Origin: Lewinella sp. W8
GTDB lineage: Bacteria; Bacteroidota; Bacteroidia; Chitinophagales; Saprospiraceae
Direction of reading: 5' to 3'
Assembly: GCF_004375085.3 (NCBI RefSeq)
Contig: NZ_SNAQ03000002.1
Coordinates: 186,001-250,000 of the forward strand
DNA length: 64,000 nucleotides
The notes under the pieces are model-generated. The model was given only the letters and a program-made list of their open reading frames with translations, was not told the DNA's origin and ran no database searches. The translations under genes and the position numbers were made by a program. Positions 1-64,000 of this stretch are shown one piece after another. The number at the start of each line of letters is the position of its first letter. Positions within the stretch are counted from its first letter, which is position 1.

Positions 1-90
1 GCTGATTGATGTGTTTGCCGCAAGTAACAACTACCCCCTGCTTTACGGTGCAGCGGGGAAGTCAGATTTACGTAATACCGAAAAATGAAA

Positions 91-116
91 AGGCCCGGGC
101 GCAAATGCCCGGGCCT
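91..116. terminator. GC-rich hairpin, terminator-like
   Basis: A perfect 10-bp stem (AGGCCCGGGC / GCCCGGGCCT) closes a 6-nt loop. On the minus strand it is followed by a T-rich tract (TTTCATTTTT), so it probably ends minus-strand transcription from the HTH-like gene to its right. It could also serve a plus-strand gene lying left of the window. The rest of bases 1-289 shows nothing I can assign. Confidence 0.5.
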
Positions 117-289
117 CGTTATACGACTGTGCTGTCCACAGCGTCTCTCATGAAAAATAAACCTAATCTTCATCAATTGGAATGCAAAATTGTTGCACTT
201 TTCCAATTGTGTACTGCAAATATATGGAGTTCTGTCGATATGTGCTAATGCAGATTTCGCAACAGGAACACATAATTTTTTATTGAATG

Positions 290-1309
290 TCAATAAAAAA
301 CCTTTTGTTTACCCTTCATCGCCGCGATTCGCAACTTCGCCTCCCCGATATTGTCACTCAGTCTTTTAAAATAAGTCTGGGTATGTTTATTTCCTGATTT
401 ACCGAGTGCGTCAGCACTTTCCACCAGGTTATTGAACCAGACCTTCGTCTGACGACAAACCTCCTGATCCATATTGACCAGGTAATTGGGATTCATGAAG
501 GTAGTAAATACGACGGACAGATCTGGCATGTTTACCAGAATAACGTTGTTGGTGTTCGCTAGTTCATTGTGGAATACGTTGAAATCCGGAGCCTCTTCGC
601 CGGCCGTTCCGCCCCGGGGGAAGCGTTTACCGACTCTGGCCATGTGTTCGAGATGCTCCACTACGTCCTCCAGCTCCCGGAACATTTGCCGGATCAGATC
701 ATCATCGTTCAGCATGCCGATCTGCACATTGTGTTCGATTTGTCGGAGGGTTACGTCCAGAATGCCGATCGACCATAATTCCTGGCCACCAAACTTGTAG
801 GAGCTGTCGACAATTCTGCTGGCAATGTCCATCACCCTTTGGTCGATCAGATCGGGATGAAACGGTTGATTACGCCACTTTTCAAAGTTCCAGGTCGTGA
901 TGCCGTAAACGTAAGTTTTAAATTTCAGCAAAGTCGGCATCATAAACTCGTAGAACAGTGGCAACTCCGGAGTCGCGTAGTCGATGCTTACGTTCGGAAC
1001 ATTAACGAACATTTTTATCTGCTCCTCGAGAGTTTCGTAATATTCCAGCTCAGTCCTGATCGGTACAAAATTGTGACTGTGCACAAAAGTGGGCGAGTTA
1101 TCCACCCTTCCCTGGTCGAGTGGAAGGTTGAACTTTTCGGCCAGCAGAATTAGCTCATTGGCCGTCAGGGCCGTATCCCCCCGTAACCGGCGGTAAATCG
1201 CGTCCTTGCTTAGTCGTAGTACCCTTTCCAATTCGGTTACCAGGGTCCCCTTCTTTTCAAAGCGGTCCAGTAAGCGATCAAAAAACACCTTCTGAAAATC
1301 CTTGTGCAT
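290..1309 (-). CDS. HTH (XRE-like) domain protein, function unknown
   Basis: A 339-aa protein with a predicted helix-turn-helix near residues 20-65. The run LVTELERVLRLSKDAIYRRL followed by ALTANELILLAEKF resembles Cro/XRE-type DNA-binding domains. The rest is an all-alpha-looking region of about 270 residues with no motif I recognise and no membrane segment, so it may be a regulator with a C-terminal sensing domain. Bacteroidota genomes carry many proteins of this shape. It starts with ATG, has no close neighbour on its strand, and faces away from the DNA polymerase gene across a 582-nt gap. Its target is not evident. Confidence 0.6.
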   Translation of the reverse strand: MHKDFQKVFFDRLLDRFEKKGTLVTELERVLRLSKDAIYRRLRGDTALTANELILLAEKFNLPLDQGRVDNSPTFVHSHNFVPIRTELEYYETLEEQIKMFVNVPNVSIDYATPELPLFYEFMMPTLLKFKTYVYGITTWNFEKWRNQPFHPDLIDQRVMDIASRIVDSSYKFGGQELWSIGILDVTLRQIEHNVQIGMLNDDDLIRQMFRELEDVVEHLEHMARVGKRFPRGGTAGEEAPDFNVFHNELANTNNVILVNMPDLSVVFTTFMNPNYLVNMDQEVCRQTKVWFNNLVESADALGKSGNKHTQTYFKRLSDNIGEAKLRIAAMKGKQKVFY

Positions 1310-1891
1310 CGTTTAGAGAAATTGGGATGATATGCGTCTTGCGGGGATTTAGCAGCACAGACAAAAAATGTTATAACAAGAAATAAGACGAGGGACGTCG
1401 CTCGAGGAGTAATAAAATTTCCTTAAAGCGCATCCAGGTTTACTTTTCTTGAGACGATGCGGATACCCAATACATAGCTCATCAATTAAAACTGAGGGAT
1501 TGTTGTATGAGCTTATTCAAAGCCCGGTTAAGATAGATTAGTGGTCAAAAACAAAAAACATATTTTTATTCAAAAAACAAAAATTTGTTTTAAAAATAAA
1601 AGCCACATTACTTTGCATTTAGATATTTAAGGGTGCGCGTGATCACCCCCTACGTATGACAAACTTGCGGATTGTGAACCAGCTTTCTGACTAAACAACT
1701 GTCCCTCAAATATTTGCGGACTCTCCTTCTTTCTTTCAGGTTTTTGAGGTCAAATCACCCGGTGCTCTTTTAACCACCAGACAAATTTTGCTACACATGT
1801 ATCTATCGTTAAAAGTTTCTGACCATTTCTTGTCCGCCACCGGCCTCTCCCTTGTTTTCCGGGACCGCTTTCACGTTTAAAGGCCAGCACT
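1310..1891. other. 582-nt intergenic region between divergent genes
   Basis: No convincing gene or RNA is visible. The middle (about 1540-1620) is strongly A+T-rich with A and T runs and holds the putative promoter listed separately. The remainder is ordinary sequence with no recognised repeat. Confidence 0.5.
1584..1615 (+). promoter_or_regulatory. Bacteroidota-type promoter candidate
   Basis: A -33-like TTTG (1584-1587) is followed after 20 nt by TTACTTTG (1608-1615), one mismatch from the Bacteroidota -7 consensus TAnnTTTG. It lies in the most A+T-rich part of the spacer. If used, transcription would start near 1622 and leave a leader of about 270 nt before the polymerase gene. This is an inference from sequence only. 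Confidence 0.4.
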
Positions 1892-4800
1892 TTGCATCTA
1901 AACTGCCATACCTGCTTTAGTGTTCGCTACGGTGTGCTGACGCCAGCAGCCCTCGTCGAAAAAGCTTCGGCCTGGGGGGTAAGTACCCTGGCCTTAACGG
2001 ACGCCAACAACACCAGTTGTGCCGGGGAGTTCGTGCGCCGTTGCCGGGAAGCGGGCATCAAGCCCATCCTCGGCATTTCCTTCTGGCGGGAGGGGCAGTG
2101 GCTTTATTCGGGCCTGGCCCGCAATGCCGAAGGCTGGCGGCAACTCTGCGCCTACCTGAGCCATCACTCGCTGGAGGAGCGCCCCTTACCGACCGTCCCG
2201 CCCCCCATGCAGGACGTCTGGATCATCTATCCGCGGCTCGCCAAACCCATCCGGGATTTCCGGGACAACGAGCTACTCGGTATTCGTCCCCAGCACGTCA
2301 ATCGGCTCTTCAGTCACGAACTAAGGCATCACCAGCATAAACTGGTGGTCTTAGCCCCCGTGGTGGGCATCACGGATGAAGACTACGAAAAGCACAAAAC
2401 TTTGCGGGCCATTGATCTGAACACCATTCACACCAAGCTCACCCCCCGCGATCTGGCCCAACGCGGCGACCGTCTCTTGCCTCCCGACACCCTCCGGCAA
2501 TTCTACAAATCGTACCCCGCCATCCTGCAAACCACCCAGCGCATCATCGATAGCTGCACGGCGGAACTGGAGGTGGGCCTTCAGGTCAACCGCCAAACCT
2601 TCACCGGTGATAAGCGGGGAGACTACGCCCTACTGGAAAAACTTGCCCTGGCGGGCGTTGCCCGCCGCTATCCCGCCGGGCCACGTTTCCAGCGGGCCCG
2701 CCTTCGCATCGGGCGCGAACTGGCCGTCATCAGAAAACAGGACTTCTGCTCCTACTTCCTCATCACCCACGACATCGTACGCTACGCCCGGGCGGCGGGC
2801 TACCAACACGTGGGCCGGGGCTCCGGTGCCAACTCCATCGTGGCCTACTGCATCGGCATCTCGGACGTCGACCCCCTCGAACTGGACCTCTACTTCGAAC
2901 GCTTCATCAATCCCTACCGGGTCAGTCCGCCGGATTTTGACATCGACTTCAGTTGGGACGAACGCGATGACGTTACCGACTACATTTTCAAGCGCTACGG
3001 CAGGGATCACACCGCCCAACTGGCCACTTACTCCACCTTCAAGGGAAGGGCGGCCCTGCGCGAAGTCGCCAAGGTATATGGATTGCCCAAAGCAGAAATC
3101 GACGCGCTGGTCCGCGACCCGCACGGACGGGCGGAAACGGACGAGAAGGCGGCAAAAGTCCTGCACATCGCCGTGGGCCTCCTGGGGCTACCCAACCACC
3201 TGAGCATCCACGCCGGAGGCATCATCATCACGGAAAAGCCGATCCATTACCATACGGCACAACGCCTCATGCCCAAGGGGTTTCCGGTGGCGCACTGTGA
3301 CATGTACCACGCCGAAGAGATGGGGCTGCACAAATACGACGTCCTCAGCCAACGCGGCCTCGGCCACCTCAAATCTGCCGTTGACCTGATTCGACAAAAC
3401 CAGGGCAAGGCCGTAGACATCCATGATTTTGACCGGATCAAATCCGACGACAAGGTGCGCAGCATGCTCAAGAGCGGTCGGGCCCTGGGGTGCTTTTACA
3501 TTGAGAGCCCCGCCATGCGGGGGCTGCTGACCAAGCTGGCCTGCGACAATTACGTTCACCTGGTGGCGGCCAGCAGCATCATTCGTCCGGGGGTGGCCAA
3601 GTCCGGGATGATGAAAGAATACATTCATCGCTATCATCACCCGCACAGCTTTGAATATCTCCATCCCGTATTCGCCGAGCATCTCGGAGAAACCTTCGGC
3701 ATTATGGTTTACCAGGAGGACGTGATGAAGATCGTCCATCATTTTGCCGGACTGGACCTGGACGAAAGCGACGTACTGCGCCGCATCATGAGCGGCAAAA
3801 AACACGACGGAGACACTTTCGAGAATTTGCGGAAGAAGTTTTTCGACGGCGCGCAGGTGCGGGGGCATTCCGAAAAACTGGCCAGGGAAGTATGGCGTCA
3901 GGTGGAGAGCTTTTCCGGCTACAGCTTCTGCAAAGCCCACTCGGCCAGCTTTGCCGTAGAGAGCTTTCAGAGTCTCTACCTCAAGGCCTACTACCCGCTC
4001 GAATTCATGGTGGCCGTCATCAATAACTTCGGGGGCTTCTACCGCACCGAATTCTACGTCCACGAGGCCCGCATGGCCGGCGGACGCATCCACCCACCCT
4101 GCGTTAACCACAGCCGCTACCTGACGGACATTCGCGGCCAGGACATCTACCTGGGATTCGTTCACGTCAAGGGGTTTTCCGAGCGACTGGCCCTGGCCAT
4201 CGCCCTGGAGCGGGAACAACACGGCGACTTCCGCTCCCTGGCCGACTTTTGCCGCCGCATCGAGGCGGACGGTCCCCAACTTGATCTTCTCATCCGTATC
4301 GGGGCACTACGTTTCACGGGGCGCAGCAAGTCCGAGCTTTTCTGGGAGAAGAACGCCGTCTTCAACCCCAAAGCCGAACGGGAATCCACGCCGGAACTGT
4401 TCACCCTCGAAGCTCCCCGGCAATACTTTCGCCTGGACCTCTCCCCCAATCACCGCAGCGGTCACCCGCTGACGGCCGAGGAAATCGACCAGGCCTTCGA
4501 CGAACTGGAGCTGCTGGGGTTTCCGCTCTGTTCCCCCTTCTTCCTCGTCGAGGGAGGAAACCCACCTTCGCCCGGAAACCCCTTACCGGATAATGAGGCC
4601 CGCTCCGTCATCTGGTCCGTCCCCGAGGGGCACAACCTCACCCTGCGGGCCTATTTTGTCTGCGACAAAGTCGTTCCCACCGTCAAGGAGGAACGGATGT
4701 GCTTCGGTTGCTGGCTCGACGAGACGGGGCACTACTTTGACACCGTCCACTTCCCCGATAGTCTGGCCCGTTTCCCCTTCCGCGGGCGGGGGGTCTACTG

Positions 4801-4903
4801 CATCACCGGGCGCGTCGCCCGGGAATTTGGCTTCCCCTCCCTGGAAGTCTACGGCATGGAGCGACTGCCCTACCTGGCGGACGAGCGGTTCGGGGAGAGT
4901 TAG
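1892..4903 (+). CDS. DNA polymerase III alpha subunit, short DnaE form
   Basis: A C-family replicative or translesion DNA polymerase of 1003 aa, shorter than the usual replicative DnaE of about 1150-1200 aa. The N-terminal PHP domain starts HLNCHTCFSVRYG (His2, His6) with LTDAN near residue 37. The palm carries GRGSGANS near residues 307-314 and the metal-binding PDFDIDF near 346-352. A finger/HhH region follows, and the last 150 residues may include an OB-like fold. The start is a TTG codon, chosen because the family normally begins M-x-L-N-C-H and no in-frame ATG lies just upstream. The size fits the DnaE2/ImuC-like polymerases of SOS mutagenesis, but no ImuA/ImuB or DinB partner is adjacent, so the sub-family is uncertain. 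Confidence 0.85.
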   Translation: MHLNCHTCFSVRYGVLTPAALVEKASAWGVSTLALTDANNTSCAGEFVRRCREAGIKPILGISFWREGQWLYSGLARNAEGWRQLCAYLSHHSLEERPLPTVPPPMQDVWIIYPRLAKPIRDFRDNELLGIRPQHVNRLFSHELRHHQHKLVVLAPVVGITDEDYEKHKTLRAIDLNTIHTKLTPRDLAQRGDRLLPPDTLRQFYKSYPAILQTTQRIIDSCTAELEVGLQVNRQTFTGDKRGDYALLEKLALAGVARRYPAGPRFQRARLRIGRELAVIRKQDFCSYFLITHDIVRYARAAGYQHVGRGSGANSIVAYCIGISDVDPLELDLYFERFINPYRVSPPDFDIDFSWDERDDVTDYIFKRYGRDHTAQLATYSTFKGRAALREVAKVYGLPKAEIDALVRDPHGRAETDEKAAKVLHIAVGLLGLPNHLSIHAGGIIITEKPIHYHTAQRLMPKGFPVAHCDMYHAEEMGLHKYDVLSQRGLGHLKSAVDLIRQNQGKAVDIHDFDRIKSDDKVRSMLKSGRALGCFYIESPAMRGLLTKLACDNYVHLVAASSIIRPGVAKSGMMKEYIHRYHHPHSFEYLHPVFAEHLGETFGIMVYQEDVMKIVHHFAGLDLDESDVLRRIMSGKKHDGDTFENLRKKFFDGAQVRGHSEKLAREVWRQVESFSGYSFCKAHSASFAVESFQSLYLKAYYPLEFMVAVINNFGGFYRTEFYVHEARMAGGRIHPPCVNHSRYLTDIRGQDIYLGFVHVKGFSERLALAIALEREQHGDFRSLADFCRRIEADGPQLDLLIRIGALRFTGRSKSELFWEKNAVFNPKAERESTPELFTLEAPRQYFRLDLSPNHRSGHPLTAEEIDQAFDELELLGFPLCSPFFLVEGGNPPSPGNPLPDNEARSVIWSVPEGHNLTLRAYFVCDKVVPTVKEERMCFGCWLDETGHYFDTVHFPDSLARFPFRGRGVYCITGRVAREFGFPSLEVYGMERLPYLADERFGES

Positions 4904-4952
4904 GAGGATTTAGGATCAAGGATTGAGGTTCAAGGATTCAGGATTTAGGATA
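4904..4952. repeat. Short AGGATT-type direct repeats
   Basis: Immediately after the polymerase stop codon, several degenerate copies of AGGATT (with T, C or G following) are strung together over about 50 nt. The tract is low-complexity, no hairpin is evident, and it has no clear function. Confidence 0.5.
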
Positions 4953-5083
4953 AGTTGATTGGCGACATCTTAAAGATTGAGCAAGATTGAGGTCTGATTA
5001 TTGGTCGTATCACGCTCCAGGTCATTGAGGTCAAAATCGACGATGAACCGGAGCTCATACTGTCCTTGTCTTCCGCAGCACCC

Positions 5084-5389
5084 TCATACCAGGTCAAAGG
5101 CCTGCCCCCACTTTACCGCTTCGACGACGGACCGAATGCCCAGCTGTCGCCAGATGTTGTTGCGGTGGGTACGGATGGTGTGGACGGAACGGTACAGGCG
5201 CGCGGCAATTTCCTCGTTGGTGAGGCCCTGGCAAATCAGGGCCAGAATCTCCAACTCCCGCCGGGAGAGGCGGGAAAAATTGCGGCGATTCGCCCGGGCA
5301 AAGCGCTGCAACTCCGTCAGGCGCCGCAGCGCCTGCGGAGAAACCATGACGTTGTCGGCAAGGGGGATGTGTTGATTGGGTTTGTTCAT
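5084..5389 (-). CDS. Orphan LuxR-type HTH protein
   Basis: A 101-aa protein made almost entirely of a LuxR/GerE-type DNA-binding domain. SRRELEILALICQGLTNEEI, ARLYRSVHTIRTHRNNIWRQ and LGIRSVVEAVKWG match the four-helix pattern, including the usual E-x-E/L-x-L opening and the S-x-x-T-V-x-x-H-like recognition helix. There is no receiver or sensor domain. I chose the ATG at 5389 over an upstream in-frame TTG at 5416. It lies 215 nt downstream of the LytTR regulator on the same strand and might be co-regulated with it. Its target is unknown. Confidence 0.7.
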   Translation of the reverse strand: MNKPNQHIPLADNVMVSPQALRRLTELQRFARANRRNFSRLSRRELEILALICQGLTNEEIAARLYRSVHTIRTHRNNIWRQLGIRSVVEAVKWGQAFDLV

Positions 5390-5429
5390 CGGTTTAGTTC
5401 TGGACCATTCGGGCAATGCCGTTCCTGAT

Positions 5430-5445
5430 CCCGGTAAGAACCGGG
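5430..5445. terminator. Small hairpin downstream of the LytTR gene
   Basis: A perfect 6-bp stem CCCGGT / ACCGGG closes an AAGA tetraloop between the LytTR regulator and the orphan LuxR-type gene. There is no T tract on either strand, so terminator function is only a guess. Confidence 0.3.
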
Positions 5446-5604
5446 AAGCCAGTTGACAATCGACGTTGCCGCAAATTGCTTTAGTAGATATTGATTACGG
5501 TAGCTAAACTAGTCCGCCCGCACTAGCCAAAAATCAGCATCGCACCTACCCCCATGATCATCGCACGAAAACACCAAATGATCGCGTAAGGAAAGGGGAA
5601 AGAT

Positions 5605-6357
5605 TCAGAGCGTCTCCATCACCCTACGAACCCGCCGGGCACTTTGGGCGGTAATCGCTACCTCCGTGCCGTCTTCTATTTCCAGTACCGGGCCGGGCTT
5701 GATGGACCGCACCCGCTTCAGGTTGACCAGATTGGACTTGTGGACCAACATGAACTCCGGGTAGGGCTCAAACTGCTCGTCGTACCGTCGGAGGCGGTCC
5801 GATTTGTGAATCTTGCGGCCGTCGGCACAATGAAAAGTGACCAAACCATCGGCCGTACTGATGCGGAGAATATCGTCGATGGCCAGAAAGAAGATTCCTT
5901 CGCTGGTGGACACGGTAAGTCGGGTCGGAAGCTTTTGCTGTTGAAAATTGGCCATAGCCTCCTCCAAATCCGCCAGGCGCTCCTGGGCGTTTCGCTGAGA
6001 AAAACGTCGTTTTGCGCGAACGATGGCTTCGAACAAATCCTGGGACTTGATGGGCTTATCCAGGTAATCAAGGGCTTCGAACCGCAGGGCCAACTGTCCG
6101 TACTGATTGTGGCCGGAAATAAAGATGATCAGGTATTTACCCGAATCGATTTGTTGCAGGATGTCAAAACTGGTTCTCCCGTTTTCTAACTCAATATCCA
6201 GGAGGAGCAGATCAGGCTGCTCTTGCTCAATCAGGGCTACTCCCGAATCGACGGAAACTGCGGTACCCACCAAATCCAGGTCCGCATCAATTTCCCGCAA
6301 CATAAACTGCAGGAGGCGATGCATTTTTATGTCGTCATCAATCGCTACTGCTCTCAT
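5605..6357 (-). CDS. LytTR-family response regulator
   Basis: A 250-aa two-component response regulator. The receiver domain (about residues 1-120) has the acidic pocket DDD at 7-9, the phospho-acceptor Asp54 in LLLLDIE, the switch Ser in FISGH, and the conserved Lys in LDKPIK. The LytTR DNA-binding domain occupies about residues 145-247 (EGIFFLAIDDILRI, MLVHKSNLVNLKRV). The gene starts inside the 3' end of the upstream histidine kinase gene with a 20-nt overlap, so the two are almost certainly co-translated partners. LytTR proteins bind imperfect direct repeats upstream of their targets. The targets here are not visible, but the DyP peroxidase upstream in the same direction is a candidate. 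Confidence 0.93.
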   Translation of the reverse strand: MRAVAIDDDIKMHRLLQFMLREIDADLDLVGTAVSVDSGVALIEQEQPDLLLLDIELENGRTSFDILQQIDSGKYLIIFISGHNQYGQLALRFEALDYLDKPIKSQDLFEAIVRAKRRFSQRNAQERLADLEEAMANFQQQKLPTRLTVSTSEGIFFLAIDDILRISTADGLVTFHCADGRKIHKSDRLRRYDEQFEPYPEFMLVHKSNLVNLKRVRSIKPGPVLEIEDGTEVAITAQSARRVRRVMETL

Positions 6358-9300
6358 AGTCCTCTGGGTAAATCAGAGGTAAATATAGTACGATCCTCGT
6401 GCCGGAGGAGCGGCCATCCTGATCCTTCAGGTCGATGATCTCGTAGCGAGCGTCCCCCGGAGTTCTTTCGGGAAGCGCCCGAATGCGTTCGTTCAAGAGG
6501 GCTAATCGTTGGCGCGTAATGTCCATCGCCATGGATTTGTGTTTGCGGTCTCCCCCCCGGGCGTTAGTCCGCCCAACACCATCATCTTCGACGGTAGCCA
6601 CTATTTCTTCACGGTCTTCATCAATTCGAAAAGAAAGCACAATGGTACCGCCTTCCTCCCGGTGACCGATGCCGTGCCAAATCGCATTCTCCACGAAGGG
6701 TTGCAGGATCATTGTCGGTATCCAGGTCGAGATTGTATCGACCTCATCGTCAATGGCAATATGGTATTTCAGTTGCTCCCCTACCCGCATCCGCTCCGCC
6801 TCAATGTACTTCTCGAGCATATCCACCTCCCGGTCCAGGCGGGTAAGTGGCTGGGTGGACCGGTGCAGAATATCCCGAATGAGCTCCGCGAACATCACCA
6901 GGTAGTCGTGGGCCCGTAGGGGTTCCTCCCCAATGATGTAGTCATCAATCGAGTTCAGGCTATTGAAAATAAAGTGGGGGTTCATTTGTAGCCGAAGGAT
7001 GGAAGTTTCGGTTTCGGCGGCGTGGGCTTCGGCTTTGGCTTTGTCTAATTCCGCCAGTTCAACTTCCCGGAGTTTCAGGTATCGGTAGCGTAGGACACCA
7101 CCAATTGTGCCAAGGATTGTGATAGCATAAAGAACGTACGCCCACCAGGTTCGGTACCAGGGGGGAAGAACCTCTATCCTTAATTCTCTTGGCCCCGCCC
7201 ACGCATAATCTGAATTGGTTGCCCAAATAGAAATATCGTACCCCCCTTCCCTTAAGGCCGTAAGGCTCAAAGTGGAGTTGGTTGATGGGGGTAAAAATTC
7301 TACTCTATCTGGCCCACTAATTCGATACCTGAAGAGACAAGATTTTGGATCGCTGTATTCGAGGGGGGAAGTCTGAATTTCAATTGTATTATGTGTATAG
7401 GGCACTTTAAGTTGCCGAATAAAGCTAACGTTCAGCGTTGTATCAACACAATAGTTCCTAGCATCAAATTCACCGTTGTTTATCTCAATGCCCGTAATGA
7501 CCGGACTAGCTTTAGCGATTCCATTATTGACAAACTCCGGGGAAATGACCGTAATTCCATCTGTACCTCCGAAAAAAGCCTTTGACCGATCAGGAATATG
7601 GTGGGCTGATCGAAATATATATTCCCCGCCCAACAATCCGTCCGACAGGCTATAGACCTGTGAGGAGCCGTTATTTATATTATAGGTTAAAACCCCCGAA
7701 GCCGTCGACATTATCAGTTCCTCTCCAACCGCTGCTATTCCGTGAATAACGACCGATGCCTCCGCTAATGGAATATTAAACAACTTATGGCCTCTTTTGA
7801 AATCTACATCAAGCTTGAACAAGCCACCGTGGGAGCCTAACCAGAAAGTACTATCATCCTGGGGGAAAATACCCGTTAGATAGGGTATACCCAACAGGGT
7901 AGTATCCACGAACAATTGATTATTGCTGGCTTCCACTCGTATAATATGAAAGCTATCTTTCAGGGTCGTCACTAATAAAACATCCCCCTTCATTTTCATA
8001 ATTCTTGGCCGAACAAGACTGGTTGAATCCCAAAAACAACTCGTTCGGTCCTTAGAAATACGTAGTATCCCTTTTCGATTTGTGGCGGCCAATATTTCTC
8101 CGCTCGGCAGACTTACAAGGTCATTGTATCCAGGATATTGCATCCCATCATAAGGAAGCACGAATTCTCGAAAAGCAGAATCACCTTTTGATTTTTTGAA
8201 CAGATACTTTAGCGTCCCAACCCAAACTGTTCCTTCATTATCTATGTGCAAGCTCTTTATTTGCTCCAGTTCCTGCCCAGAAATATTAATCTCGTAGGAA
8301 ATTGTGTCTTTGGGAGAACACATAAGTACAGAATTAAGTCCTGCAATCCACAAAACTCCATTCTCTTCGTCACTACTGATCCGTACAACATCACGCTCTT
8401 TGCCAATGATTGGTGAAATTGTCGAAAATTTAGGTGCATCTAAGCCCACAAAATATACACCATCGTTCTTTGCCGACACCCATAATACATTATCCTGACC
8501 AAGATAAAGCTTTACCAAATTCGTGATAAATGGTTTGATTTCTCCGGCTACGTTTGTCAACATTGGCCCTCGTATAATTCTGTCATCTAAATCAAAAAAA
8601 TAAATACCCTCCGTAGCTGTTCCAATTACATACTCTCCCTCTGCTCGTTTAACTAAAGCCTCCACATAAACCCCTTTTCCAGACTTCCCCTTCCAGATTG
8701 CTTCCCAATATCCGGTATCAAGTGTCAGTATGAACAAACCAGTTTTTGTCCCAACGAGAACTTTACCACCATTCAGGTAAGCCGTAGTTCGGACACTGGA
8801 ACTATCTGGTGAAAAATACCTTTTCACTGCACTTTCCCTGCGATAGATAGAATAAACAGAAACGTCAAAATAGGATTCTCCAAAAAAATTGCGCATTAGA
8901 ACGTAACCACCATCCTCCTTCGGGTCCATTACGTCGCGAACACCCACATGAATATCATCCACGTGAACAAGCGACGAATCTACGCCTGGCCGGAAAGAAA
9001 ATAAATGTCTACCTCCGCTAACAAATATTACGCCCTTAGTAGAATCAACGTAGTTCCACCAGTAGGTGTCGTTTGCCCTAATGCCGTTAGGCATCTGTCC
9101 CCGATAATGGTGAAACCTGTCGCGAAGAACATCATATTTAGTCAGGGAAACATCATTAGTAAACCACATCCCTTTACCAGGAATCTGACCAAACGCACTT
9201 TGGGACGCTTGTTCATTTAACAAACCGTATTGTCCATTGTCACCCGGGTGATATTGCTTGACACGATGTCCATCAAAGCGATTTAAACCAACGATTGAGG

Positions 9301-9481
9301 AGATCCAGACATAACCGATTGAATCGCGAAAAATATGGTGGTTGTATTGCGAGCTGGTAAGTCCATCTCTGGCCGTAAGGTGATGAAAGGTGTATACGGC
9401 CTCCCCATTGGCTTGGCACAGCAGTTGAATATTCGACGCGAATATCATTAGGAACGTTATGCAAAACCACTTATACGACAT
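6338..9481 (-). CDS. Propeller-type LytS-like sensor histidine kinase
   Basis: A 1047-aa membrane sensor kinase. A signal peptide at residues 1-25 leads a large periplasmic region with two-component-regulator beta-propeller repeats (for example DGLTSSQYNHHIFRDSIGYV and NEGTVWVGTLKYLF) to about residue 680, then a Y_Y_Y-type domain, one membrane helix near 770-795 (WWAYVLYAITILGTIGGVL), and a LytS-type kinase core. The phospho-acceptor is His836 in NPHFIFN, and the ATPase has QPFVENAIWHG and DDGVG motifs. It overlaps the LytTR regulator by 20 nt. It lies only 38 nt downstream of the DyP peroxidase gene with no visible terminator, so the set may be one transcript. The propeller part is richer in A+T than the kinase core. 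Confidence 0.93.
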   Translation of the reverse strand: MSYKWFCITFLMIFASNIQLLCQANGEAVYTFHHLTARDGLTSSQYNHHIFRDSIGYVWISSIVGLNRFDGHRVKQYHPGDNGQYGLLNEQASQSAFGQIPGKGMWFTNDVSLTKYDVLRDRFHHYRGQMPNGIRANDTYWWNYVDSTKGVIFVSGGRHLFSFRPGVDSSLVHVDDIHVGVRDVMDPKEDGGYVLMRNFFGESYFDVSVYSIYRRESAVKRYFSPDSSSVRTTAYLNGGKVLVGTKTGLFILTLDTGYWEAIWKGKSGKGVYVEALVKRAEGEYVIGTATEGIYFFDLDDRIIRGPMLTNVAGEIKPFITNLVKLYLGQDNVLWVSAKNDGVYFVGLDAPKFSTISPIIGKERDVVRISSDEENGVLWIAGLNSVLMCSPKDTISYEINISGQELEQIKSLHIDNEGTVWVGTLKYLFKKSKGDSAFREFVLPYDGMQYPGYNDLVSLPSGEILAATNRKGILRISKDRTSCFWDSTSLVRPRIMKMKGDVLLVTTLKDSFHIIRVEASNNQLFVDTTLLGIPYLTGIFPQDDSTFWLGSHGGLFKLDVDFKRGHKLFNIPLAEASVVIHGIAAVGEELIMSTASGVLTYNINNGSSQVYSLSDGLLGGEYIFRSAHHIPDRSKAFFGGTDGITVISPEFVNNGIAKASPVITGIEINNGEFDARNYCVDTTLNVSFIRQLKVPYTHNTIEIQTSPLEYSDPKSCLFRYRISGPDRVEFLPPSTNSTLSLTALREGGYDISIWATNSDYAWAGPRELRIEVLPPWYRTWWAYVLYAITILGTIGGVLRYRYLKLREVELAELDKAKAEAHAAETETSILRLQMNPHFIFNSLNSIDDYIIGEEPLRAHDYLVMFAELIRDILHRSTQPLTRLDREVDMLEKYIEAERMRVGEQLKYHIAIDDEVDTISTWIPTMILQPFVENAIWHGIGHREEGGTIVLSFRIDEDREEIVATVEDDGVGRTNARGGDRKHKSMAMDITRQRLALLNERIRALPERTPGDARYEIIDLKDQDGRSSGTRIVLYLPLIYPEDYESSSD

Positions 9482-9519
9482 TACATGAATCTAGACTTCC
9501 CACAAGGCTTATACTACAG

Positions 9520-10842
9520 TCAAAGTGAAAGCATAAACGTTTTTGAGGGGAAATAAAAGAATTCTCCTCCGTGAAATTTGGTCAGGTTTTTCACCTTCTT
9601 TTCGTGTCCACCGTGATCAAAAAGCGTAACTGAATTTCTTAAAACATTGCCCCCATACTCTGGGGAAACCTCAAGTTCAACGTTCCTGTGGCTTCCATCA
9701 TTACGATACGCAACTACATCAGGATCAACTAAGGGGGCATTTTGGGTTTTTCCCGATAATTTTGCCATGCTCTTAAACAAAGGAATCAATTGCTTTGAGA
9801 TACTTTTTTGGTACGAAATAAAGAACATCCCCTTAGCACCGTTAAAGTCACGCTTCGTGGGATAGTCGGAAATTTTCGCCTCCGATGATTCTTGATAGAG
9901 CATGCTTCTTCGAACGATTTTCCCTAAGCTACCTGCAGTCCTCATTACTCTCACATGGGCAAAAAACGGGCATTTATTCCCTCGCGGATCTTTTGAAAAA
10001 TCCATTGCACCGTTTATTGCATCGCGCCAAGTTTCCTCGGGTTTCGACCAATTCTGAAAAACAAGAGGGGTTCCATTCTCAAACCGCCCCATAATCATGG
10101 CCTTAGCCCATTCGTCAATTTCCCCCGCAGGTCTATTTTTTGGGCCTATTTGACTCTTTAGCTTGTTTTTGAGCCAAGTGAAGTTTTCTCGATCAACACT
10201 AATTTTTCTGATGGCCATCAGCGCTCCATACCCATCCTCAACTCTTGAATCTTTGAAAAAGGTCTCCTTAAACAAACGCTCCTCCGGCCTGGTTTCTGAT
10301 ATCCCATCTACAAATCCGAACGGACCAATCGAGGGATCATCCTTCGACGTACGAAAACCCCGGTATCCAACTACCCTCGTTGCTTGTTTGATGGCCAGTT
10401 TAAACTCTCGGTAACCTTTAATTTTATTTTCTACTGCCTCAATAATTTCTGGGGCATCACCGGCAACTTGAATAATCACGTCAGGGTTAGAATTATCCAT
10501 ATCCCTAACTTGATAATCTCCTAACGCCCCCCTGGAGTTTCGATGCCGCATCCCATTAACGAAGAATTTATCTTCTGGTAAGTCCTTTTTATTGATGCCA
10601 ACTTTTATTGCCCCACTATAACTCAATCCCAGAGAGACCACTACCGATGGAAAACCCGTTCGCTTGAATTTTTCCGTATCACTCGTCTGTTGGGCATGGC
10701 TAATTAAAAAAACATCGGCAAAAGACTGAATCCACTTTACGGCCGCCTTGGGTCGGTCATACAAGGTAAGTAGCAAAATAGCACTGTAGGCACGACCGTG
10801 TGACTTAAGGATTCCCCCCTGAAAGTCCATCCTCTCAAACAT
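9520..10842 (-). CDS. DyP-type (dye-decolourising) heme peroxidase family protein
   Basis: A 440-aa protein recognisable as a divergent DyP-type peroxidase. It has the GxxDG signature as GFVDG at residues 176-180 (catalytic-type Asp179), then GRFENGTPLV, CPFFAHVR with His296 in the position of the proximal heme ligand, RRSMLYQ, and GMFFISYQKSISKQLIPLFK near the C-terminus. The usual N-P-R after the heme His is replaced by R-T-A. No signal peptide is seen, so it is probably cytoplasmic. DyP enzymes use hydrogen peroxide to oxidise varied substrates, but the substrate here is unknown. It sits in an A+T-rich stretch, downstream of an unknown 216-aa gene and just upstream of the LytS/LytTR pair on the same strand. 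Confidence 0.8.
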   Translation of the reverse strand: MFERMDFQGGILKSHGRAYSAILLLTLYDRPKAAVKWIQSFADVFLISHAQQTSDTEKFKRTGFPSVVVSLGLSYSGAIKVGINKKDLPEDKFFVNGMRHRNSRGALGDYQVRDMDNSNPDVIIQVAGDAPEIIEAVENKIKGYREFKLAIKQATRVVGYRGFRTSKDDPSIGPFGFVDGISETRPEERLFKETFFKDSRVEDGYGALMAIRKISVDRENFTWLKNKLKSQIGPKNRPAGEIDEWAKAMIMGRFENGTPLVFQNWSKPEETWRDAINGAMDFSKDPRGNKCPFFAHVRVMRTAGSLGKIVRRSMLYQESSEAKISDYPTKRDFNGAKGMFFISYQKSISKQLIPLFKSMAKLSGKTQNAPLVDPDVVAYRNDGSHRNVELEVSPEYGGNVLRNSVTLFDHGGHEKKVKNLTKFHGGEFFYFPSKTFMLSL

Positions 10843-10993
10843 AACCTAACTATTTAATGAATTTCTCAGGTCCGCCTCTTCACAAATGGTAAGAAACAGT
10901 ATGCCCATAAACGAGTGCGCTTCATTTTATCTTCCTCTCCTTGAGGAATGACAATTATCGCACTACCAAAAAACAGGAAAGGTTTCCTCCAAA

Positions 10994-11644
10994 TTAATTT
11001 TTGAAATTTGGCCCCGTAAAGAACACTGAAAAAGCGCTTGCTTCAATCTCTTCCATGTTAATTAACTTCTCCCACAAGGAATCCCCTCCAATCAAAGGCG
11101 GCTCATAAGCAGGAGTCGACTCAAGAATAGCGTCAACTTCATCATTGATGAAATCAATACTCATGTTCTTGAAATCGTCGACGTTTGACATGGCATTCTT
11201 GATAACGTTTTGGGCAATTCTACTCCTTCGAGTAAAAAGTGCCTCCTTGACCTGACGCGGGCCATCCAGGAAAGTGACTCCAATTAGTCTTTTATTTTGC
11301 CCTCCATCCAACTCGCCCGTTGGGGACTGTGAACCACCACAAAGAATTACGCAGGTATCGCCAGAATCTTTATAATCGCTATCCTCATCGCTACCCTTTA
11401 AGGCCGTACAAACATAATTGTAATCGTATTCCCCCGGTTCATACTCAAATTTAGCGACCCGTATCTTTACACCATTATTTTGGTAATCATCAGGATACTT
11501 AGTTTTTGTACAAAAATGTAAGGCCTCTATGTCAGGTAAAAATGCTTTTGGGTTGAGTAACCTAGATGCATTGAGCTCAGCAAGTTTCAGAAAATAGTTG
11601 TCATCAAAAGAAACAAAGCTGGAATCAATACGTAACACTGGCAT
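10994..11644 (-). CDS. Unknown 216-aa protein upstream of the DyP gene
   Basis: I do not recognise this protein. It has no signal peptide or membrane segment. The middle is acidic (KGSDEDSDYKDSGD) and is followed by a hydrophobic strand with two Cys or nearby small residues (TCVILCGGSQSP). The C-terminal third looks helical. It is 151 nt upstream of the DyP peroxidase gene on the same strand with similar A+T-rich composition, suggesting the two arrived or function together. A substrate, partner or immunity role is possible, but nothing in the sequence decides this. Confidence 0.6.
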   Translation of the reverse strand: MPVLRIDSSFVSFDDNYFLKLAELNASRLLNPKAFLPDIEALHFCTKTKYPDDYQNNGVKIRVAKFEYEPGEYDYNYVCTALKGSDEDSDYKDSGDTCVILCGGSQSPTGELDGGQNKRLIGVTFLDGPRQVKEALFTRRSRIAQNVIKNAMSNVDDFKNMSIDFINDEVDAILESTPAYEPPLIGGDSLWEKLINMEEIEASAFSVFFTGPNFKN

Positions 11645-11665
11645 GTGGCTGGATTTTGGTTAATT

Positions 11666-11686
11666 AAAATTGCTAACGGCAATTTT
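11666..11686. terminator. Hairpin between RlmI and the 216-aa gene
   Basis: A perfect 8-bp stem AAAATTGC / GCAATTTT closes a TAACG loop, located after the rlmI stop and just before the next minus-strand start. The A/T-rich stem ends give short T runs on both strands. It could terminate rlmI transcription or act in the leader of the 216-aa gene. Confidence 0.4.
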
Positions 11687-11786
11687 CAGCGAGTAATTAA
11701 TAGAATCACATTCTATTCCTCCCCAAAATAGGTGTTTTAACAGTCAAAAATCAATACCTAAACCCAAATTACGCCCCACAGCGTAC

Positions 11787-12974
11787 CTACTCCACCCTCA
11801 ACACCAGCCCCTTCAAATAGCTCCCGTCGGCGTGAAAAAGGTTCACCGGATGGTCGGGACCCTGGCTGAGGTGGTGGAGCACCCGGCAGTTCCGACCGGC
11901 CTCCAGGCCGGCGGCGACGATGGTATTGTAGAATAGTTCACGGTCTACCACGCGGCTGCAGCTGAAGGTAAAGAGGAGGCCACCGGGTTTGACGGAGCGC
12001 ATCGCGCGGGCGTTGAGGCGTTTGTAGGCCTGCACGGCCTGGTGGCGCTTGTGCTTGTTCTTGGCGAAGGCCGGTGGATCCACCACGACGATGTCGTAGG
12101 GATCGTCCTCGGCGTGGGCCTTGAGCCACTCCATAACGTCGGCCGCGTGGGCCTGGTGCCGATCGGTGAAGTCGCCGTTACGGTCGACGTTTTCTTCGGT
12201 TAAACTGATGGCGCTGGCACTCAGGTCGACACTCTGCACCTGCGCGGCGGCGCCCAAAAGCGCGTACACGGAAAAGCCTCCGGTGTAGCAAAAGGTGTTC
12301 AGCACCCGCTTGTCTTTAGCGTAGCTACCCAGCAGCCACCGGTTCTCCCGCTGATCGAGGAAGAAGCCGGTTTTCTGTCCGCCGGCCACGTCCACGTGAA
12401 ACCGCCGGCCATTTTCCAGGATTACGACCTCGCTTACGTCGCTTCCCCACAAAACACCATCCTCCACGCCAAGGGCGTAGCGCTCCGGCAAGACGGCACC
12501 ACTCTTGTCATAAATCGTTTCTACCGCCTCTCCGCAGAGACTACGGATGGCGGCGGCAATCTGCTCCCGCTCGCGGTGCATACCGATGCTGTGGCACTGC
12601 ACCACCACGACGGAGGCGTACCGATCGATGATCAAACCGGGCAGTCCGTCTCCGGCGGCGTGGACGAGGCGAAAGGCATTCGTCAGGGGGTCGTCCAGCA
12701 GGCCCAGTTGGCGCCGGAGGTCCAGGGCCGCAGCCAGTCGGTTTTGAAAAAAATCATCGGGCAATTCCTCTTCCCCAAAGGCCAGCACCCGCACGCGGAT
12801 GCCGCCCGCCTGATAATGGCCCACCCCGAGCACTTCTCCGTTGGCGGCCACAACCTGCACCAAATCACCGTCTTCGAGGTCCTGGTCTTCGCGGTGCACC
12901 GCTCCCGAAAAAATCCAGGGACTCCGGCGGCGAACGGCCCCGTCACGGCCCTTTTTGAGAATGATCTGCTTCAT
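11787..12974 (-). CDS. rlmI: 23S rRNA (cytosine) methyltransferase, RlmI family
   Basis: A 395-aa class I SAM-dependent methyltransferase with an N-terminal PUA domain (residues 1-75: KKGRDGAVRRRSPWIFSGAV). The Rossmann core carries the SAM motif VLNTFCYTGGFSVYAL (about 215-230), DIVVVDPPAFAKNK (motif IV) and TFSCSRVVD with the Cys used for m5C chemistry. Length and motif order match RlmI, which makes m5C1962 in 23S rRNA of E. coli; exact site specificity here is inferred. A TATCTTCG box lies 5 nt upstream of the ATG, suggesting a very short leader or leaderless message. The gene stands alone between repeat DNA and the A+T-rich block. Confidence 0.9.
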   Translation of the reverse strand: MKQIILKKGRDGAVRRRSPWIFSGAVHREDQDLEDGDLVQVVAANGEVLGVGHYQAGGIRVRVLAFGEEELPDDFFQNRLAAALDLRRQLGLLDDPLTNAFRLVHAAGDGLPGLIIDRYASVVVVQCHSIGMHREREQIAAAIRSLCGEAVETIYDKSGAVLPERYALGVEDGVLWGSDVSEVVILENGRRFHVDVAGGQKTGFFLDQRENRWLLGSYAKDKRVLNTFCYTGGFSVYALLGAAAQVQSVDLSASAISLTEENVDRNGDFTDRHQAHAADVMEWLKAHAEDDPYDIVVVDPPAFAKNKHKRHQAVQAYKRLNARAMRSVKPGGLLFTFSCSRVVDRELFYNTIVAAGLEAGRNCRVLHHLSQGPDHPVNLFHADGSYLKGLVLRVE

Positions 12975-12978
12975 GGCG

Positions 12979-12986
12979 CGAAGATA
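12979..12986 (-). promoter_or_regulatory. -7 box of rlmI, almost at the start codon
   Basis: TATCTTCG on the minus strand matches the Bacteroidota -7 pattern (TAnnTTYG) and ends 4 nt before the ATG. The predicted transcription start falls within a few bases of the start codon. No clear -33 TTTG was found 19-21 nt upstream. Confidence 0.4.
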
Positions 12987-12989
12987 GGG

Positions 12990-13034
12990 TGCTGGTTGCT
13001 GGGGGGACTGGTTACTGGATGCTGGTTGCTAGCT
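12990..13034. repeat. Low-complexity GCTGGTTGCT repeats
   Basis: Two exact copies of GCTGGTTGCT and related CTGGTTACTGG words are packed in 45 nt upstream of rlmI, next to the 50-bp tandem array. The tract is degenerate with no known function. Confidence 0.45.
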
Positions 13035-13048
13035 GGATCGCAGCTGAC

Positions 13049-13270
13049 GTAGATATGTAGAAGTACGACAAAATGGGATTTCTAAAAGCCGAATCCCGCG
13101 TAAATATGTAGAAGTACGACAAAATGGATTTCTAAAAGCAGAATCCCGCGTAGATATGTAGAAGTACGACAAAATGGATTTCTAAAAGCCGAATCCCGCG
13201 TAGATATGTAGAAGTACGACAAAATGGATTTCTAAAAGCCGAATCCCGCGTAGATATGTAGAAGTACGAC
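13049..13270. repeat. 50-bp tandem repeat array, 4.4 copies
   Basis: Units begin at 13049, 13100, 13150 and 13200, with a partial fifth from 13250 to 13270. Each unit opens with GTAGATATGTAGAAGTACGA and ends in a segment with short inverted ends (GGATT...AATCC). Copies differ by one to three bases; the first has one extra G. There are no unique spacers, so it is not a CRISPR array. The array fills most of the 422-nt gap between the divergent rlmI and oxidoreductase genes. The 22-nt opening word recurs exactly, inverted, at 57282-57303. Confidence 0.9.
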
Positions 13271-13385
13271 TTGGTAACCAGATGAAAAGTGGAAATGACC
13301 ACATTAGTGATCGCGCGATTCCTGGGACATCGCTGTCGGATTATTTGGCGGTCCGTAGGCGCCGAAGATTTTCTGTGCCTACGGC

Positions 13386-13393
13386 TATCTTTG
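13386..13393 (+). promoter_or_regulatory. -7 box directly before the oxidoreductase start
   Basis: TATCTTTG is a perfect TAnnTTTG match ending 3 nt before the ATG at 13397. With the usual spacing, transcription would start at or just inside the start codon, a leaderless arrangement. No good -33 element is seen at standard distance. Confidence 0.4.
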
Positions 13394-13396
13394 CGT

Positions 13397-14470
13397 ATGC
13401 ATTTTCTCATCGTCGGACAGGGATTGGCGGGCACCCTCCTCGGCTACCGCCTCGAACGGGCGGGACACCGGGTGGAGTACGTCGATGCCCCCGGACAAAC
13501 TGCCGCTTCTTCCGTTGCGGCCGGCATCATCAATCCCATCACCGGCCGGCGGTTCGTGAAGAGCTGGCGCATCGACGAACTGATCCCCGCCGCCCGGGAG
13601 CTCTACCGGGAACTGGAAGCCTTACTGGACGTCTCCCTCTGGCACGAGCTGCCCCTCATCCGGACGCTCTACAACCGGGGGGACGAAAACGACTGGCTGG
13701 CCCGTACGGCGGATCCCGGCTACGCCGACTACATGGAGGAAAAGCCCAAGGTGGGGCGCATCCCCTCCCTCACCGAAGACGTCCACGCCTACGCGGGCGT
13801 GCGCCACGCCGCCCGCGTGGACATCGGCGTACTGGTGACGGCCTACCGCGAGCGGCTCCAACGGGAAGGGCGACTTCGGGAAGAAACCTTCGACTACCAA
13901 AAGCTGGAAGCGGGATCGGGCGATGCCGCGGGTGCCCGCTATTACCCAGCAGGCCAGGAAGTCCCGATCACCTACGACACCGTCATTTTCTGCGAGGGCT
14001 GGCGGGCCCGGTTTAACCCCTGGTTTGGCGCCCTGCCCCACGGAGGCAATAAGGGGGAAGTTCTGCTCGTCAAAACGGAAGCCCCCCTGCTGGAGCGGAT
14101 GTTCAAGCATCGGGTCTTCCTCGTCCCCTTCACGGAAGATACCTACTGGATCGGCGCCACGAGCGAAAACCAATTCTCGGAAGAGAACCCTACGGCCGTC
14201 AACCGCCAGTTTCTCGAAGATCGCCTGCGGGAGGTGCTGACCGTGCCCTACGAAATCGTGGAGCACCGGGCCGCGGTGCGGCCCACCGTCCGGGATCGCC
14301 GCCCCTTCCTCGGTCGTCACCCCCAGCTCCCGGCACTGGCCATCTTCAACGGCCTGGGTACCAAGGGTACCTCCCTCGCCCCCCTCTGCTCCCGGTGGCT
14401 GGCCGATCACCTGCTGACGGACGCCGCCCTGCCGCCCGAGGTCGATATCCGTCGCTGGGAGCAGCCCTAA
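13397..14470 (+). CDS. FAD-dependent oxidoreductase, DAO family
   Basis: A 357-aa flavoprotein. I chose the ATG at 13397 because the dinucleotide-binding beta-alpha-beta fold begins there at once (HFLIVGQGLAGTLLGYRLERAG, G-x-G-x-x-G); the in-frame extension upstream to 13289 looks non-coding. After it come VAAGIINPITGRRFVKSW, a substrate-domain region, a second flavin-contact region (VFLVPFTEDTYWIGATSE) and a C-terminal RPFLGRHPQLPALAIFNGLG, a common end of D-amino-acid-oxidase-type folds. The substrate is unknown. It is convergent with rpsP across a shared terminator, with no operon partner. Confidence 0.8.
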   Translation: MHFLIVGQGLAGTLLGYRLERAGHRVEYVDAPGQTAASSVAAGIINPITGRRFVKSWRIDELIPAARELYRELEALLDVSLWHELPLIRTLYNRGDENDWLARTADPGYADYMEEKPKVGRIPSLTEDVHAYAGVRHAARVDIGVLVTAYRERLQREGRLREETFDYQKLEAGSGDAAGARYYPAGQEVPITYDTVIFCEGWRARFNPWFGALPHGGNKGEVLLVKTEAPLLERMFKHRVFLVPFTEDTYWIGATSENQFSEENPTAVNRQFLEDRLREVLTVPYEIVEHRAAVRPTVRDRRPFLGRHPQLPALAIFNGLGTKGTSLAPLCSRWLADHLLTDAALPPEVDIRRWEQP

Positions 14471-14476
14471 AACCAA

Positions 14477-14507
14477 AAGCCCCACTCACCAGTGGCGAGT
14501 GGGGCTT
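14477..14507. terminator. Bidirectional terminator between the oxidoreductase and rpsP
   Basis: An 11-bp stem AAGCCCCACTC / GAGTGGGGCTT with a 9-nt loop lies between two convergent genes, 6 nt after the plus-strand stop and about 30 nt after the rpsP stop on the minus strand. Confidence 0.7.
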
Positions 14508-14537
14508 CGTTATGTTGTTTCGGTCTACCGAAAAAGC

Positions 14538-15188
14538 TTAGGCGTCTTTCTCGACACTGGTAGCTTCATCGTTTTCCTCGTTGGCGGCTTCCAGTGCCTC
14601 ACCGGCAGCTTCGGCGGCCTCGGCTTCGGCGACGGCCTCACCGGCTACGTCAGCGGCAGCCTCCTTGGTTTCTTCGGTTACTGCTTCGGCTTCTTCAGCA
14701 CCTTCGGCGGCAGCTTCCTCAGCGGGAGCTTCCTCAGCGGGAGCTTCTTCCTCTTCGGCAGCGGGCTCTTCGATTACGGGAGCAGTACCGGAAACGGCTT
14801 TGTGGAAATCAGCCAGTTTAGCGGCTTCCGCTTCGCGGCGGGCAGAGATGGTTCCTTCCTTCTCCGCTACCCAGGCTTCCCACTTTTCGGTGGCTTCTTC
14901 CTGCGTCAGGGCACCTTTGCTCACACCCCGCATGAGGTGCTTGTAGTAAAGTACTCCTTTGAAACGAAGGATGGCGCGAACGGTGTCGGAGGGTTGTGCA
15001 CCCTTGCTGAGCCAGTTGTAGGCAGACATGCGATCCAGCTCAATGGTGGCGGGAACCGTCATGGGATTGTAGGTACCGAGTTTCTCGATGAACTTACCGT
15101 CGCGGGGAGCGCGGCTGTCGGCCACTACGATGTGGTAAAAGGGACGCTTGCGTCGACCGTGGCGCTGGAGGCGAATACGTACAGGCAT
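14538..15188 (-). CDS. rpsP: 30S ribosomal protein S16 with long acidic tail
   Basis: A structural protein of the small ribosomal subunit. The S16 core (residues 1-80) is clear: [59 protein letters not shown]. The total of 216 aa is far longer than the usual 80-100; residues from about 115 onward form a Glu/Ala-rich tail ([14 protein letters not shown] and similar) probably disordered. Bacteroidota S16 proteins often carry such extensions, but this one is long. It stands alone: the usual neighbours rimM and trmD are not downstream, where a terminator follows directly. A promoter-like pair lies upstream. Confidence 0.95.
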
Positions 15189-15258
15189 AAGGACAAATTA
15201 TCTTGGTTTATAAGTACCGGCCTCCTCCCACCAGGGGGCAGCCGGTTTTGTCGGGGCG

Positions 15259-15289
15259 CAAAGGTACGATCATTTATTGGATTGCAAAA
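15259..15289 (-). promoter_or_regulatory. Promoter candidate of rpsP
   Basis: On the minus strand CTTTTG (-33-like) is followed after 18 nt by TACCTTTG, an exact TAnnTTTG -7 box. It lies about 70 nt upstream of the ATG, leaving a leader of about 60 nt. This is the best promoter match in the window. Confidence 0.55.
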
Positions 15290-15308
15290 GAAAATTTGCC
15301 CGGAGAAT

Positions 15309-16508
15309 TTAGTCCCGCTGATCGAGCAAACGCCCGGCCACTTCCTCACCGATGGCCAGCGAGGCCGTGGCGGCCGGACTGGGGGCATTAGCGACGTTGA
15401 TCAGCCGGTCGGCACCGTAAAACAGGAAGTCGTCTACCATTTCTCCGCGGGGCCCGACGGCCATGGCGCGCACCCCGGCACCCCCGGGGCGCAGGTCCTT
15501 CAGCTGCAGGCTCGGCATGAGGGGCCGGACGCTGCGGTAAAAGGCCCGCTTGCTGAAGCTTCGCTGCAGTTCCCGGGCGCCCTTTCGCCAGTGTTTCCGG
15601 GCCAGGGCCCGGAAGCCGGAATACCCCAGGGCCGCGGCCAGCTCCCGGCGGTTGAAGACGGTATTGCGGTACCCTTCCCGGGCAAAGGCGAGCACGGCGT
15701 TGGGGCCGGCCTCCACCCGTCCGTCGATCATCGGCGTTAAGTGCACGCCGAGGAAGGGAAAGGCGGGATCGGGAACGGGATAGATCAGGTGCTGCACCCG
15801 GGCGGCCGCCGCGGGTGCCAGTTCGTAGTACTCCCCCCGGAAGGGGAGAATCTGCACCTCGGGCCGCTCCCCGCTCATTTCGGTCAGGTGGTCGGAATAC
15901 AGTCCGCCGCAATTGATCAGGTGTCGGCTCCGAAAGTCTCCCCGGCTGGTGTGCACCACAAACTCCCGGCCGCTTCGCTGTTGGCCCAGCACCGTGGTAT
16001 TTAGCTGCACCACCCCACCCTGCCGTTCCAGACGGCGGGCGTAGGCTTCACTGACGGCGGCGTAATCGACGATCCCGGATTGGGGAACCCACAGGGCGGC
16101 TACGCCCCCGGTGTGGGGACTGTGCTCCCGCATTTCATCGCCGGACATCCACCGCAGGTTCTGCAGGCCGTTGGCCCGTCCGCGTTCGTGAATCCGGCTG
16201 AGTCCCGGCAGTTCCGCTTCGTTTACGGCCACGATGAATTTGCCGGTAATGCGGTAGGGTACCTCTTCCTCATCGCAGAAGGCCAGTAGTTGGTCGTATC
16301 CGCGGCGGCAAAGTCGGGCCCGGGTCCCTCCGGGCGGGTAATAGACACCGGAATGGATGACGCCACTGTTATGACCGGTTTGGTGGGCGGCCACCCGGCT
16401 GGCCTTCTCGAGGACGAGCACGGACCAGTCAGGTCGTTTCCGTTGCACATTCAGGGCGGTGGCCAGGCCGACGGCTCCGGCGCCCGTAACGATAAGGTCG
16501 TAAACCAC
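15309..16508 (-). CDS. lhgO: L-2-hydroxyglutarate oxidase (LhgO family)
   Basis: A 399-aa FAD-dependent oxidase that converts L-2-hydroxyglutarate to 2-oxoglutarate, a metabolite-repair reaction. The N-terminal FAD fold YDLIVTGAGAVGLATALNV is followed by the family-typical HQTGHNSGVIHSGVYYPPG (about 43-61), LCRRGYDQLLAFC, and the C-terminal MAVGPRGEMVDDF...VANAPSPAATASLAIGEEV flavin-closing segment. The start is GTG at 16508, giving VVYDLIVTGAG directly before the Rossmann strand. In E. coli the enzyme feeds electrons to the quinone pool; the acceptor here is inferred. It is a single gene with a TACCTTCG box upstream. Confidence 0.9.
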   Translation of the reverse strand: MVYDLIVTGAGAVGLATALNVQRKRPDWSVLVLEKASRVAAHQTGHNSGVIHSGVYYPPGGTRARLCRRGYDQLLAFCDEEEVPYRITGKFIVAVNEAELPGLSRIHERGRANGLQNLRWMSGDEMREHSPHTGGVAALWVPQSGIVDYAAVSEAYARRLERQGGVVQLNTTVLGQQRSGREFVVHTSRGDFRSRHLINCGGLYSDHLTEMSGERPEVQILPFRGEYYELAPAAAARVQHLIYPVPDPAFPFLGVHLTPMIDGRVEAGPNAVLAFAREGYRNTVFNRRELAAALGYSGFRALARKHWRKGARELQRSFSKRAFYRSVRPLMPSLQLKDLRPGGAGVRAMAVGPRGEMVDDFLFYGADRLINVANAPSPAATASLAIGEEVAGRLLDQRD

Positions 16509-16530
16509 GCAGTTAATGTTTCTTGAGAAA

Positions 16531-16538
16531 CGAAGGTA
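16531..16538 (-). promoter_or_regulatory. -7 box upstream of lhgO
   Basis: TACCTTCG on the minus strand (TAnnTTYG pattern) lies 22 nt upstream of the GTG start. There is no convincing -33 partner. Confidence 0.35.
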
Positions 16539-16654
16539 GTGGGCCCCGGAGAAAATTCCACTTTGTCGGGCAGGTCAGCCAGCCCCTTGGTTCCAGCACC
16601 GCACAGTAAGGAAAGCTGTCGTTCGGGGTCGTCCTTATGGGGCAGGGGGACAAA

Positions 16655-16681
16655 TGGGGCGACGGCGCGCAGGTGCCGAGG
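16655..16681 (+). repeat. GGGCG...CGCAGGTGC interspersed repeat, copy 1
   Basis: GGGGCGACGGCGCGCAGGTG followed by CCGAGG. This is a member of a dispersed intergenic family (see also 22885, 30514, 35784, 43972, 44010, 56502, 56553). It lies in the gap between divergent lhgO and the cytochrome gene, which otherwise shows nothing. Confidence 0.55.
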
Positions 16682-16766
16682 AAGCCCCGGTAGCCCGCGT
16701 GACCACGGATTAATTTGGTGCTGCTAGAAGGTCTACTCCCCGAGAAATCGATAAATTAACGACGAT

Positions 16767-18170
16767 ATGTCGAACATGCCCACCGTCTTGCTAGCAGATT
16801 TTGGCCTTTTCCTGGGGCGGTTTCATCCCTTACTCGTCCACCTTCCCATTGGCATCCTGCTGTTGGCTGTCGTGCTGGAATGGTGGCCCGGAGACCGGAT
16901 GCGCCCCGCCATCCGCCTGAGTTGGGCGGCGGGAGCCGCCAGTGCCGTGGCGGCCGCCTTCTGCGGATGGCTCCTGGCCGGAGAAGCCGGAGGGGGTGAT
17001 GGGCTCTTCTGGCACAAATGGCTGGGCATTACGGTGGCCGTCATGGCCATTGCTGGGGTATGGATAACCCGCAGCGGCGGTAAACTCGCCCGGTATTTCG
17101 GGATAGCGACGGTACTTGTCCTGGCGCTGGCCGGCCACCAGGGGGGGAACCTCACCCACGGCGAACAGTACCTCTGGCAACACGCCCCCGCCCCCATCCA
17201 GCAACTGGCCGGTTACGCCCCCGACAGCACCCTGCTGCGGGACTGGGACCGGGTCAATACGGACAGCATCAACGTATACGCCACCTTCCTGGCCCCCGTC
17301 ATCAACGATAAATGCGTCCGCTGCCACAACGCCAACAAGCAAAACGGAGGGCTGCGGATGGACGCCCCCCACCTGCTCTTTGCCGGGGGCGACGGAGGCA
17401 GCATCCTTCGGCCGGGCGTTCCGCTGGAGAGTGAGTGGCTGCGCCGGCTCACCCTACCCCGCGACAACGAAAAAGCGATGCCACCGGACGATACCCCGGT
17501 GGACTTCACCATCACCCGGCTCCTCGAATACTGGATTGCGGAGGGTGCCGACACCCTGGCGGTGCTCGACCCCGTCAACACTCCCGAAGATCTGAAGGCC
17601 CTGCTCCTGCGCGACTACCAGCTGGACCTGCGGCCGAAGTTGTTCGTCGAGACGGTCTTTGCACCTGCGGTGAACGCCCAAATACTCGACAGCCTGCGGG
17701 CGATGCACTGGTCGATCAGTGAGTTGCTACCCGGGCAATACGTGTACGAGGTCAAGCCCCAACCCGGGCGGCAGCCCACCGCCGAGGCCCTGGCGGCGCT
17801 GGCCGAACTACTCCCCGAGCAGGTGGTCTACCTCAGTGTGGAACGACTGCCGTTCCAGGACGACGATCTGGCTCCGCTTACGGCCTTCCAAAACCTCCAC
17901 CGCCTGCGCCTGAACAACACCCAGGTTAGCCAACGAACGGTGGAACGCCTGGGGTCTTTAGCGCATCTGGCCTCCCTGAATCTGTACGGCACTCCGGTGG
18001 ACGACGGCATTTTTACGTCCCTCGACCAATACCCCGCCCTGGAAAAGCTATACCTCTGGCAAACGGCCGTCTCCGATACGGCGGCTACCCAGTTTGCCAA
18101 TCGTCATCCCTCCGTCGAGGTGGATACGGGCTTCCGTTTCCAGTCCGACGCCACAACCAATTCTAAATGA
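16767..18170 (+). CDS. Membrane c-type cytochrome with DUF2231 and leucine-rich repeats
   Basis: A 467-aa three-part protein. Residues 1-130 hold about four membrane helices of the DUF2231 type (FGLFLGRFHPLLVHLPIGIL...). Residues about 165-270 form a Planctomycete-type cytochrome c domain with one heme site C183-V-R-C186-H187 and downstream GGLRMDAPHLLFAGG and NEKAMPPDD. Residues about 330-455 carry leucine-rich-repeat-like segments (LHRLRLNNTQVSQRTVERLG, LASLNLYGTPVDDGIFTSLD). Proteins of this shape occur next to secreted dehydrogenase- or propeller-type proteins in Planctomycetes and Bacteroidota. Its stop overlaps the start of the next gene (ATGA), so they are an operon. It may accept electrons at the membrane for a periplasmic oxidation. 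Confidence 0.85.
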   Translation: MSNMPTVLLADFGLFLGRFHPLLVHLPIGILLLAVVLEWWPGDRMRPAIRLSWAAGAASAVAAAFCGWLLAGEAGGGDGLFWHKWLGITVAVMAIAGVWITRSGGKLARYFGIATVLVLALAGHQGGNLTHGEQYLWQHAPAPIQQLAGYAPDSTLLRDWDRVNTDSINVYATFLAPVINDKCVRCHNANKQNGGLRMDAPHLLFAGGDGGSILRPGVPLESEWLRRLTLPRDNEKAMPPDDTPVDFTITRLLEYWIAEGADTLAVLDPVNTPEDLKALLLRDYQLDLRPKLFVETVFAPAVNAQILDSLRAMHWSISELLPGQYVYEVKPQPGRQPTAEALAALAELLPEQVVYLSVERLPFQDDDLAPLTAFQNLHRLRLNNTQVSQRTVERLGSLAHLASLNLYGTPVDDGIFTSLDQYPALEKLYLWQTAVSDTAATQFANRHPSVEVDTGFRFQSDATTNSK

Positions 18171-19195
18171 GCATTCCAACTTCCAGAAGACGCTTTTTAC
18201 GCCAAGCCTCCGCCCTCGGGATGGCCGCGACTCTTCCCTTCCCGCTCGCTTCCACAACCCACTCATTCATGGATCAGAAAACCGTCGTCGGCCACGGAAA
18301 CTTCCGTTTCAAAGTTGACAAAAGCTGGGGGAACCTCGACCCCCTCAAACAGCCCGTGCAGCACTGCCACGAAATGGTCCTGGACAGTCGGGACCGGCTG
18401 GTGTGCTCCACGGTGAGCAATGATTTTAACGTCCTGGCCTATAATAAGGACGGCAAGCTCCTGGACAGTTGGCAGCTCAACCTGACGGAGCCCCACGGCT
18501 TCACCAAAGCCGGCGAAGGCCGCGACCAGACCTTCTGGATCACCGATTCTGCGGATGGCCGGGTCATCAATCTGGATCTGGACGGTCGGATCATCCGGGA
18601 GTTGAAGGTCCCCGCGGATCAAATTCCCGAAGGACAGCAGTTTAAGCCCACGGAAACCGCGGTGGCCCAAAACGGAGATATTTACGTAGCCGACGGCTAC
18701 GGCACGAACCTCATCTTCCATTTCGGGCCCCGAGGAACGCTGAAAAACGTATTCGGCGGCAAGGAGCATTTCGACTGCTGCCACGGCATCGTGGTGGATG
18801 ACCGCCGCGGGAAAGAAGAGCTTCTCATCACCAGCCGGGCCGCCCAGGAATTTCAGCGGTGGAGCATGAAGGGTAAGCACCTGAGCACGCGGGAGCTTCC
18901 CGGGCTGCAGATCTGCCGGCCCGTGCTGCACGGCGAGCATACGTTGTTTGCCGTAATCGTTACCAAGAGCTGGTGGGCCTACGACGGTATGGTGGCGGTG
19001 CTGGACCAGGACTTCAACGTCATCTCCCTGCCGGGGGGCAGCGCGCCAAAGCAGCAGGATGACTTTACGGACGTAGTGTACGACAACCAAACCTTCCTGA
19101 ATCCGCACGACGTTTGTCCCGACGAGGACGGCAACCTTTACGTACCGCAGTGGTACAGCGGACGGACCTACCCGGTGCGGCTGAAGCGGGTTTAA
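18167..19195 (+). CDS. Tat-exported six-bladed beta-propeller protein
   Basis: A 342-aa protein with a twin-arginine signal (SRRRFLRQASALGMAATLPF, residues 5-24) and an NHL/SMP-30-like propeller: repeating blades such as CHEMVLDSRDRLVCSTVSND, HGFTKAGEGRDQTFWITDSA, TAVAQNGDIYVADGYG, and a closing NPHDVCPDEDGNLYVPQWYS. It is probably a periplasmic or surface sugar- or lactone-acting or binding protein; no catalytic residue set could be fixed. It is translationally coupled to the upstream cytochrome/LRR gene by a 4-nt overlap, which suggests a shared oxidative or sensing role. Confidence 0.8.
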   Translation: MSIPTSRRRFLRQASALGMAATLPFPLASTTHSFMDQKTVVGHGNFRFKVDKSWGNLDPLKQPVQHCHEMVLDSRDRLVCSTVSNDFNVLAYNKDGKLLDSWQLNLTEPHGFTKAGEGRDQTFWITDSADGRVINLDLDGRIIRELKVPADQIPEGQQFKPTETAVAQNGDIYVADGYGTNLIFHFGPRGTLKNVFGGKEHFDCCHGIVVDDRRGKEELLITSRAAQEFQRWSMKGKHLSTRELPGLQICRPVLHGEHTLFAVIVTKSWWAYDGMVAVLDQDFNVISLPGGSAPKQQDDFTDVVYDNQTFLNPHDVCPDEDGNLYVPQWYSGRTYPVRLKRV

Positions 19196-19418
19196 GGAGC
19201 CGTTAGGGCTTCGGAAATTGGGGAAGAAAATTCATCCATTTTTAACCCAACACCTACCGTGCAAACATCCGGCGGTCTCGTACGTTTGCAAAACGAGGGA
19301 TGCCCGGATCGTTTATGGCGTTCGGAAAACTATCTGCATCTTTCCGGGGAGTATTTACTCCCGGTGTCCCATCGGAAAGCCGATGGCCATCCATTCACCC
19401 AGAAAACAACCACCGAAC

Positions 19419-20081
19419 ATGAAGTTCTTTATCGACACCGCCAACCTTGAGCACATCGCCGAAGCCGAGTCCCTCGGTATTCTTGACGGCGTTACGACTA
19501 ACCCCAGTCTGATGGCCAAGGAAAAAATCAGCGGTGATGCGGCCGTAATGGCACACTACAAGAAAATTTGTGAAATCACCGACGGTGACGTTAGTGCAGA
19601 GGTCATCAGCACGGACTTTGAAGGCATGAAGCGGGAGGCCAGTGAACTGGTGAAGATTGCGGACAACATCGTGGTCAAAATTCCCATGATCCGCGATGGC
19701 GTAAAGGCCATTTCCTGGTGTACGGCCAACGGTATCCGCACCAACTGTACGCTGGTATTCAGCGCCGGTCAGGCGCTGCTGGCCGCCAAGGCGGGCGCCA
19801 CTTACGTCAGCCCCTTCATTGGCCGGATTGACGACATTGGTTGGGAAGGTATGCAACTCATCAGCGACATTGCCGAGTTGTACGCGATTCAGGGTTTTGA
19901 GACCGAAATCCTGGCGGCTTCCATCCGCAACGGCAAGCACATTGTCGAGGCCGCCAAGGCCGGAGCGGACGTCGTAACCTGTCCCCTGAGCAGCTTCGAA
20001 GCACTCTTCAACCACCCGCTGACCGATATTGGCCTGGCCAAATTCCTGGCCGACCACAAGAAAGCCGCCGGTCAGGGATAA
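19419..20081 (+). CDS. tal: Transaldolase, small TalC/FSA-type
   Basis: A 220-aa TIM-barrel enzyme of the pentose phosphate pathway that transfers a dihydroxyacetone unit. The start is the ATG at 19419, matching the family opening MKFFIDTANLEHIAEAE; the reading frame upstream is open but lacks homology. The Schiff-base Lys is in NIVVKIPM. Two residues separate transaldolase from fructose-6-phosphate aldolase: here Glu is in SAEVIS (FSA has Gln) and Phe in SPFIGRID (FSA has Tyr), so I call transaldolase. It is a single gene followed by a strong hairpin. Confidence 0.9.
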   Translation: MKFFIDTANLEHIAEAESLGILDGVTTNPSLMAKEKISGDAAVMAHYKKICEITDGDVSAEVISTDFEGMKREASELVKIADNIVVKIPMIRDGVKAISWCTANGIRTNCTLVFSAGQALLAAKAGATYVSPFIGRIDDIGWEGMQLISDIAELYAIQGFETEILAASIRNGKHIVEAAKAGADVVTCPLSSFEALFNHPLTDIGLAKFLADHKKAAGQG

Positions 20082-20104
20082 TCCCACTGACCCGACCTTC
20101 TCCA

Positions 20105-20139
20105 AGTCTCCGTCTGGCTTAGTGCGCCAGACGGAGACT
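20105..20139. terminator. Hairpin after transaldolase
   Basis: A perfect 14-bp stem, AGTCTCCGTCTGGC / GCCAGACGGAGACT, closes a 7-nt loop 24 nt after the stop codon. No strong T tract follows. Confidence 0.65.
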
Positions 20140-20318
20140 GTTGGTAGCGGAGAAATATTACCCAAAAATCCGGCCTAAGCGCGGGCATTTTTTAGCCATA
20201 TCTCAGCAATTGGAAAAATTTAGTTGCTGGTCGCTAAAAAAACCTGCGCGGTATTCCCCTCGGTCGTAATATTGCCTTCGCTTCAACGCTTAATGTTCGC
20301 ACCCCGAAAACGACGCAC

Positions 20319-20675
20319 ATGAGTAAGCCACGCGTAATCAAGAACTACGAAAAGCTCGACGACGAGATCCTGGAACAGATCAAGCTGAACTACCCGGAGG
20401 GTTTTGCCAAAAACCTGATCCGCTTTACCGACGTTAACGGTCGGCTATCCAGCGCTCTGCCCTTTGAGACTGAAGAAAAGTACTACCTCATCCGCATGAC
20501 CAAGACGGAGGCGATTGACATCATCGAGGACGATGATGACTACGATGACGACGGTATGTTGCTGGACGATGTACGCGACGAATACGCCGACAAATATGAC
20601 GACGACATTGAGGAAGCGGACATTGATCCGGACGAGATTGCCGACGAAGACGAGGCGGACGACGACGAAGACTAA
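20319..20675 (+). CDS. Conserved acidic protein, Bacteroidota-type hypothetical
   Basis: A 118-aa protein. The N-terminal 65 residues form a conserved-looking domain (VIKNYEKLDDEILEQIKLNY, PEGFAKNLIRFT, ALPFETEEKYYLIRMT). The C-terminal 50 residues are almost all Asp/Glu, probably disordered. I recall similar short acidic-tailed proteins across Bacteroidota without a known role. The final A of its TAA stop is the first base of the next gene's ATG, so the three genes from here to 22806 are translationally linked. Confidence 0.75.
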   Translation: MSKPRVIKNYEKLDDEILEQIKLNYPEGFAKNLIRFTDVNGRLSSALPFETEEKYYLIRMTKTEAIDIIEDDDDYDDDGMLLDDVRDEYADKYDDDIEEADIDPDEIADEDEADDDED

Positions 20676-21181
20676 TGTGCTTACTCGTTTCCGGTTCTCC
20701 TCATCCCGAAAGCGCGAACTCCCGACTATTGCGCGGTCTTGGTCGCCTGAGTGGCCGGCCGTTTAGTGAAGCTCCGTACCTGGCGGACCTTCCGCTCTTC
20801 CAGCCTCCGCTGGACCAGTCTCCCTGGCCACCGTCCGTGAGCCGTTGGCGAGCGGCGGCCGGGCGGGCAACTTCCCTGATTTTTTCTACGCCGGCCTACC
20901 TGGACAACACGCCCGCCGTACTGAAGAATGCGCTGGAGTGGCTGACCAGTTCCGGAGAACTACGCCAAAAACCCGCTCTGGTATTTTCCTTTTCTCCCCA
21001 CGCGCCGCGGGGAGAGCACGCCCGCAAATCTCTCCTGTGGTCGCTGGCCGCCCTGGAAGTCCGGGTGGTTGCGGAGGCGGCACTTTATCAGGATGAGGTA
21101 TCCATACTGGAGAATGGCGATATTGCCCCAGGAGAATTCCGGGAAATGCTTACCGAAGCCCTCCGTCAATTACCGGTCTGA
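20675..21181 (+). CDS. NAD(P)H-dependent FMN reductase-like flavoprotein
   Basis: A 168-aa flavodoxin-fold protein. The phosphate loop (LLVSGSPHPESANSRLLRGL, residues 3-22) and STPAYLDNTPAVLKNALEWL (about 71-90) are typical of the FMN_red family, which reduces FMN or quinones with NAD(P)H. It is slightly short for the family. It shares one base with the gene on each side, forming a tight three-gene operon with the acidic protein and the membrane glycosyltransferase. Its role there is not evident. Confidence 0.8.
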   Translation: MCLLVSGSPHPESANSRLLRGLGRLSGRPFSEAPYLADLPLFQPPLDQSPWPPSVSRWRAAAGRATSLIFSTPAYLDNTPAVLKNALEWLTSSGELRQKPALVFSFSPHAPRGEHARKSLLWSLAALEVRVVAEAALYQDEVSILENGDIAPGEFREMLTEALRQLPV

Positions 21182-22806
21182 TGAAGAATATTTCCGTGCC
21201 CCGATTCAAAGGCTGGTATGCCCCCCTGTTTTTTCTGCTATTTCTGCTAGTGGGCCTCTTCATTCTGGATGATTACGGAATCAGCTGGGATGAATCCATC
21301 CAGCGCCGCCACGGGCGGGTGTCCATTGACTACGCTGCGAAAAAGCTGGGCGTTGAGCACACGCCCCTCGAACCGGAGTGGGACCTGGAAGACTATCAGT
21401 GGCAAAACTACGGGATGCTTTACTCCATCACTGGCAACCTGCTGGAACTGGGCCTGGGGTATGAGGATGACCCCTATCAGCACTACAAGGTGCGGCATTA
21501 CGTTTGCTTTTTGCTTTTCTGGATAGCACTGATCTTTTTCTACCGAAGTATCCGGTTGCGCTTTCCCGAACGGGCCTGGTATCCGCTGATCGGGACGCTG
21601 GCGCTGATCCTGAGTCCGCGCATTTTTGCCCATGCGTTCTTTAACCCAAAGGACCACATTCTGCTGGTGTTTTACCTCATCAACACCTACACCCTGCTGC
21701 GGCTGCTCAAGCACCGCAACTGGTCGTCGCTGGTACTGCACGCCCTGGCCACCGGCCTGGCCCTCAACACCCGCCTCCCGGCCCTGATCGTTCCCCTGAC
21801 AACCTTCCTCATCCTGGGTTGGGAGTTACTGCGGACCCGGCCTTTCCCCCGAAAGAACCTGGCCTTCATGGCGGCCTATCTTCCGCTGTCGGTCTTGTTT
21901 CTGGTGCCCTTCTTCCCCTACCTGTGGGAAGACACCCTATCCCGACTGGTGGGCGCCTTTTCGGAGATGTCCGCCTTCAACTGGGACAGCTACGTCTGGC
22001 TGTTCGGTGACCGCATCAGCGCCCTGGACGTGCCGGCCTATTACATCCCGGCCTGGATCCTGATCACCACACCATTGGTGTACCTGCTCTTCATTTTTAC
22101 GGGCCTCTACGCTACCGTAGCCGCCACGATGCGCAATCTCCGGCGGGTGCAGCTCTGGAAAACGGAAGAGCAGTTGCTGGACTTCACGCAACTGGGCCTG
22201 GCCGTTGGTCCGATTCTGGTGGTCATCATTTTGGGCTCCACGCTGTACAATGGATGGCGGCACCTGCACTTTGTTTTCCCCTCCTTCATTTTCCTGATGA
22301 TGGTGGGCTTTGACTTTGCGCGCCGCTCCTGGAAACGCCCCGTCCTGGTGACGGGCCTACTGGCGGCCGGGTTGCTGATGACGGCCGTGCAGATGGTACG
22401 TTATCACCCCCACCAGTACGTCTATTTCAACTTCGCCATCACCGGCGAGCCGCTGATCATTCGTTTTGACATGGACTACTGGGGAGTGGGCTTCCGGGAC
22501 GCCTTCCTGAAACTGGCGGAGCAGGTGCCCGAAGGGGAAACTCGCAGCGTCAAGTGTGAAGTTTGGCCCTGCAAGGACAACTACTACGCACTACCTCCCG
22601 CAGCGAAGGAGAAGCTTCGGCTGGAAGGTGCCTGGCACCGGGCGGACTACCTGATGACCAATTTTATCTGGCCAAACACCCGCTTCGATTTACGTGACCG
22701 CAAGGAACACTTCGCCTACCCCGCCCTGGAGCTGCGCCCGGCTGGCCAACTGACCATCGGGGTGTACGACCTCAATCAGGCCCGGGAGAATCAGGAAAAG
22801 GAGTAG
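21181..22806 (+). CDS. GT-C-fold membrane glycosyltransferase-like protein
   Basis: A 541-aa integral membrane protein with about ten hydrophobic segments. The first loop has DDYGISWDES (residues 30-39), an acidic pair like the catalytic Asp-Glu of GT39/GT83 mannosyl- or arabinosyltransferases. SPRIFAHAFFNPKDH (about 141-155) is another loop motif common in this family, and the C-terminal soluble part is about 120 residues. Such enzymes move sugars from polyprenyl-phosphate donors to proteins or lipids outside the cytoplasm. Donor and acceptor are unknown. It is the last gene of the overlapping three-gene operon. Confidence 0.7.
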   Translation: MKNISVPRFKGWYAPLFFLLFLLVGLFILDDYGISWDESIQRRHGRVSIDYAAKKLGVEHTPLEPEWDLEDYQWQNYGMLYSITGNLLELGLGYEDDPYQHYKVRHYVCFLLFWIALIFFYRSIRLRFPERAWYPLIGTLALILSPRIFAHAFFNPKDHILLVFYLINTYTLLRLLKHRNWSSLVLHALATGLALNTRLPALIVPLTTFLILGWELLRTRPFPRKNLAFMAAYLPLSVLFLVPFFPYLWEDTLSRLVGAFSEMSAFNWDSYVWLFGDRISALDVPAYYIPAWILITTPLVYLLFIFTGLYATVAATMRNLRRVQLWKTEEQLLDFTQLGLAVGPILVVIILGSTLYNGWRHLHFVFPSFIFLMMVGFDFARRSWKRPVLVTGLLAAGLLMTAVQMVRYHPHQYVYFNFAITGEPLIIRFDMDYWGVGFRDAFLKLAEQVPEGETRSVKCEVWPCKDNYYALPPAAKEKLRLEGAWHRADYLMTNFIWPNTRFDLRDRKEHFAYPALELRPAGQLTIGVYDLNQARENQEKE

Positions 22807-22884
22807 CCAGGGGCGACGGTTCCGAGCTTAGCTTCGCGGCTACCTTCGGTGGTCGTAACTCGTCGGGATCACCGATTCTTTATG

Positions 22885-22909
22885 AATGCGGCGGAGCGCA
22901 GGTGCAGCG
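22885..22909 (+). repeat. GCGCAGGTGC interspersed repeat, copy 2
   Basis: AATGCGGCGGAGCGCAGGTG then CAGCG. The core GGAGCGCAGGTGC is shared with the copy at 44010. It lies directly before a perfect palindrome. Confidence 0.55.
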
Positions 22910-22920
22910 TTTTACTGGTG

Positions 22921-22942
22921 GAGACAAGGCATGCCTTGTCTC
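22921..22942. repeat. 22-nt perfect palindrome with CAAGGCATGCCTTG core
   Basis: Each half reads GAGACAAGGCA into its own complement, so the element is fully self-complementary. The 14-nt core CAAGGCATGCCTTG is identical to the centre of the palindrome at 33507-33534. It resembles REP-type hairpins. Confidence 0.8.
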
Positions 22943-23053
22943 TACTGCCATACCAACGACAAGGCACCCGCGCGGCGTCGCCCATCTGATTATTGGTCCA
23001 GAATTTCCACAATTGTGGCTTTTTGCAAAATGCTTCGTCTACAGAGTAAATAG

Positions 23054-23081
23054 CCGTGCCACTCTCTCGGGAGAGGCACGG
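23054..23081. repeat. Leader hairpin before the DUF937-like gene
   Basis: CCGTGC pairs with GCACGG and CTCTC with GAGAG around a TCGG loop, with a CA bulge. It lies about 50 nt upstream of the start codon. It may end transcription from the left or structure the leader. Confidence 0.4.
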
Positions 23082-23132
23082 TACGGACTACTCAATAATC
23101 GCGACCATCCGGTCAAAAAAAACCAATCAACT

Positions 23133-23687
23133 ATGCTAGACAGTATCATCGACTTAGTTAAGGACCAGGCCCTTTCTACCATCACCGAAAAAGCGGGAAT
23201 TGACCTCGGCCAGGCCGAGAAAACCCTCCCGCTCGCCCAGGAATCCATCACCGATGGCCTGATGGGTGCCGTTAGTGGTGGCAACGTCGATGGCATCCTC
23301 GACATGCTGAAAAGTGCCACGGGCAGCTCCGCTGGTGGAGGCCTCCTGAACAACATGGTATACAAGGGTATTGCCGGTAGCTTCGTGAGCAAGGCGACCA
23401 GTGCGCTTGGTCTTTCCGAGGGCGTAGCCAGCACCATTTCCAGCGTCGTACTTCCGATGATCATGGAAAAAATCGGCGGTGCCGCACAGGCCGCCGGAGA
23501 CACCAACGACATTGACGCAAGCTCCGTGATGGACGCGCTCGGACTGGACGCCGGTAGCCTCCTGGGGCAACTCGGCGGCAGCGGCGATCTGCTCGGCAAA
23601 GCCGCGCAAATGCTGGGTGATTCCAGCAGCCAGGGTAAAAAAGGAGGCGGACTCCTCGGCGGCCTGATGGGGATGTTTAAGAAGTAG
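23133..23687 (+). CDS. DUF937-like (YidB-type) protein
   Basis: A 184-aa soluble protein. The start is the ATG at 23133, where homology-like sequence begins (MLDSIIDLVKDQALSTITEK); the open frame upstream runs through repeats and is not credible. The helical bundle pattern, the LLGQLGGSGDLLGKAAQMLG segment and the glycine-rich end (KKGGGLLGGLMGMFKK) fit DUF937/YidB-like proteins, whose function is not established. It is a single gene ending at a bidirectional terminator shared with the convergent DUF2911 gene. Confidence 0.7.
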   Translation: MLDSIIDLVKDQALSTITEKAGIDLGQAEKTLPLAQESITDGLMGAVSGGNVDGILDMLKSATGSSAGGGLLNNMVYKGIAGSFVSKATSALGLSEGVASTISSVVLPMIMEKIGGAAQAAGDTNDIDASSVMDALGLDAGSLLGQLGGSGDLLGKAAQMLGDSSSQGKKGGGLLGGLMGMFKK

Positions 23688-23712
23688 ACCCTACGGCTTA
23701 CGGCAATAGAAA

Positions 23713-23741
23713 AGGGCCTCTTCTCGACGAGAAGAGGCCCT
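23713..23741. terminator. Bidirectional terminator between convergent genes
   Basis: A 14-bp perfect stem, AGGGCCTCTTCTCG / CGAGAAGAGGCCCT, with a single-base centre sits between the DUF937-like and DUF2911 genes. A-rich and T-containing flanks are present on both sides. Confidence 0.75.
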
Positions 23742-23772
23742 CTGCTTTGGGGAAGGTCCCCAAACGGCTTGA

Positions 23773-24876
23773 TTACTTCTTCACCGTGATCGGCAAACGC
23801 GCCATGGTGTCTTCCCAGCCAACGGCCAGGTCTACGGTATTGTCGCCGGTTTTGACAAAGGTCATAGACAGGGCCTCCAGAGTCTTGGGGGCCTTGGCGG
23901 TGGGGGCCTTCACGGTAACGATGTTGTCCTTATCGTCGTGGTTGGCGTTACCCCAGGATTGCACGTTGCGGTGCAGGATGAACTCCCAGTTATCCTCGTT
24001 TACCTTGGCGAACAGGCCATAATTTCCGGCACGGATGTCTTTGCCGCCAATGGTAACGTCCTTAAAGAAGGTAATGATGGTGGTTTCATTGGCTCCCAGT
24101 CGCCAGACTTCCCCGAACTTGAGCAGGCCACCGAAAATCTCGCGACCATTCATCTGGGGGCGGCTGTAAACTACCCGCACCTGAGGGGCATTGGCCTCCA
24201 TTTCGTCCTCCTCGACGAAATTCATCAAACGGGACATGGGCGGGTAAGCGATAAGGTCCATGGGACTGGCGTCGGCTCCCGCCATCTGAGGGGGAGACAG
24301 GTTGATGGGGAGTTCTGCACGCGTGCGGTCCCATTCAAAAACCATGTTGACATTATTGTCGTTGATTTCCTGGAATCCGATGGTGAAGGCTTCCCGTACT
24401 TTGCCGACCATTTCGGTGGGCACCGTTACTGCAACGATATCTTTGGCCACGTCGCGGTTAGCGGCGCCGGCGATGAAGCGCTGCTCGGAAATTTTAATGA
24501 CCCAGTGCTGGGGGTAGATTTGGGCAAACATGGTGTACACTCCAGCTGGAATGGTCACGTTACCGATCTCCACGGCCTGGAAAAAGGTTACTTCGGTGGC
24601 TTCATTGGCTCCCAGGCGCCAGTCCTGTCCGTAGGGTTCCAGGCCACCAAAGACGTCGCGGTCTTTCTTGTTCGGGCGGCTGTACAGCACCTTGATCTTT
24701 TGGGTACGGTCCGGATCATCGGCATCCAGGTAGTTCTGGTAGGCGGCACGGCGGGGGTAATGCGCCGCATCCATGGGGCTGGCGTCAAGGCCGCCAAATT
24801 CTACGGCCTGGGCTTGCAAATCGCAGAGAGCAAGCAACGCCAGCAAGAGTAAACAAAGAAACGAGTTGGTCTTCAT
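23773..24876 (-). CDS. Secreted protein with two DUF2911 domains
   Basis: A 367-aa exported protein. I chose the ATG at 24876, which gives a clean signal peptide (MKTNSFLCLLLLALLALCDLQAQA); the extension to 24924 adds unlikely residues. Two tandem DUF2911 domains follow, each with the same succession: DASPMD, V-L/V-YSRP, FGGL, WRLGANE-T, ITFF or VTFF, and ITVKK-like ends (about residues 25-185 and 200-367). DUF2911 proteins are common, uncharacterised periplasmic proteins of Bacteroidota. A TATTTTCG box lies 24 nt upstream. Confidence 0.9.
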   Translation of the reverse strand: MKTNSFLCLLLLALLALCDLQAQAVEFGGLDASPMDAAHYPRRAAYQNYLDADDPDRTQKIKVLYSRPNKKDRDVFGGLEPYGQDWRLGANEATEVTFFQAVEIGNVTIPAGVYTMFAQIYPQHWVIKISEQRFIAGAANRDVAKDIVAVTVPTEMVGKVREAFTIGFQEINDNNVNMVFEWDRTRAELPINLSPPQMAGADASPMDLIAYPPMSRLMNFVEEDEMEANAPQVRVVYSRPQMNGREIFGGLLKFGEVWRLGANETTIITFFKDVTIGGKDIRAGNYGLFAKVNEDNWEFILHRNVQSWGNANHDDKDNIVTVKAPTAKAPKTLEALSMTFVKTGDNTVDLAVGWEDTMARLPITVKK

Positions 24877-24899
24877 GATGGATGTTTGGTTAATTCGAG

Positions 24900-24907
24900 C
24901 GAAAATA
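24900..24907 (-). promoter_or_regulatory. -7 box upstream of the DUF2911 gene
   Basis: TATTTTCG (TAnnTTYG pattern) on the minus strand, 23 nt before the ATG. No good -33 element was found at standard spacing. Confidence 0.3.
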
Positions 24908-25068
24908 CTACAAATGTGGTACATCCTCCCGGGAAGGCTGATCGGTGAGGGTTTTACGTCAGATTACGACAGACAACGGCACCCACGGGAAAATCGAAAA
25001 AGACTGACAAGAATATCCAAATCTCCCCGAGACAACCGCAGTATGTTTGATCAAGCAATAGAACGGTC

Positions 25069-25887
25069 ATGAAGGACAGCTACCGCTTCTTAAAACTTGA
25101 GGGAAAGGAAATCGCGGCCTGGGCGGAGTATTACGTCAGTGAAGAGCACTCCTCCTACTTTCCTTCTCATCTACTGTTGTTCATCAAGCGGGGTACGCTA
25201 CACATCCGGGTTGGGGAGGAGATTAGCCATTTTGCTGCTCCGGCCTACGTTTTGGTCCGTAAGAATACCCTCGGTTTTTTTCGAAAAACCTGGAGTCCCG
25301 AAGAGGGCAAAGCGGTAGTATTTATCCTGTTATTACGGGATGATTTCGTTGGCGAAGCGATCAAAAACACTTCGGTCAAATCAGTTATTCCCGGGGCTGC
25401 CCCCCCGGCCTTCTGCGGCTTGGAGCCCAACGATCACCTGGTCAATCTGTTCGACGGGCTTCCCCAATACTTCCTGAGTGGCAAAGAAGTCACCTCAGCC
25501 TCCGTAAAATCGGGGATGGAGCAGGTCATTAAGGGGTGCCTGGCGGCCAATCCCGACCTGATCCAGATGTTTCGTGAAGTTTACACTCCGATCAGTACCC
25601 ACGTGAAAAACATCGTTGACCACTACTTCGATGCGGGGCTGAACGTAGAGGAACTCGCCGATTTGGCCGGACTCAGCCTTTCTTCCTTTTACCGCGCCTT
25701 TAAGAAAGAGTTCGGAGAGGCCCCGCACAAGTGGCTCATGAACCGTCGTTTACAGGCCGCCTACGAACTACTAAAGAATACGGACCGTTCCGTAACGGAC
25801 ATTTGCTACCAAATGGGATTCAAGGACGTGGCCCACTTCAGTCGAAGATTTAAGCAACACTTCGGTGTCCCGCCTTCTGCAGTGTAA
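25069..25887 (+). CDS. AraC-family transcriptional regulator
   Basis: A 272-aa regulator. A cupin-like N-terminal domain (residues about 1-140) is followed by a double HTH of the AraC type (about 170-270): LNVEELADLAGLSLSSFYRA, FKKEFGEAPHKWLMNRRLQA, AYELLKNTDRSVTDICYQMG, FKDVAHFSRRFKQHFGVPPS. It is divergent from the DUF2911 gene and lies 82 nt upstream of the cytochrome/molybdenum hydroxylase operon on the same strand. It may control that operon, although a ligand cannot be named. Confidence 0.92.
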   Translation: MKDSYRFLKLEGKEIAAWAEYYVSEEHSSYFPSHLLLFIKRGTLHIRVGEEISHFAAPAYVLVRKNTLGFFRKTWSPEEGKAVVFILLLRDDFVGEAIKNTSVKSVIPGAAPPAFCGLEPNDHLVNLFDGLPQYFLSGKEVTSASVKSGMEQVIKGCLAANPDLIQMFREVYTPISTHVKNIVDHYFDAGLNVEELADLAGLSLSSFYRAFKKEFGEAPHKWLMNRRLQAAYELLKNTDRSVTDICYQMGFKDVAHFSRRFKQHFGVPPSAV

Positions 25888-25969
25888 ATATTGGAGTTGA
25901 AAAGAATAGACAATCCAGGCCAGCGCCCCCGCCTTATCTTACTTCCCCGCTAACCACAATCCACCCGCC

Positions 25970-26566
25970 ATGCGTTTTCGGTTATTCATTGCCTCGCTTC
26001 TACTCATGGGTTCCTTCGGACTTGCCTACTCGCTCTCCGATCGGTTGCCCGAAACGGTCCCCACCAATCAGGAAGTGACGGCAGAAGATCCCTTCACCCT
26101 CATGATGAACGTGTTGACCCACAAGCGCTGCGTGAATTGCCACCCGAACGGTGATCGACCAAGGCAGGGGGAAGACAGTCATTACCATAATTTTGGGGTG
26201 GTCCGCGGCCCCGACAATCATGGGCTGGAGGGGCTAACTTGCAACACCTGCCATCAGTCAGAAAATGATGATTTCTCCGGGGTTCCGGGAGCTCCCGAAT
26301 GGAGCCTGGCGCCCATTGAAATGTACTGGGAGGGGCTCAGCAGAACGGAAATTGCTCACTCCATGCTCGATCCCGAGCGGAACGGCGGCCGAAACCTGAA
26401 AGAACTCGTCAAGCACCTGACCGAGCACGAGCTGGTGCTGTGGGCCTGGGAACCCGGCGTAAACAGCGAGGGTATTCCCCGGGAGCCTCCCCCGGTATCG
26501 AAAGAAAAATACATTGAAGCCGTCAAGGCATGGGCGGAAGCGGGAGCCGTCGTTCCCGCAGAATAA
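25970..26566 (+). CDS. Exported diheme cytochrome c-like protein
   Basis: A 198-aa protein with an N-terminal signal (MRFRLFIASLLLMGSFGLAY) and two heme-attachment sites, C54-V-N-C57-H58 and C91-N-T-C94-H95. It lies 20 nt upstream of the 2Fe-2S subunit gene. In isoquinoline-1-oxidoreductase- and aldehyde-dehydrogenase-type molybdenum enzymes, a cytochrome c subunit often takes electrons from the 2Fe-2S protein, and this gene probably plays that part. No third heme site is seen. Confidence 0.85.
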   Translation: MRFRLFIASLLLMGSFGLAYSLSDRLPETVPTNQEVTAEDPFTLMMNVLTHKRCVNCHPNGDRPRQGEDSHYHNFGVVRGPDNHGLEGLTCNTCHQSENDDFSGVPGAPEWSLAPIEMYWEGLSRTEIAHSMLDPERNGGRNLKELVKHLTEHELVLWAWEPGVNSEGIPREPPPVSKEKYIEAVKAWAEAGAVVPAE

Positions 26567-26586
26567 GATCATAAAACAGGAATCAC

Positions 26587-27063
26587 ATGAAAGTCTCGTT
26601 CACGCTTAATGGTGCCCCCACCGAAGTGGAAACCGACGAACAAACCCCCTTGCTCTGGGTGCTTAGGGATCAGTTGGACCTCAAGGGAACAAAATTTGGT
26701 TGCGGTAAAGCCGCCTGCGGGGCCTGCACGGTCCAGGTAGACGGTACCGCCATCCGGTCCTGTTCCTACGCCATCAAATTCGCGGAGGGAAAGAACATCA
26801 GAACCATTGAAGGACTCGGCAACCGAGACAACCCCCATCCCGTACAGCAGGCCTGGATGGACTTCGTCGTGCCCCAGTGTGGGTACTGTCAGCCGGGATT
26901 CATGATGGCCACGGCCGCGTTACTCGAAAAGGTACCCAAGCCCACCGACGAAGACATTGATCGGAACATCGTCAACGTATGTCGCTGCGGCACCTATACC
27001 CGCATGCGGAAGGCCATTCACCGGGCGGCGGAACTTCACCAATCCCAAAACCTGAAAAAGTAA
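26587..27063 (+). CDS. 2Fe-2S subunit of a molybdenum hydroxylase
   Basis: A 158-aa iron-sulfur protein of the xanthine dehydrogenase / isoquinoline 1-oxidoreductase alpha type. The plant-ferredoxin-like cluster uses C39, C44, C47 and C59 (FGCGKAACGACTV). The second, helical-domain cluster uses C98, C101, C132 and C134 (CGYCQPGF and CRCGTY). All eight cysteines are present. It carries electrons from the Mo site to the cytochrome. The Mo-binding subunit starts 8 nt downstream. Confidence 0.95.
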   Translation: MKVSFTLNGAPTEVETDEQTPLLWVLRDQLDLKGTKFGCGKAACGACTVQVDGTAIRSCSYAIKFAEGKNIRTIEGLGNRDNPHPVQQAWMDFVVPQCGYCQPGFMMATAALLEKVPKPTDEDIDRNIVNVCRCGTYTRMRKAIHRAAELHQSQNLKK

Positions 27064-27070
27064 CCTTAGC

Positions 27071-29221
27071 ATGAGCGCAAAAAACAAGGTATCCCGGCGC
27101 AAATTCATCGTTCGCGGCGGGCTGGGGGCCGTTGGTCTTCTGGCCGTCGGTACTTACGTCTTCCGTAACCCCATCCGTCGCTCGGTACTTGAAGTTGCCG
27201 AAACACTGGTTCCGCCCTACTCGGGGTCGGGGATGTCCGCCAACCTCTGGTTCGAAATCACCGAGGACAATACGGTGAAGCTTTATTCCCCGAAGGTCGA
27301 AATGGGACAGGGCACCTTCACCGGCCTCGCGCAGATGGTCGCCGACGAAATGGACCTAACCATGGAACAGGTTGAGGTCGTCGGTGCCGCTACGGATACC
27401 GGCGTGGTGGATGCCCTCAGCACCGGAGGTAGTCTGTCCGTCGCCCAACTCTGGGATCCGCTGCGGGAACTGGCCGCCACCATGCGGGAGATGCTGAAAA
27501 CGGAGGCCGCCAACAAACTGGGGACGACACCCGATCAACTCACGACGGAAAAAGGCATCGCCTCCAACGGAAGTCAGTCGCTCACCTACGCCGAAATTGC
27601 TAAAGGGGTACAGGAGTGGACCATTCCGGATGCCCCCGATCTCCGTCCCCGGAGCGCCCATAAATTCGTCGGACAACCGGTCAAAAGAGTTGACCTTGCC
27701 CCGAAAGTCTTTGGTGATCCCATCTTCGGCCAGGACGCGGTCCTGCCGGATATGCTCCACGCCTGCATCGTGCGCCCGGAACATATCGGGGCCACCCTGG
27801 CCAGCTTTGACGCCAGCGAAGCTTCCTCCATGCCCGGAGTTGTTCAGGTAGTGGATAAAAAGGACTGGATCGGTATCGTAGCCGAATCCTACCCCCAGGC
27901 CCTGGCGGCCAAGGCAAAACTCCGGGTGGAATGGGACATCCCCAAAGTGTGGACCGAAGCCGAAATCCGGGAGATGCTGACGGTCGGCCAGGGAAATAAA
28001 ATGGTTACCCAAAAGGCCGGTAGTGCCCTCGATCCCGAAGACCCCGAAGTCTTCTCCCTGGAGTTTTCCAGCCCCATCGGCGCACACGCCCAAATGGAGC
28101 CCAACGGTGCGGTGGCTCACGTCGAGGGCGACAAAGCCACCATCATTATCTCCACTCAGGTCATCGGCATTACGCAAAACCAGGTAGCCGATGCACTGGG
28201 TATCCCGAAAGAAAACGTCAACGTCATCCCCACCTACCTGGGTGGGGGCTTCGGACGGAGACTGAACACCAATCACGCCGTGCGGGCAGCCCAGCTGTCC
28301 CAGGCAGTCGGCAAGCCGGTCAAATATTTCTTTACCCGAAAGGAAGAATTCCAGAACGATACCTTCCGGCCACCCACCCACCACATCGTAAGGGGGAAAC
28401 TCAACGACGCGGGGCAGTTGTCGGGTCTGGAACATCACTACGCCAGTGGTGACGTTGCGATCAATTCGGTCATCATGCCCGCGGCCCTCCACACCATTTT
28501 GGGAACGGACGTAGGGGCCATGCGGGGTGGAAACATCCAGTATGACCTTATCCCGAACCATCGGGCCGTACAGTGGCATACTACCCTACCCTTTGCCACC
28601 AGCTGGTGGCGTAGCCTCGGGCTGTTGGCCAATACCTTTGCCATTGAAAGCTTTGTGGATGAAATGGCCCTCCGGGCGGAGCAGGACCCCGTAGCCTTCC
28701 GTCTGAGCCAAATCAGTGACGAAGGAGAGGGCAAACGCCTTAAGGCCGTCATTGAAAAAGCCGGAGAGCATTACCGCGAGGGTGCCCGCGACGGGCGGGC
28801 AATGGGCTTTGCCGCCTCCATTGACACCGGGACCCCCTGCGCTCAGGTCGTTGACCTGTCGGTGAAAGACGGAAACCTCACCATCCATAAAGTAGTCTGC
28901 GTAATGGACTGCGGCATTGCCGTCAATCCCGACCAGGTAAAGGCCCAGTGCGAGGGCGCCATCAATATGGGCATCAGTGCGGCCATGCACGAAAAAATGA
29001 CCATCGACGAAGGAAGACTTTTCCCCACCATTTACGGGGCCTACGAGATGGCCCTGATGAAGCACTCCCCGCGGGACATCGAGGTTATCCTCCTGGAGGG
29101 AGTAGACCGACCGCTGCCGGTGGGAGAACCCCCACTCGGCCCCATCGGGGCCGCCCTCGGCAATGCCCTGCGACGGATTACCGGTCAGCGTTTCACGGAT
29201 CTGCCCATCAAGCTGACGTAA
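27071..29221 (+). CDS. Molybdopterin-binding subunit, xanthine dehydrogenase family
   Basis: A 716-aa catalytic subunit with a Tat signal (SRRKFIVRGGLGAVGLLAVG, residues 8-27), so the holoenzyme is exported folded. Features of the IorB-type family include EMGQGTFTGLAQMVADEMD, STGGSLSV, SPIGAHAQMEPNGAVAHVEG, YLGGGFGRRLNTNH and the C-terminal GEPPLGPIGAALGNAL. The last matches the region holding the catalytic Glu in this family, but the usual G-E-P position varies, so the active-site base is not certain. Substrates of relatives are aldehydes or N-heterocycles; the one here is unknown. It forms an operon with the 2Fe-2S and cytochrome genes. Confidence 0.93.
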   Translation: MSAKNKVSRRKFIVRGGLGAVGLLAVGTYVFRNPIRRSVLEVAETLVPPYSGSGMSANLWFEITEDNTVKLYSPKVEMGQGTFTGLAQMVADEMDLTMEQVEVVGAATDTGVVDALSTGGSLSVAQLWDPLRELAATMREMLKTEAANKLGTTPDQLTTEKGIASNGSQSLTYAEIAKGVQEWTIPDAPDLRPRSAHKFVGQPVKRVDLAPKVFGDPIFGQDAVLPDMLHACIVRPEHIGATLASFDASEASSMPGVVQVVDKKDWIGIVAESYPQALAAKAKLRVEWDIPKVWTEAEIREMLTVGQGNKMVTQKAGSALDPEDPEVFSLEFSSPIGAHAQMEPNGAVAHVEGDKATIIISTQVIGITQNQVADALGIPKENVNVIPTYLGGGFGRRLNTNHAVRAAQLSQAVGKPVKYFFTRKEEFQNDTFRPPTHHIVRGKLNDAGQLSGLEHHYASGDVAINSVIMPAALHTILGTDVGAMRGGNIQYDLIPNHRAVQWHTTLPFATSWWRSLGLLANTFAIESFVDEMALRAEQDPVAFRLSQISDEGEGKRLKAVIEKAGEHYREGARDGRAMGFAASIDTGTPCAQVVDLSVKDGNLTIHKVVCVMDCGIAVNPDQVKAQCEGAINMGISAAMHEKMTIDEGRLFPTIYGAYEMALMKHSPRDIEVILLEGVDRPLPVGEPPLGPIGAALGNALRRITGQRFTDLPIKLT

Positions 29222-29229
29222 ATACCATA

Positions 29230-29267
29230 AACTGCCCGGTAGTCCTCAGAGAAGGTACCGGGCAGTT
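29230..29267. terminator. Bidirectional terminator between the Mo subunit and TonB genes
   Basis: A perfect 12-bp stem, AACTGCCCGGTA / TACCGGGCAGTT, with a 14-nt loop begins 9 nt after the plus-strand stop, between convergent genes. Confidence 0.7.
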
Positions 29268-29282
29268 CACTTTCGGGCCGGC

Positions 29283-29732
29283 TTACCGCAGGGAAAAATC
29301 AACTGGCACGTAGCAGCTGGTCGCCACCAGCTGGCCGTCCTTCATTGCGGGTGTCCACTGAGAGGCCAGCAGGGCCTCAACGGCGGCGGCATCACAGCCA
29401 TAGCCGATGCCCTTAACGACGGTAGCCTGGACGACGGTTCCCGCCGCGCTGATGATGCAGCGTACCGTCACCCGGCCTTCAATACCGTATTCACGGGCGA
29501 GTTCGGGGTAGTCAAACTCCGGGGTCAACGAGAGCCCCTCCTGACGTTCGGCGGGCCGGAGGACGGGGTGCCGGTCCAGTAGATAGGTGGGGACAATGGC
29601 TGCTGAAACCGTGGCCGTCGGAACATCTCCGGAAGCAAGTTCAGCCAGCAAATCGCTGCCCGACTGCGCCGCCAAACCGGTGCTCATGACGAACAGGAAC
29701 AAGAATAGGGGAAGACAGGAACGGGTTTTCAT
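29283..29732 (-). CDS. Small TonB C-terminal-domain protein
   Basis: A 149-aa exported protein with a signal peptide (MKTRSCLPLFLFLFVMSTGLAAQ) and a TonB-like C-terminal domain (about 75-149): LTPEFDYPELAREYGIEGRV, VRCIISAAGTVVQATVVKGI, GCDAAAVEALLASQWTPAM, and the closing VATSCYVPVDFSL. It lacks the membrane helix and Pro-rich linker of a true energy transducer, so it may be a periplasmic TonB-domain protein of unknown role. It is convergent with the Mo hydroxylase operon. Confidence 0.8.
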   Translation of the reverse strand: MKTRSCLPLFLFLFVMSTGLAAQSGSDLLAELASGDVPTATVSAAIVPTYLLDRHPVLRPAERQEGLSLTPEFDYPELAREYGIEGRVTVRCIISAAGTVVQATVVKGIGYGCDAAAVEALLASQWTPAMKDGQLVATSCYVPVDFSLR

Positions 29733-29827
29733 TGCAGGTGAATTATGGGGAGAATAGAAAGGTGGGTAGTCCGGGAAGTTAAGCCCCCCGGTAGGCCCTA
29801 CGATATTATTCCTTCATACGCAGTTTC

Positions 29828-29852
29828 ACCCGTTTTCGACTCCCAAACGGGT
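29828..29852. terminator. Hairpin upstream of the 181-aa membrane protein
   Basis: An 8-bp stem ACCCGTTT / AAACGGGT with a 9-nt loop, followed by ATTTTCCCCC on the plus strand. It lies between divergent genes, so its role (leader structure or leftover terminator) is unclear. Confidence 0.35.
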
Positions 29853-29961
29853 ATTTTCCCCCATACGAATGGGTAATCTCCCTCCCCATGATTACGGTCG
29901 TGACATATATCATTGCCTCAACTACCCGGTTGCCCTACCTTTTGGCGGTTAGTCGTTAATT

Positions 29962-30507
29962 ATGCAACCCTCCATCATTCCCAAACAGGAACAGGCTCAA
30001 CTGGTTCCGCACGTACGCCCCCGTTTCCGGGTCGTGTCTCCCCTGACCAAGGAAGACATTGAGCAGCGATTTCAGGAGGCCCTGGAAAAAGAGGATGTGA
30101 GCATCATTGGTCGGGTTAATCCCGGCTTCATCAGCCTCTTCATCCCCCACGAAGATCAGCATTACTGGTCTCCTCAACTCAACATTACGCTGGAGCACAG
30201 TCCGGAAGAGGGAGGCCGCATCATCCGGGGCCTTTACGGCCCCCGGCCCGCCGTATGGACCATGTTCGTATTTTTCTACTTCTTCCTTGGTCTGGCTACC
30301 GTATTCGTCACCATCATCGGTTTGTCCAACATCACCCTCGGGCAAAACCCCTGGCAGTTATGGCTGGCCCTCGGCCTCGTCGTCCTGCTGTCCAGTATCT
30401 ACGCCGTCTCCCGCTTCGGCGAACGCCTGGGGCGGGACCAGATGGTCCGGCTCCATAATTTCACGGAAAATGTGCTGGGCATTCAATTTGAAGACACCCA
30501 CGACTAG
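29962..30507 (+). CDS. Membrane protein of unknown function
   Basis: A 181-aa protein I do not recognise. A soluble N-terminal part (about 1-92) is followed by two membrane helices (about 96-120, TMFVFFYFFLGLATVFVTIIG; about 130-152, LWLALGLVVLLSSIYAV) and a short charged tail. There is no signal peptide, so the N-terminus is probably cytoplasmic. The gene stands alone, upstream of a repeat-rich convergent spacer. Confidence 0.65.
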   Translation: MQPSIIPKQEQAQLVPHVRPRFRVVSPLTKEDIEQRFQEALEKEDVSIIGRVNPGFISLFIPHEDQHYWSPQLNITLEHSPEEGGRIIRGLYGPRPAVWTMFVFFYFFLGLATVFVTIIGLSNITLGQNPWQLWLALGLVVLLSSIYAVSRFGERLGRDQMVRLHNFTENVLGIQFEDTHD

Positions 30508-30513
30508 CCTAAT

Positions 30514-30710
30514 TTTTTGGGCGATCACCGCAGGTGCAGCGAAGTGGGTGAAGCCGCTCCTCGGAGCTGTCTCCACCGGGCATGGCCCGGAGGTAGCTGC
30601 TCCGAGGTGTCGGCGGGGTAAAATCATTACTCCCCTTAATCTCAAAATCAGTCCGATAAATCCGCGACGCCTCTGAGGAGCTTCGCTGTGCGAAGACGCC
30701 TCCGAGGAGC
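30514..30710. repeat. Cluster of palindromes with a GCAGGTGC element
   Basis: The convergent spacer opens with a copy of the dispersed element (TTTTTGGGCGATCACCGCAG then GTGCAGCGAAGTGG, 30514-30550). It continues with nested hairpins: CCGGGC-ATG-GCCCGG (30577-30591) inside a larger pairing of CCTCGGAGCT with AGCTGCTCCGAGG, then two copies of GACGCCTC(T/C)GAGGAGC separated by a TTCGC-TGT-GCGAA hairpin. Such bulged, triloop palindromes resemble REP sequences. No gene is present. Confidence 0.65.
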
Positions 30711-30711
30711 G

Positions 30712-31653
30712 CTACTTCTTCCCTTCTCCCCCTTCCCGGCGCTTCCCCCGCCAATATGTGGCCAGAATGGAACCAGTTGTATTCATCAGCGGACCAAAGA
30801 CGGCGGGGGCCAGTCCCATCGTCGCCACTCGCCCCATTTCCAGGGCGATGCCGGAGGCCAGTCCGCTGTTCTGCATCCCCACTTCCAGGGCGATCGTCCG
30901 CGCCGAGGCGCGGTCCAGTCCCGCCAACTTAGCGATCCCGTAGCCCAACAGGTAGCCCAGTAGGTTGTGCACCAAAACCACCCCGATCAGTACCCCACCG
31001 ATGGTGAGCAGTGCATCACGGCCCGCGGCCGTAATGACGGTAATGACCAAAGCGATTCCGACCATCGAGACCAGGGGCATGGCGCCGTCCAGCCAGGCCA
31101 CTTTGCCGTGGAGGAAATGGTTGAATATCAGTCCGGCGACAACGGGCAAAAAGGTAATTTTCACGATGGACCATAACATCGCCAGACCGTCAATGGGGAC
31201 CAGCTGATCCGCCAGGAGTTGCATGAGCACCGGGGTAACGATGGGGGCCAACAGGGTCGCCACCATCGTCAGGGTCAGAGAAAGGGCGAGATTACCTCCC
31301 GCGATGAAAGTCATTACGTTGGAGGCGAGCCCCGAAGGAGAGCTTCCCACCAGAATGATGCCCGCCGCAATTTCCGGTGGCAATCCGCTCAGCATGGCCA
31401 GCCCGAAACCAATCAGGGGCATGATGGAGAATTGACACCCCAGTCCAATGAGTACGCCCCGGGGCATCTTGAGCACACCCCAAAAGTCCCGCACACTCAT
31501 TTGGGTTCCCATGCCGAACATGATGACCATCAGGATAGGGATGATGAGCTTCTTCAACTCAAAATCCCCCCAGCGCGTAAACGGCTCGGGAAAAACCAAC
31601 GAAAGGATTACCGCCAGCAATATGGCCAGGGTGAAGGACAATCGTTTAGCCAT
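30712..31653 (-). CDS. Bile acid:sodium symporter family transporter
   Basis: A 313-aa membrane transporter of the BASS family with nine or ten hydrophobic helices. Recognisable parts are RGVLIGLGCQFSIMPLIGFG, GIILVGSSPSGLASNVMTFI (the conserved Gly-Ser-Pro-Gly-like core) and ALEVGMQNSGLASGIALEM (E-V-G-x-Q-N-S/G Na-site motif). I use the ATG at 31653, where the first helix begins; the upstream extension is hydrophilic and overlaps the preceding gene. The ATG shares one base with the upstream symporter's TGA, so the two are an operon. Real substrates of bacterial BASS members include bile acids and small organic anions; this one is unknown. Confidence 0.88.
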   Translation of the reverse strand: MAKRLSFTLAILLAVILSLVFPEPFTRWGDFELKKLIIPILMVIMFGMGTQMSVRDFWGVLKMPRGVLIGLGCQFSIMPLIGFGLAMLSGLPPEIAAGIILVGSSPSGLASNVMTFIAGGNLALSLTLTMVATLLAPIVTPVLMQLLADQLVPIDGLAMLWSIVKITFLPVVAGLIFNHFLHGKVAWLDGAMPLVSMVGIALVITVITAAGRDALLTIGGVLIGVVLVHNLLGYLLGYGIAKLAGLDRASARTIALEVGMQNSGLASGIALEMGRVATMGLAPAVFGPLMNTTGSILATYWRGKRREGGEGKK

Positions 31654-32957
31654 CAGCTGATCATTTTTGCCTTCTTCAACGCATCCTCCACCAGAACTGA
31701 CACACAGCTGTCTCCGGAGATATTGACGACCGTTCGGCACATATCCAGCGGCCGGTCCACCGCCAGAATCATGGCCAGCGCCAGGGGAAGCTGATCGGGG
31801 GGGAAACCCACCGACTCCAACACAATGACGAGCATCACAATGCCCGCACTCGGTGCGGCCGCCGCCCCAATGGAGGCGAGGGTCGCCGTGAGCACAATGA
31901 TCAGTTGATCACCCAGCACCAGGTCATGGCCCAGTACCTGACAGACGAATACGGCCGCAATGGCCTGCATCAAACTGGTGGCATCCATGTTGATGGTGGC
32001 CCCCACCGGGCAGACAAAACTCACGACCTCGTTTTCCACCTCCAGGTTTTCCTCCAGGCATTCCATCGTTACGGGCAGGGTGGCCATGCTGGAACTGGTG
32101 GAAAAGGCCACCAGCTGTGCCGGCAAAATACCCCGCACGAAGGTCATGATGGGCATCCCCGTCATTCCTCTCACCACCAGGGGGTACAGGAGGAGCAAGA
32201 TGGCCATCCCCAGTAGCAACACCGCCGCGTAGCTGATGAGGGCTTTGATGATGCCGGCATCGGAGGTTTCGGCGAAGAGGGCCGCAATGAGGGCCACCAC
32301 CGCCACGGGAGAAAGCTTGATGATGAGGTCCACCATTTTAAGCATGACGGCATTCAGGGCATCGACCAGCCGCTTGATGGGTTCCTGTTCCCGCGCGGGA
32401 ATCATGAGTAGGCACACACTGAAGAGCAGCGTAAAGAAGATCACCTGCAACAAGCGACCGTTATCACTTAGGGCCGCAAACAGATTATCGGGTACCATCC
32501 GGACAAAAAAGTCAAGCAGTCCAGCGTTCCTGGATTGATTACCCAGATCCAATTTGTCCCCGACGCCGGCGGGGATGTTCTCGCTCAGGCCGGCGATGGT
32601 TTCCGGGCTCACTGCGGCCCCGGGGTTGAAAGCATTCACCAGAAACAGCCCCAGCAATACGGCAAAAACCGTGGTAATCATGTACCACATGATGGTGCGC
32701 AGTCCCATCCGGGAGAGGGCCGATACATCCTTGAGGTCACTGATGCCCTTCGTCAGGGAAACAAAGATCAGCGGGACGGCAATCAGCTTGAGGAGCTTGA
32801 CGAAAATCAGCCCGACGGGCTTGATCCAGGTGCGGACAAATTCCGGGCCACCAGCCAATTGGGCGGCACCCAGGCCGATCACGGCGCCCAGTACAATCCC
32901 AAGCAGGATTTGCACGTGCAGCGGGATGCCGGAACGGGACGGAGAGGTTTTTTCCAT
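31653..32957 (-). CDS. Dicarboxylate/amino acid:cation symporter (DAACS)
   Basis: A 434-aa inner-membrane symporter of the GltP/DctA/GltPh family. Hallmarks are the serine-rich hairpin AFSTSSSMATLPVTMECLEE, the TM7 motif VCPVGATINMDATSLMQAI (NMDxT) and the second hairpin ATLASIGAAAAPSAGIVML. These are the sodium- and substrate-binding elements for glutamate, aspartate or C4-dicarboxylates. It is the first gene of a two-gene operon with the BASS transporter. The downstream gene's start overlaps its stop by one base. Confidence 0.93.
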   Translation of the reverse strand: MEKTSPSRSGIPLHVQILLGIVLGAVIGLGAAQLAGGPEFVRTWIKPVGLIFVKLLKLIAVPLIFVSLTKGISDLKDVSALSRMGLRTIMWYMITTVFAVLLGLFLVNAFNPGAAVSPETIAGLSENIPAGVGDKLDLGNQSRNAGLLDFFVRMVPDNLFAALSDNGRLLQVIFFTLLFSVCLLMIPAREQEPIKRLVDALNAVMLKMVDLIIKLSPVAVVALIAALFAETSDAGIIKALISYAAVLLLGMAILLLLYPLVVRGMTGMPIMTFVRGILPAQLVAFSTSSSMATLPVTMECLEENLEVENEVVSFVCPVGATINMDATSLMQAIAAVFVCQVLGHDLVLGDQLIIVLTATLASIGAAAAPSAGIVMLVIVLESVGFPPDQLPLALAMILAVDRPLDMCRTVVNISGDSCVSVLVEDALKKAKMIS

Positions 32958-33080
32958 GGAACGAAGCTTGCCGGATCAAGGTACGGCGGGGGAGGGGAAA
33001 GGAGGTAGGGAGAGCGAGGCTGAGGAGAAGGAAGAAGAAAGACAGAAGAAAGAAGACAGAAGTTCGTCCGCCCAGCCACA

Positions 33081-33330
33081 AGACGGAATAGGTTTGCTCC
33101 GCAAGCCGGTCGTAAAGGAGGCATGTTCCCCACCCCATCAATGATCGGTCGGGAAAGCGCAAACCAAACTGGTCGAGGCGTTCCACGCCGAGCCATTCCC
33201 CGAGTCGAATATCCATCCAGAAAATGCTTGCTCCAGGCAGCAACATTCAACCAAGCAGGAGACGAAATAGGTTTGCTCCGCAAGCCGGTCGTAAAGGAGG
33301 CTTCCTCCCCGCCCCTTCAAGGACTGGTCG
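33081..33330. repeat. Direct duplication, about 65 nt, 179 bp apart
   Basis: The stretch beginning AATAGGTTTGCTCCGCAAGC at 33087 recurs as AATAGGTTTGCTCCGCAAGC at 33266. Both copies run on through CGGTCGTAAAGGAGGC, then diverge slightly (GTTCCCCACCCC against TCCTCCCCGCCCC) and end near a shared GGTCG. This is a recent direct repeat in non-coding DNA. Confidence 0.75.
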
Positions 33331-33506
33331 AGCAAAGGCTGAGGAGAAGGAAGAAGGAAGTAGCGTTCATTGGATGCCTCCGAAGCGGATTTACGCGACT
33401 AGCCAAAAGCGACGGCGTGGCGAAGGGTCATCCAATGCATCGCGAATTTGAGGAATAGGCTGTTCCGCGAATTAACCCTTTGGCCATCAAGTCATTGAAT
33501 TTTCCA

Positions 33507-33534
33507 GTAGCGGCAAGGCATGCCTTGCCGCTAC
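33507..33534. repeat. 28-nt perfect palindrome with CAAGGCATGCCTTG core
   Basis: Each half reads GTAGCGGCAAGGCA into its complement. The central 14 nt equal those of the palindrome at 22921-22942 while the outer arms differ. It begins with GTAG, the tetranucleotide often found at the foot of REP hairpins. Confidence 0.8.
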
Positions 33535-33714
33535 CGTTTGCCCCTCTGAACTGCCGCGATTCCGCAGGAATCGCTGATGAAGCCTCACGGAACACCCTAA
33601 TTTGAGGAGATAAGGGGCAGATCGAAGAAAGGCCTTCCAGTGCACCTCGAAGCGTGCCGGCCTGACGCAATCGGCCGTTTCCATTGAGCGTGCTAGAGGA
33701 CCTAAACAGAAGAA

Positions 33715-33746
33715 GGGGGCGGCTCCCCTAATGGAGAACCGCCCCC
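33715..33746. terminator. Terminator of the ABC transporter gene
   Basis: The stem GGGGGCGG / CCGCCCCC is extended by CTCC / GGAG inside, and starts 6 nt beyond the minus-strand stop codon. It is followed on the minus strand by CTTCTTCTGTTT. Confidence 0.7.
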
Positions 33747-33751
33747 GTCAT

Positions 33752-35566
33752 TTAGGCGCTGACTTCCAGCATCTGGCTCTGATAGAGCTCGGCGTAGAGG
33801 CCGTCCCGCAGCAAGAGATCGGCGTGGGTGCCGGTTTCTACGATCCGGCCCTGATCCATGACCACGATGCGGTCGACGTTCCGCAGCGTAGACAGGCGGT
33901 GGGCGATGATGATGCCCGTCCGGCGGGCGTCGGCCAGTGCGGCATCGATGGCCCGCTGGATTTCCTTTTCGGCGACGTTATCCAGAGAACTGGTGGCCTC
34001 GTCGAAAATTACGATCGGCGCGGAGTCGGCTTCGAGGATGGCCCGGGCAATGGCGATGCGCTGCCGCTGACCGCCGGAAAGCTTGATGCCCCGTTCACCG
34101 ACCGGCGTATCGTAGCCCCGCTGGGTTTCGAGGATGAAATCATGGGCCTGGGCCTTGCGGGCCGCCGCTTCGATTTCCTCCATCGTCGCTTCGGGCTTAC
34201 CGTAGGCGATGTTTTCGCGGAGGCTTCGGTGGAACAGGCTGGGGTCCTGCGGCACCAGGGAGATTTTGGAGCGGAGGTAAGCCTGCCGAAGCGTGCGGAT
34301 GTCTACTCCATCGATGGTGATGGCCCCTTCCTGCACGTCCATGTGGCGTTGTAGCAGGGTGACGAGGGTGGATTTACCCGAGCCACTGGGGCCCACAATA
34401 CCCACTTTCTCGCCGGCTCCGATCCGGAGGTTGAAGCCCGCAAACACGGCCGCGCCTTCCGGATACCGGAAGGTGACGTTACGAAATTCCACGGCACCTG
34501 CGGTGAGCGCCCGGTCCTCGGCCTCCTCCTGGTCAAGGATATCGGGCGTCAGGCGGATGTGCTCCATGAATTTATTGGCGTCGGCGTAGGCCTGCGTCAT
34601 GGCGTTGATCATGCGGGAGAAGTTCCACACCTCGTCGGAGATGTTGTTGGTGTAGTAGAGCACCAGCACGATCAAGCCGGGCGTGATGGCCCCCGTCTTC
34701 CAGTAATAGGCCCCCGTCAGCAAGACCGATACGTTGAGGATGATGAGCATAACGCCCTGCAATCCGTTGCGCCAACGACTCCAGTACTTGTTCCGGTGGC
34801 GGGCCCGGTGACGAACCTCATTGCGGCCAGCGAAGTGACTCAGCTCCCGGTCTTCGGCACCGAAGGTCTTGATCGTCATGGCGTTGCTGAGGTTATCGGC
34901 CAATAGGCCCGTCATGCTGGAGTTGAGCCGGGAAACGTTGCGCTCGTGTTTGAGCTTGCGACTGGACACCAATACGACCACCACCAGGTACAGCAGGAAC
35001 CAGCCGACGATGCCCACCGCCATGAGCGGGAAGACGAAGCTGAGGGCAATCAGACTGCCGAAGAAAACGATCACCCACCAGAAGAAGGTGAAGGTTCCGT
35101 GGTCCATGAAGACGTCGAAGGCCGCCCGCATTTGCCGGTGATCGTTGAGCAGGGAGCCGGCGAAGTTGTTTACGAAGAACTTGCGGCCGTGCTGCAGGTA
35201 ATCGCGGAACATGCCGTTCTCCATGCGCTTGACGGTCCCCAGGCGGAAGTAGTCGAAGAACCAGTCGCCGGAACGAAAGGCGCCGATCCGGATGGCGGCC
35301 AACAGGCCAACGATGACGATGTAGCTGATCAACGCGCCGTACTGCTGGCGACGAACTTCGGCGCTGGCCTCGACCATTCCATCGATGATCTTTTGGTAGT
35401 AGATCGGCGTCAGGATGTGGATGCTGACGATGCCGATGGCGTAGAAAAGGTAGATGCCCAGAAAGTACCAGCGGTAGGGATAGGCGGCACTGGCCCAGTA
35501 GCGCAGCATCTCCGAGAAACTTCGGATTAGCTCCCGGGCGGAAGGGGATTTTTTGGATTGGTCCAT
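33752..35566 (-). CDS. ABC exporter, fused permease and ATPase
   Basis: A 604-aa half-transporter of the MsbA/multidrug type. About six membrane helices occupy residues 25-330 and the nucleotide-binding domain about 345-600: Walker A GPSGSGKST, Q-loop SLVPQDPSLF, signature LSGGQRQRIAIARAI, Walker B PIVIFDEATSSLD, and switch His in IAHRLSTL. I chose the ATG at 35566 rather than an in-frame TTG at 35602. It likely works as a homodimer exporting lipids or hydrophobic compounds; the substrate is unknown. It is a single gene with its own terminator. Confidence 0.93.
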   Translation of the reverse strand: MDQSKKSPSARELIRSFSEMLRYWASAAYPYRWYFLGIYLFYAIGIVSIHILTPIYYQKIIDGMVEASAEVRRQQYGALISYIVIVGLLAAIRIGAFRSGDWFFDYFRLGTVKRMENGMFRDYLQHGRKFFVNNFAGSLLNDHRQMRAAFDVFMDHGTFTFFWWVIVFFGSLIALSFVFPLMAVGIVGWFLLYLVVVVLVSSRKLKHERNVSRLNSSMTGLLADNLSNAMTIKTFGAEDRELSHFAGRNEVRHRARHRNKYWSRWRNGLQGVMLIILNVSVLLTGAYYWKTGAITPGLIVLVLYYTNNISDEVWNFSRMINAMTQAYADANKFMEHIRLTPDILDQEEAEDRALTAGAVEFRNVTFRYPEGAAVFAGFNLRIGAGEKVGIVGPSGSGKSTLVTLLQRHMDVQEGAITIDGVDIRTLRQAYLRSKISLVPQDPSLFHRSLRENIAYGKPEATMEEIEAAARKAQAHDFILETQRGYDTPVGERGIKLSGGQRQRIAIARAILEADSAPIVIFDEATSSLDNVAEKEIQRAIDAALADARRTGIIIAHRLSTLRNVDRIVVMDQGRIVETGTHADLLLRDGLYAELYQSQMLEVSA

Positions 35567-35872
35567 GGGGAGAAGGTTTTGTCGGGTTGTGGCCGACAAC
35601 ACCTGGGACCTTCGAAAAATTCCCCAAGGAGAGACTTTTTCTTCGGGAACAATGAATCAGGCGCAACCAGGTGATCCGACCAGTCATCCGGCCGTAAAAC
35701 TGGGGCGTAAACCCATCGGATCAGGAGGCATCAAGTAAGCGCTGACAAATAGCTACTGAGTGCTCGACAAGAGGAATAAAGCGTTTTGGGCGCGAAGCGC
35801 AGGTGCAACGAAGTGGAATCCTCGTGTTCTGCCGGGATGCAATGCCTACCCCGTTAAAGCAGCGCAGCACCG
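35567..35872. other. Intergenic region with one dispersed repeat
   Basis: The 306-nt gap between two minus-strand genes holds the GCGCAGGTGC element at 35784-35816. Otherwise I see no gene, hairpin or clear promoter in it. Confidence 0.5.
35784..35816 (+). repeat. GGGCG...GCGCAGGTGC interspersed repeat, copy 4
   Basis: TTTTGGGCGCGAAGCGCAGG then TGCAACGAAGTGG. It matches the copy at 30514 over almost its whole length, including the GCGAAGTGG-like end. Confidence 0.6.
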
Positions 35873-36484
35873 CTACAACTTCCGCAGTTCAATGTTCCGC
35901 CAGCGCACCCGGATGCCACCGCCGTCGTGAATCTGCAGGGCTACCCCACCCTTTCCGGCGCCGATTTTCTCGTCCTCGATGTCAATCATTTTGGTGCCGT
36001 TGAGCCAGGTGGTGATCTTCGGGCCGATCGCCCGGATTTTCATCTGGTTCCACTCCCCCATCCGGAGGGCTTTATCCTTTTCCGGGTCCGGTTTGATGAG
36101 CCATCCCCGGCCGTAGGATTCATAAATCCCTCCCGTGTGCTTCCCCGGCGGGGCGACCTCCACCTGCCACCCGCTGACGCGGGTGCCTTCCACGGTGGAA
36201 CGGAAGAAGACGCCACTGTTGCCGTCGGCCTCCTGGCGAAACTCCAGGGTCAGCTCAAAATCATCGTAGAAATCTTCGGTCGAAAGGTAGCCGTAGGCCG
36301 CATCCGGACCGCTCTCACAGATGAGTTCTCCGTTTTCCACGTACCATTTCTCGGTTCCGTGGGGCACCCAGCCGGTGAGATCTTCTCCGTTGAAGAGAAC
36401 AATTTTTTGCGGACGGGTGCTACAAGCAAGGAGCAAGACGCTCAACCCGATAAGCAGCAACAATCGGAAAGACGACAGGATCAT
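35873..36484 (-). CDS. DUF1080 (3-keto-disaccharide hydrolase-like) lipoprotein
   Basis: A 203-aa lipoprotein. From the ATG at 36484 the signal MILSSFRLLLLIGLSVLLLA ends at a lipobox Cys (LLAC). The DUF1080 jelly-roll domain follows: IVLFNGEDLTGWVPHGTEKW, YVENGELICESG, LTLEFRQEADGNSGVFFRST, GGIYESYGRGW, EWNQMKIRAIGPKITTWLNG. The family includes concanavalin-like lectin/glucanase folds and 3-keto-glycoside hydrolases; activity here is unproven. It is divergent from the glucan locus, whose first gene starts 398 nt away. Confidence 0.88.
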   Translation of the reverse strand: MILSSFRLLLLIGLSVLLLACSTRPQKIVLFNGEDLTGWVPHGTEKWYVENGELICESGPDAAYGYLSTEDFYDDFELTLEFRQEADGNSGVFFRSTVEGTRVSGWQVEVAPPGKHTGGIYESYGRGWLIKPDPEKDKALRMGEWNQMKIRAIGPKITTWLNGTKMIDIEDEKIGAGKGGVALQIHDGGGIRVRWRNIELRKL

Positions 36485-36881
36485 GAAGGCAAACGTTTGG
36501 TGGTCGGGCAAGATACAACCCCGGCTTGATGTGTCCGCGCCCTGGCGTACATCCGACAAACCATGCCGTTCTTCCGTCCCGAAAACAAAGAGTGCACCAA
36601 AGTCCTTTATCAACCGAAAGATTATGCTTATTTTCATACCCGCCCTATATTAAGAATATACCCACCTGACCAAACCTCCCACAAACCAATCCACCACAAA
36701 TCACTGACTATCAGCCATCTACAAGACTTTTTCACTCCATCATATACAGCGCCTATGGCTACTGTATAGCGTTTGTATATACCAGAGAATCGGAATAAAC
36801 ACCAATATTTACAGCCTACCCGCAAAATTTTATTCCCCGACTGGCGCTCCACAGGGAATTTTTAACCAGTAAAGTCGAATC
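36485..36881. other. Regulatory-looking spacer before the glucan locus
   Basis: The 397-nt A+T-rich divergent spacer separates the DUF1080 gene from the beta-glucan genes. No gene is visible. It contains inverted repeats described separately and must hold the promoter of the locus, although no exact TAnnTTTG box at proper spacing was found. Confidence 0.5.
36743..36782. promoter_or_regulatory. Inverted repeats, possible operator of the glucan locus
   Basis: TATACAG (36743-36749) and CTGTATA (36762-36768) form a perfect 7-bp inverted repeat with a 12-nt centre, followed by the palindrome GTATATAC (36775-36782). The location, 100-140 nt before the first gene, fits a regulator-binding site. The partner may be the SusR-like regulator encoded at the end of the locus. 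Confidence 0.35.
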
Positions 36882-39800
36882 ATGAAAGCACTATTCCTCC
36901 AGTTGCTACTCGTATTATCTGTAACCACCGCTTTCGCCCAGGCGCAGATGGTTACCGTCGAAGAAGACTCCGACGGCATCAGATTGATGGTTGATGGCGA
37001 ACCGTTTATGGTCAACGGCATGAACTGGGATTACTTCCCGAGGGGCACCAACGTTTTTTACAGCCTCTGGGACCAGCCCGACGACATCATTCGCGCGGCC
37101 CTGGACGGTGAAATGCCCCTCCTGCAAAATATGGGTGTGAATACGATCCGGGTGTACACCGGAATTCCCGCCCGGTGGATCACCTACATCTACGAGAAGT
37201 ACGGCATTTACACCATGCTCAACCACTCCTTTGGTCGTTACGGACTGACCATCGACGGTGGCTGGATGGCCAACACGGAATACGCCGATCCCCGCGTGAG
37301 GGAGTTGTTGCTGAAGGAGACCACCCAGATGGTGCAGGATTACAAGAATACGCCCGGACTACTGCTTTACTTACTCGGTAACGAAAACAATTACGGACTC
37401 TTCTGGGGCGGTGCGGAAACCGAAGATATCCCCGAAGAAAACGAAGCAGCGCTGATCCGGGCCCGGGCGATGTACAAGATTTTCAACGAAGCCACGCTGG
37501 CCATGAAGGCCGTGGACAGCTCCGTGCCCGTTGCCATGTGTAACGGTGACCTTCTGTTCCTCGATTTAGTCGTAGAGGAATGCCCCGACGTGGACATCTA
37601 CGGAACCAATATGTACCGCGGTGTATCCTTCGGGGATGCCTTTGAGCGGGTCCGCAGTGAATACGGCAAGCCCATCCTCTTTACGGAATTTGGCGCGGAC
37701 GCCTTCAACGCCGTTACCAACAGTGAAGACCAGCAGGCCCAGGCTTACTACATGGTGGGCAACTGGAAAGAAATTTACGCCAATGCCGCCGGTCTCGGCC
37801 TGGCCCAAAACTCTCTGGGGGGCTTCACCTTCCAGTTCAGTGACGGATGGTGGAAATTTGGCCAGACCGACAACCTGGACGTTCACGACAACAATGCCTC
37901 CTGGAGTAACGGCGGTTACGCCCACGACTTCGTCGAGGGTGAGGACAACATGAACGAAGAGTGGTTTGGTGTCGCGGCTAAGGGGCCCACCAACGAGCGG
38001 GGGTTATACAACCTCTATCCGCGGGCCGCCTACTACGCCTTGAAAGAAGCCCATCAGTTTAATCCCTACCGGGAGGGGGTAACGGTAAACTCCATCGAGC
38101 AGTACTTCAGTGGCATCAACCTGATGGACGCCGTCAGCAAGGCCCGCGGCGACAAGGCCGCCATGATGACCGAACAGGCGAGTAAAATTCAGCTCAGCCG
38201 ACTGAGCGCGGAGCTTTCCACCTTCAACACTGGTGGCAGTCTGGTATCCACCCCCAAGGAAGATGACCCCACCGACAACGTCTTCCCCAACGCCCAGGGA
38301 TTTGACCATATGCAGTCCTTCTTCGTGGGGGTCTCGGCAAACCCGAATCCCAGTTTCCGGGCGAACGTCGAGTTCAACATTCTCGGGAACGTAGCCCAGA
38401 ACCCGATCAACGAAATCTTCTACGAGAACCGGGGACGCCCCATCGAAGTGAACACCACCATTAATGGACTCGTAACCCAGGGCGACGTAAACCGGGTGGC
38501 GGTTTACCGTGCCGACTTTAACTGGGCCCACGAGAAGTTTGACATGAAGGGCTTCTACCGAACGGGGCACTACCACTGGGGTTACGAAGGCGACTTCTTC
38601 AACCTTTACCCCGAAGCCAACTACGGGCCGAACATCGACATCTACAACGGCAACGCCCCCCTTGGTGTAGAATTCGAGGGTAAGAAAGAATTTAAGGGAT
38701 TAACCGTAGCCATGGGTCCGGAACTGTGGTGGGGAGCCAACCCCGCCGTGCTGGTTAAGTACCACCGCGAAGTCATGGGCATGGAGGTTACGGGTATCTT
38801 CCACGAAGACCTGCAGGACCGGCAGCAGTCCGAAAGTTCATTCGCCATCCCTCAACCCCGGACGCGGCGCGCTACCCTGCAGATCGAGAAGGAAATGGGC
38901 CCGTTCACCCTCCAGGCCGGTGGTATTTGGGGCGGTAGTCCGCTGATCGGCCGCGAATTCCAGATCGTGGACGGCGAAGCCGGCGACTACACCGTGTACA
39001 AAGATCAAATTGAAAGTAGCGACAACTGGGGGGGTAAGCTAAAACTTACCTACTCCAAAGGTCCCATCAACTGGTACGCCCAGGGGGCTGCCCAGGGGCT
39101 GGTGGCCAACGGTGGTGCCGACCCCACCCTCACCTTTACCGGGTGGAAGCTCAAGGACAGCGGCAGCGGAAACATGTACAACTTCCTGACCGGTTTCACT
39201 TACCTCGTCGGCGATCTGCAAATTGCTCCCAACTTCCTCTGGCAACGCCCCATTGAGGATCCGATTCCGGGGGACGTGGACGGCCCCGGTCGCCCGCGCA
39301 ACATTCTCGATGATCCCTTCGTCGTCCGCGGTGGTAACCGCGAACAGGTTGCGGGCGAAATCCTGTTTACCTACGATCCCACTCCGGGCACCTTCATGTA
39401 CCAGTGGGACAACGACCGCGCGGAAGACGCCAAGTTCGCCATGAGTGCGGGCTTCGTATTCCGTCACCTCCCCACGACCCAGGATGCCTCCATCGGTATC
39501 CTCCCCGACGGCCGGACGTTCTTTGCCTTCCCCGGTGCGGCTCCGGCCGATGACCTCTGGGAGGCCCACGCCAGAATCGTTTCCAAAGCAAACAAAGAGC
39601 TGGGGGTAGTAGCCAATATCTACACCGGTACCGCTCAGGCCAACGGAGACAGTGAGCGGACCATCCAGCGCTTCGGCACGGACGTCCGGCTGATCTACAA
39701 GCGACTCAAGCTCATTGGGGCCTTCCGCCTGAATGACTGGGGACCCTACGATTATCACCGGGACTTCAACCAGACCTTCCCCACCCAGATGTCGCTGGAC

Positions 39801-40022
39801 CTCTCCACCACGCTGGGTAAGGCCCGGTGGCTGGCCCTTCCCGAAACGAAGCTCGGCATCATGGGTATTTTCCGTACCCTCGACGAATTCTCTCCCCGCT
39901 ACTGCCCGACCCGCACCATCGGCCCCGATGGCATCCTGGCCTGCGACGCCATGGCACCAGGCTTTGCCAACGGTAACGAATGGGAAATCCGTACTTACCT
40001 GCACGTAAACATTTTCAAGTAA
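36882..40022 (+). CDS. Clan GH-A glycosidase fused to a putative outer-membrane beta-barrel
   Basis: A 1046-aa exported protein with signal MKALFLQLLLVLSVTTAFAQ. Residues about 25-400 are a TIM-barrel glycosidase: VNGMNWDYFPRGTN, MGVNTIRVYTGIP, acid/base-type Glu168 in LGNENNYG, and nucleophile-type Glu269 in LFTEFGAD. The layout recalls beta-1,3-glucan enzymes of clan GH-A (GH72-, GH2- or GH158-like); the exact family is not fixed. Residues about 460-1046 differ entirely: serial amphipathic strands rich in aromatic and Gly residues, joined by polar loops, ending TYLHVNIFK, as in outer-membrane barrels. It is the first gene of the locus, 25 nt before the binding lipoprotein. The catalytic role is fairly sure; the barrel is an inference from strand pattern. 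Confidence 0.7.
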   Translation: MKALFLQLLLVLSVTTAFAQAQMVTVEEDSDGIRLMVDGEPFMVNGMNWDYFPRGTNVFYSLWDQPDDIIRAALDGEMPLLQNMGVNTIRVYTGIPARWITYIYEKYGIYTMLNHSFGRYGLTIDGGWMANTEYADPRVRELLLKETTQMVQDYKNTPGLLLYLLGNENNYGLFWGGAETEDIPEENEAALIRARAMYKIFNEATLAMKAVDSSVPVAMCNGDLLFLDLVVEECPDVDIYGTNMYRGVSFGDAFERVRSEYGKPILFTEFGADAFNAVTNSEDQQAQAYYMVGNWKEIYANAAGLGLAQNSLGGFTFQFSDGWWKFGQTDNLDVHDNNASWSNGGYAHDFVEGEDNMNEEWFGVAAKGPTNERGLYNLYPRAAYYALKEAHQFNPYREGVTVNSIEQYFSGINLMDAVSKARGDKAAMMTEQASKIQLSRLSAELSTFNTGGSLVSTPKEDDPTDNVFPNAQGFDHMQSFFVGVSANPNPSFRANVEFNILGNVAQNPINEIFYENRGRPIEVNTTINGLVTQGDVNRVAVYRADFNWAHEKFDMKGFYRTGHYHWGYEGDFFNLYPEANYGPNIDIYNGNAPLGVEFEGKKEFKGLTVAMGPELWWGANPAVLVKYHREVMGMEVTGIFHEDLQDRQQSESSFAIPQPRTRRATLQIEKEMGPFTLQAGGIWGGSPLIGREFQIVDGEAGDYTVYKDQIESSDNWGGKLKLTYSKGPINWYAQGAAQGLVANGGADPTLTFTGWKLKDSGSGNMYNFLTGFTYLVGDLQIAPNFLWQRPIEDPIPGDVDGPGRPRNILDDPFVVRGGNREQVAGEILFTYDPTPGTFMYQWDNDRAEDAKFAMSAGFVFRHLPTTQDASIGILPDGRTFFAFPGAAPADDLWEAHARIVSKANKELGVVANIYTGTAQANGDSERTIQRFGTDVRLIYKRLKLIGAFRLNDWGPYDYHRDFNQTFPTQMSLDLSTTLGKARWLALPETKLGIMGIFRTLDEFSPRYCPTRTIGPDGILACDAMAPGFANGNEWEIRTYLHVNIFK

Positions 40023-40047
40023 GCTATCACCAATAAAATCACCAGAA

Positions 40048-43017
40048 ATGAATAAGATTATCAACAGCTTCGGCAGGTTACTGCTTGTGGGACTACTCGT
40101 TTTCACCTTCAGTTGTGAACGTGATCTGGAAGAGCTCGAACTGGCCACCTTCCCCGCTAACGGACTCGTTTTTGACGATACGTTCAGTGCTGGCCTACGG
40201 GAATACTCCGCCTTTGGCGGTTCCAAGCTGACCGGTTTCCAGGTAGTCGATGAGGTGGCCTTTGCGGGTACCTCCTCCATGCAATTTGAAGTGCCCGATT
40301 TTGAGGATCCGGGTGGTGCCTTTGTGGGTGGAGCCTTCATTCCCGACGGGGCACGTGACCTGTCCGGATTTAATGTGCTGACCTTTTATGCACGGGCCTC
40401 CGAAGCCGAATTTATTGGTGAGATTGGCTTCGGGAATGACTTTGGCAGTAACACCTACGTGGCTTCCATTACCAACGTGCCCGTGACCACCAACTGGAAA
40501 AAATACTACATCCCCATTCCGGACCCCTCCAAGCTGACCGCCGAACGTGGGCTGTTCTTTCTCTCGGAAGGCCCCGACGAGGAAGGCCGGGGATATACTT
40601 TCTGGATCGACGAAGTACGCTTCGAGAACCTCGGTACCGTCGTGCCGGTAAATTCCGGCATCTTCAACGGAGAAGAACTGACGGAGACCGTAGAGACCGG
40701 CGCCGTATTTACCGCCAATGGATTCGTAACCTACAACCTGCCTACCGGCGTCGACCAGCGTTCCTCTGCTTCGCCCGCCTACTTTGAATTCACGTCCTCC
40801 AACCCCAGCGTGGCCAGTGTGGACGCGAACGGCATCGTGACGGTACTGGACGCCGGCGAGGCCGTCATCACCGCCAGCATCGACGGCGTGGAGTCCGTCG
40901 GTTCCCTTTCAATCACCTCTACCGGTGACCCCATCCTCCCCGCCGGCCCCGCCCCCACGCCGGAGGTACCCGCCGATGACGTGATCTCCCTGTTCAGCAA
41001 CGCCTACCAGGACGAACCGGTAGACTTCTACAACGGGTTCTGGGAGTTCTCTACTACCCAGTCCGCCATCGTGCAGGTGCAAAGTGATGACATCATCCGT
41101 TACAGCCAGCTCAACTTCGTGGGCATCCAGTTCACTTCACCGACGATCGACATCTCGGCCATGAACCGGGTCCATCTGGACATCTGGACGCCCGACCCCA
41201 CCCCCGCCGGCGCGGAATTCAAGGTGCTGCTCGTGGACCTCGGGGCCGACGGCAACTTCGGCGGCAATGACGACTCCTCCTTTGAGGTGACCTTCACGCC
41301 CCCTACCCTGCAATCCGAACAGTGGGTAAGCCTCGACCTTCCCCTGTCCGACTTCCCCGGACTGACCGGCCGAACGAACCTCGCCCAGGTGGTCCTCTCC
41401 GGGAACCTGCCCAACATTTTCATGGACAACCTCTACTTCTACAACGATGGCGGCAATACTGGTGGTGGTGACGATGAGCCCACCATGGCGGCACCCACGC
41501 CCTCCCGTAACGCCGCTGACGTGATTTCCCTGTTCAGTGACGCCTACGATGACGTACCCGTGGACACCTGGCGCACCGAATGGTCCGTCGCGGCCTTTGA
41601 GGACGTCAACGTCGACGGAAACCCCACCAAAAAGTACTCCGCACTGGACTTCGTGGGCATCGAAACAGTAAACAGTCCGGTGGATGCCTCCAACATGACC
41701 CACCTGCACATGGACGTTTGGTCGGGCGACTTCACCTTCTTCGCCGTCAAGCTGGTTGACTTCGGCGCCGATGGCGCCTTCGGTGGCGGTGACGACGTCG
41801 AGCACCAGATCGACATCCCCATGCCCGCCCAGGAGCAGTGGATCAGCTACGATTTCCTTCTGGATGACTTCGTCAACCTGACCACCCGGTCTAACATCGC
41901 CCAATACATCCTGGTGGGACAGCCCTCCGGAGCCAGCACCGTCTTCGTGGATAACCTGTACTTCTACAACGACGATGGCGGTGGCAACCCCACCGAACCG
42001 ACCATGGCCGCCCCTACGCCAACGGAAGACGAAGCGGACGTCATCTCCCTCTTCAGCGACGCCTACACCGACGTGAGCGTGGACACCTGGCGCACCGACT
42101 GGTCGGCCGCCACCTTTGAGGACGTCATGGTCGCCGGTAACGCCACGAAGAAGTACTCCGACCTCGACTTCGTGGGCATCGAAACCGTAATGAATACCGT
42201 GGACGCCAGTGAGATGACCAACTTCCGCATGGACGTCTGGTCCGGCGACTACACCTTCTTCGGGTTCAAGTTGGTTGACTTCGGCGCCGATGGCGCCTTC
42301 GGCGGTGGCGACGACGTTGAGCACCAGATCAATATCGAAATGCCCGACCAGGCCCAGTGGGTCAGCTTTGACTTCCCGCTGGATGACTTCACCGGACTAA
42401 CGACCCGGTCCAACATCGCCCAGTACATCATCGTCGGCCAACCCACGGGAGCGACGACCATCTTCGTGGACAATATGTACTTCTACAACGGCGACGGCGG
42501 TGGCGGTGGAGACCTCACCGAACCCGACACCCCCGCTCCCACACCCTCCTTCGACGCGGCAAACGTCATCTCCATCTTCAGCGATGCGTACACCGACGTG
42601 ACGGTAGATACCTACCGGACGGACTGGTCCTCAGCAGATTACATGGATTTCATGGTTTCCGGAAACGCCACCCTTCAGTACAGCAACCTGGACTTCGTGG
42701 GCATCGAAACGGTAGCCAGCACGGTAGACGCTTCCAACATGACGCACTTCTCCCTCGACGTTTGGTCGGCCGACTACACCTTCTTCGCCATTAAGCTGGT
42801 TGACTTCGGTGCCGACGGCGCCTTCGGCGGCGGTGATGACGTGGAGCATCAGGTGGAATTCACCATGCCCGCTCAACAGCAGTGGGTGACGCTGGACATT
42901 CCGCTGAGTGACTTCACCAACCTGACCACCACCTCCAACATCGCTCAGTACATCCTGGTGGGCCAGCCTACCGGCGGCACGACGGTGTTCGTGGATAATA
43001 TGTTCTTCCACAACTAA
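40048..43017 (+). CDS. Modular glycan-binding lipoprotein with four tandem repeats
   Basis: A 989-aa lipoprotein with lipobox F-S-C23. An N-terminal CBM-like beta-sandwich (about 38-205, with FDDTFSAGLREYSAFGGSKL and YTFWIDEVRFENL) is followed by a Big_2-like domain (about 215-295, SNPSVASVDANGIVTVLDAG). Four similar modules then start near residues 301, 480, 653 and 828. Each opens PTP...DVISLFSDAY and carries NFVGI or DFVGIE, DFGADG-FGG-DD, and closes VDN-YFYN. I recall modules of this kind fused to laminarinases in Bacteroidota; here they stand free. No catalytic residues are seen. The likely role is surface capture of beta-glucan, the job SusD or SusE would do elsewhere. Confidence 0.8.
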   Translation: MNKIINSFGRLLLVGLLVFTFSCERDLEELELATFPANGLVFDDTFSAGLREYSAFGGSKLTGFQVVDEVAFAGTSSMQFEVPDFEDPGGAFVGGAFIPDGARDLSGFNVLTFYARASEAEFIGEIGFGNDFGSNTYVASITNVPVTTNWKKYYIPIPDPSKLTAERGLFFLSEGPDEEGRGYTFWIDEVRFENLGTVVPVNSGIFNGEELTETVETGAVFTANGFVTYNLPTGVDQRSSASPAYFEFTSSNPSVASVDANGIVTVLDAGEAVITASIDGVESVGSLSITSTGDPILPAGPAPTPEVPADDVISLFSNAYQDEPVDFYNGFWEFSTTQSAIVQVQSDDIIRYSQLNFVGIQFTSPTIDISAMNRVHLDIWTPDPTPAGAEFKVLLVDLGADGNFGGNDDSSFEVTFTPPTLQSEQWVSLDLPLSDFPGLTGRTNLAQVVLSGNLPNIFMDNLYFYNDGGNTGGGDDEPTMAAPTPSRNAADVISLFSDAYDDVPVDTWRTEWSVAAFEDVNVDGNPTKKYSALDFVGIETVNSPVDASNMTHLHMDVWSGDFTFFAVKLVDFGADGAFGGGDDVEHQIDIPMPAQEQWISYDFLLDDFVNLTTRSNIAQYILVGQPSGASTVFVDNLYFYNDDGGGNPTEPTMAAPTPTEDEADVISLFSDAYTDVSVDTWRTDWSAATFEDVMVAGNATKKYSDLDFVGIETVMNTVDASEMTNFRMDVWSGDYTFFGFKLVDFGADGAFGGGDDVEHQINIEMPDQAQWVSFDFPLDDFTGLTTRSNIAQYIIVGQPTGATTIFVDNMYFYNGDGGGGGDLTEPDTPAPTPSFDAANVISIFSDAYTDVTVDTYRTDWSSADYMDFMVSGNATLQYSNLDFVGIETVASTVDASNMTHFSLDVWSADYTFFAIKLVDFGADGAFGGGDDVEHQVEFTMPAQQQWVTLDIPLSDFTNLTTTSNIAQYILVGQPTGGTTVFVDNMFFHN
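41487..43014 (+). repeat. Intragenic repeats of the binding lipoprotein
   Basis: Three repeat units of about 520 nt (starting near 41487, 42007 and 42531), preceded by a more divergent one near 40951, encode near-identical modules. Stretches such as GACTTCGGCGCCGATGGCGC recur exactly in two units, indicating recent duplication or gene conversion. Confidence 0.8.
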
Positions 43018-43082
43018 TTCCTTCCGGGCCTGAATCCATAACCAAACGCTCCGCTAACCCGGGGCTTCAAATAATAAAGCGC

Positions 43083-43940
43083 ATGCAGTATTCCATCAAT
43101 ATTCGACGGAGCCTCTCCACGCTCCGGTTTTTCCTTCCCCTGACCGCCGTCTTACTGGTGTTTTCCGCCTGCGAGGTAGACGAAGAACAGCAACTGGAGC
43201 AACGCAATTATAGCCTGGTCTGGAGCGATGATTTTGACGGCGCCGCCGGTGAATCCCCTGATCCTAACAACTGGAACTTTGACATCGGAACCGGCGATAA
43301 TGGCTGGGGCAACCAGGAGCTTCAGTTCTACACGGACCGCACCGAGAACGTATCCATGGACGGCCAGGGCAACCTGGTCATTACCGCCCGGCGGGAGACC
43401 TTCGGCGGGATGCCCTTCACCTCGGGCCGCATCACGACCAAGGATAAGTTTGAGCAGCAGTACGGTCGCTTTGAGGCCCGCATGAAAACGCCCTACGGGC
43501 CCGGCATCTGGCCGGCCTTCTGGCTACTGGGCGCCAACATCGACACCTCTCCCTGGCCCCAGTGTGGCGAAATTGACGTCATGGAGCTTCGCGGACAGGA
43601 GCCCAACAAGATCGCCGGCAGCCTGCACGGTCCGGGCTACTCCGCCGGCGATGCCGTGACGAGCGACTTCGCACTACCAAACGCCCGTTTCGACGATGAC
43701 TTCTACATCTTTGCCATCGAGTGGGGTGAGGACTACATCGATTACTTCGTCAACGACCGCCTCTACCAGCGCATCACGCCCGAGGACGCCGACGGAGAAT
43801 GGGTGTTCGACGCTCCGTTTTACATGCTGCTTAACGTGGCCGTGGGCGGCACCTACGTGGGCTTCCCCACGAGCCAGACGCCCTTCCCCCAGCCGATGAT
43901 CATCGATTACGTCCGGGTCTACCAGCAAACCAACAGCTAG
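43083..43940 (+). CDS. GH16 endo-beta-1,3-glucanase (laminarinase-type) lipoprotein
   Basis: A 285-aa lipoprotein with lipobox F-S-A-C30. The GH16 jelly-roll carries the catalytic motif G-E163-I-D165-V-M-E168 (nucleophile Glu163, acid/base Glu168), the Met-containing ExDxxE form of laminarinases and other beta-1,3-acting members. WSDDFDG, NPNNW-like openings, TSGRITTKDKFEQQYGRFEA, RMKTPYGPGIWPAFWLLG and the closing FPQPMIIDYVRVYQ support the call. It is anchored in a membrane, probably outer and surface-facing, and cleaves beta-1,3- or mixed-linked glucan to oligosaccharides. It lies 65 nt after the binding lipoprotein and is followed by a strong inverted-repeat hairpin. Confidence 0.95.
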   Translation: MQYSINIRRSLSTLRFFLPLTAVLLVFSACEVDEEQQLEQRNYSLVWSDDFDGAAGESPDPNNWNFDIGTGDNGWGNQELQFYTDRTENVSMDGQGNLVITARRETFGGMPFTSGRITTKDKFEQQYGRFEARMKTPYGPGIWPAFWLLGANIDTSPWPQCGEIDVMELRGQEPNKIAGSLHGPGYSAGDAVTSDFALPNARFDDDFYIFAIEWGEDYIDYFVNDRLYQRITPEDADGEWVFDAPFYMLLNVAVGGTYVGFPTSQTPFPQPMIIDYVRVYQQTNS

Positions 43941-43971
43941 GCCTTCCGAGGCTCCTGGCCACCGGCATTTC

Positions 43972-44036
43972 CCCGGCACCTGCGCTTGACGCCCAAAAAA
44001 TTGTGAAGATTAGGGCGACGGAGCGCAGGTGCCGGG
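43972..44036. repeat. Inverted pair of GCGCAGGTGC elements forming a hairpin
   Basis: CCCGGCACCTGCGC (43972-43985) pairs with GCGCAGGTGCCGGG (44023-44036), and CGCCC (43990-43994) with GGGCG (44013-44017). The loop is about 18 nt and A/T-rich. Two facing copies of the dispersed element thus make a long stem between the GH16 and phosphorylase genes. It could act as a terminator or processing site separating secreted-protein genes from cytoplasmic ones. Confidence 0.75.
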
Positions 44037-44159
44037 TTAAACTCCTAAAACAACGTTGACCACCCCATGGCTTCGCCACCGCTGCGAACCGCATTTGTGG
44101 TGCCCGCCAAGTATTTTTTCCCCTAACCAGACCACCCAACGATTAAATCACACAAACTC

Positions 44160-47100
44160 ATGGTCGAGATCCAACAGGTAAGCATTAACGGACAGGCTTT
44201 CTACAAAATGACGAATAGCGACGCGATGCGTCCGTTCTTTATGAGCATTGTCAGCGATGTGAACCACTGGATGTTCATCTCCAGCAACGGCGGCCTTAGT
44301 GCCGGTCGGAAAAACGCCGAATACGCGCTGTTTCCGTACTACACGGACGATAAGATCACCGAATCCGCCGAAATCACCGGCAGCAAATCCATCTTTCGGG
44401 TCGAAAAGGAAGGTAACACCCATCTCTGGGAGCCCTACAGTATTCGGTACCGTGACCGCTACCAAATAAGCCGTAACCTCTACAAGAGCATCTACGGCAA
44501 CGAGATCATCTTTGAGGAGATCAACCACGATCTGGAGCTGGCTTTTCGGTACCAGTGGAGCTCCAGTAACCGCTTCGGGTTCGTGCGTACCGCCACGCTG
44601 AAAAATTTGGCCGACAGCAAAATATCCGTATCTGCCCTGGACGGGGTGCAGAACATTGTCCCCTACGGCGTGGGTAGTGAACTCCAGAACCGCTCCAGTA
44701 ATCTGGTGGACGCCTACAAGCGCAATGAGCTGGACCGGGCTTCCGGCATCGGCATCTTTGCCCTGAGTGCGATCATCGTAGACAAAGCCGAACCCAGCGA
44801 GGCGTTGAAGGCCAATATCGTGTGGTCCCTCGGGCTCGAAAATCCAACCTACCTGGTTTCTTCGCGCCAACTGGAGGCCTTCCGCAACGGAGAAACCCTC
44901 CGGGAAGAGACCGACGTAAAGGGAGAGAAGGGAGCCTACTTTGCCCATCAACAACTGGAGCTTGCCGCGGTAGGCCAGCAATCGTGGACGATGGTGGCCA
45001 ACGTCAACCAGAATCACGCCGCGGTGGCCCGACTGCAGCAAGCCCTTGAGCACCCTCAGCGCCTGGAGGTGGAGGTGCGCGAAGACGTGGCACTGGGCAC
45101 GAAACGCCTGGTTGGCCTGTGTGCCGCGGCGGACGGCATTCAGCAGACCGCTGACTCCAAGCGGGATACCCGCCACTTCTCCAACGTGCTGTTCAACATC
45201 ATGCGTGGAGGCATATTTGACGACAACTACAACATTGAGCGGCAAGACTTCCTTCCCTACCTGAAGAAAGCCAACCAGGCCGCCTTTGCGGCCCACCGGG
45301 AGCTACTGGATAGCCTGCCGGCCATTTTCACCCTGGAAGAACTGAAATCCCTCCTGGAGCAATCCACTGATCCGGATTTCCAGCGACTATGCCTGGAATA
45401 TCTCCCCCTGAAATTCAGTCGGCGTCACGGTGACCCCAGCCGCCCCTGGAACCGCTTTTCGATCAACACCAACAGTGAGATTGACGGCTCAAAAATCCTG
45501 GATTACGAAGGGAACTGGCGGGATATTTTCCAGAACTGGGAGGCGCTGGCCTACGCCTATCCGGAGTTCATCGAGGGGATGATCAGCAAGTTCGTCAACG
45601 CGACCACCTTTGATGGCTACAACCCCTACCGGGTAACCAAAGACGGTTTTGACTGGGAGACCATTGAGCCCGACGACCCCTGGTCCTACATCGGGTACTG
45701 GGGAGATCACCAGATCATCTACCTGCTGAAATTCCTCGAACTGATCGAGAAACATCAGCCGGGTCAGTTAGAGCGTTACTTCTCGCGGGACTTGTTCGTG
45801 TACGCCAACGTTCCCTACAAGATCAAGTCGTACGAGGACATTCTGGCGAACCCCAAAGACACCATTGATTTCGATCAGCAACTGGACGCCGCCATCCGGA
45901 AGCGGCGGAAAGAAATGGGCGCCGATGGCGCCTTGCTCACCGACCGCAGCGGGGACATCTACCGGGTGAACTTTATGGAAAAATTACTGGCCACCCTGCT
46001 GGCCAAGCTTTCTAACTACATTCCCGAAGGGGGCATCTGGATGAACACCCAGCGCCCGGAATGGAACGACGCCAATAACGCCCTGGTGGGCAACGGCGTC
46101 TCCATGGTCACGCTGTACTACCTGCGTCGTTTCCTCAACTTCTTCGACGGTTTACTGGATCAGGCGGCCGACGGCCCCTACGCCGTATCCCGGGAACTGA
46201 AGGAACTTTTTGAGCAGATCACCGCGACCCTGTCCAGTAACGAAAACCTTCTGCAGGGTTCCATCAACGACAAGGATCGCAAGGCTGTCCTAGACGGCCT
46301 CGGGAAGGCTGGCGACCGTTTCCGGACCACCATTTACCAGGAATCCTTTTCCGGCGAGAAGGAAAAGCTTTCCCGGGAAGAACTCCGGGCGTTTACCCGG
46401 ACGGCCCTGGCCCACATTGACCATTCCGTTCGGGCCAACCGCCGCGAGGACGGCCTTTACCACGCCTACAACCTCATGACGCCGGAGCCCCAGGGCGTAT
46501 CGATCAGTTACCTGAGCGAAATGCTGGAGGGACAGGTAGCCGTACTGAGTGCGGGATCGCTGACGCCCACCGAAGCCCTTTCGGTACTGGATGGTATGAA
46601 GCAGAGCGCCTTATTCCGTCCGGATCAGTACAGCTACATCCTGTACCCGAACAAGCAGCTTCCCGGCTTCCTGTCCAAGAATGTAGTTCCCGCCACGGCG
46701 GTCGACAACTCCCAGTTGCTGAGCAAGATGGTAGCAGCCGGAGACGGGCGCATCGTGGAGCGGGACGTCCACGGGGCGTACCACTTCAACGGCAACTTCA
46801 AAAATGCCGCGGACCTGGGGGCCGCACTCGACACGCTGGAGGATCCCACCTACGCCAAGCTGGCCGAGGCGGAGCGCAAGCAACTCCTGGGCGCCTTTGA
46901 GGCCGTCTTTAACCACAAGGAGTTCACCGGTCGATCGGGCACCTTTTTTGGCTACGAGGGGCTGGGGTCCATTTACTGGCACATGGTATCCAAACTACTG
47001 CTGGCCGTTCAGGAATGCTGCCTCGACGCCATCGAGCAAAATGCCAGTGCCGAAACTACGGGCCGGCTGCTGGAGCACTACTACGAAATTCTGGAGGGGA

Positions 47101-47576
47101 TCGGGGTTCACAAATCCCCTACCCTATACGGGGCTTTCCCGACGGATCCCTATTCGCACACACCGGCAGGAAAGGGTGCCCAGCAACCCGGCATGACCGG
47201 TCAGGTAAAGGAAGACATCCTGAGTCGGATTGGCGAACTGGGCGTGATCGTGCACCGGGGGCAGCTCACCTTCCGTCCGGATTTGTTGCGAAAGGCGGAA
47301 TTTCAGACATCCGCCACCGAGTTTGAATACGTGGATTTGGCGGGCAAACGCCAAAGCATTGACGTGCCCGCGAAGTCTCTCTGTTTTACCTACTGTCAGG
47401 TGCCGGTGATTTACTCCATCTCCGGAGAAGAAGGGTTAGACATCCACTTTACGGACGGCAGGAAAGAATCCCTCCAGGGAGCAAGTCTGACGCAGGACTA
47501 CAGTCGGCACATCTTCCAACGGACCGACGCCATCCACCACCTCCGGGTGAAGCTGGCCGAAAGTAGCCTGAAATAG
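44160..47576 (+). CDS. GH149-like beta-1,3-oligoglucan phosphorylase
   Basis: A 1138-aa cytoplasmic protein with no signal peptide. It has the GH94-related layout: an N-terminal beta-sandwich (about 1-280: NHWMFISSNGGLSAGRKNAE, ALFPYYTDDKI), a linker helix and an alpha/alpha barrel. Asp637 in PEWNDANNALVGNG corresponds to the catalytic Asp of GH94 (DWND). The length of about 1100 aa and the segment SVLDGMKQSALFR...YILYPNKQLPGFL fit GH149, whose known members phosphorolyse beta-1,3-glucan oligosaccharides to glucose 1-phosphate. GH161 is the nearest alternative. It starts at ATG 44160, and the next gene follows after 13 nt. Surrounding GH16, GH17 and GH30 genes support the substrate. Confidence 0.82.
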   Translation: MVEIQQVSINGQAFYKMTNSDAMRPFFMSIVSDVNHWMFISSNGGLSAGRKNAEYALFPYYTDDKITESAEITGSKSIFRVEKEGNTHLWEPYSIRYRDRYQISRNLYKSIYGNEIIFEEINHDLELAFRYQWSSSNRFGFVRTATLKNLADSKISVSALDGVQNIVPYGVGSELQNRSSNLVDAYKRNELDRASGIGIFALSAIIVDKAEPSEALKANIVWSLGLENPTYLVSSRQLEAFRNGETLREETDVKGEKGAYFAHQQLELAAVGQQSWTMVANVNQNHAAVARLQQALEHPQRLEVEVREDVALGTKRLVGLCAAADGIQQTADSKRDTRHFSNVLFNIMRGGIFDDNYNIERQDFLPYLKKANQAAFAAHRELLDSLPAIFTLEELKSLLEQSTDPDFQRLCLEYLPLKFSRRHGDPSRPWNRFSINTNSEIDGSKILDYEGNWRDIFQNWEALAYAYPEFIEGMISKFVNATTFDGYNPYRVTKDGFDWETIEPDDPWSYIGYWGDHQIIYLLKFLELIEKHQPGQLERYFSRDLFVYANVPYKIKSYEDILANPKDTIDFDQQLDAAIRKRRKEMGADGALLTDRSGDIYRVNFMEKLLATLLAKLSNYIPEGGIWMNTQRPEWNDANNALVGNGVSMVTLYYLRRFLNFFDGLLDQAADGPYAVSRELKELFEQITATLSSNENLLQGSINDKDRKAVLDGLGKAGDRFRTTIYQESFSGEKEKLSREELRAFTRTALAHIDHSVRANRREDGLYHAYNLMTPEPQGVSISYLSEMLEGQVAVLSAGSLTPTEALSVLDGMKQSALFRPDQYSYILYPNKQLPGFLSKNVVPATAVDNSQLLSKMVAAGDGRIVERDVHGAYHFNGNFKNAADLGAALDTLEDPTYAKLAEAERKQLLGAFEAVFNHKEFTGRSGTFFGYEGLGSIYWHMVSKLLLAVQECCLDAIEQNASAETTGRLLEHYYEILEGIGVHKSPTLYGAFPTDPYSHTPAGKGAQQPGMTGQVKEDILSRIGELGVIVHRGQLTFRPDLLRKAEFQTSATEFEYVDLAGKRQSIDVPAKSLCFTYCQVPVIYSISGEEGLDIHFTDGRKESLQGASLTQDYSRHIFQRTDAIHHLRVKLAESSLK

Positions 47577-47589
47577 TTCACTCCAAACG

Positions 47590-48879
47590 ATGAACAGTAA
47601 AACAGAACTCATGCAAAAAATTCACGTTTCGTTACTGTTTTTGGCCGTACTATTCATGGCCGCATGTTCTACTAAAAATCAACCAGTTATGGAGGTGAAC
47701 AGCCTCACTGCCGCCGATATTCTTGGCAACCCCGATTACCAGGCCATTTCCTACGGAGGATACCGGGGAACCACCAGAGACGAGCAACCCACGATTGCGG
47801 AGTTGAAGGAAGATATGCTGATTCTATCCGCCATGGGTATCAAGGTATTGCGGACCTACAACGTACAATTCCCCCACGCCGGAAACGTGCTCAAGGCCAT
47901 CCGGGAACTAAAGCAGGCCGACCCGAATTTTGAGATGTACGTGATGCTTGGCGCGTGGATCGACTGCAAAAACGCCTGGACCGACCTTCCCCCGGATCAC
48001 GATCAGGAAAGTGAGCAAAATGCCGGTGAAATTGACCGTGCGGTTGCCCTGGCGAACGAGTACCCCGACATCGTCAAAGTAATTGCGGTAGGAAATGAGG
48101 CCATGGTGAAATGGGCCACCAGTTACTTCGTCCAACCGGGCGTAATCCTCAAGTGGGTCACGCACCTTCAGAACCTGAAGGCCGAAGGAAAGCTGGCCAG
48201 TGATTGCTGGATAACCAGCTCCGACAACTTTGCCTCCTGGGGGGGCGGAGATGCCGAATATCACGTTCCGGACCTCACGGCACTCATCAAAGCGGTTGAT
48301 TACCTGTCCATCCACACTTACCCCATGCATGACACCCACTACAATCCCGTATTCTGGGGGGTGCCAGCCGAAGGGGAAGGAAGTAGTGAAAAAGAACAGA
48401 TCCAGCTGGCCATGGACCGGGCCAAAGACTATGCGGTATCCCAGTACAATGCGGTCGTTGAGTACATGAAGGCGCAGGGCGTTGACAAACCCGTACACAT
48501 CGGAGAAACGGGATGGGCGAGCAGCTCCAATGGTTTTTACGGCGATCCTGGTTCCCGGGCCACGGACGAGTACAAACAGTCGCTGTTCTACCAGCAGATT
48601 CGCGACTGGTCCGACGAAAATGGCGTTTCCTGTTTCTTTTTTGAAGCCTTCAATGAACCCTGGAAAGATGCGGCCAACCCCGGAGGGTCGGAAAACCACT
48701 TCGGACTGTTCACCGTCGACGGTAAGGCAAAGTATGCCCTGTGGCCGCTGGTGGACGAAGGCATATTTGACGGTCTGAGCCGGGGAGGGAATCCAATCGT
48801 AAAGACATTCAACGGCAACGAAACGGAACTTTTCCAGACCGTTGCGCTTCCGCCTGACGCCACCGCCGTTGCTCAGTAA
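47590..48879 (+). CDS. GH17 glucanase-type lipoprotein
   Basis: A 429-aa lipoprotein with lipobox M-A-A-C26. The GH17 TIM barrel has acid/base Glu170 in VGNEAM and nucleophile Glu306 in IGETGWAS, with VLRTYNVQFPHAGNVLKAIR and DYLSIHTYPMHDTHYNP typical of the family. FFFEAFNEPWKDA is the last barrel strand. GH17 enzymes act on beta-1,3-glucans as endo- or exo-hydrolases or transglycosylases; the mode here is open. Its start could also be the internal Met at residue 8, which leaves a shorter signal. It is 13 nt after the phosphorylase and 14 nt before GH30. Confidence 0.9.
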   Translation: MNSKTELMQKIHVSLLFLAVLFMAACSTKNQPVMEVNSLTAADILGNPDYQAISYGGYRGTTRDEQPTIAELKEDMLILSAMGIKVLRTYNVQFPHAGNVLKAIRELKQADPNFEMYVMLGAWIDCKNAWTDLPPDHDQESEQNAGEIDRAVALANEYPDIVKVIAVGNEAMVKWATSYFVQPGVILKWVTHLQNLKAEGKLASDCWITSSDNFASWGGGDAEYHVPDLTALIKAVDYLSIHTYPMHDTHYNPVFWGVPAEGEGSSEKEQIQLAMDRAKDYAVSQYNAVVEYMKAQGVDKPVHIGETGWASSSNGFYGDPGSRATDEYKQSLFYQQIRDWSDENGVSCFFFEAFNEPWKDAANPGGSENHFGLFTVDGKAKYALWPLVDEGIFDGLSRGGNPIVKTFNGNETELFQTVALPPDATAVAQ

Positions 48880-48893
48880 AACAATCAAGTCGC

Positions 48894-50408
48894 ATGAAGT
48901 ATCTGATTCACTTTCCTCTTTATCTGGCGCTGCTGATATCCGGATGTGCGTCGGATGCTGACCCCGCCAATCGTGACGCGAGTATGTCCACCGCCGCCTT
49001 TACCATTGTCGAAACTTCCGCTGCGGGCAACAAACTCCAGGAAATCATTCCGGAAGAAAACCTTGAGCCCCGCGCATCCCTGACGCTACGCCCCCAGGAG
49101 ACCTTTCAAACCATTACGGGTATCGGGGGCTCCTTTACTGAAGCATCGGCCTACCTGCTCAACCAACTCAGTGAGGATAAGCGAAGGGAAATCCTGGAAG
49201 CCTATTTCGGTGATGCGGGCGCCCGGTATTCCCTGACGAGAACGCACATTAATTCCTGCGATTTCTCCCTGAGTAATTACTCTTACGCTCCCGTAGCGGG
49301 TGATAAGGAACTGGAGAATTTCTCCGTCGAAGAAGATCGGGAAGACCTTATTCCAATGATCAAAGATGCCCAGGCAACGTCCACCGAAGGGTTCAGGATC
49401 ATCGCTTCCCCCTGGACGGCTCCCCCCTGGATGAAGGACAACAATGACTGGCGGGGCGGAAAGTTGCTACCAGAATATTACGACACCTGGGCGCTGTTCT
49501 TTTCGAAATACCTTGATGCCTACCGGGCTGAGGGCATTGACATTTGGGGTGTCACCGTCGAGAACGAACCGCTCGGCAATGCGAACAACTGGGAGAGTAT
49601 GCACTTTTCCCCCGAAGAAATGACGGCGTTCGTCGCCAATCACCTGGGACCAAAGCTGGCCGCTGATGGGCAAGAGGTCAAAATTTTGGGCTACGACCAA
49701 AACCGGGAGGAACTTGACAAGTGGGTGGACGTCATGTACGCCAACGAGGCCTCCGCCAGTTACTACGACGGTACGGCCGTCCACTGGTACGCGAGTACCT
49801 TTGACTGGTTTCCCGAAATGCTGCAGTACGCTCACAAAGCGGCGCCGGACAAGCATTTAATCCAGACGGAGGGCTGCATCGACGCGGAGGTTCCCGCCTG
49901 GCAGGACGATGACTGGTACTGGAGCAAGGAAGCCACCGACTGGGGCTGGGACTGGGCCCCCGAAGACCAAAAACACCTCCACCCCAAGTACGTACCCGTT
50001 TACCGGTACGCCCGTGACATCATTGGTTGCCTGAACAACTGGGTGGATGGCTGGATCGACTGGAACATGGTGCTTGATCGCCAGGGCGGCCCCAATTGGT
50101 TTAAAAACTGGTGCGGTGCTCCGGTAATCGTAGATCCCGACGCCAACGAGGTGTACTTCACGCCCCTGTACCACACCATGGTTCACTTCAGTCGGTATAT
50201 CCGCCCCGGTGCCCGACGGATTGGGTTTACCCTCTCCGATGACAGCCTCATGGCTACAGCTGTGCAAAATCCTGACGGGAGTATCGCCGTCGTGGTTCTC
50301 AATCAAACGGAAGAAAAGAAGACGTTTACCCTCACCCTGAACGAACACACACAACCGGTGAGCATCAGCCCCAGGGCCCTACAGACTATCCTGATTTCAC
50401 GGGGGTAG
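48894..50408 (+). CDS. GH30 beta-glucosidase/beta-1,6-glucanase-type lipoprotein
   Basis: A 504-aa lipoprotein with lipobox I-S-G-C18. It has a TIM barrel plus side beta-domain of GH30: ITGIGGSFTEASAYLLNQLS, SLTRTHINSCDFSLSNYSY, IIASPWTAPPWMKDN, acid/base Glu225 in VENEPLG and nucleophile Glu326 in IQTEGCI, ending in a beta-sandwich with IRPGARRIG. Members from laminarin loci hydrolyse the beta-1,6 branches of laminarin, which would complement GH16 and GH17 here; other GH30 members are glucosylceramidases. It follows GH17 by 14 nt and precedes the transporter fusion by 33 nt. Confidence 0.92.
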   Translation: MKYLIHFPLYLALLISGCASDADPANRDASMSTAAFTIVETSAAGNKLQEIIPEENLEPRASLTLRPQETFQTITGIGGSFTEASAYLLNQLSEDKRREILEAYFGDAGARYSLTRTHINSCDFSLSNYSYAPVAGDKELENFSVEEDREDLIPMIKDAQATSTEGFRIIASPWTAPPWMKDNNDWRGGKLLPEYYDTWALFFSKYLDAYRAEGIDIWGVTVENEPLGNANNWESMHFSPEEMTAFVANHLGPKLAADGQEVKILGYDQNREELDKWVDVMYANEASASYYDGTAVHWYASTFDWFPEMLQYAHKAAPDKHLIQTEGCIDAEVPAWQDDDWYWSKEATDWGWDWAPEDQKHLHPKYVPVYRYARDIIGCLNNWVDGWIDWNMVLDRQGGPNWFKNWCGAPVIVDPDANEVYFTPLYHTMVHFSRYIRPGARRIGFTLSDDSLMATAVQNPDGSIAVVVLNQTEEKKTFTLTLNEHTQPVSISPRALQTILISRG

Positions 50409-50441
50409 TCAACATCCATTAAACCGCTTAAATTCTAGATC

Positions 50442-52796
50442 ATGTCACAAGTCGAGCAGGCAGTCAAAAAAGTACCCTTCATTCAAAAAGTCGCCTTTGG
50501 TCTTGGCATGCTGGCCAACCAAATGTTCCCCGCCATCCTGGGGATTTTCATGGTCGTCTTAATTGAAAACCTGGGCTTCCCGGGCTGGATGTACGGCCTC
50601 ATCGCTTTCGCCCCGCGGGTTTTCGATTCGATTACCGACCCCATTATGGGTTTCATCTCCGATAATACCCGGTCAAAGTGGGGCCGGAGGCGTCAGTACG
50701 TTTTGATTGGGGGCGTCGTGATGGGAATTGCCTTCATCTTCATGTGGCAGCTCTTCAAGGAGAACTCCCTGCAGTTCAACTTCTGGTACTTCTTCCTCTG
50801 GTCCATCGTCTTTTACCTCGGCCTCACCATCTTCAGCGTGCCCTACGTGGCCATGGGATACGAAATGAGCGATGATTTTCACGAACGGACCAACATCATG
50901 GCCACCGCCCAGTGGATCGGGCAGTGGGCGTGGGTGATTGCCCCCTGGTTCTGGATCATTATGTACGACCCGGAATGGTTCGCTACCGCCGAGGAAGCGA
51001 CCAGGACACTCGCATACTACGTGGCCATTCCCTGTGCGATTTGTGCCATCATACCGGCCATCTTCATCCCCGGAGAGTCCACCGTCGACCGGGAAGACTA
51101 TGAACCTTTGACGCTGTCAAAAATCGGCGGCAGCCTGACGAAGATTTTCGGCGGATTCAGAGATGCCTTCCGGATCAAATATTTCCGCCAGCTTTGTTTC
51201 TCCACTTTCCTGATCTTTAATTCCTTCAATACCGTTGCGGCGCTTACCTTTTTCGTCATTGTTTACAAGTTATTCAACGGTGATGCGGCGGCAACGGGCG
51301 TCTGGGTGGTCCTCTTCGGCAGCATTGGGGCACTGTGTACGACCTTCATCGTTATCCCCATCGTAACCTGGATGTCGAAGGCCATCGGTAAGCGTAAGGC
51401 ATTTCTGCTTTCTCAGGGTATTTCGCTTATCGGCTATACCCTGATGTGGTTTCTTTTCGTCCCCGGAAAGCCCTGGCTTTATCTCATTGCGCTCCCCTTC
51501 TTTTCCTTTGGTATCGGCAGTCTGTTTACCATCATGATGTCCATGACGGCCGACGTGATTGACATCGACGAGCTCAACACCGGCCTGCGGCGGGAAGGAA
51601 TTTTTGGGGCCATTTACTGGTGGATGGTCAAATTCGGCTTTGCCATTGCCGGCGGACTGAGTGGTTTGATGATTGCCGTCGTCGGTTTTGATTCTTCGTT
51701 GCCCACTACGGAACAACAGGGAGCGGTAGATGGCCTGCACGCCTTTTTCTGCTTCTTCCCCATGCTCGGCACCATCGGGGCCATCCTGATTATGTGGTCC
51801 TATGACCTCACGGAGGAGAAGGCCAACAAAATCCGCGCCACGATCAACGCCAGAAAACTGGGCATCACCGGTTCCTCCGCTTACCTGCCGGGTAAGCTGG
51901 TGGCGCTCCACGGCCAGGCCATTCCCGCCTTCGGGGTGGACTTCAGCGGATTCTCCTCTCCCGACCTTCACCGGGGATTCACCGGTGCGCTGGAAGACCA
52001 AATCCCGGGTCTTTGTTTCAGTCCCTATCTGGAAGGTCAGGATACGGATGACGTACTCTCCGCGGCCCAGATTCGGCACCGGATCAGCATCATCAAACCC
52101 TACACCCGAAGTCTGCGGTCCTTCTCCTGTACCGGGGGTAACGAACTTACGCCCGGCATTGCCCGAGAGCACAATCTGGACACCATGGTAGGGGCCTGGA
52201 TCAGCCGGGACAAAAAACGGAATCAGGAAGAAATTGCGAACCTTATCCAACTGGCCCAAGCCGGCGAGGTCAACATTGCCGCCGTCGGGAACGAGGTGCT
52301 GCTCCGGAATGAACTGGCTCCGGGAGAGATCATCAAATACTTGAAAGAAGTAAGGGCTCAAGTCCCCGCTTCCGTCCCCGTTGGCTACGTCGACGCCTAC
52401 TACCAGTTCCTCGATCATCCGGACCTGATTGAGCAGAGTGACGTCATTCTGATCAACTGTTATCCCTTCTGGGAGGGCGCCACCATTGAAACCGCCCTGG
52501 GCTACCTGGAAAGAATGTACGAAATGGTGAAGGCCGTAGCCAAAGGCAAGGAGGTAATCATTGCCGAAACGGGTTGGCCGAGTAAAGGACAGGAAGTAGA
52601 AGGTGCCCGGCCCTCCGCCGAAAACGCCATGAAGTACTTCATCAACGTCCAACAGTGGTCCAAAGAGAACAACATCACCGTGTACTACTTTACGTCCTTC
52701 GACGAAACCTGGAAAACCCAGCAGGAAGGCGAAGTAGGAGCCCGTTGGGGACTCTGGAACAAGGACGAACAACTCAAGTACGGTGACAACAATTAA
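50442..52796 (+). CDS. GPH-type sugar symporter fused to a GH17 domain
   Basis: A 784-aa two-part protein. Residues 1-460 form a glycoside-pentoside-hexuronide:cation symporter of the MFS superfamily, with about 12 helices: FVPRVFDSITDPIMGFISD-like loop (APRVFDSITDPIMGFISDNT), RSKWGRRRQYVLIG, FSVPYVAMGYEMS, DVIDIDELNTGLRREGIFGA. After a short linker, residues about 490-784 are a complete GH17 domain with Glu618 in VGNEVLLRN and Glu709 in AETGWPS, the two catalytic positions. The GH17 part closely resembles the next gene. With the usual GPH topology, both termini are cytoplasmic, so oligosaccharides would meet the hydrolase as they enter. No stop codon or frame break lies in the linker. The fusion itself is plain in the sequence; the coupling is inferred. 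Confidence 0.92.
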   Translation: MSQVEQAVKKVPFIQKVAFGLGMLANQMFPAILGIFMVVLIENLGFPGWMYGLIAFAPRVFDSITDPIMGFISDNTRSKWGRRRQYVLIGGVVMGIAFIFMWQLFKENSLQFNFWYFFLWSIVFYLGLTIFSVPYVAMGYEMSDDFHERTNIMATAQWIGQWAWVIAPWFWIIMYDPEWFATAEEATRTLAYYVAIPCAICAIIPAIFIPGESTVDREDYEPLTLSKIGGSLTKIFGGFRDAFRIKYFRQLCFSTFLIFNSFNTVAALTFFVIVYKLFNGDAAATGVWVVLFGSIGALCTTFIVIPIVTWMSKAIGKRKAFLLSQGISLIGYTLMWFLFVPGKPWLYLIALPFFSFGIGSLFTIMMSMTADVIDIDELNTGLRREGIFGAIYWWMVKFGFAIAGGLSGLMIAVVGFDSSLPTTEQQGAVDGLHAFFCFFPMLGTIGAILIMWSYDLTEEKANKIRATINARKLGITGSSAYLPGKLVALHGQAIPAFGVDFSGFSSPDLHRGFTGALEDQIPGLCFSPYLEGQDTDDVLSAAQIRHRISIIKPYTRSLRSFSCTGGNELTPGIAREHNLDTMVGAWISRDKKRNQEEIANLIQLAQAGEVNIAAVGNEVLLRNELAPGEIIKYLKEVRAQVPASVPVGYVDAYYQFLDHPDLIEQSDVILINCYPFWEGATIETALGYLERMYEMVKAVAKGKEVIIAETGWPSKGQEVEGARPSAENAMKYFINVQQWSKENNITVYYFTSFDETWKTQQEGEVGARWGLWNKDEQLKYGDNN

Positions 52797-52822
52797 TTCC
52801 ACTACTCAACTAACCATCGATC

Positions 52823-53710
52823 ATGTCATATAAACCAGGTAAAAACCTCGCCCTCTCCGGGGTCAACTTCACGGATAAAAGCCGCGAGGAGGTGGCCGAA
52901 GCCTTTCTGAAAATGCTTGAAGGCGGAATGCATGGCCTTTGTATGAGTCCCTACGTGGAGGGGCAGCAGCCCGGAGATCTGTTGTCGGAAGAGCAGGTCC
53001 GGCGCAGAATCGGGATCATGCAGCCATTTACCAACTGGGTCCGTTCCTTCTCCTGTACCGAAGGCAATGAGCTGGTCGCCAAAGTAGCCCGGGAAATGGG
53101 CCTCAGCACCATGGTGGGGGCCTGGCTCGGCAAGGACCAGGAAAAGAACGAAGCCGAAATCGAGGGGCTGATTAAACTGGCCAAAGCAGGCTTTGTGGAT
53201 ATTGCCGCCGTCGGCAACGAGGTGATGTACCGGAAAGACCTGACCGAAGACGAGCTGCTCGAAGCCATTGAACGGGTAAAACAGGCCCTTCCCGGCGTAC
53301 CGGTGGGCTACGTGGATGCCTACTACGAGTTTTCTCACCGTCCCCGGATCACCGCCGCCTGTGACGTCATCCTGGCAAATTGCTACCCCTACTGGGAAGG
53401 CTGTCATATTGACTACTCCCTGGTGTACATGAAGCAAATGTACCACCAGGCCAAAGCCGCCGGTCAGGGTAAAAAGGTAATCATCACCGAAACGGGCTGG
53501 CCAAGTCAGGGCGAGGGCCTGGAGGGGGCCATGCCCTCCGAAGTGAACGCCATGCGTTACTTCATCAACGCCCAATCCTGGGCCCGGGAAGAGAACATCG
53601 ATATTTTCTATTTCTCTTCCTTCGATGAATCCTGGAAGGTGGGCGCAGAAGGTGACGTCGGGGCCTACTGGGGCATCTGGGACAAGGACGAAAAGCTGAA
53701 GTTTGTCTGA
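52823..53710 (+). CDS. Cytoplasmic GH17 family protein
   Basis: A 295-aa single-domain GH17 protein without signal peptide or lipobox, so cytoplasmic. Catalytic residues are Glu133 in VGNEVMYRKD and Glu223 in TETGWPSQG. It is clearly paralogous to the fused domain of the preceding gene (shared YVDAYY, VRSFSC or LRSFSC, MVGAW, and FYFSSFDESWK or YYFTSFDETWK), indicating a tandem duplication. It likely shortens imported beta-1,3-glucan oligosaccharides, or transglycosylates them, alongside the GH149-like phosphorylase. It is 26 nt after the fusion gene and 41 nt before the regulator. Confidence 0.9.
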   Translation: MSYKPGKNLALSGVNFTDKSREEVAEAFLKMLEGGMHGLCMSPYVEGQQPGDLLSEEQVRRRIGIMQPFTNWVRSFSCTEGNELVAKVAREMGLSTMVGAWLGKDQEKNEAEIEGLIKLAKAGFVDIAAVGNEVMYRKDLTEDELLEAIERVKQALPGVPVGYVDAYYEFSHRPRITAACDVILANCYPYWEGCHIDYSLVYMKQMYHQAKAAGQGKKVIITETGWPSQGEGLEGAMPSEVNAMRYFINAQSWAREENIDIFYFSSFDESWKVGAEGDVGAYWGIWDKDEKLKFV

Positions 53711-53751
53711 CGCCTACGCTGCTTCGAGGGGATTTAATATCTTCCACGCGG

Positions 53752-56457
53752 ATGGATAGGATCACGATCATCATCATTGCCCTGTTGGTGGGTCTCCCGT
53801 CGCTGCGGGCACAAAAGTTTCCCAGCAAGGGCATTCCGCAGGTGAGCAATTACACCCCGGAGGCCTACGGCAATGCCGGAAAGGTTTGGCGTATCGCATC
53901 GGCCGACAACGGTATCGTGTATTTCGCCACAGATCGCGGGCTCCTTGAATTTGATGGCGCCCGGTGGCAGCGGTTTCCGGGTAGTAAAGGTTTCACGAGA
54001 TCAATTGCACTGGCCTCAGACTCTATCTTCTATACCGGGGCCGACAAGGACTTTGGTCGCTGGCGCAAGGATGAACTGGAAAGATTCCGGTACACTTCCC
54101 TCAACCCTTTCCGGGAAAGCACCAGAGGACTAAATCAGGAGTTCTGGGGCACCCACCGAATTGATGAGGACATCATTTTTGTTTCCTTCGACAACATCTA
54201 CGTATACCGGAATGAACAGCTCACCCAAATTGCTGCCCCCAGCCGTTTTACCGGAAGCTTCTCCTCAAGTAATAAGGTTTATCTGCACGATGAGGCCGAA
54301 GGATTAATGGTCTTTGATGGCCTCTCGCTCACTCCCCTGCTTGACTTATCCACGCCCACCGGTTTCTCCATGGAAGTGGTAGGCATGCAGGAGAATGAAG
54401 GGGGCGCCCTGGTGGTTACGCGCAACCAGGGGCTTTTCCAGTTTAACGGCGGCACCCTGGAGCCGATTGACAATGAGGTGAGCAGCTTCCTGCGGAGAGA
54501 TCAGGCCTTCTCCTTCACGGTCATCGAGGAAACCCACTATGCCTTTGGTACCATCCTGAATGGCGTTTACATCACTGATGCCGAGGGAAGGATTATTCAG
54601 CACATCAACAAGCAAAAAGGACTACTCAACAATACCATCCTCAGCCTACACTACAGTGAGCAGGGGAAACTATGGGTGGGCATGGACTTTGGCATCGCTG
54701 CCATCAGCTTATGGAGTGACCTGGCGTATTTTCTGGACCAACGTGGCCAGGTGGGTACCGGCCAGACGGCCTTACTGGTCGATGGCGTCTTTTATTTAGG
54801 CACCAATCAGGGACTCTACACCATCCCCTGGGAAGACCTCGAAAATGATGACCAGGTCATCGACTTCCAACTGGTTCCCGGTTCCTCCGGTCAGGTGTGG
54901 AGCCTGGAGTACGTTAACGGAAACATCCTCTGCGGCCACGACCTGGGACTCTTTCAACTCCAGAACGGTCGCCTGGAACCCCTCCACGATGAGCCGGGGG
55001 TGCTCTTCATCACTTCCCCCGACGACGACCACCTGATCACGGGAAACTATAATGGAGTATCCCTCTTCGAGTTGCAGAACGGAAAATGGACCTTCCTGAG
55101 AAAAATACCGCCCCTTCAGGGAGCCGTAAATCAGGTATTCGTCCGGGATAACCTTCTTTGGGCCAACCTCCCCAACTTCGGGGTGATCAAAGCAAGTCTC
55201 GGAGAAGACTACCAGATTCTGGATCAGGTCATTTATCCCCTTGATACCTTCGGGGCCAGTCAAGTCGAACTGGACCTTTCGGGAGAGTCGGTGCGGGTGG
55301 TCACCCACCGGGAAATTTACGGCCTGGGGGAAAAAGGAGACCAATTCATGCCCCAGGGTATTACGCCTCACCCGGACCGGATCAACAATCTCCTCCCGGG
55401 CACCCTGCTGCCAAGAAAAATTAACGAAGACTTTGGCTTCTACCCCGTTTCCAACGGATTCGCCCTCGAAAACATCGCATATACGGGACAGGCACCTGCT
55501 CCCCCACCCCTCAAAATCCGCACCGTTACGGCCTTCAACAACGATACCATCAGACCGCTGCAGAACGGGGAAGAAGTACCCCGTAGAATCGGTAATCTGA
55601 GGTTTGACTACATCGTGCCCCAACATGACGGTGTATTGTACCAGTATCGCCTGGTAAATTATGACGATACCTGGAGTGAGTGGACGCACCAAAACTCGGC
55701 CGAGTTCCTCAACCTTGATGCCGGGGTGTATGAGTTTCAGGTCCGGGCCAAGACGGAAGAAGAGGTCGGCACACCAGCTACCTTTTCGCTTAGCGTGACC
55801 GTTCCGTGGTACCGAAGTAGCGCGGCCTTCATCGGATATGGATTACTGATTCTGGGGGGCATTGTCCTTAATCACCGGTGGCAAAAGCGGCGGATCAGAA
55901 GGCAACAACAGGCCGTTCTTGAGCGGGAGAAACATTCTCTTCAGGAAAGGGCCATCATCCAGGAGCGGGATAACATGACCAGACGTTACCAGATGATGGA
56001 AGACGCTATTGCGGACGTAAAAAAACAATTACGGAGCAAGACCATCGAACTGGCCAAAAAAGCCAAAGAAAGTGAGGAAAAAAGTCGCGTTCTGATCGCC
56101 ATGAAGGAGAAAATAGCGGCCCTGGACAAAGGGGACGGTGCCCCGCAGCGGCTGGGGGAACTCAAGCGGATGCTGGCCCATTTTCCCGAAACGGAAGACA
56201 GCAGTTTTGAGCTCCAGATGGAGGAGCTGCACAACGAATTTCTCTCCATCATGAGCAGCCGGTATCCGGACCTGACCAATTACGACCTCCGGCTTTGTGC
56301 CTACCTGAAGACCGGCCTCAGCACCCGCGAAATCGCCGGGCTGATGAATGTGCTGCCTTCGAGTGTCAACGTCAGTCGGTCGCGACTGCGCAAAAAACTT
56401 GGCCTGGCCCCCAAGGAGGATTTGTACAAGTTCCTGAATGGGGTGGCGAAAGCCTAG
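53752..56457 (+). CDS. SusR-like membrane-spanning regulator with LuxR-type HTH
   Basis: A 901-aa regulator with signal/anchor MDRITIIIIALLVGLPSLRA, a periplasmic beta-propeller (about 25-600, blades such as DNGIVYFATDRGLLEFDGAR and EQGKLWVGMDFGIAAISLW), a Y_Y_Y domain (about 610-680, YQYRLVNYDDTWSEW), one membrane helix near 686-706 (AAFIGYGLLILGGIVLNHRW), a coiled coil (about 710-800) and a C-terminal LuxR-like HTH (LTNYDLRLCAYLKTGLSTRE, IAGLMNVLPSSVNVSRSRLR). It has no kinase or receiver. Proteins of this design, like SusR, sense glycan pieces in the periplasm and activate nearby polysaccharide genes. Placed last in the glucan locus, it is the obvious controller. Confidence 0.9.
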   Translation: MDRITIIIIALLVGLPSLRAQKFPSKGIPQVSNYTPEAYGNAGKVWRIASADNGIVYFATDRGLLEFDGARWQRFPGSKGFTRSIALASDSIFYTGADKDFGRWRKDELERFRYTSLNPFRESTRGLNQEFWGTHRIDEDIIFVSFDNIYVYRNEQLTQIAAPSRFTGSFSSSNKVYLHDEAEGLMVFDGLSLTPLLDLSTPTGFSMEVVGMQENEGGALVVTRNQGLFQFNGGTLEPIDNEVSSFLRRDQAFSFTVIEETHYAFGTILNGVYITDAEGRIIQHINKQKGLLNNTILSLHYSEQGKLWVGMDFGIAAISLWSDLAYFLDQRGQVGTGQTALLVDGVFYLGTNQGLYTIPWEDLENDDQVIDFQLVPGSSGQVWSLEYVNGNILCGHDLGLFQLQNGRLEPLHDEPGVLFITSPDDDHLITGNYNGVSLFELQNGKWTFLRKIPPLQGAVNQVFVRDNLLWANLPNFGVIKASLGEDYQILDQVIYPLDTFGASQVELDLSGESVRVVTHREIYGLGEKGDQFMPQGITPHPDRINNLLPGTLLPRKINEDFGFYPVSNGFALENIAYTGQAPAPPPLKIRTVTAFNNDTIRPLQNGEEVPRRIGNLRFDYIVPQHDGVLYQYRLVNYDDTWSEWTHQNSAEFLNLDAGVYEFQVRAKTEEEVGTPATFSLSVTVPWYRSSAAFIGYGLLILGGIVLNHRWQKRRIRRQQQAVLEREKHSLQERAIIQERDNMTRRYQMMEDAIADVKKQLRSKTIELAKKAKESEEKSRVLIAMKEKIAALDKGDGAPQRLGELKRMLAHFPETEDSSFELQMEELHNEFLSIMSSRYPDLTNYDLRLCAYLKTGLSTREIAGLMNVLPSSVNVSRSRLRKKLGLAPKEDLYKFLNGVAKA

Positions 56458-56501
56458 GCAGCTAAATTATCGCACGAGCCTGGCTCTTTTTCGCATCCGC
56501 T

Positions 56502-56580
56502 CGGCACCTGCACGCCGTGGCCGATGAAAAGACCTTGCAGCATTAAAGATAGTTTTGGGCGTGACCGCAGGTGCTCAGGT
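56502..56580. repeat. Inverted pair of GCAGGTGC elements after the regulator
   Basis: The left copy (minus orientation, TCGGCACCTGCACGCC, 56501-56516) and the right copy (TTTTGGGCGTGACCGCAGGT then GCTCAGG, 56553-56579) face each other about 40 nt apart, downstream of the regulator's stop and beside the convergent NTF2-like gene. The pairing is weaker than at 43972. Confidence 0.55.
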
Positions 56581-56607
56581 ATTGGGTCCGGCAAAGTCGC
56601 GCCCCCT

Positions 56608-57096
56608 TTAACGCCCCACCCGGGTGGAGTGCATCATGCGCAGCTTCCAGCCATTGTCCGTCCGTACGGCCACGACACTTTCCAGCCATTCGTAGGCACT
56701 CACCGTATCCTGGGCGGCATTCACCCAGTGCCCGTAATTGTGGTAGGCCGTCCAGATTTCATCACCGTTTTGCTCCGTGCGGAAAAAGGAGAAGCTGTTC
56801 TTGCGCGCCGGGGCATCCGGTTGCGCATTGGCGGCCTTGCGCAGCTGATAATTTCGGATGGTATCGTTGGTCCATACTTCGCCGTGCTCCAGCAACACAA
56901 AATCCTCCGTGTGATATCTACCTACGTAACTGGTGTCGGTTCCCGACCAGATATTGTCGAAGATGTCCTGAATCAGTTGGTGCACCGCAGCCTGATCTTC
57001 TTCCGGGTTAGTGGTGACTTCGGCCGCTTCTTCTGCCGGTTGGGGAGAGCAGGCAAAGCAACAACTGAAAAGGGTCAGGGCAATTATTAATCGCAT
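56608..57096 (-). CDS. NTF2-like (DUF4440/SnoaL-type) lipoprotein
   Basis: A 162-aa lipoprotein with lipobox C-F-A-C16. A linker rich in Glu and Ala is followed by a cone-like alpha+beta NTF2 fold (about 38-160): DQAAVHQLIQDIFDNIWSGT, YHTEDFVLLEHGEVWTNDTI, WTAYHNYGHWVNAAQDTVSA, WLESVVAVRTDNGWKLRMMH. The family includes enzymes and binding proteins of very different roles, so no activity is claimed. A TACATTTG box is placed 19 nt before the ATG. It is convergent with the glucan regulator. Confidence 0.8.
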   Translation of the reverse strand: MRLIIALTLFSCCFACSPQPAEEAAEVTTNPEEDQAAVHQLIQDIFDNIWSGTDTSYVGRYHTEDFVLLEHGEVWTNDTIRNYQLRKAANAQPDAPARKNSFSFFRTEQNGDEIWTAYHNYGHWVNAAQDTVSAYEWLESVVAVRTDNGWKLRMMHSTRVGR

Positions 57097-57114
57097 GAGT
57101 CAGTGGATTTGGGA

Positions 57115-57122
57115 CAAATGTA
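57115..57122 (-). promoter_or_regulatory. -7 box of the NTF2-like gene
   Basis: TACATTTG on the minus strand is an exact TAnnTTTG match, 18 nt upstream of the ATG. The -33 region has no clear TTTG. Confidence 0.4.
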
Positions 57123-57281
57123 ATCAGCCCTGACACTCCCTACGGAATCTTTGTCTTAGAGTTCCTGGGAGCGGGAAGTAAAGGAAGTTGACGGGTCAGG
57201 CATGGTAAAGTGACGCAGATGCTCAATACTGATCGCTCCGGGCTTTCGGAGCAATGAATTGCGTTGTTCCGGACCACTTTG

Positions 57282-57303
57282 GTCGTACTTCTACATATTT
57301 ACG
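57282..57303 (-). repeat. Inverted single copy of the 50-bp repeat's opening word
   Basis: Read on the minus strand, these 22 nt equal positions 13099-13120 exactly (CGTAAATATGTAGAAGTACG then AC). It stands alone here, 41 nt upstream of the M20 amidohydrolase start. On the plus strand it follows CCACTTTG, so it may overlap a promoter. Confidence 0.85.
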
Positions 57304-57344
57304 TTCTTTACCGGTAAGTTCTCCCTCTGACAAACCTCTCTTCA

Positions 57345-58781
57345 ATGCGCTACTTACTCTTCGCCATCTGCTTATCTCTGGTCACAACTACCCTGGAAGC
57401 CCAAAAGATATCTCCTCAGGAAATCCTCAACCGCCTGGACCAACGGTCAGCAGCCTACGGCACCCTGGCGCACACCATTTGGGAGTACGCTGAGGTAGGC
57501 TATCAGGAAGAAAAGTCTTCGGCCCTCTTACAGGAAAAACTGCGCGCTGCCGGATTTTCCGTAGAAGCGGGGGTAGCGGATATTCCTACTGCCTTCGTCG
57601 CAAGCTACGGTTCAGGTAAACCCGTCATCGGGTTACTGGCGGAGTTTGATGCCCTCCCCGGTGTTTCTCAAGAGGCCGTGCCCGAGCCCCGGCCCCGACC
57701 GGGCAGTTCGGCCGGTCATGCCTGCGGGCATCACCTGTTCGGGGCCGCCTCCACCGCAGCGGCCATCAGCCTCAAAGAATGGCTGGAAGCCAATGGTGGG
57801 TCCGGCACCATCAAACTATTCGGCACGCCCGCCGAAGAAGGTGGCGCGGGAAAGGTATACATGGTACGCGCCGGACTGTTTGACGAGGTGGATGCCGTGA
57901 TCCAGTGGCATCCGTCCGATGGCAACTCCGCCGACGCCGGTACCTCCTTATCGAACAAGTCGGCTAAGTTTCGCTTCTACGGGGCCGCCTCTCATGCCGC
58001 CGCTGCACCGGAGTCCGGGCGGTCCGCCCTCGATGGGGTGGAAGCCATGAACTACATGGTCAACCTCATGCGGGAGCACGTACCGGAAAGCACCCGTATC
58101 CACTACGTCATCACCAGTGGCGGCGAAGCACCCAACGTTGTGCCCGCCTTCGCCGAAGTATTCTACTACGTCCGGCACCCCCAAATGCGGGATGTGCGCA
58201 GCATCTTCGAGCGCGTGGTCAAAGCCGCTGAAGGCGCCGCCCTCGGCACCGGAACCACCATGGAGTACGAAGTCATACACGGTTCCTTTAACCTCATGCC
58301 CAACGAGACCCTGGCCCGGGTCATGCACGCCAATTTGGAAAAAGTGGGCGGCATCACCTACGACCCCGAAGAGCAGGCCTTTGCCGAGGCCATCGTGGAG
58401 ACCCTACCGGAGGCCCGAAGAAAGCCCCTAACCTCCGCCGGAGAAGTCCAGGGGTTCCGCATGCCCGAAAAGGCCTATCCGGCCTCCACGGACGTAGGGG
58501 ACGTCAGCTGGACGGTGCCCACTGCTGGTCTGCGCACCGCCACCTGGGTGCCCGGTACCCCACCCCACTCCTGGCAGGCCGTGGCGGCCGGCGGCACCAG
58601 CATCGGCACCAAGGGCATGATGGTGGCCGCCAAGACGCTTACCCTGACCGGCATCGATCTGTTTACCAATCCCGAACTCTGCACCAGGGCCCAACAAGAA
58701 CTTAACCGCCGCCGGGGCGCCGACTTCAAATATGAAGCCCTGCTAGGTGATCGGGAGCCTCCGCTGGACTATCGGAATTAA
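57345..58781 (+). CDS. M20-family amidohydrolase (AbgB-like), exported
   Basis: A 478-aa zinc-dependent amidohydrolase with a signal peptide (MRYLLFAICLSLVTTTLEAQ). The metal ligands are in GHACGHHLFGAAS (about 122-134) and TPAEEGGAGK (about 165-174), and the lid domain follows (KSAKFRFYGAASHAAAAPES). The IRYHYVIT-like strand (RIHYVITSGGEAPNVVPAFA) and the C-terminal DVGDVSWTVPT, HSWQAVAAGGTSIGTKGM support the p-aminobenzoyl-glutamate / aminoacylase branch. Its real substrate is unknown, though an N-acyl or aminobenzoyl amino acid is likely. It is a single gene followed directly by the REP-like array. Confidence 0.9.
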   Translation: MRYLLFAICLSLVTTTLEAQKISPQEILNRLDQRSAAYGTLAHTIWEYAEVGYQEEKSSALLQEKLRAAGFSVEAGVADIPTAFVASYGSGKPVIGLLAEFDALPGVSQEAVPEPRPRPGSSAGHACGHHLFGAASTAAAISLKEWLEANGGSGTIKLFGTPAEEGGAGKVYMVRAGLFDEVDAVIQWHPSDGNSADAGTSLSNKSAKFRFYGAASHAAAAPESGRSALDGVEAMNYMVNLMREHVPESTRIHYVITSGGEAPNVVPAFAEVFYYVRHPQMRDVRSIFERVVKAAEGAALGTGTTMEYEVIHGSFNLMPNETLARVMHANLEKVGGITYDPEEQAFAEAIVETLPEARRKPLTSAGEVQGFRMPEKAYPASTDVGDVSWTVPTAGLRTATWVPGTPPHSWQAVAAGGTSIGTKGMMVAAKTLTLTGIDLFTNPELCTRAQQELNRRRGADFKYEALLGDREPPLDYRN

Positions 58782-58784
58782 GCG

Positions 58785-59467
58785 CACAATGGTTAAGACG
58801 CTATGCGTCGACCTAAAATCCCGAAACATAACCTCAAACAGGAGAGTAGCAAAACCAGCATTCAAGCCCATATGCTTCCCCGCAAGCCTGGCGGACGCGC
58901 AGCGTCGCCACCACAATGGTCAAGACGCTATGCGTCGACCCAAAATCCCGAAGCATAATCTAAAGCAGGAAGGTAGCAAAACCAGCATTCAAGCCCGTAT
59001 GCTTCCCCGCAAGCATGGCGGACGCGCAGCGTCGCCACCACAATGGTCAAGACGCTATGCGTCGACCCAAAATCCCGAAGCATAATCTAAAACAGGAGGG
59101 TAGCAAAACCAGCATTCAAGCTCGTATGCTTCCCCGCAAGACTGGCGGACGCGCAGCGTCGCCACCACAATGGTCAAGACGCTATGCGTCGACCCAAAAT
59201 CCCGAAGCATAATCTAAAACAGGAGGGTAGCAAAACCAGCATTCAAGCTCGTATGCTTCCCCGCAAGACTGGCGGACGCGCAGCGTCGCCACCACAATGG
59301 TCAAGACGCTATGCGTCGGCCCAAAATCCCGCAGCATAATCTAAAACAGGAAGGTAGCAAAACCAGCTTTCAAGCCCGTATGCTTCCCCGCAAGCATGGC
59401 GGACGCACAGCGTCGCCACCACAATGGTCAAGACGCTATGCGTCGACCCAAAATCCCGAAACACAAT
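58785..59467. repeat. 127-bp tandem REP-like array, left block
   Basis: Units begin at 58789, 58916, 59043, 59170, 59297 and 59424: an exact 127-nt period, five full units and one partial. Each unit has three hairpins: GGTC-aa-GACGC-TAT-GCGTC-GACC, ATGCTT-CCCCGC-AAGCAT, and TGGCG-g-ACGC-GCA-GCGT-CGCCA. Two have a bulge on the 5' arm, a hallmark of REP elements. There are no unique spacers, so it is not CRISPR. Open frames through the array are accidental. It ends beside the transposase stop codon. Confidence 0.92.
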
Positions 59468-59472
59468 CTTCA

Positions 59473-60150
59473 TCATTTCATGACTCTGCCCGTCCGGAAA
59501 AGCAAGTCGTAATCAGGATTTAGATAAGTTCCGTTCCAATTCCTCCAATCAGCAACCAAGCCTGCTTTTACCGGATTATTGAGTACATACCACATCACCC
59601 TGATGAATTTCCCTTTCCGAATCACCCGATCAAAGTAAAAGTGTTCCCAGAACCGAGTCCCTGTTTTCCCCAAAATTTTGTTGCACTCCCTTGAAGTATG
59701 GGCTTTGTGCCGATTCATTAATCCTCCAATGTCTACGGATTCCTTCCCTGGAGGCGTACTTACAATTACGTGAACATGGTTACTCATTACACAAACAGCA
59801 TACAGATAAATGTCTTTTTGTAGATGCAGAAATTTCCACGAGTCGATTACAATCTGTGCCAATTGAGGATGCTCTAAATGAAAGGGGCCTTGCTTAGTAT
59901 GATGAAGCGCCTCGTCGATTTCCCATTCAAACTGGGCCATGACCTTTGCTTTTTCGTTGGAATAAAGTCCAGAATGTAATACATCAGATTGCCGTTCAAC
60001 TTCAAAGGCCAGCTTCTTCTTTTTCGCTAAAAAATCGGCCCGAATTCTGCTTACAATCTCCTTAGGCAGAGAACCCTCAAGCCGATAGGTGATGTGCACT
60101 GGCATAAGACCAATGTCCCAATGTGGAACCCTGGAATACTTACTTTCCAT
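59473..60150 (-). CDS. REP-associated tyrosine transposase (RAYT, TnpA_REP)
   Basis: A 225-aa Y1 transposase of the IS200/IS605-related RAYT group, which nicks single-stranded REP hairpins. The HUH motif is SNH125-V-H127-VIV, and the catalytic Tyr is probably Tyr188 in MWYVLNNPVKAGLV. Also seen are HITYRLEGSLP near the N-terminus and FWEHFYFDRVI before the last helix. Length is normal and the frame is intact. The gene is flanked on both sides by the same 127-bp repeat units, as expected of a RAYT domesticated with its own REPs. Its A+T-rich upstream stretch (60151-60218) probably holds the promoter. No IS-type terminal ends or accessory TnpB are present. Confidence 0.92.
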   Translation of the reverse strand: MESKYSRVPHWDIGLMPVHITYRLEGSLPKEIVSRIRADFLAKKKKLAFEVERQSDVLHSGLYSNEKAKVMAQFEWEIDEALHHTKQGPFHLEHPQLAQIVIDSWKFLHLQKDIYLYAVCVMSNHVHVIVSTPPGKESVDIGGLMNRHKAHTSRECNKILGKTGTRFWEHFYFDRVIRKGKFIRVMWYVLNNPVKAGLVADWRNWNGTYLNPDYDLLFRTGRVMK

Positions 60151-60218
60151 GCAGGAAAATAAACAATTAATTTTAAATTAACTTATAAATAATAAATTAT
60201 TTAAAACAAGCTCTCTCC

Positions 60219-60470
60219 ACCCTGGTCAAGACGCTATGCGTCGACCAAAATCCCGAAGTATAATCTAAAACAGGAGGGTAGCAAAACCAGCATTCAAGCC
60301 CGTATGCTTCCCCGCAAGCATGGCGGACGCGCAGCGTCGCCACCACAATGGTCAAGACGCTATGCGTCGACCCAAAATCCCGAAGCATAATTTAAAACAG
60401 GAGGGTAGCAAAACCAACATTCAAGCCCGTATGCTTCCCCGCAAGCATGGCGGACGCAAAGCGTCCTCAC
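60219..60470. repeat. 127-bp REP-like array, right block
   Basis: Two further units (aligned starts 60222 and 60348) continue the left block's sequence in the same orientation. The first is 126 nt because one C is missing after the first hairpin. The last unit decays near 60468 at the stop of the M24 peptidase gene. Confidence 0.9.
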
Positions 60471-60477
60471 CTCCTCA

Positions 60478-61788
60478 TCACTTTATCACCTGCACCCGCG
60501 GATTCACCGGATAAATCCACTCCACCCCACGCTCCGTGACGATGGCGTCATCCTCCAACGCCACCCGAAGTTTTTTCCCGCCCCACTCCGGCAGACGCGT
60601 GTAGGCAAACAACTCGATCGACAGCAAATTCGTGGGCCTAATTTCGTACCCCAACCGCACGGGATTAAAGAAGGCAATCGAGGGCCCTACCCCGTGTCCC
60701 CAGTTTCCGACGGAGTGGCAACCGATGATCACGTCGGTCACGTCCCCGTCCGTAAACTGGTTAAAGCCCTTCATCTTGTTGAAACCCGCCGCCGTCAGGG
60801 CGGCGTAGACGGCCTCTTCGGCTTCCTTCGCCGTCACTCCCGGCTTAATCGTTTCCTTGATGATTCGCCGCACCCGAACCGCCTGGTCAAAGGCATTCTG
60901 AATGCCGGGAGGGACGCTGGTTTCCCCCTCCCGCAGCACGTAGGCCATCCGCTTCATGTCCGTGTACATGTTCATCAGTCCCACCCCCCAATCGATGAAG
61001 AGTACGTCACCCCGCTGAATGATGCGGTCACTGGAAGTCGCCAGGATGCCCCGCACCCCGGTTACGTAAACGGAAGGCATCCCGAACGAAGAGGCGAGGT
61101 TGTGCCGAAAGAGTTGTTCCTTCATCCACCACGCAACGTCTTCCAGCGTCGTCACGCCGGGCGTAATGACCTCGTTGGACAGGGCGCGTTCCGCAATGGT
61201 ATACGCCAACTCACAGGCTTCTCCGTACACCGCCACCTCACTGGCCACCCGACGGGAACGAAAATCCGAAACCAGTTTTTCTGCGGACACAAATCGGGCC
61301 GCATATTTTTCGCCCAACACTTCCGTAAGTTCCAGGTAGCCCGAATGGGAAAGTCCATCCGCTCCGCCAATGTGCCGGGAATAGTTCAGGCCAATGCGCT
61401 GCGGATCACGCTCTTCCACATAGGCTTTCAACTCCAGGTCGGAGCCGAAATAGTCGTAAGTATTTCCCTCCTCCAGCAAGTAGCCACTGATACCCAACGC
61501 CGCGCGTTCAATGCGGCCTTCTCCACGATCCGTGAAAACGTAGTACCCAGTGGACGCCACGTACCCCTCGCCCAGATCCGGATACAGCGGGTCAAAACTA
61601 CCCTCCCGACACATGACGATCCACATATCAATGTCGTTCTCCCGCATGACCTCGGGCAACACCAGGTCAAATTTATCCTGACGGATCTGGTTCATTTTTC
61701 GCCAGCGTCGATGGGCCTCCTGGGCCGACAGGCTGGTAGATAGAAAAAGGAGGCCAAGGAGGAAGGAGAGGCTGAGGAAACGGAACAT
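60478..61788 (-). CDS. M24 family Xaa-Pro aminopeptidase-like protein, exported
   Basis: A 436-aa protein with signal peptide MFRFLSLSFLLGLLFLSTSL. An N-terminal creatinase-like domain (about 30-180) precedes the pita-bread catalytic domain: FIDWGVGLMNMYTDMKRM supplies the two metal-ligand Asp, CHSVGNWGHGVGP the His, and LSIELFAY plus VALEDDAIVTERG the two Glu. In classic M24 members the first ligand reads D-x-G, matched here by DWG, so the metal site appears complete. Substrates are likely Xaa-Pro peptides in the periplasm. The gene begins divergently from the HYC_CC_PP gene and ends at the REP array. Confidence 0.88.
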   Translation of the reverse strand: MFRFLSLSFLLGLLFLSTSLSAQEAHRRWRKMNQIRQDKFDLVLPEVMRENDIDMWIVMCREGSFDPLYPDLGEGYVASTGYYVFTDRGEGRIERAALGISGYLLEEGNTYDYFGSDLELKAYVEERDPQRIGLNYSRHIGGADGLSHSGYLELTEVLGEKYAARFVSAEKLVSDFRSRRVASEVAVYGEACELAYTIAERALSNEVITPGVTTLEDVAWWMKEQLFRHNLASSFGMPSVYVTGVRGILATSSDRIIQRGDVLFIDWGVGLMNMYTDMKRMAYVLREGETSVPPGIQNAFDQAVRVRRIIKETIKPGVTAKEAEEAVYAALTAAGFNKMKGFNQFTDGDVTDVIIGCHSVGNWGHGVGPSIAFFNPVRLGYEIRPTNLLSIELFAYTRLPEWGGKKLRVALEDDAIVTERGVEWIYPVNPRVQVIK

Positions 61789-61907
61789 TAATCAGTGATT
61801 ATGGTGGTAGCAAAGAAAACAACTGCAAGCTTATTAAGTAGGAAGTGAACTTGAGTACCCGCAACAAAAAACCCAATCACAGCGTATCTTTAGTGACCCA
61901 ACTACGT

Positions 61908-62339
61908 ATGGCAATACGATTTTTCAATATTCTCCTGGCGTCCCTGGTCTTTTTTGGATCGGTAGGTATCCCCGTGAACCGGCATTTCTGCCGGGGAGAA
62001 TTAAAGTCCTTTGCCGTCTTCTCCCAGGCCGAAAAGTGCCACCAAAATCAGCAGCGAAAGCACTGCCCGCTGCATCCACCAGCAGCGGATGAGAAGCCCT
62101 CCGACGAAAAAAAGGGCTGCTGCGACGACGAGCATGAGTTTTGGCAGACCGAAGCCCAGGAAACGATCAGTGCGGCGGACTTTCCCGCAATTACCCCTCC
62201 GCTCGCCGATCTGCTGCCGAACATTTCCCTCCCTTACCGGGCACTTCCCCTCCACGGGAAAACCCCGAATTTCGAAGTCTATCGGCCGCCTCCGCTGGCC
62301 CGCGACCACCGCGTCGACTTTCAAGTATTCCGGCTTTAA
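61908..62339 (+). CDS. HYC_CC_PP family small exported protein
   Basis: A 143-aa protein from the ATG at 61908, where a hydrophobic signal starts (MAIRFFNILLASLVFFGSVG). It has the pattern that names this Bacteroidota family: an H-F/Y-C element (NRHFCRGE), paired Cys (KKGCCDDEHEF) and a Pro-Pro near the end (YRPPPLARD). His and Cys abundance fits metal handling. It lies 77 nt upstream of a CusA-type efflux gene, and this family is often seen beside copper or heavy-metal genes. A TATCTTTA box (61885-61892) lies 15 nt before the start. Confidence 0.8.
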   Translation: MAIRFFNILLASLVFFGSVGIPVNRHFCRGELKSFAVFSQAEKCHQNQQRKHCPLHPPAADEKPSDEKKGCCDDEHEFWQTEAQETISAADFPAITPPLADLLPNISLPYRALPLHGKTPNFEVYRPPPLARDHRVDFQVFRL

Positions 62340-62416
62340 CGACGTCACCAGACGCTCCGTCTCCCCTTTCCTGTAATGGTCTGGGGCTTTTGTGATTTCC
62401 GTTAAGCCTTTCCTTT

Positions 62417-64000
62417 ATGCTTCAAGGTTTCGTCCGTTTTTTCCTCGAGAACAAACTAGTGGTCTGGTTACTCCTGGTCCTTTTTGTGGGCTGGGGCCTG
62501 GCCACCGCCCCCTTTGACTTTTCCCTCGCCGGTCTCCCCCGCGACCCCGTTTCCGTCGACGCCATTCCCGACATCGGTGAAAACCAGCAAATCGTTTTTA
62601 CGAGCTGGCCGGGCCAGTCTCCCCAGGATGTAGAAGACCAGATCACCTATCCCCTTACCGCTACCCTACTGGGAATTCCCGGCGTCAAATCCGTCCGTTC
62701 CAACTCGATGTTCGGTTTTTCCAGTATCTACCTGATCTTCGAAGAGGAGGTAGAATTTTACTGGTCCCGTAGCAGGATCCTGGAAAAGCTCAACGCACTT
62801 CCTCCTGGCTTGCTGCCCGCCAATGTCGCCCCCACCCTCGGCCCCGACGCGACCGCCCTGGGACAGGTTTTCTGGTACACGCTCGAAGGTCGCTCTCCGG
62901 ATGGTGAGCCCGTCGGGGGCTGGGGACTCGAGGAACTGCGGAGTATCCAGGACTTTTACGTCCGCTACGGCCTCAGCGCGGCTGATGGCGTCAGCGAAGT
63001 CGCCAGTATCGGCGGGTTTGTCCGGGAATATCAGGTGGACGTCGACCCGGATCAGCTCCGGATTCACGGCCTTTCCCTCGGGCAGGTGATGGAGGCCATT
63101 CGGGGGTCTAACCTGGACGTAGGCGCCGCCACGCTGGAAATCAACCTCACCGAATATTTCGTCCGCGGCCTCGGTTACCTTCAGAACCTGGATGACCTGG
63201 AGCTTACCGTGGTGAGTGAACGTAACAACGTGCCCGTTTACCTCCGCGACGTAGCCCGCGTCACGACCGGCCCCGCCGCCCGCCGTGGCATTCTCGATAA
63301 ATCCGGCGCCGAAGCCGTCGGGGGCGTCGTGGTTGCTCGTTATGGCGCCAACCCCTTGGCGGTGATCAACAGCGTGAAGGAAAAGGTCAACGAACTCGCT
63401 CCCGGATTACCGAAAAGAATGGTCTTTGACCCCGTCAGTGGAGACAGTACGCTCAGCCAGGTGACCGTCGTCCCCTTTTATGACCGTTCGGAGTTGATCC
63501 GGGAGACCATCGGCACCCTCGAAGAAGCGCTGACGCTGGAGATTCTCATCACCGCCATTGTCGTCATTCTGCTCCTGTTCAACCTCCGCTCTTCGCTGCT
63601 GGTGGCCGGCACCTTACCGGTCGCCGTGCTGATGTGCTTCATCGCCATGCGGTACCTGGGCGTTGACGCCAATATCGTGGCGCTTTCCGGCATTGCCATT
63701 GCGATTGGCACCATGGTTGACGTCGGGATTGTCCTGGCCGAGAGCATGGTCTATCGATTGCAGGACCCTCCGGACGGCGAAACGCGCCTGGAAAGCATTT
63801 TCGCGGCCACCATGGAAGTAGGATCCGCGGTGCTGACGGCGGTGGCCACCACCATCATCAGCTTCCTGCCGGTATTCACCATGGAAGCCGCCGAGGGAAA
63901 ACTGTTCCGCCCCCTGGCCTTCACCAAGACCTTTGCGTTGATCGCCGCCATCCTGGTCGCCCTGGCCATCATTCCCGCCGTGGCCCACACGGTATTGGGG
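62417..64000 (+). CDS. CusA-type heavy-metal efflux RND permease, 3' end outside window
   Basis: The first 528 codons of a protein that normally has about 1030-1250 residues; the frame is open to the last base. Visible parts are TM1 (VVWLLLVLFVGWGLATAP), the porter domains (VDAIPDIGENQQIVFTSWPG, QDVEDQITYPLTATLLGIPG, VREYQVDVDPDQLRIHGLSL), and TM2-TM6. TM4 reads SGIAIAIGTMVDVGIVLAES, with the Asp and Glu of the HME type. The SGIAIAIG-x-MVD pattern is that of monovalent-cation (Cu+/Ag+) CusA pumps rather than CzcA. The partners (membrane-fusion protein and outer-membrane channel) are expected to the right. The HYC_CC_PP gene upstream supports metal export. Confidence 0.92.
   Translation, partial: MLQGFVRFFLENKLVVWLLLVLFVGWGLATAPFDFSLAGLPRDPVSVDAIPDIGENQQIVFTSWPGQSPQDVEDQITYPLTATLLGIPGVKSVRSNSMFGFSSIYLIFEEEVEFYWSRSRILEKLNALPPGLLPANVAPTLGPDATALGQVFWYTLEGRSPDGEPVGGWGLEELRSIQDFYVRYGLSAADGVSEVASIGGFVREYQVDVDPDQLRIHGLSLGQVMEAIRGSNLDVGAATLEINLTEYFVRGLGYLQNLDDLELTVVSERNNVPVYLRDVARVTTGPAARRGILDKSGAEAVGGVVVARYGANPLAVINSVKEKVNELAPGLPKRMVFDPVSGDSTLSQVTVVPFYDRSELIRETIGTLEEALTLEILITAIVVILLLFNLRSSLLVAGTLPVAVLMCFIAMRYLGVDANIVALSGIAIAIGTMVDVGIVLAESMVYRLQDPPDGETRLESIFAATMEVGSAVLTAVATTIISFLPVFTMEAAEGKLFRPLAFTKTFALIAAILVALAIIPAVAHTVLG

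Follow-up and report, generated by a model that had tools for sequence, protein, structure and literature searches.

The window, a 64,000-nucleotide stretch of Lewinella DNA, contains a laminarin operon in which one gene encodes a transporter and a GH17 glycoside hydrolase as a single polypeptide (Table 1). The genes are arranged in the order GH149, GH17A-type lipoprotein, GH30 lipoprotein, fusion, stand-alone GH17 and regulator, separated by intergenic gaps of 13, 14, 33, 26 and 41 bp; signal peptides and lipoprotein N-termini were judged by eye. Also found in this cluster is a 1046-residue protein (36882–40022, forward strand), with an N-terminal GH2/GH72-like barrel and about 600 residues lacking a Pfam match. 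Relatives of this protein were matched in 54 of 390 Bacteroidota genomes; numerous matches span its full length and others cover the GH part alone. The amphipathic-strand count of its C-terminal part, 16, is just mildly above that of shuffled sequences (mean 10.8, s.d. 2.5, maximum 19), a weak hint at an outer-membrane part.

Table 1 Features of the laminarin operon and of its fused gene, in window coordinates
Feature	Position	Strand	Evidence
GH16, lipoprotein-like N-terminus, ending 219 bp before GH149	43083..43940	+	
GH149 beta-1,3-glucan phosphorylase, no visible signal peptide	44160..47576	+	NF058639, 1811 bits (cut-off 1150)
GH17A-type, lipoprotein-like N-terminus, probable periplasmic laminarinase	47590..48879	+	
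GH30, lipoprotein-like N-terminus; putative beta-1,6-glucosidase by analogy with FbGH30	48894..50408	+	
Fused gene, MFS_2/GPH-type transporter and GH17, 784 aa	50442..52796	+	ORF, Pfam, structure model, Foldseek
Transporter domain, residues 13–452, 12 transmembrane helices	50478..51797	+	Averaged hydrophobicity profile, model, Foldseek
Linker, residues 453–500	51798..51941	+	Averaged profile, sequence, AF2 model
GH17 domain, residues 480–780, N-terminal limit approximate	51879..52781	+	Pfam, structure matches, model
Glu618 codon, predicted acid/base, equivalent to MlGH17B Glu133	52293..52295	+	Residue alignment
Glu709 codon, predicted nucleophile, equivalent to MlGH17B Glu223	52566..52568	+	Residue alignment
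Stand-alone GH17 of 295 aa, lacking a visible signal peptide	52823..53710	+	
Regulator-like protein (Y_Y_Y; LuxR-type domain slightly below cut-off), starting 41 bp after the stand-alone GH17	53752..56457	+	

The fused gene is one open frame, from an ATG at 50442 to a stop at 52796, with no internal stop. Its transporter half matches Pfam MFS_2 (PF13347, residues 19–458, E = 3e-64, 217.6 bits against a cut-off of 27) and also MFS_1; its score against NCBIfam TIGR00792 (gph), 172.8 bits, lies below the curated cut-off of 231.35, and we therefore call the transporter GPH-type and file it under MFS_2. The C-terminal half matches Glyco_hydro_17 (PF00332) at residues 704–780, with 45.8 bits against a gathering score of 28.2, a match that spans only profile positions 225–302 of 306. 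Both catalytic motifs are present, AVGNE (Glu618) and IAETGW (Glu709), the second glutamate aligning with the position mutated to alanine in the RmBgt17A active-site mutant 4wtr. The two glutamates are invariant in all 66 fused and all 79 stand-alone GH17 domains from the window and the best 80 of at least 548 loci. The window gene has no in-frame ATG between residues 452 and 539, but GTG codons occur at residues 487 and 499, which leaves a small chance of an internal translation start. A 510-residue open frame antisense to the fusion (51270–52802, reverse strand) is unsupported as a gene and is probably a by-product of codon usage.

An AF2 model of the fused protein was obtained from 58 fused proteins (mean pLDDT 88.6, pTM 0.63). 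Foldseek matched its transporter half to the melibiose symporter MelB (9old, TMt 0.85) and its GH17 half to RmBgt17A (TMt 0.87). Sequence searches give the same two proteins as the closest solved structures: MelB when the transporter is used by itself as query (E = 1.5e-10), RmBgt17A with the C-terminal half (E = 7e-34). Beyond the fold, the transporter shares with MelB the cation-site aspartate pair: its Asp62 and Asp66 correspond to Asp55 and Asp59 of MelB and are invariant in 58 of 58 aligned fused proteins, as would fit cation-coupled sugar transport. Identity to MelB is however only 15–18% (Foldseek), Ser132 occupies the position of MelB Asp124, and MelB has no enzyme domain. Similarly, RmBgt17A, a glucanosyltransferase of Rhizomucor miehei, shares the GH17 fold and catalytic pair with the fused protein, but is fungal, unfused and 28–29% identical to the fused GH17. 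The first-pass annotation had described a 12-helix GPH transporter continuing without a stop into a complete GH17 domain with Glu618 and Glu709, a description that agrees with the single 784-residue frame, the MFS_2 match, the MelB fold and the invariant glutamates, the transporter being GPH-type only.

A hydrophobicity profile averaged over 58 homologues contains 12 segments at residues 28–450, while a single-sequence scan of the window protein detects only 11 in the transporter part; two weaker segments inside GH17 (600–616 and 661–677) overlap strands of the barrel domain in the model. With loop boundaries placed by hand, lysines and arginines sum on average to about 29 in the predicted cytosolic loops and tails, compared with about 4 in the periplasmic loops. 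An internal N-terminus followed by twelve helices would place the GH17 domain on the cytosolic side, which supports the inside C-terminus assumed in the first reading and is consistent with the lack of visible signal peptides in GH149 and the stand-alone GH17. A GH17 domain facing the periplasm, cleaving oligosaccharides prior to transport, would match the lipoprotein-like signals of the operon's other laminarinases, and two predicted cytosolic loops (137–152 and 370–386) contain more acidic than basic residues and are net negative; nevertheless, given the twelve helices, the overall positive-inside pattern with both termini inside, and the absence of a signal peptide from the fusion and likewise from its stand-alone paralogue, we regard this orientation as highly improbable. 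Tethering of the hydrolase at the inner mouth of the importer, as originally proposed, fits the predicted cytosolic C-terminus. The linker of the model consists of a helix (458–474) and a low-confidence hinge (475–479), after which comes a stretch resembling the start of the stand-alone GH17; with this hinge and a pTM of 0.63, fixed docking or channelling of GH17 at the channel mouth is not supported by the model.

A survey of databases for the same fusion had been suggested along with the first reading. Scanning named genomes for GH17-domain relatives gave at least 548 loci, and among the best 80, ordered by similarity to the fused domain, transporter and GH17 lie in one frame at 65 (66 with the window), with complete fused frames of more than 700 aa at 63 of the 80; unfused transporter ORFs number 15. 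The fused loci comprise 60 from Bacteroidota and five from Pseudomonadota, and the highest identity to the window fusion within this best-80 set is found in Neolewinella lacunae. The linker distance between residues 458 and 523 is 65–73 residues in all 58 aligned fused proteins. Of 395 Bacteroidota genomes sampled evenly, at least 15, counting that of the window, carry the two halves as a single frame, a count made from the matches with the ORFs of the other 14 fused genes checked; 153 of the 395 match the fused query at E ≤ 0.001, often through the transporter half alone. None of the 228 plasmid records with a match to the fused query covers at least 80% of it; one, a plasmid of Emticicia oligotrophica (NC_018743.1), encodes a protein closely related to the transporter half, with 62% across residues 1–472, the GH17 part being unmatched. 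A stop hidden by sequencing error is ruled out by fused homologues in two phyla, and a sequencing or assembly artefact behind the join, conceivable in principle with a single draft contig, has nothing found in its favour and a negligible probability, given the recurrence of the join in both genome sets.

The gene neighbourhood is retained as well. Among the 65 fused loci of the best 80, the fusion has GH149 nearby in at least 52, a GH17A-type gene in at least 55, GH30 in at least 50 and a stand-alone GH17 in at least 60, all lower bounds because several fused loci end early. At three loci (L122, L124 and L125), a close but unfused relative of the transporter adjoins GH149, with no GH17 within the stretch fetched, an arrangement that suggests beta-1,3-gluco-oligosaccharides as the cargo.

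The window fusion belongs to an already published kind, the MFS-GH17 chain. The sections consulted of Unfried 2018 (PMC6246565) describe FbGH17B (FORMB_24740, AOR29491.1) of Formosa sp. Hel1_33_131 as such a chain, common in marine Flavobacteriia, whose enzyme part converts debranched laminarin oligosaccharides to glucose in an exo-type manner, as judged from kinetics and products. Likened by this description, FbGH17B has the same domain order as the window fusion, 12 helices and then GH17, and a similar neighbourhood, with GH17A and GH30 beside it and GH149 in the strain's laminarin PULs; it comes from a different bacterium, Formosa instead of Lewinella, and those sections leave a neighbouring stand-alone GH17 undiscussed. 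According to the text available of PMC10108472, most of the variant-1 laminarin PULs expressed during a North Sea bloom contain GH17-MFS fusions; the bacteria concerned are Bacteroidota, SAR92, Luminiphilus and SAR86, gammaproteobacterial PULs included. Both the fusion and the PUL type correspond to those of the window, with expression in situ, and that text mentions the fusions without a tree or residue analysis. The two papers do not bear out the initial stress on the rarity of single chains of transporter and hydrolase. In Muricauda, the available parts of PMC13188888 and PMC11005184 present MlGH17B as single-module and list the MFS gene separately.

Starting from the continuous chain, with both its domains, their residues, the operon and the conservation observed, we consider it likely that laminarin oligosaccharides are imported by way of the fusion, whose tethered cytosolic GH17 would shorten them, releasing glucose. 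Periplasmic GH17A and GH30 would cleave and debranch laminarin, and the fused protein would perform the inner-membrane step, its MelB-like domain taking up what we infer to be linear beta-1,3-gluco-oligosaccharides together with a cation. On its short linker at the cytosolic exit side, the GH17 domain would trim the oligosaccharides as soon as they arrive, with release of glucose, and by analogy with the Formosa homologue its hydrolysis of debranched oligosaccharides may be of the exo type. The same oligosaccharide pool would also serve GH149, the cytosolic phosphorylase, and the stand-alone GH17. Local hydrolysis may speed net uptake, the forward pull on import proposed in the first reading. 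Points against this pathway include the loss, in glucose-releasing hydrolysis, of bond energy that GH149 would save, and exceptions to the active-site signature of the fused domain in both GH17 types.

This signature was read in the residue numbering of MlGH17B from Muricauda lutaonensis, a stand-alone beta-1,3-glucanosyltransglycosylase for which Tyr136, Trp191 and Glu192 are reported to be important for transglycosylation in the sections seen of PMC11005184. By its residues, MlGH17B falls in the same GH17 subgroup as the fused domain and has the same catalytic pair. It closely resembles the window stand-alone GH17, which agrees with it at 14 of the 15 residues of Table 3 in that paper (position 275 is Ala, not Ser) and has E133, E223, Y136, W191 and E192. 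The window fused domain, unlike the unfused MlGH17B, has neither its Tyr136 nor its Pro50; Trp677 and Glu678 are present, and Leu621 stands where MlGH17B has Tyr136. The transglycosylase residue set is thus complete in the stand-alone neighbour and incomplete in the fused domain.

This difference extends to the 66 fused (window included) and 79 stand-alone domains from the best 80 of at least 548 loci and the window, from which three partial GH17 ORFs had been removed beforehand and in which two fused domains (L062 and L075) are partial or short. Fused and stand-alone GH17 separate on one branch (FastTree, 145 domains), a split with an SH-aLRT of 100 (IQ-TREE, 76 of the 145). Common to both types are the catalytic pair, Trp101, Trp191, Glu192, Trp271, Lys272, Glu276 and Trp283, whereas Pro50 is found in 1/66 fused versus 77/79 stand-alone domains and Tyr136 in 0/66 versus 65/79. 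The 14 of 79 stand-alone domains without Tyr136 include those of Flagellimonas (L105) and Allomuricauda (L113), genera close to Muricauda. A genome bin labelled as the spirochaete Gracilinema caldarium also contains a stand-alone GH17 of the same group (L092). In a second set, found with the whole fused protein as query and partly covering the same species, stand-alone domains have Tyr136 in 22/23 and Pro50 in 23/23, and fused genes have Tyr136 in 2/14 (L015, L126) and Pro50 in 3/14 (L014, L015, L126); these counts exclude a duplicate row of the G042 gene and two distant GH17 proteins (L129 and L130). The latter are GH17 domains within ORFs of 551 and 535 aa, far from both types. A strict rule, by which the fused type occurs only on a transporter and the stand-alone type only apart from one, has no exception among the named loci; the second set breaks it, since G042 has a fused domain of the stand-alone type and L015 a fused domain with mixed residues. 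The fused GH17 is a clade apart from its stand-alone paralogue, with an altered active site and with exceptions.

The same residues bear on whether the fused GH17 is mainly a transglycosylase like MlGH17B, which would trap longer or branched chains, or feed them to the phosphorylase, instead of releasing glucose. The best solved match in both sequence and fold is a glucanosyltransferase, aglycone-side W677 and E678 are invariant in 66/66 fused domains (best 80 of at least 548 loci, and window), and the stand-alone MlGH17B has such an activity; yet the +1/+2 platform residue is Leu621 instead of tyrosine, Pro50 is replaced, and Formosa FbGH17B is reported to yield glucose. We regard a mainly transglycosylating domain as unlikely.

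The transporters have a history of their own. In a tree of 51 rows (15 unfused, seven of the Psychroflexus group and 29 others, these last thinned to about every second, with the partial L062 excluded), two lineages are separated by a long branch, with the 29 fused rows in one and seven fused rows among unfused relatives in the other. One clade of all fused transporters is rejected (p-AU 7.9e-55), ruling out a single transporter lineage behind every fusion. The GH17 domains carried by both lineages belong together (IQ-TREE); a clade of main-group GH17 domains without the Psychroflexus group gives a p-AU of 0.34. Within the Psychroflexus group, the seven transporters that are fused (L041, L053, L054, L058, L065, L067 and L098) do not form one clade either (p-AU 0.03). 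At one locus (L036), both transporter lineages stand in tandem, with the second-lineage transporter immediately preceding the fusion; we infer that a single deletion in such a tandem would swap the transporter, making it a possible intermediate.

Additionally, the fused GH17 of G042 (L126) groups with the stand-alone type, an all-fused GH17 clade being rejected (p-AU 0.009). Its junction retains an internal methionine where stand-alone genes start, and the 10 kb retrieved contain no further GH17 of the stand-alone kind on its own. This chain may be a fresh fusion, or a fused ancestor may have lost its original GH17 and then been joined to the next gene. Whichever history holds, there are transporter-GH17 pairings of three different kinds. 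In the main texts searched, as far as they were available, we found no account of the two-type signature, the transporter swap or the G042 pairing.

These pairings also inform the question of what the tether does. The fusion could provide only equal amounts and co-localisation, without kinetic coupling of transport and hydrolysis, as the low-confidence hinge, the pTM of 0.63 and the unfused systems of related lineages would allow; against this stand the occurrence of the join in two phyla, its nearly fixed linker, and its presence on two transporter lineages and, in G042, with a second GH17 type. We give a fusion without coupling somewhat less than an even chance. The tether is not essential, since some relatives keep the transporter unfused, and the existence of three different pairings argues that it is useful.

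We tentatively suggest, as a possibility we hold to be on the unlikely side, that the fused GH17 forms a lineage of enzymes dedicated to the exit side. It and a cytosolic transglycosylase-type paralogue would have diverged, its subsites shifting towards short-chain hydrolysis; it would have been kept on a transporter and have moved to a second, distant GPH-type lineage, while the unmodified paralogue was itself fused to the transporter elsewhere. Laminarin is a major marine carbon flux, and if this reading is true, transport and hydrolysis would be one vectorial step in laminarin feeding. Because the fused and stand-alone GH17 paralogues sit in one operon, hydrolysis and transglycosylation can be compared cleanly between them, and a one-chain importer and hydrolase in three pairings offers a natural test of whether tethering an enzyme speeds uptake.
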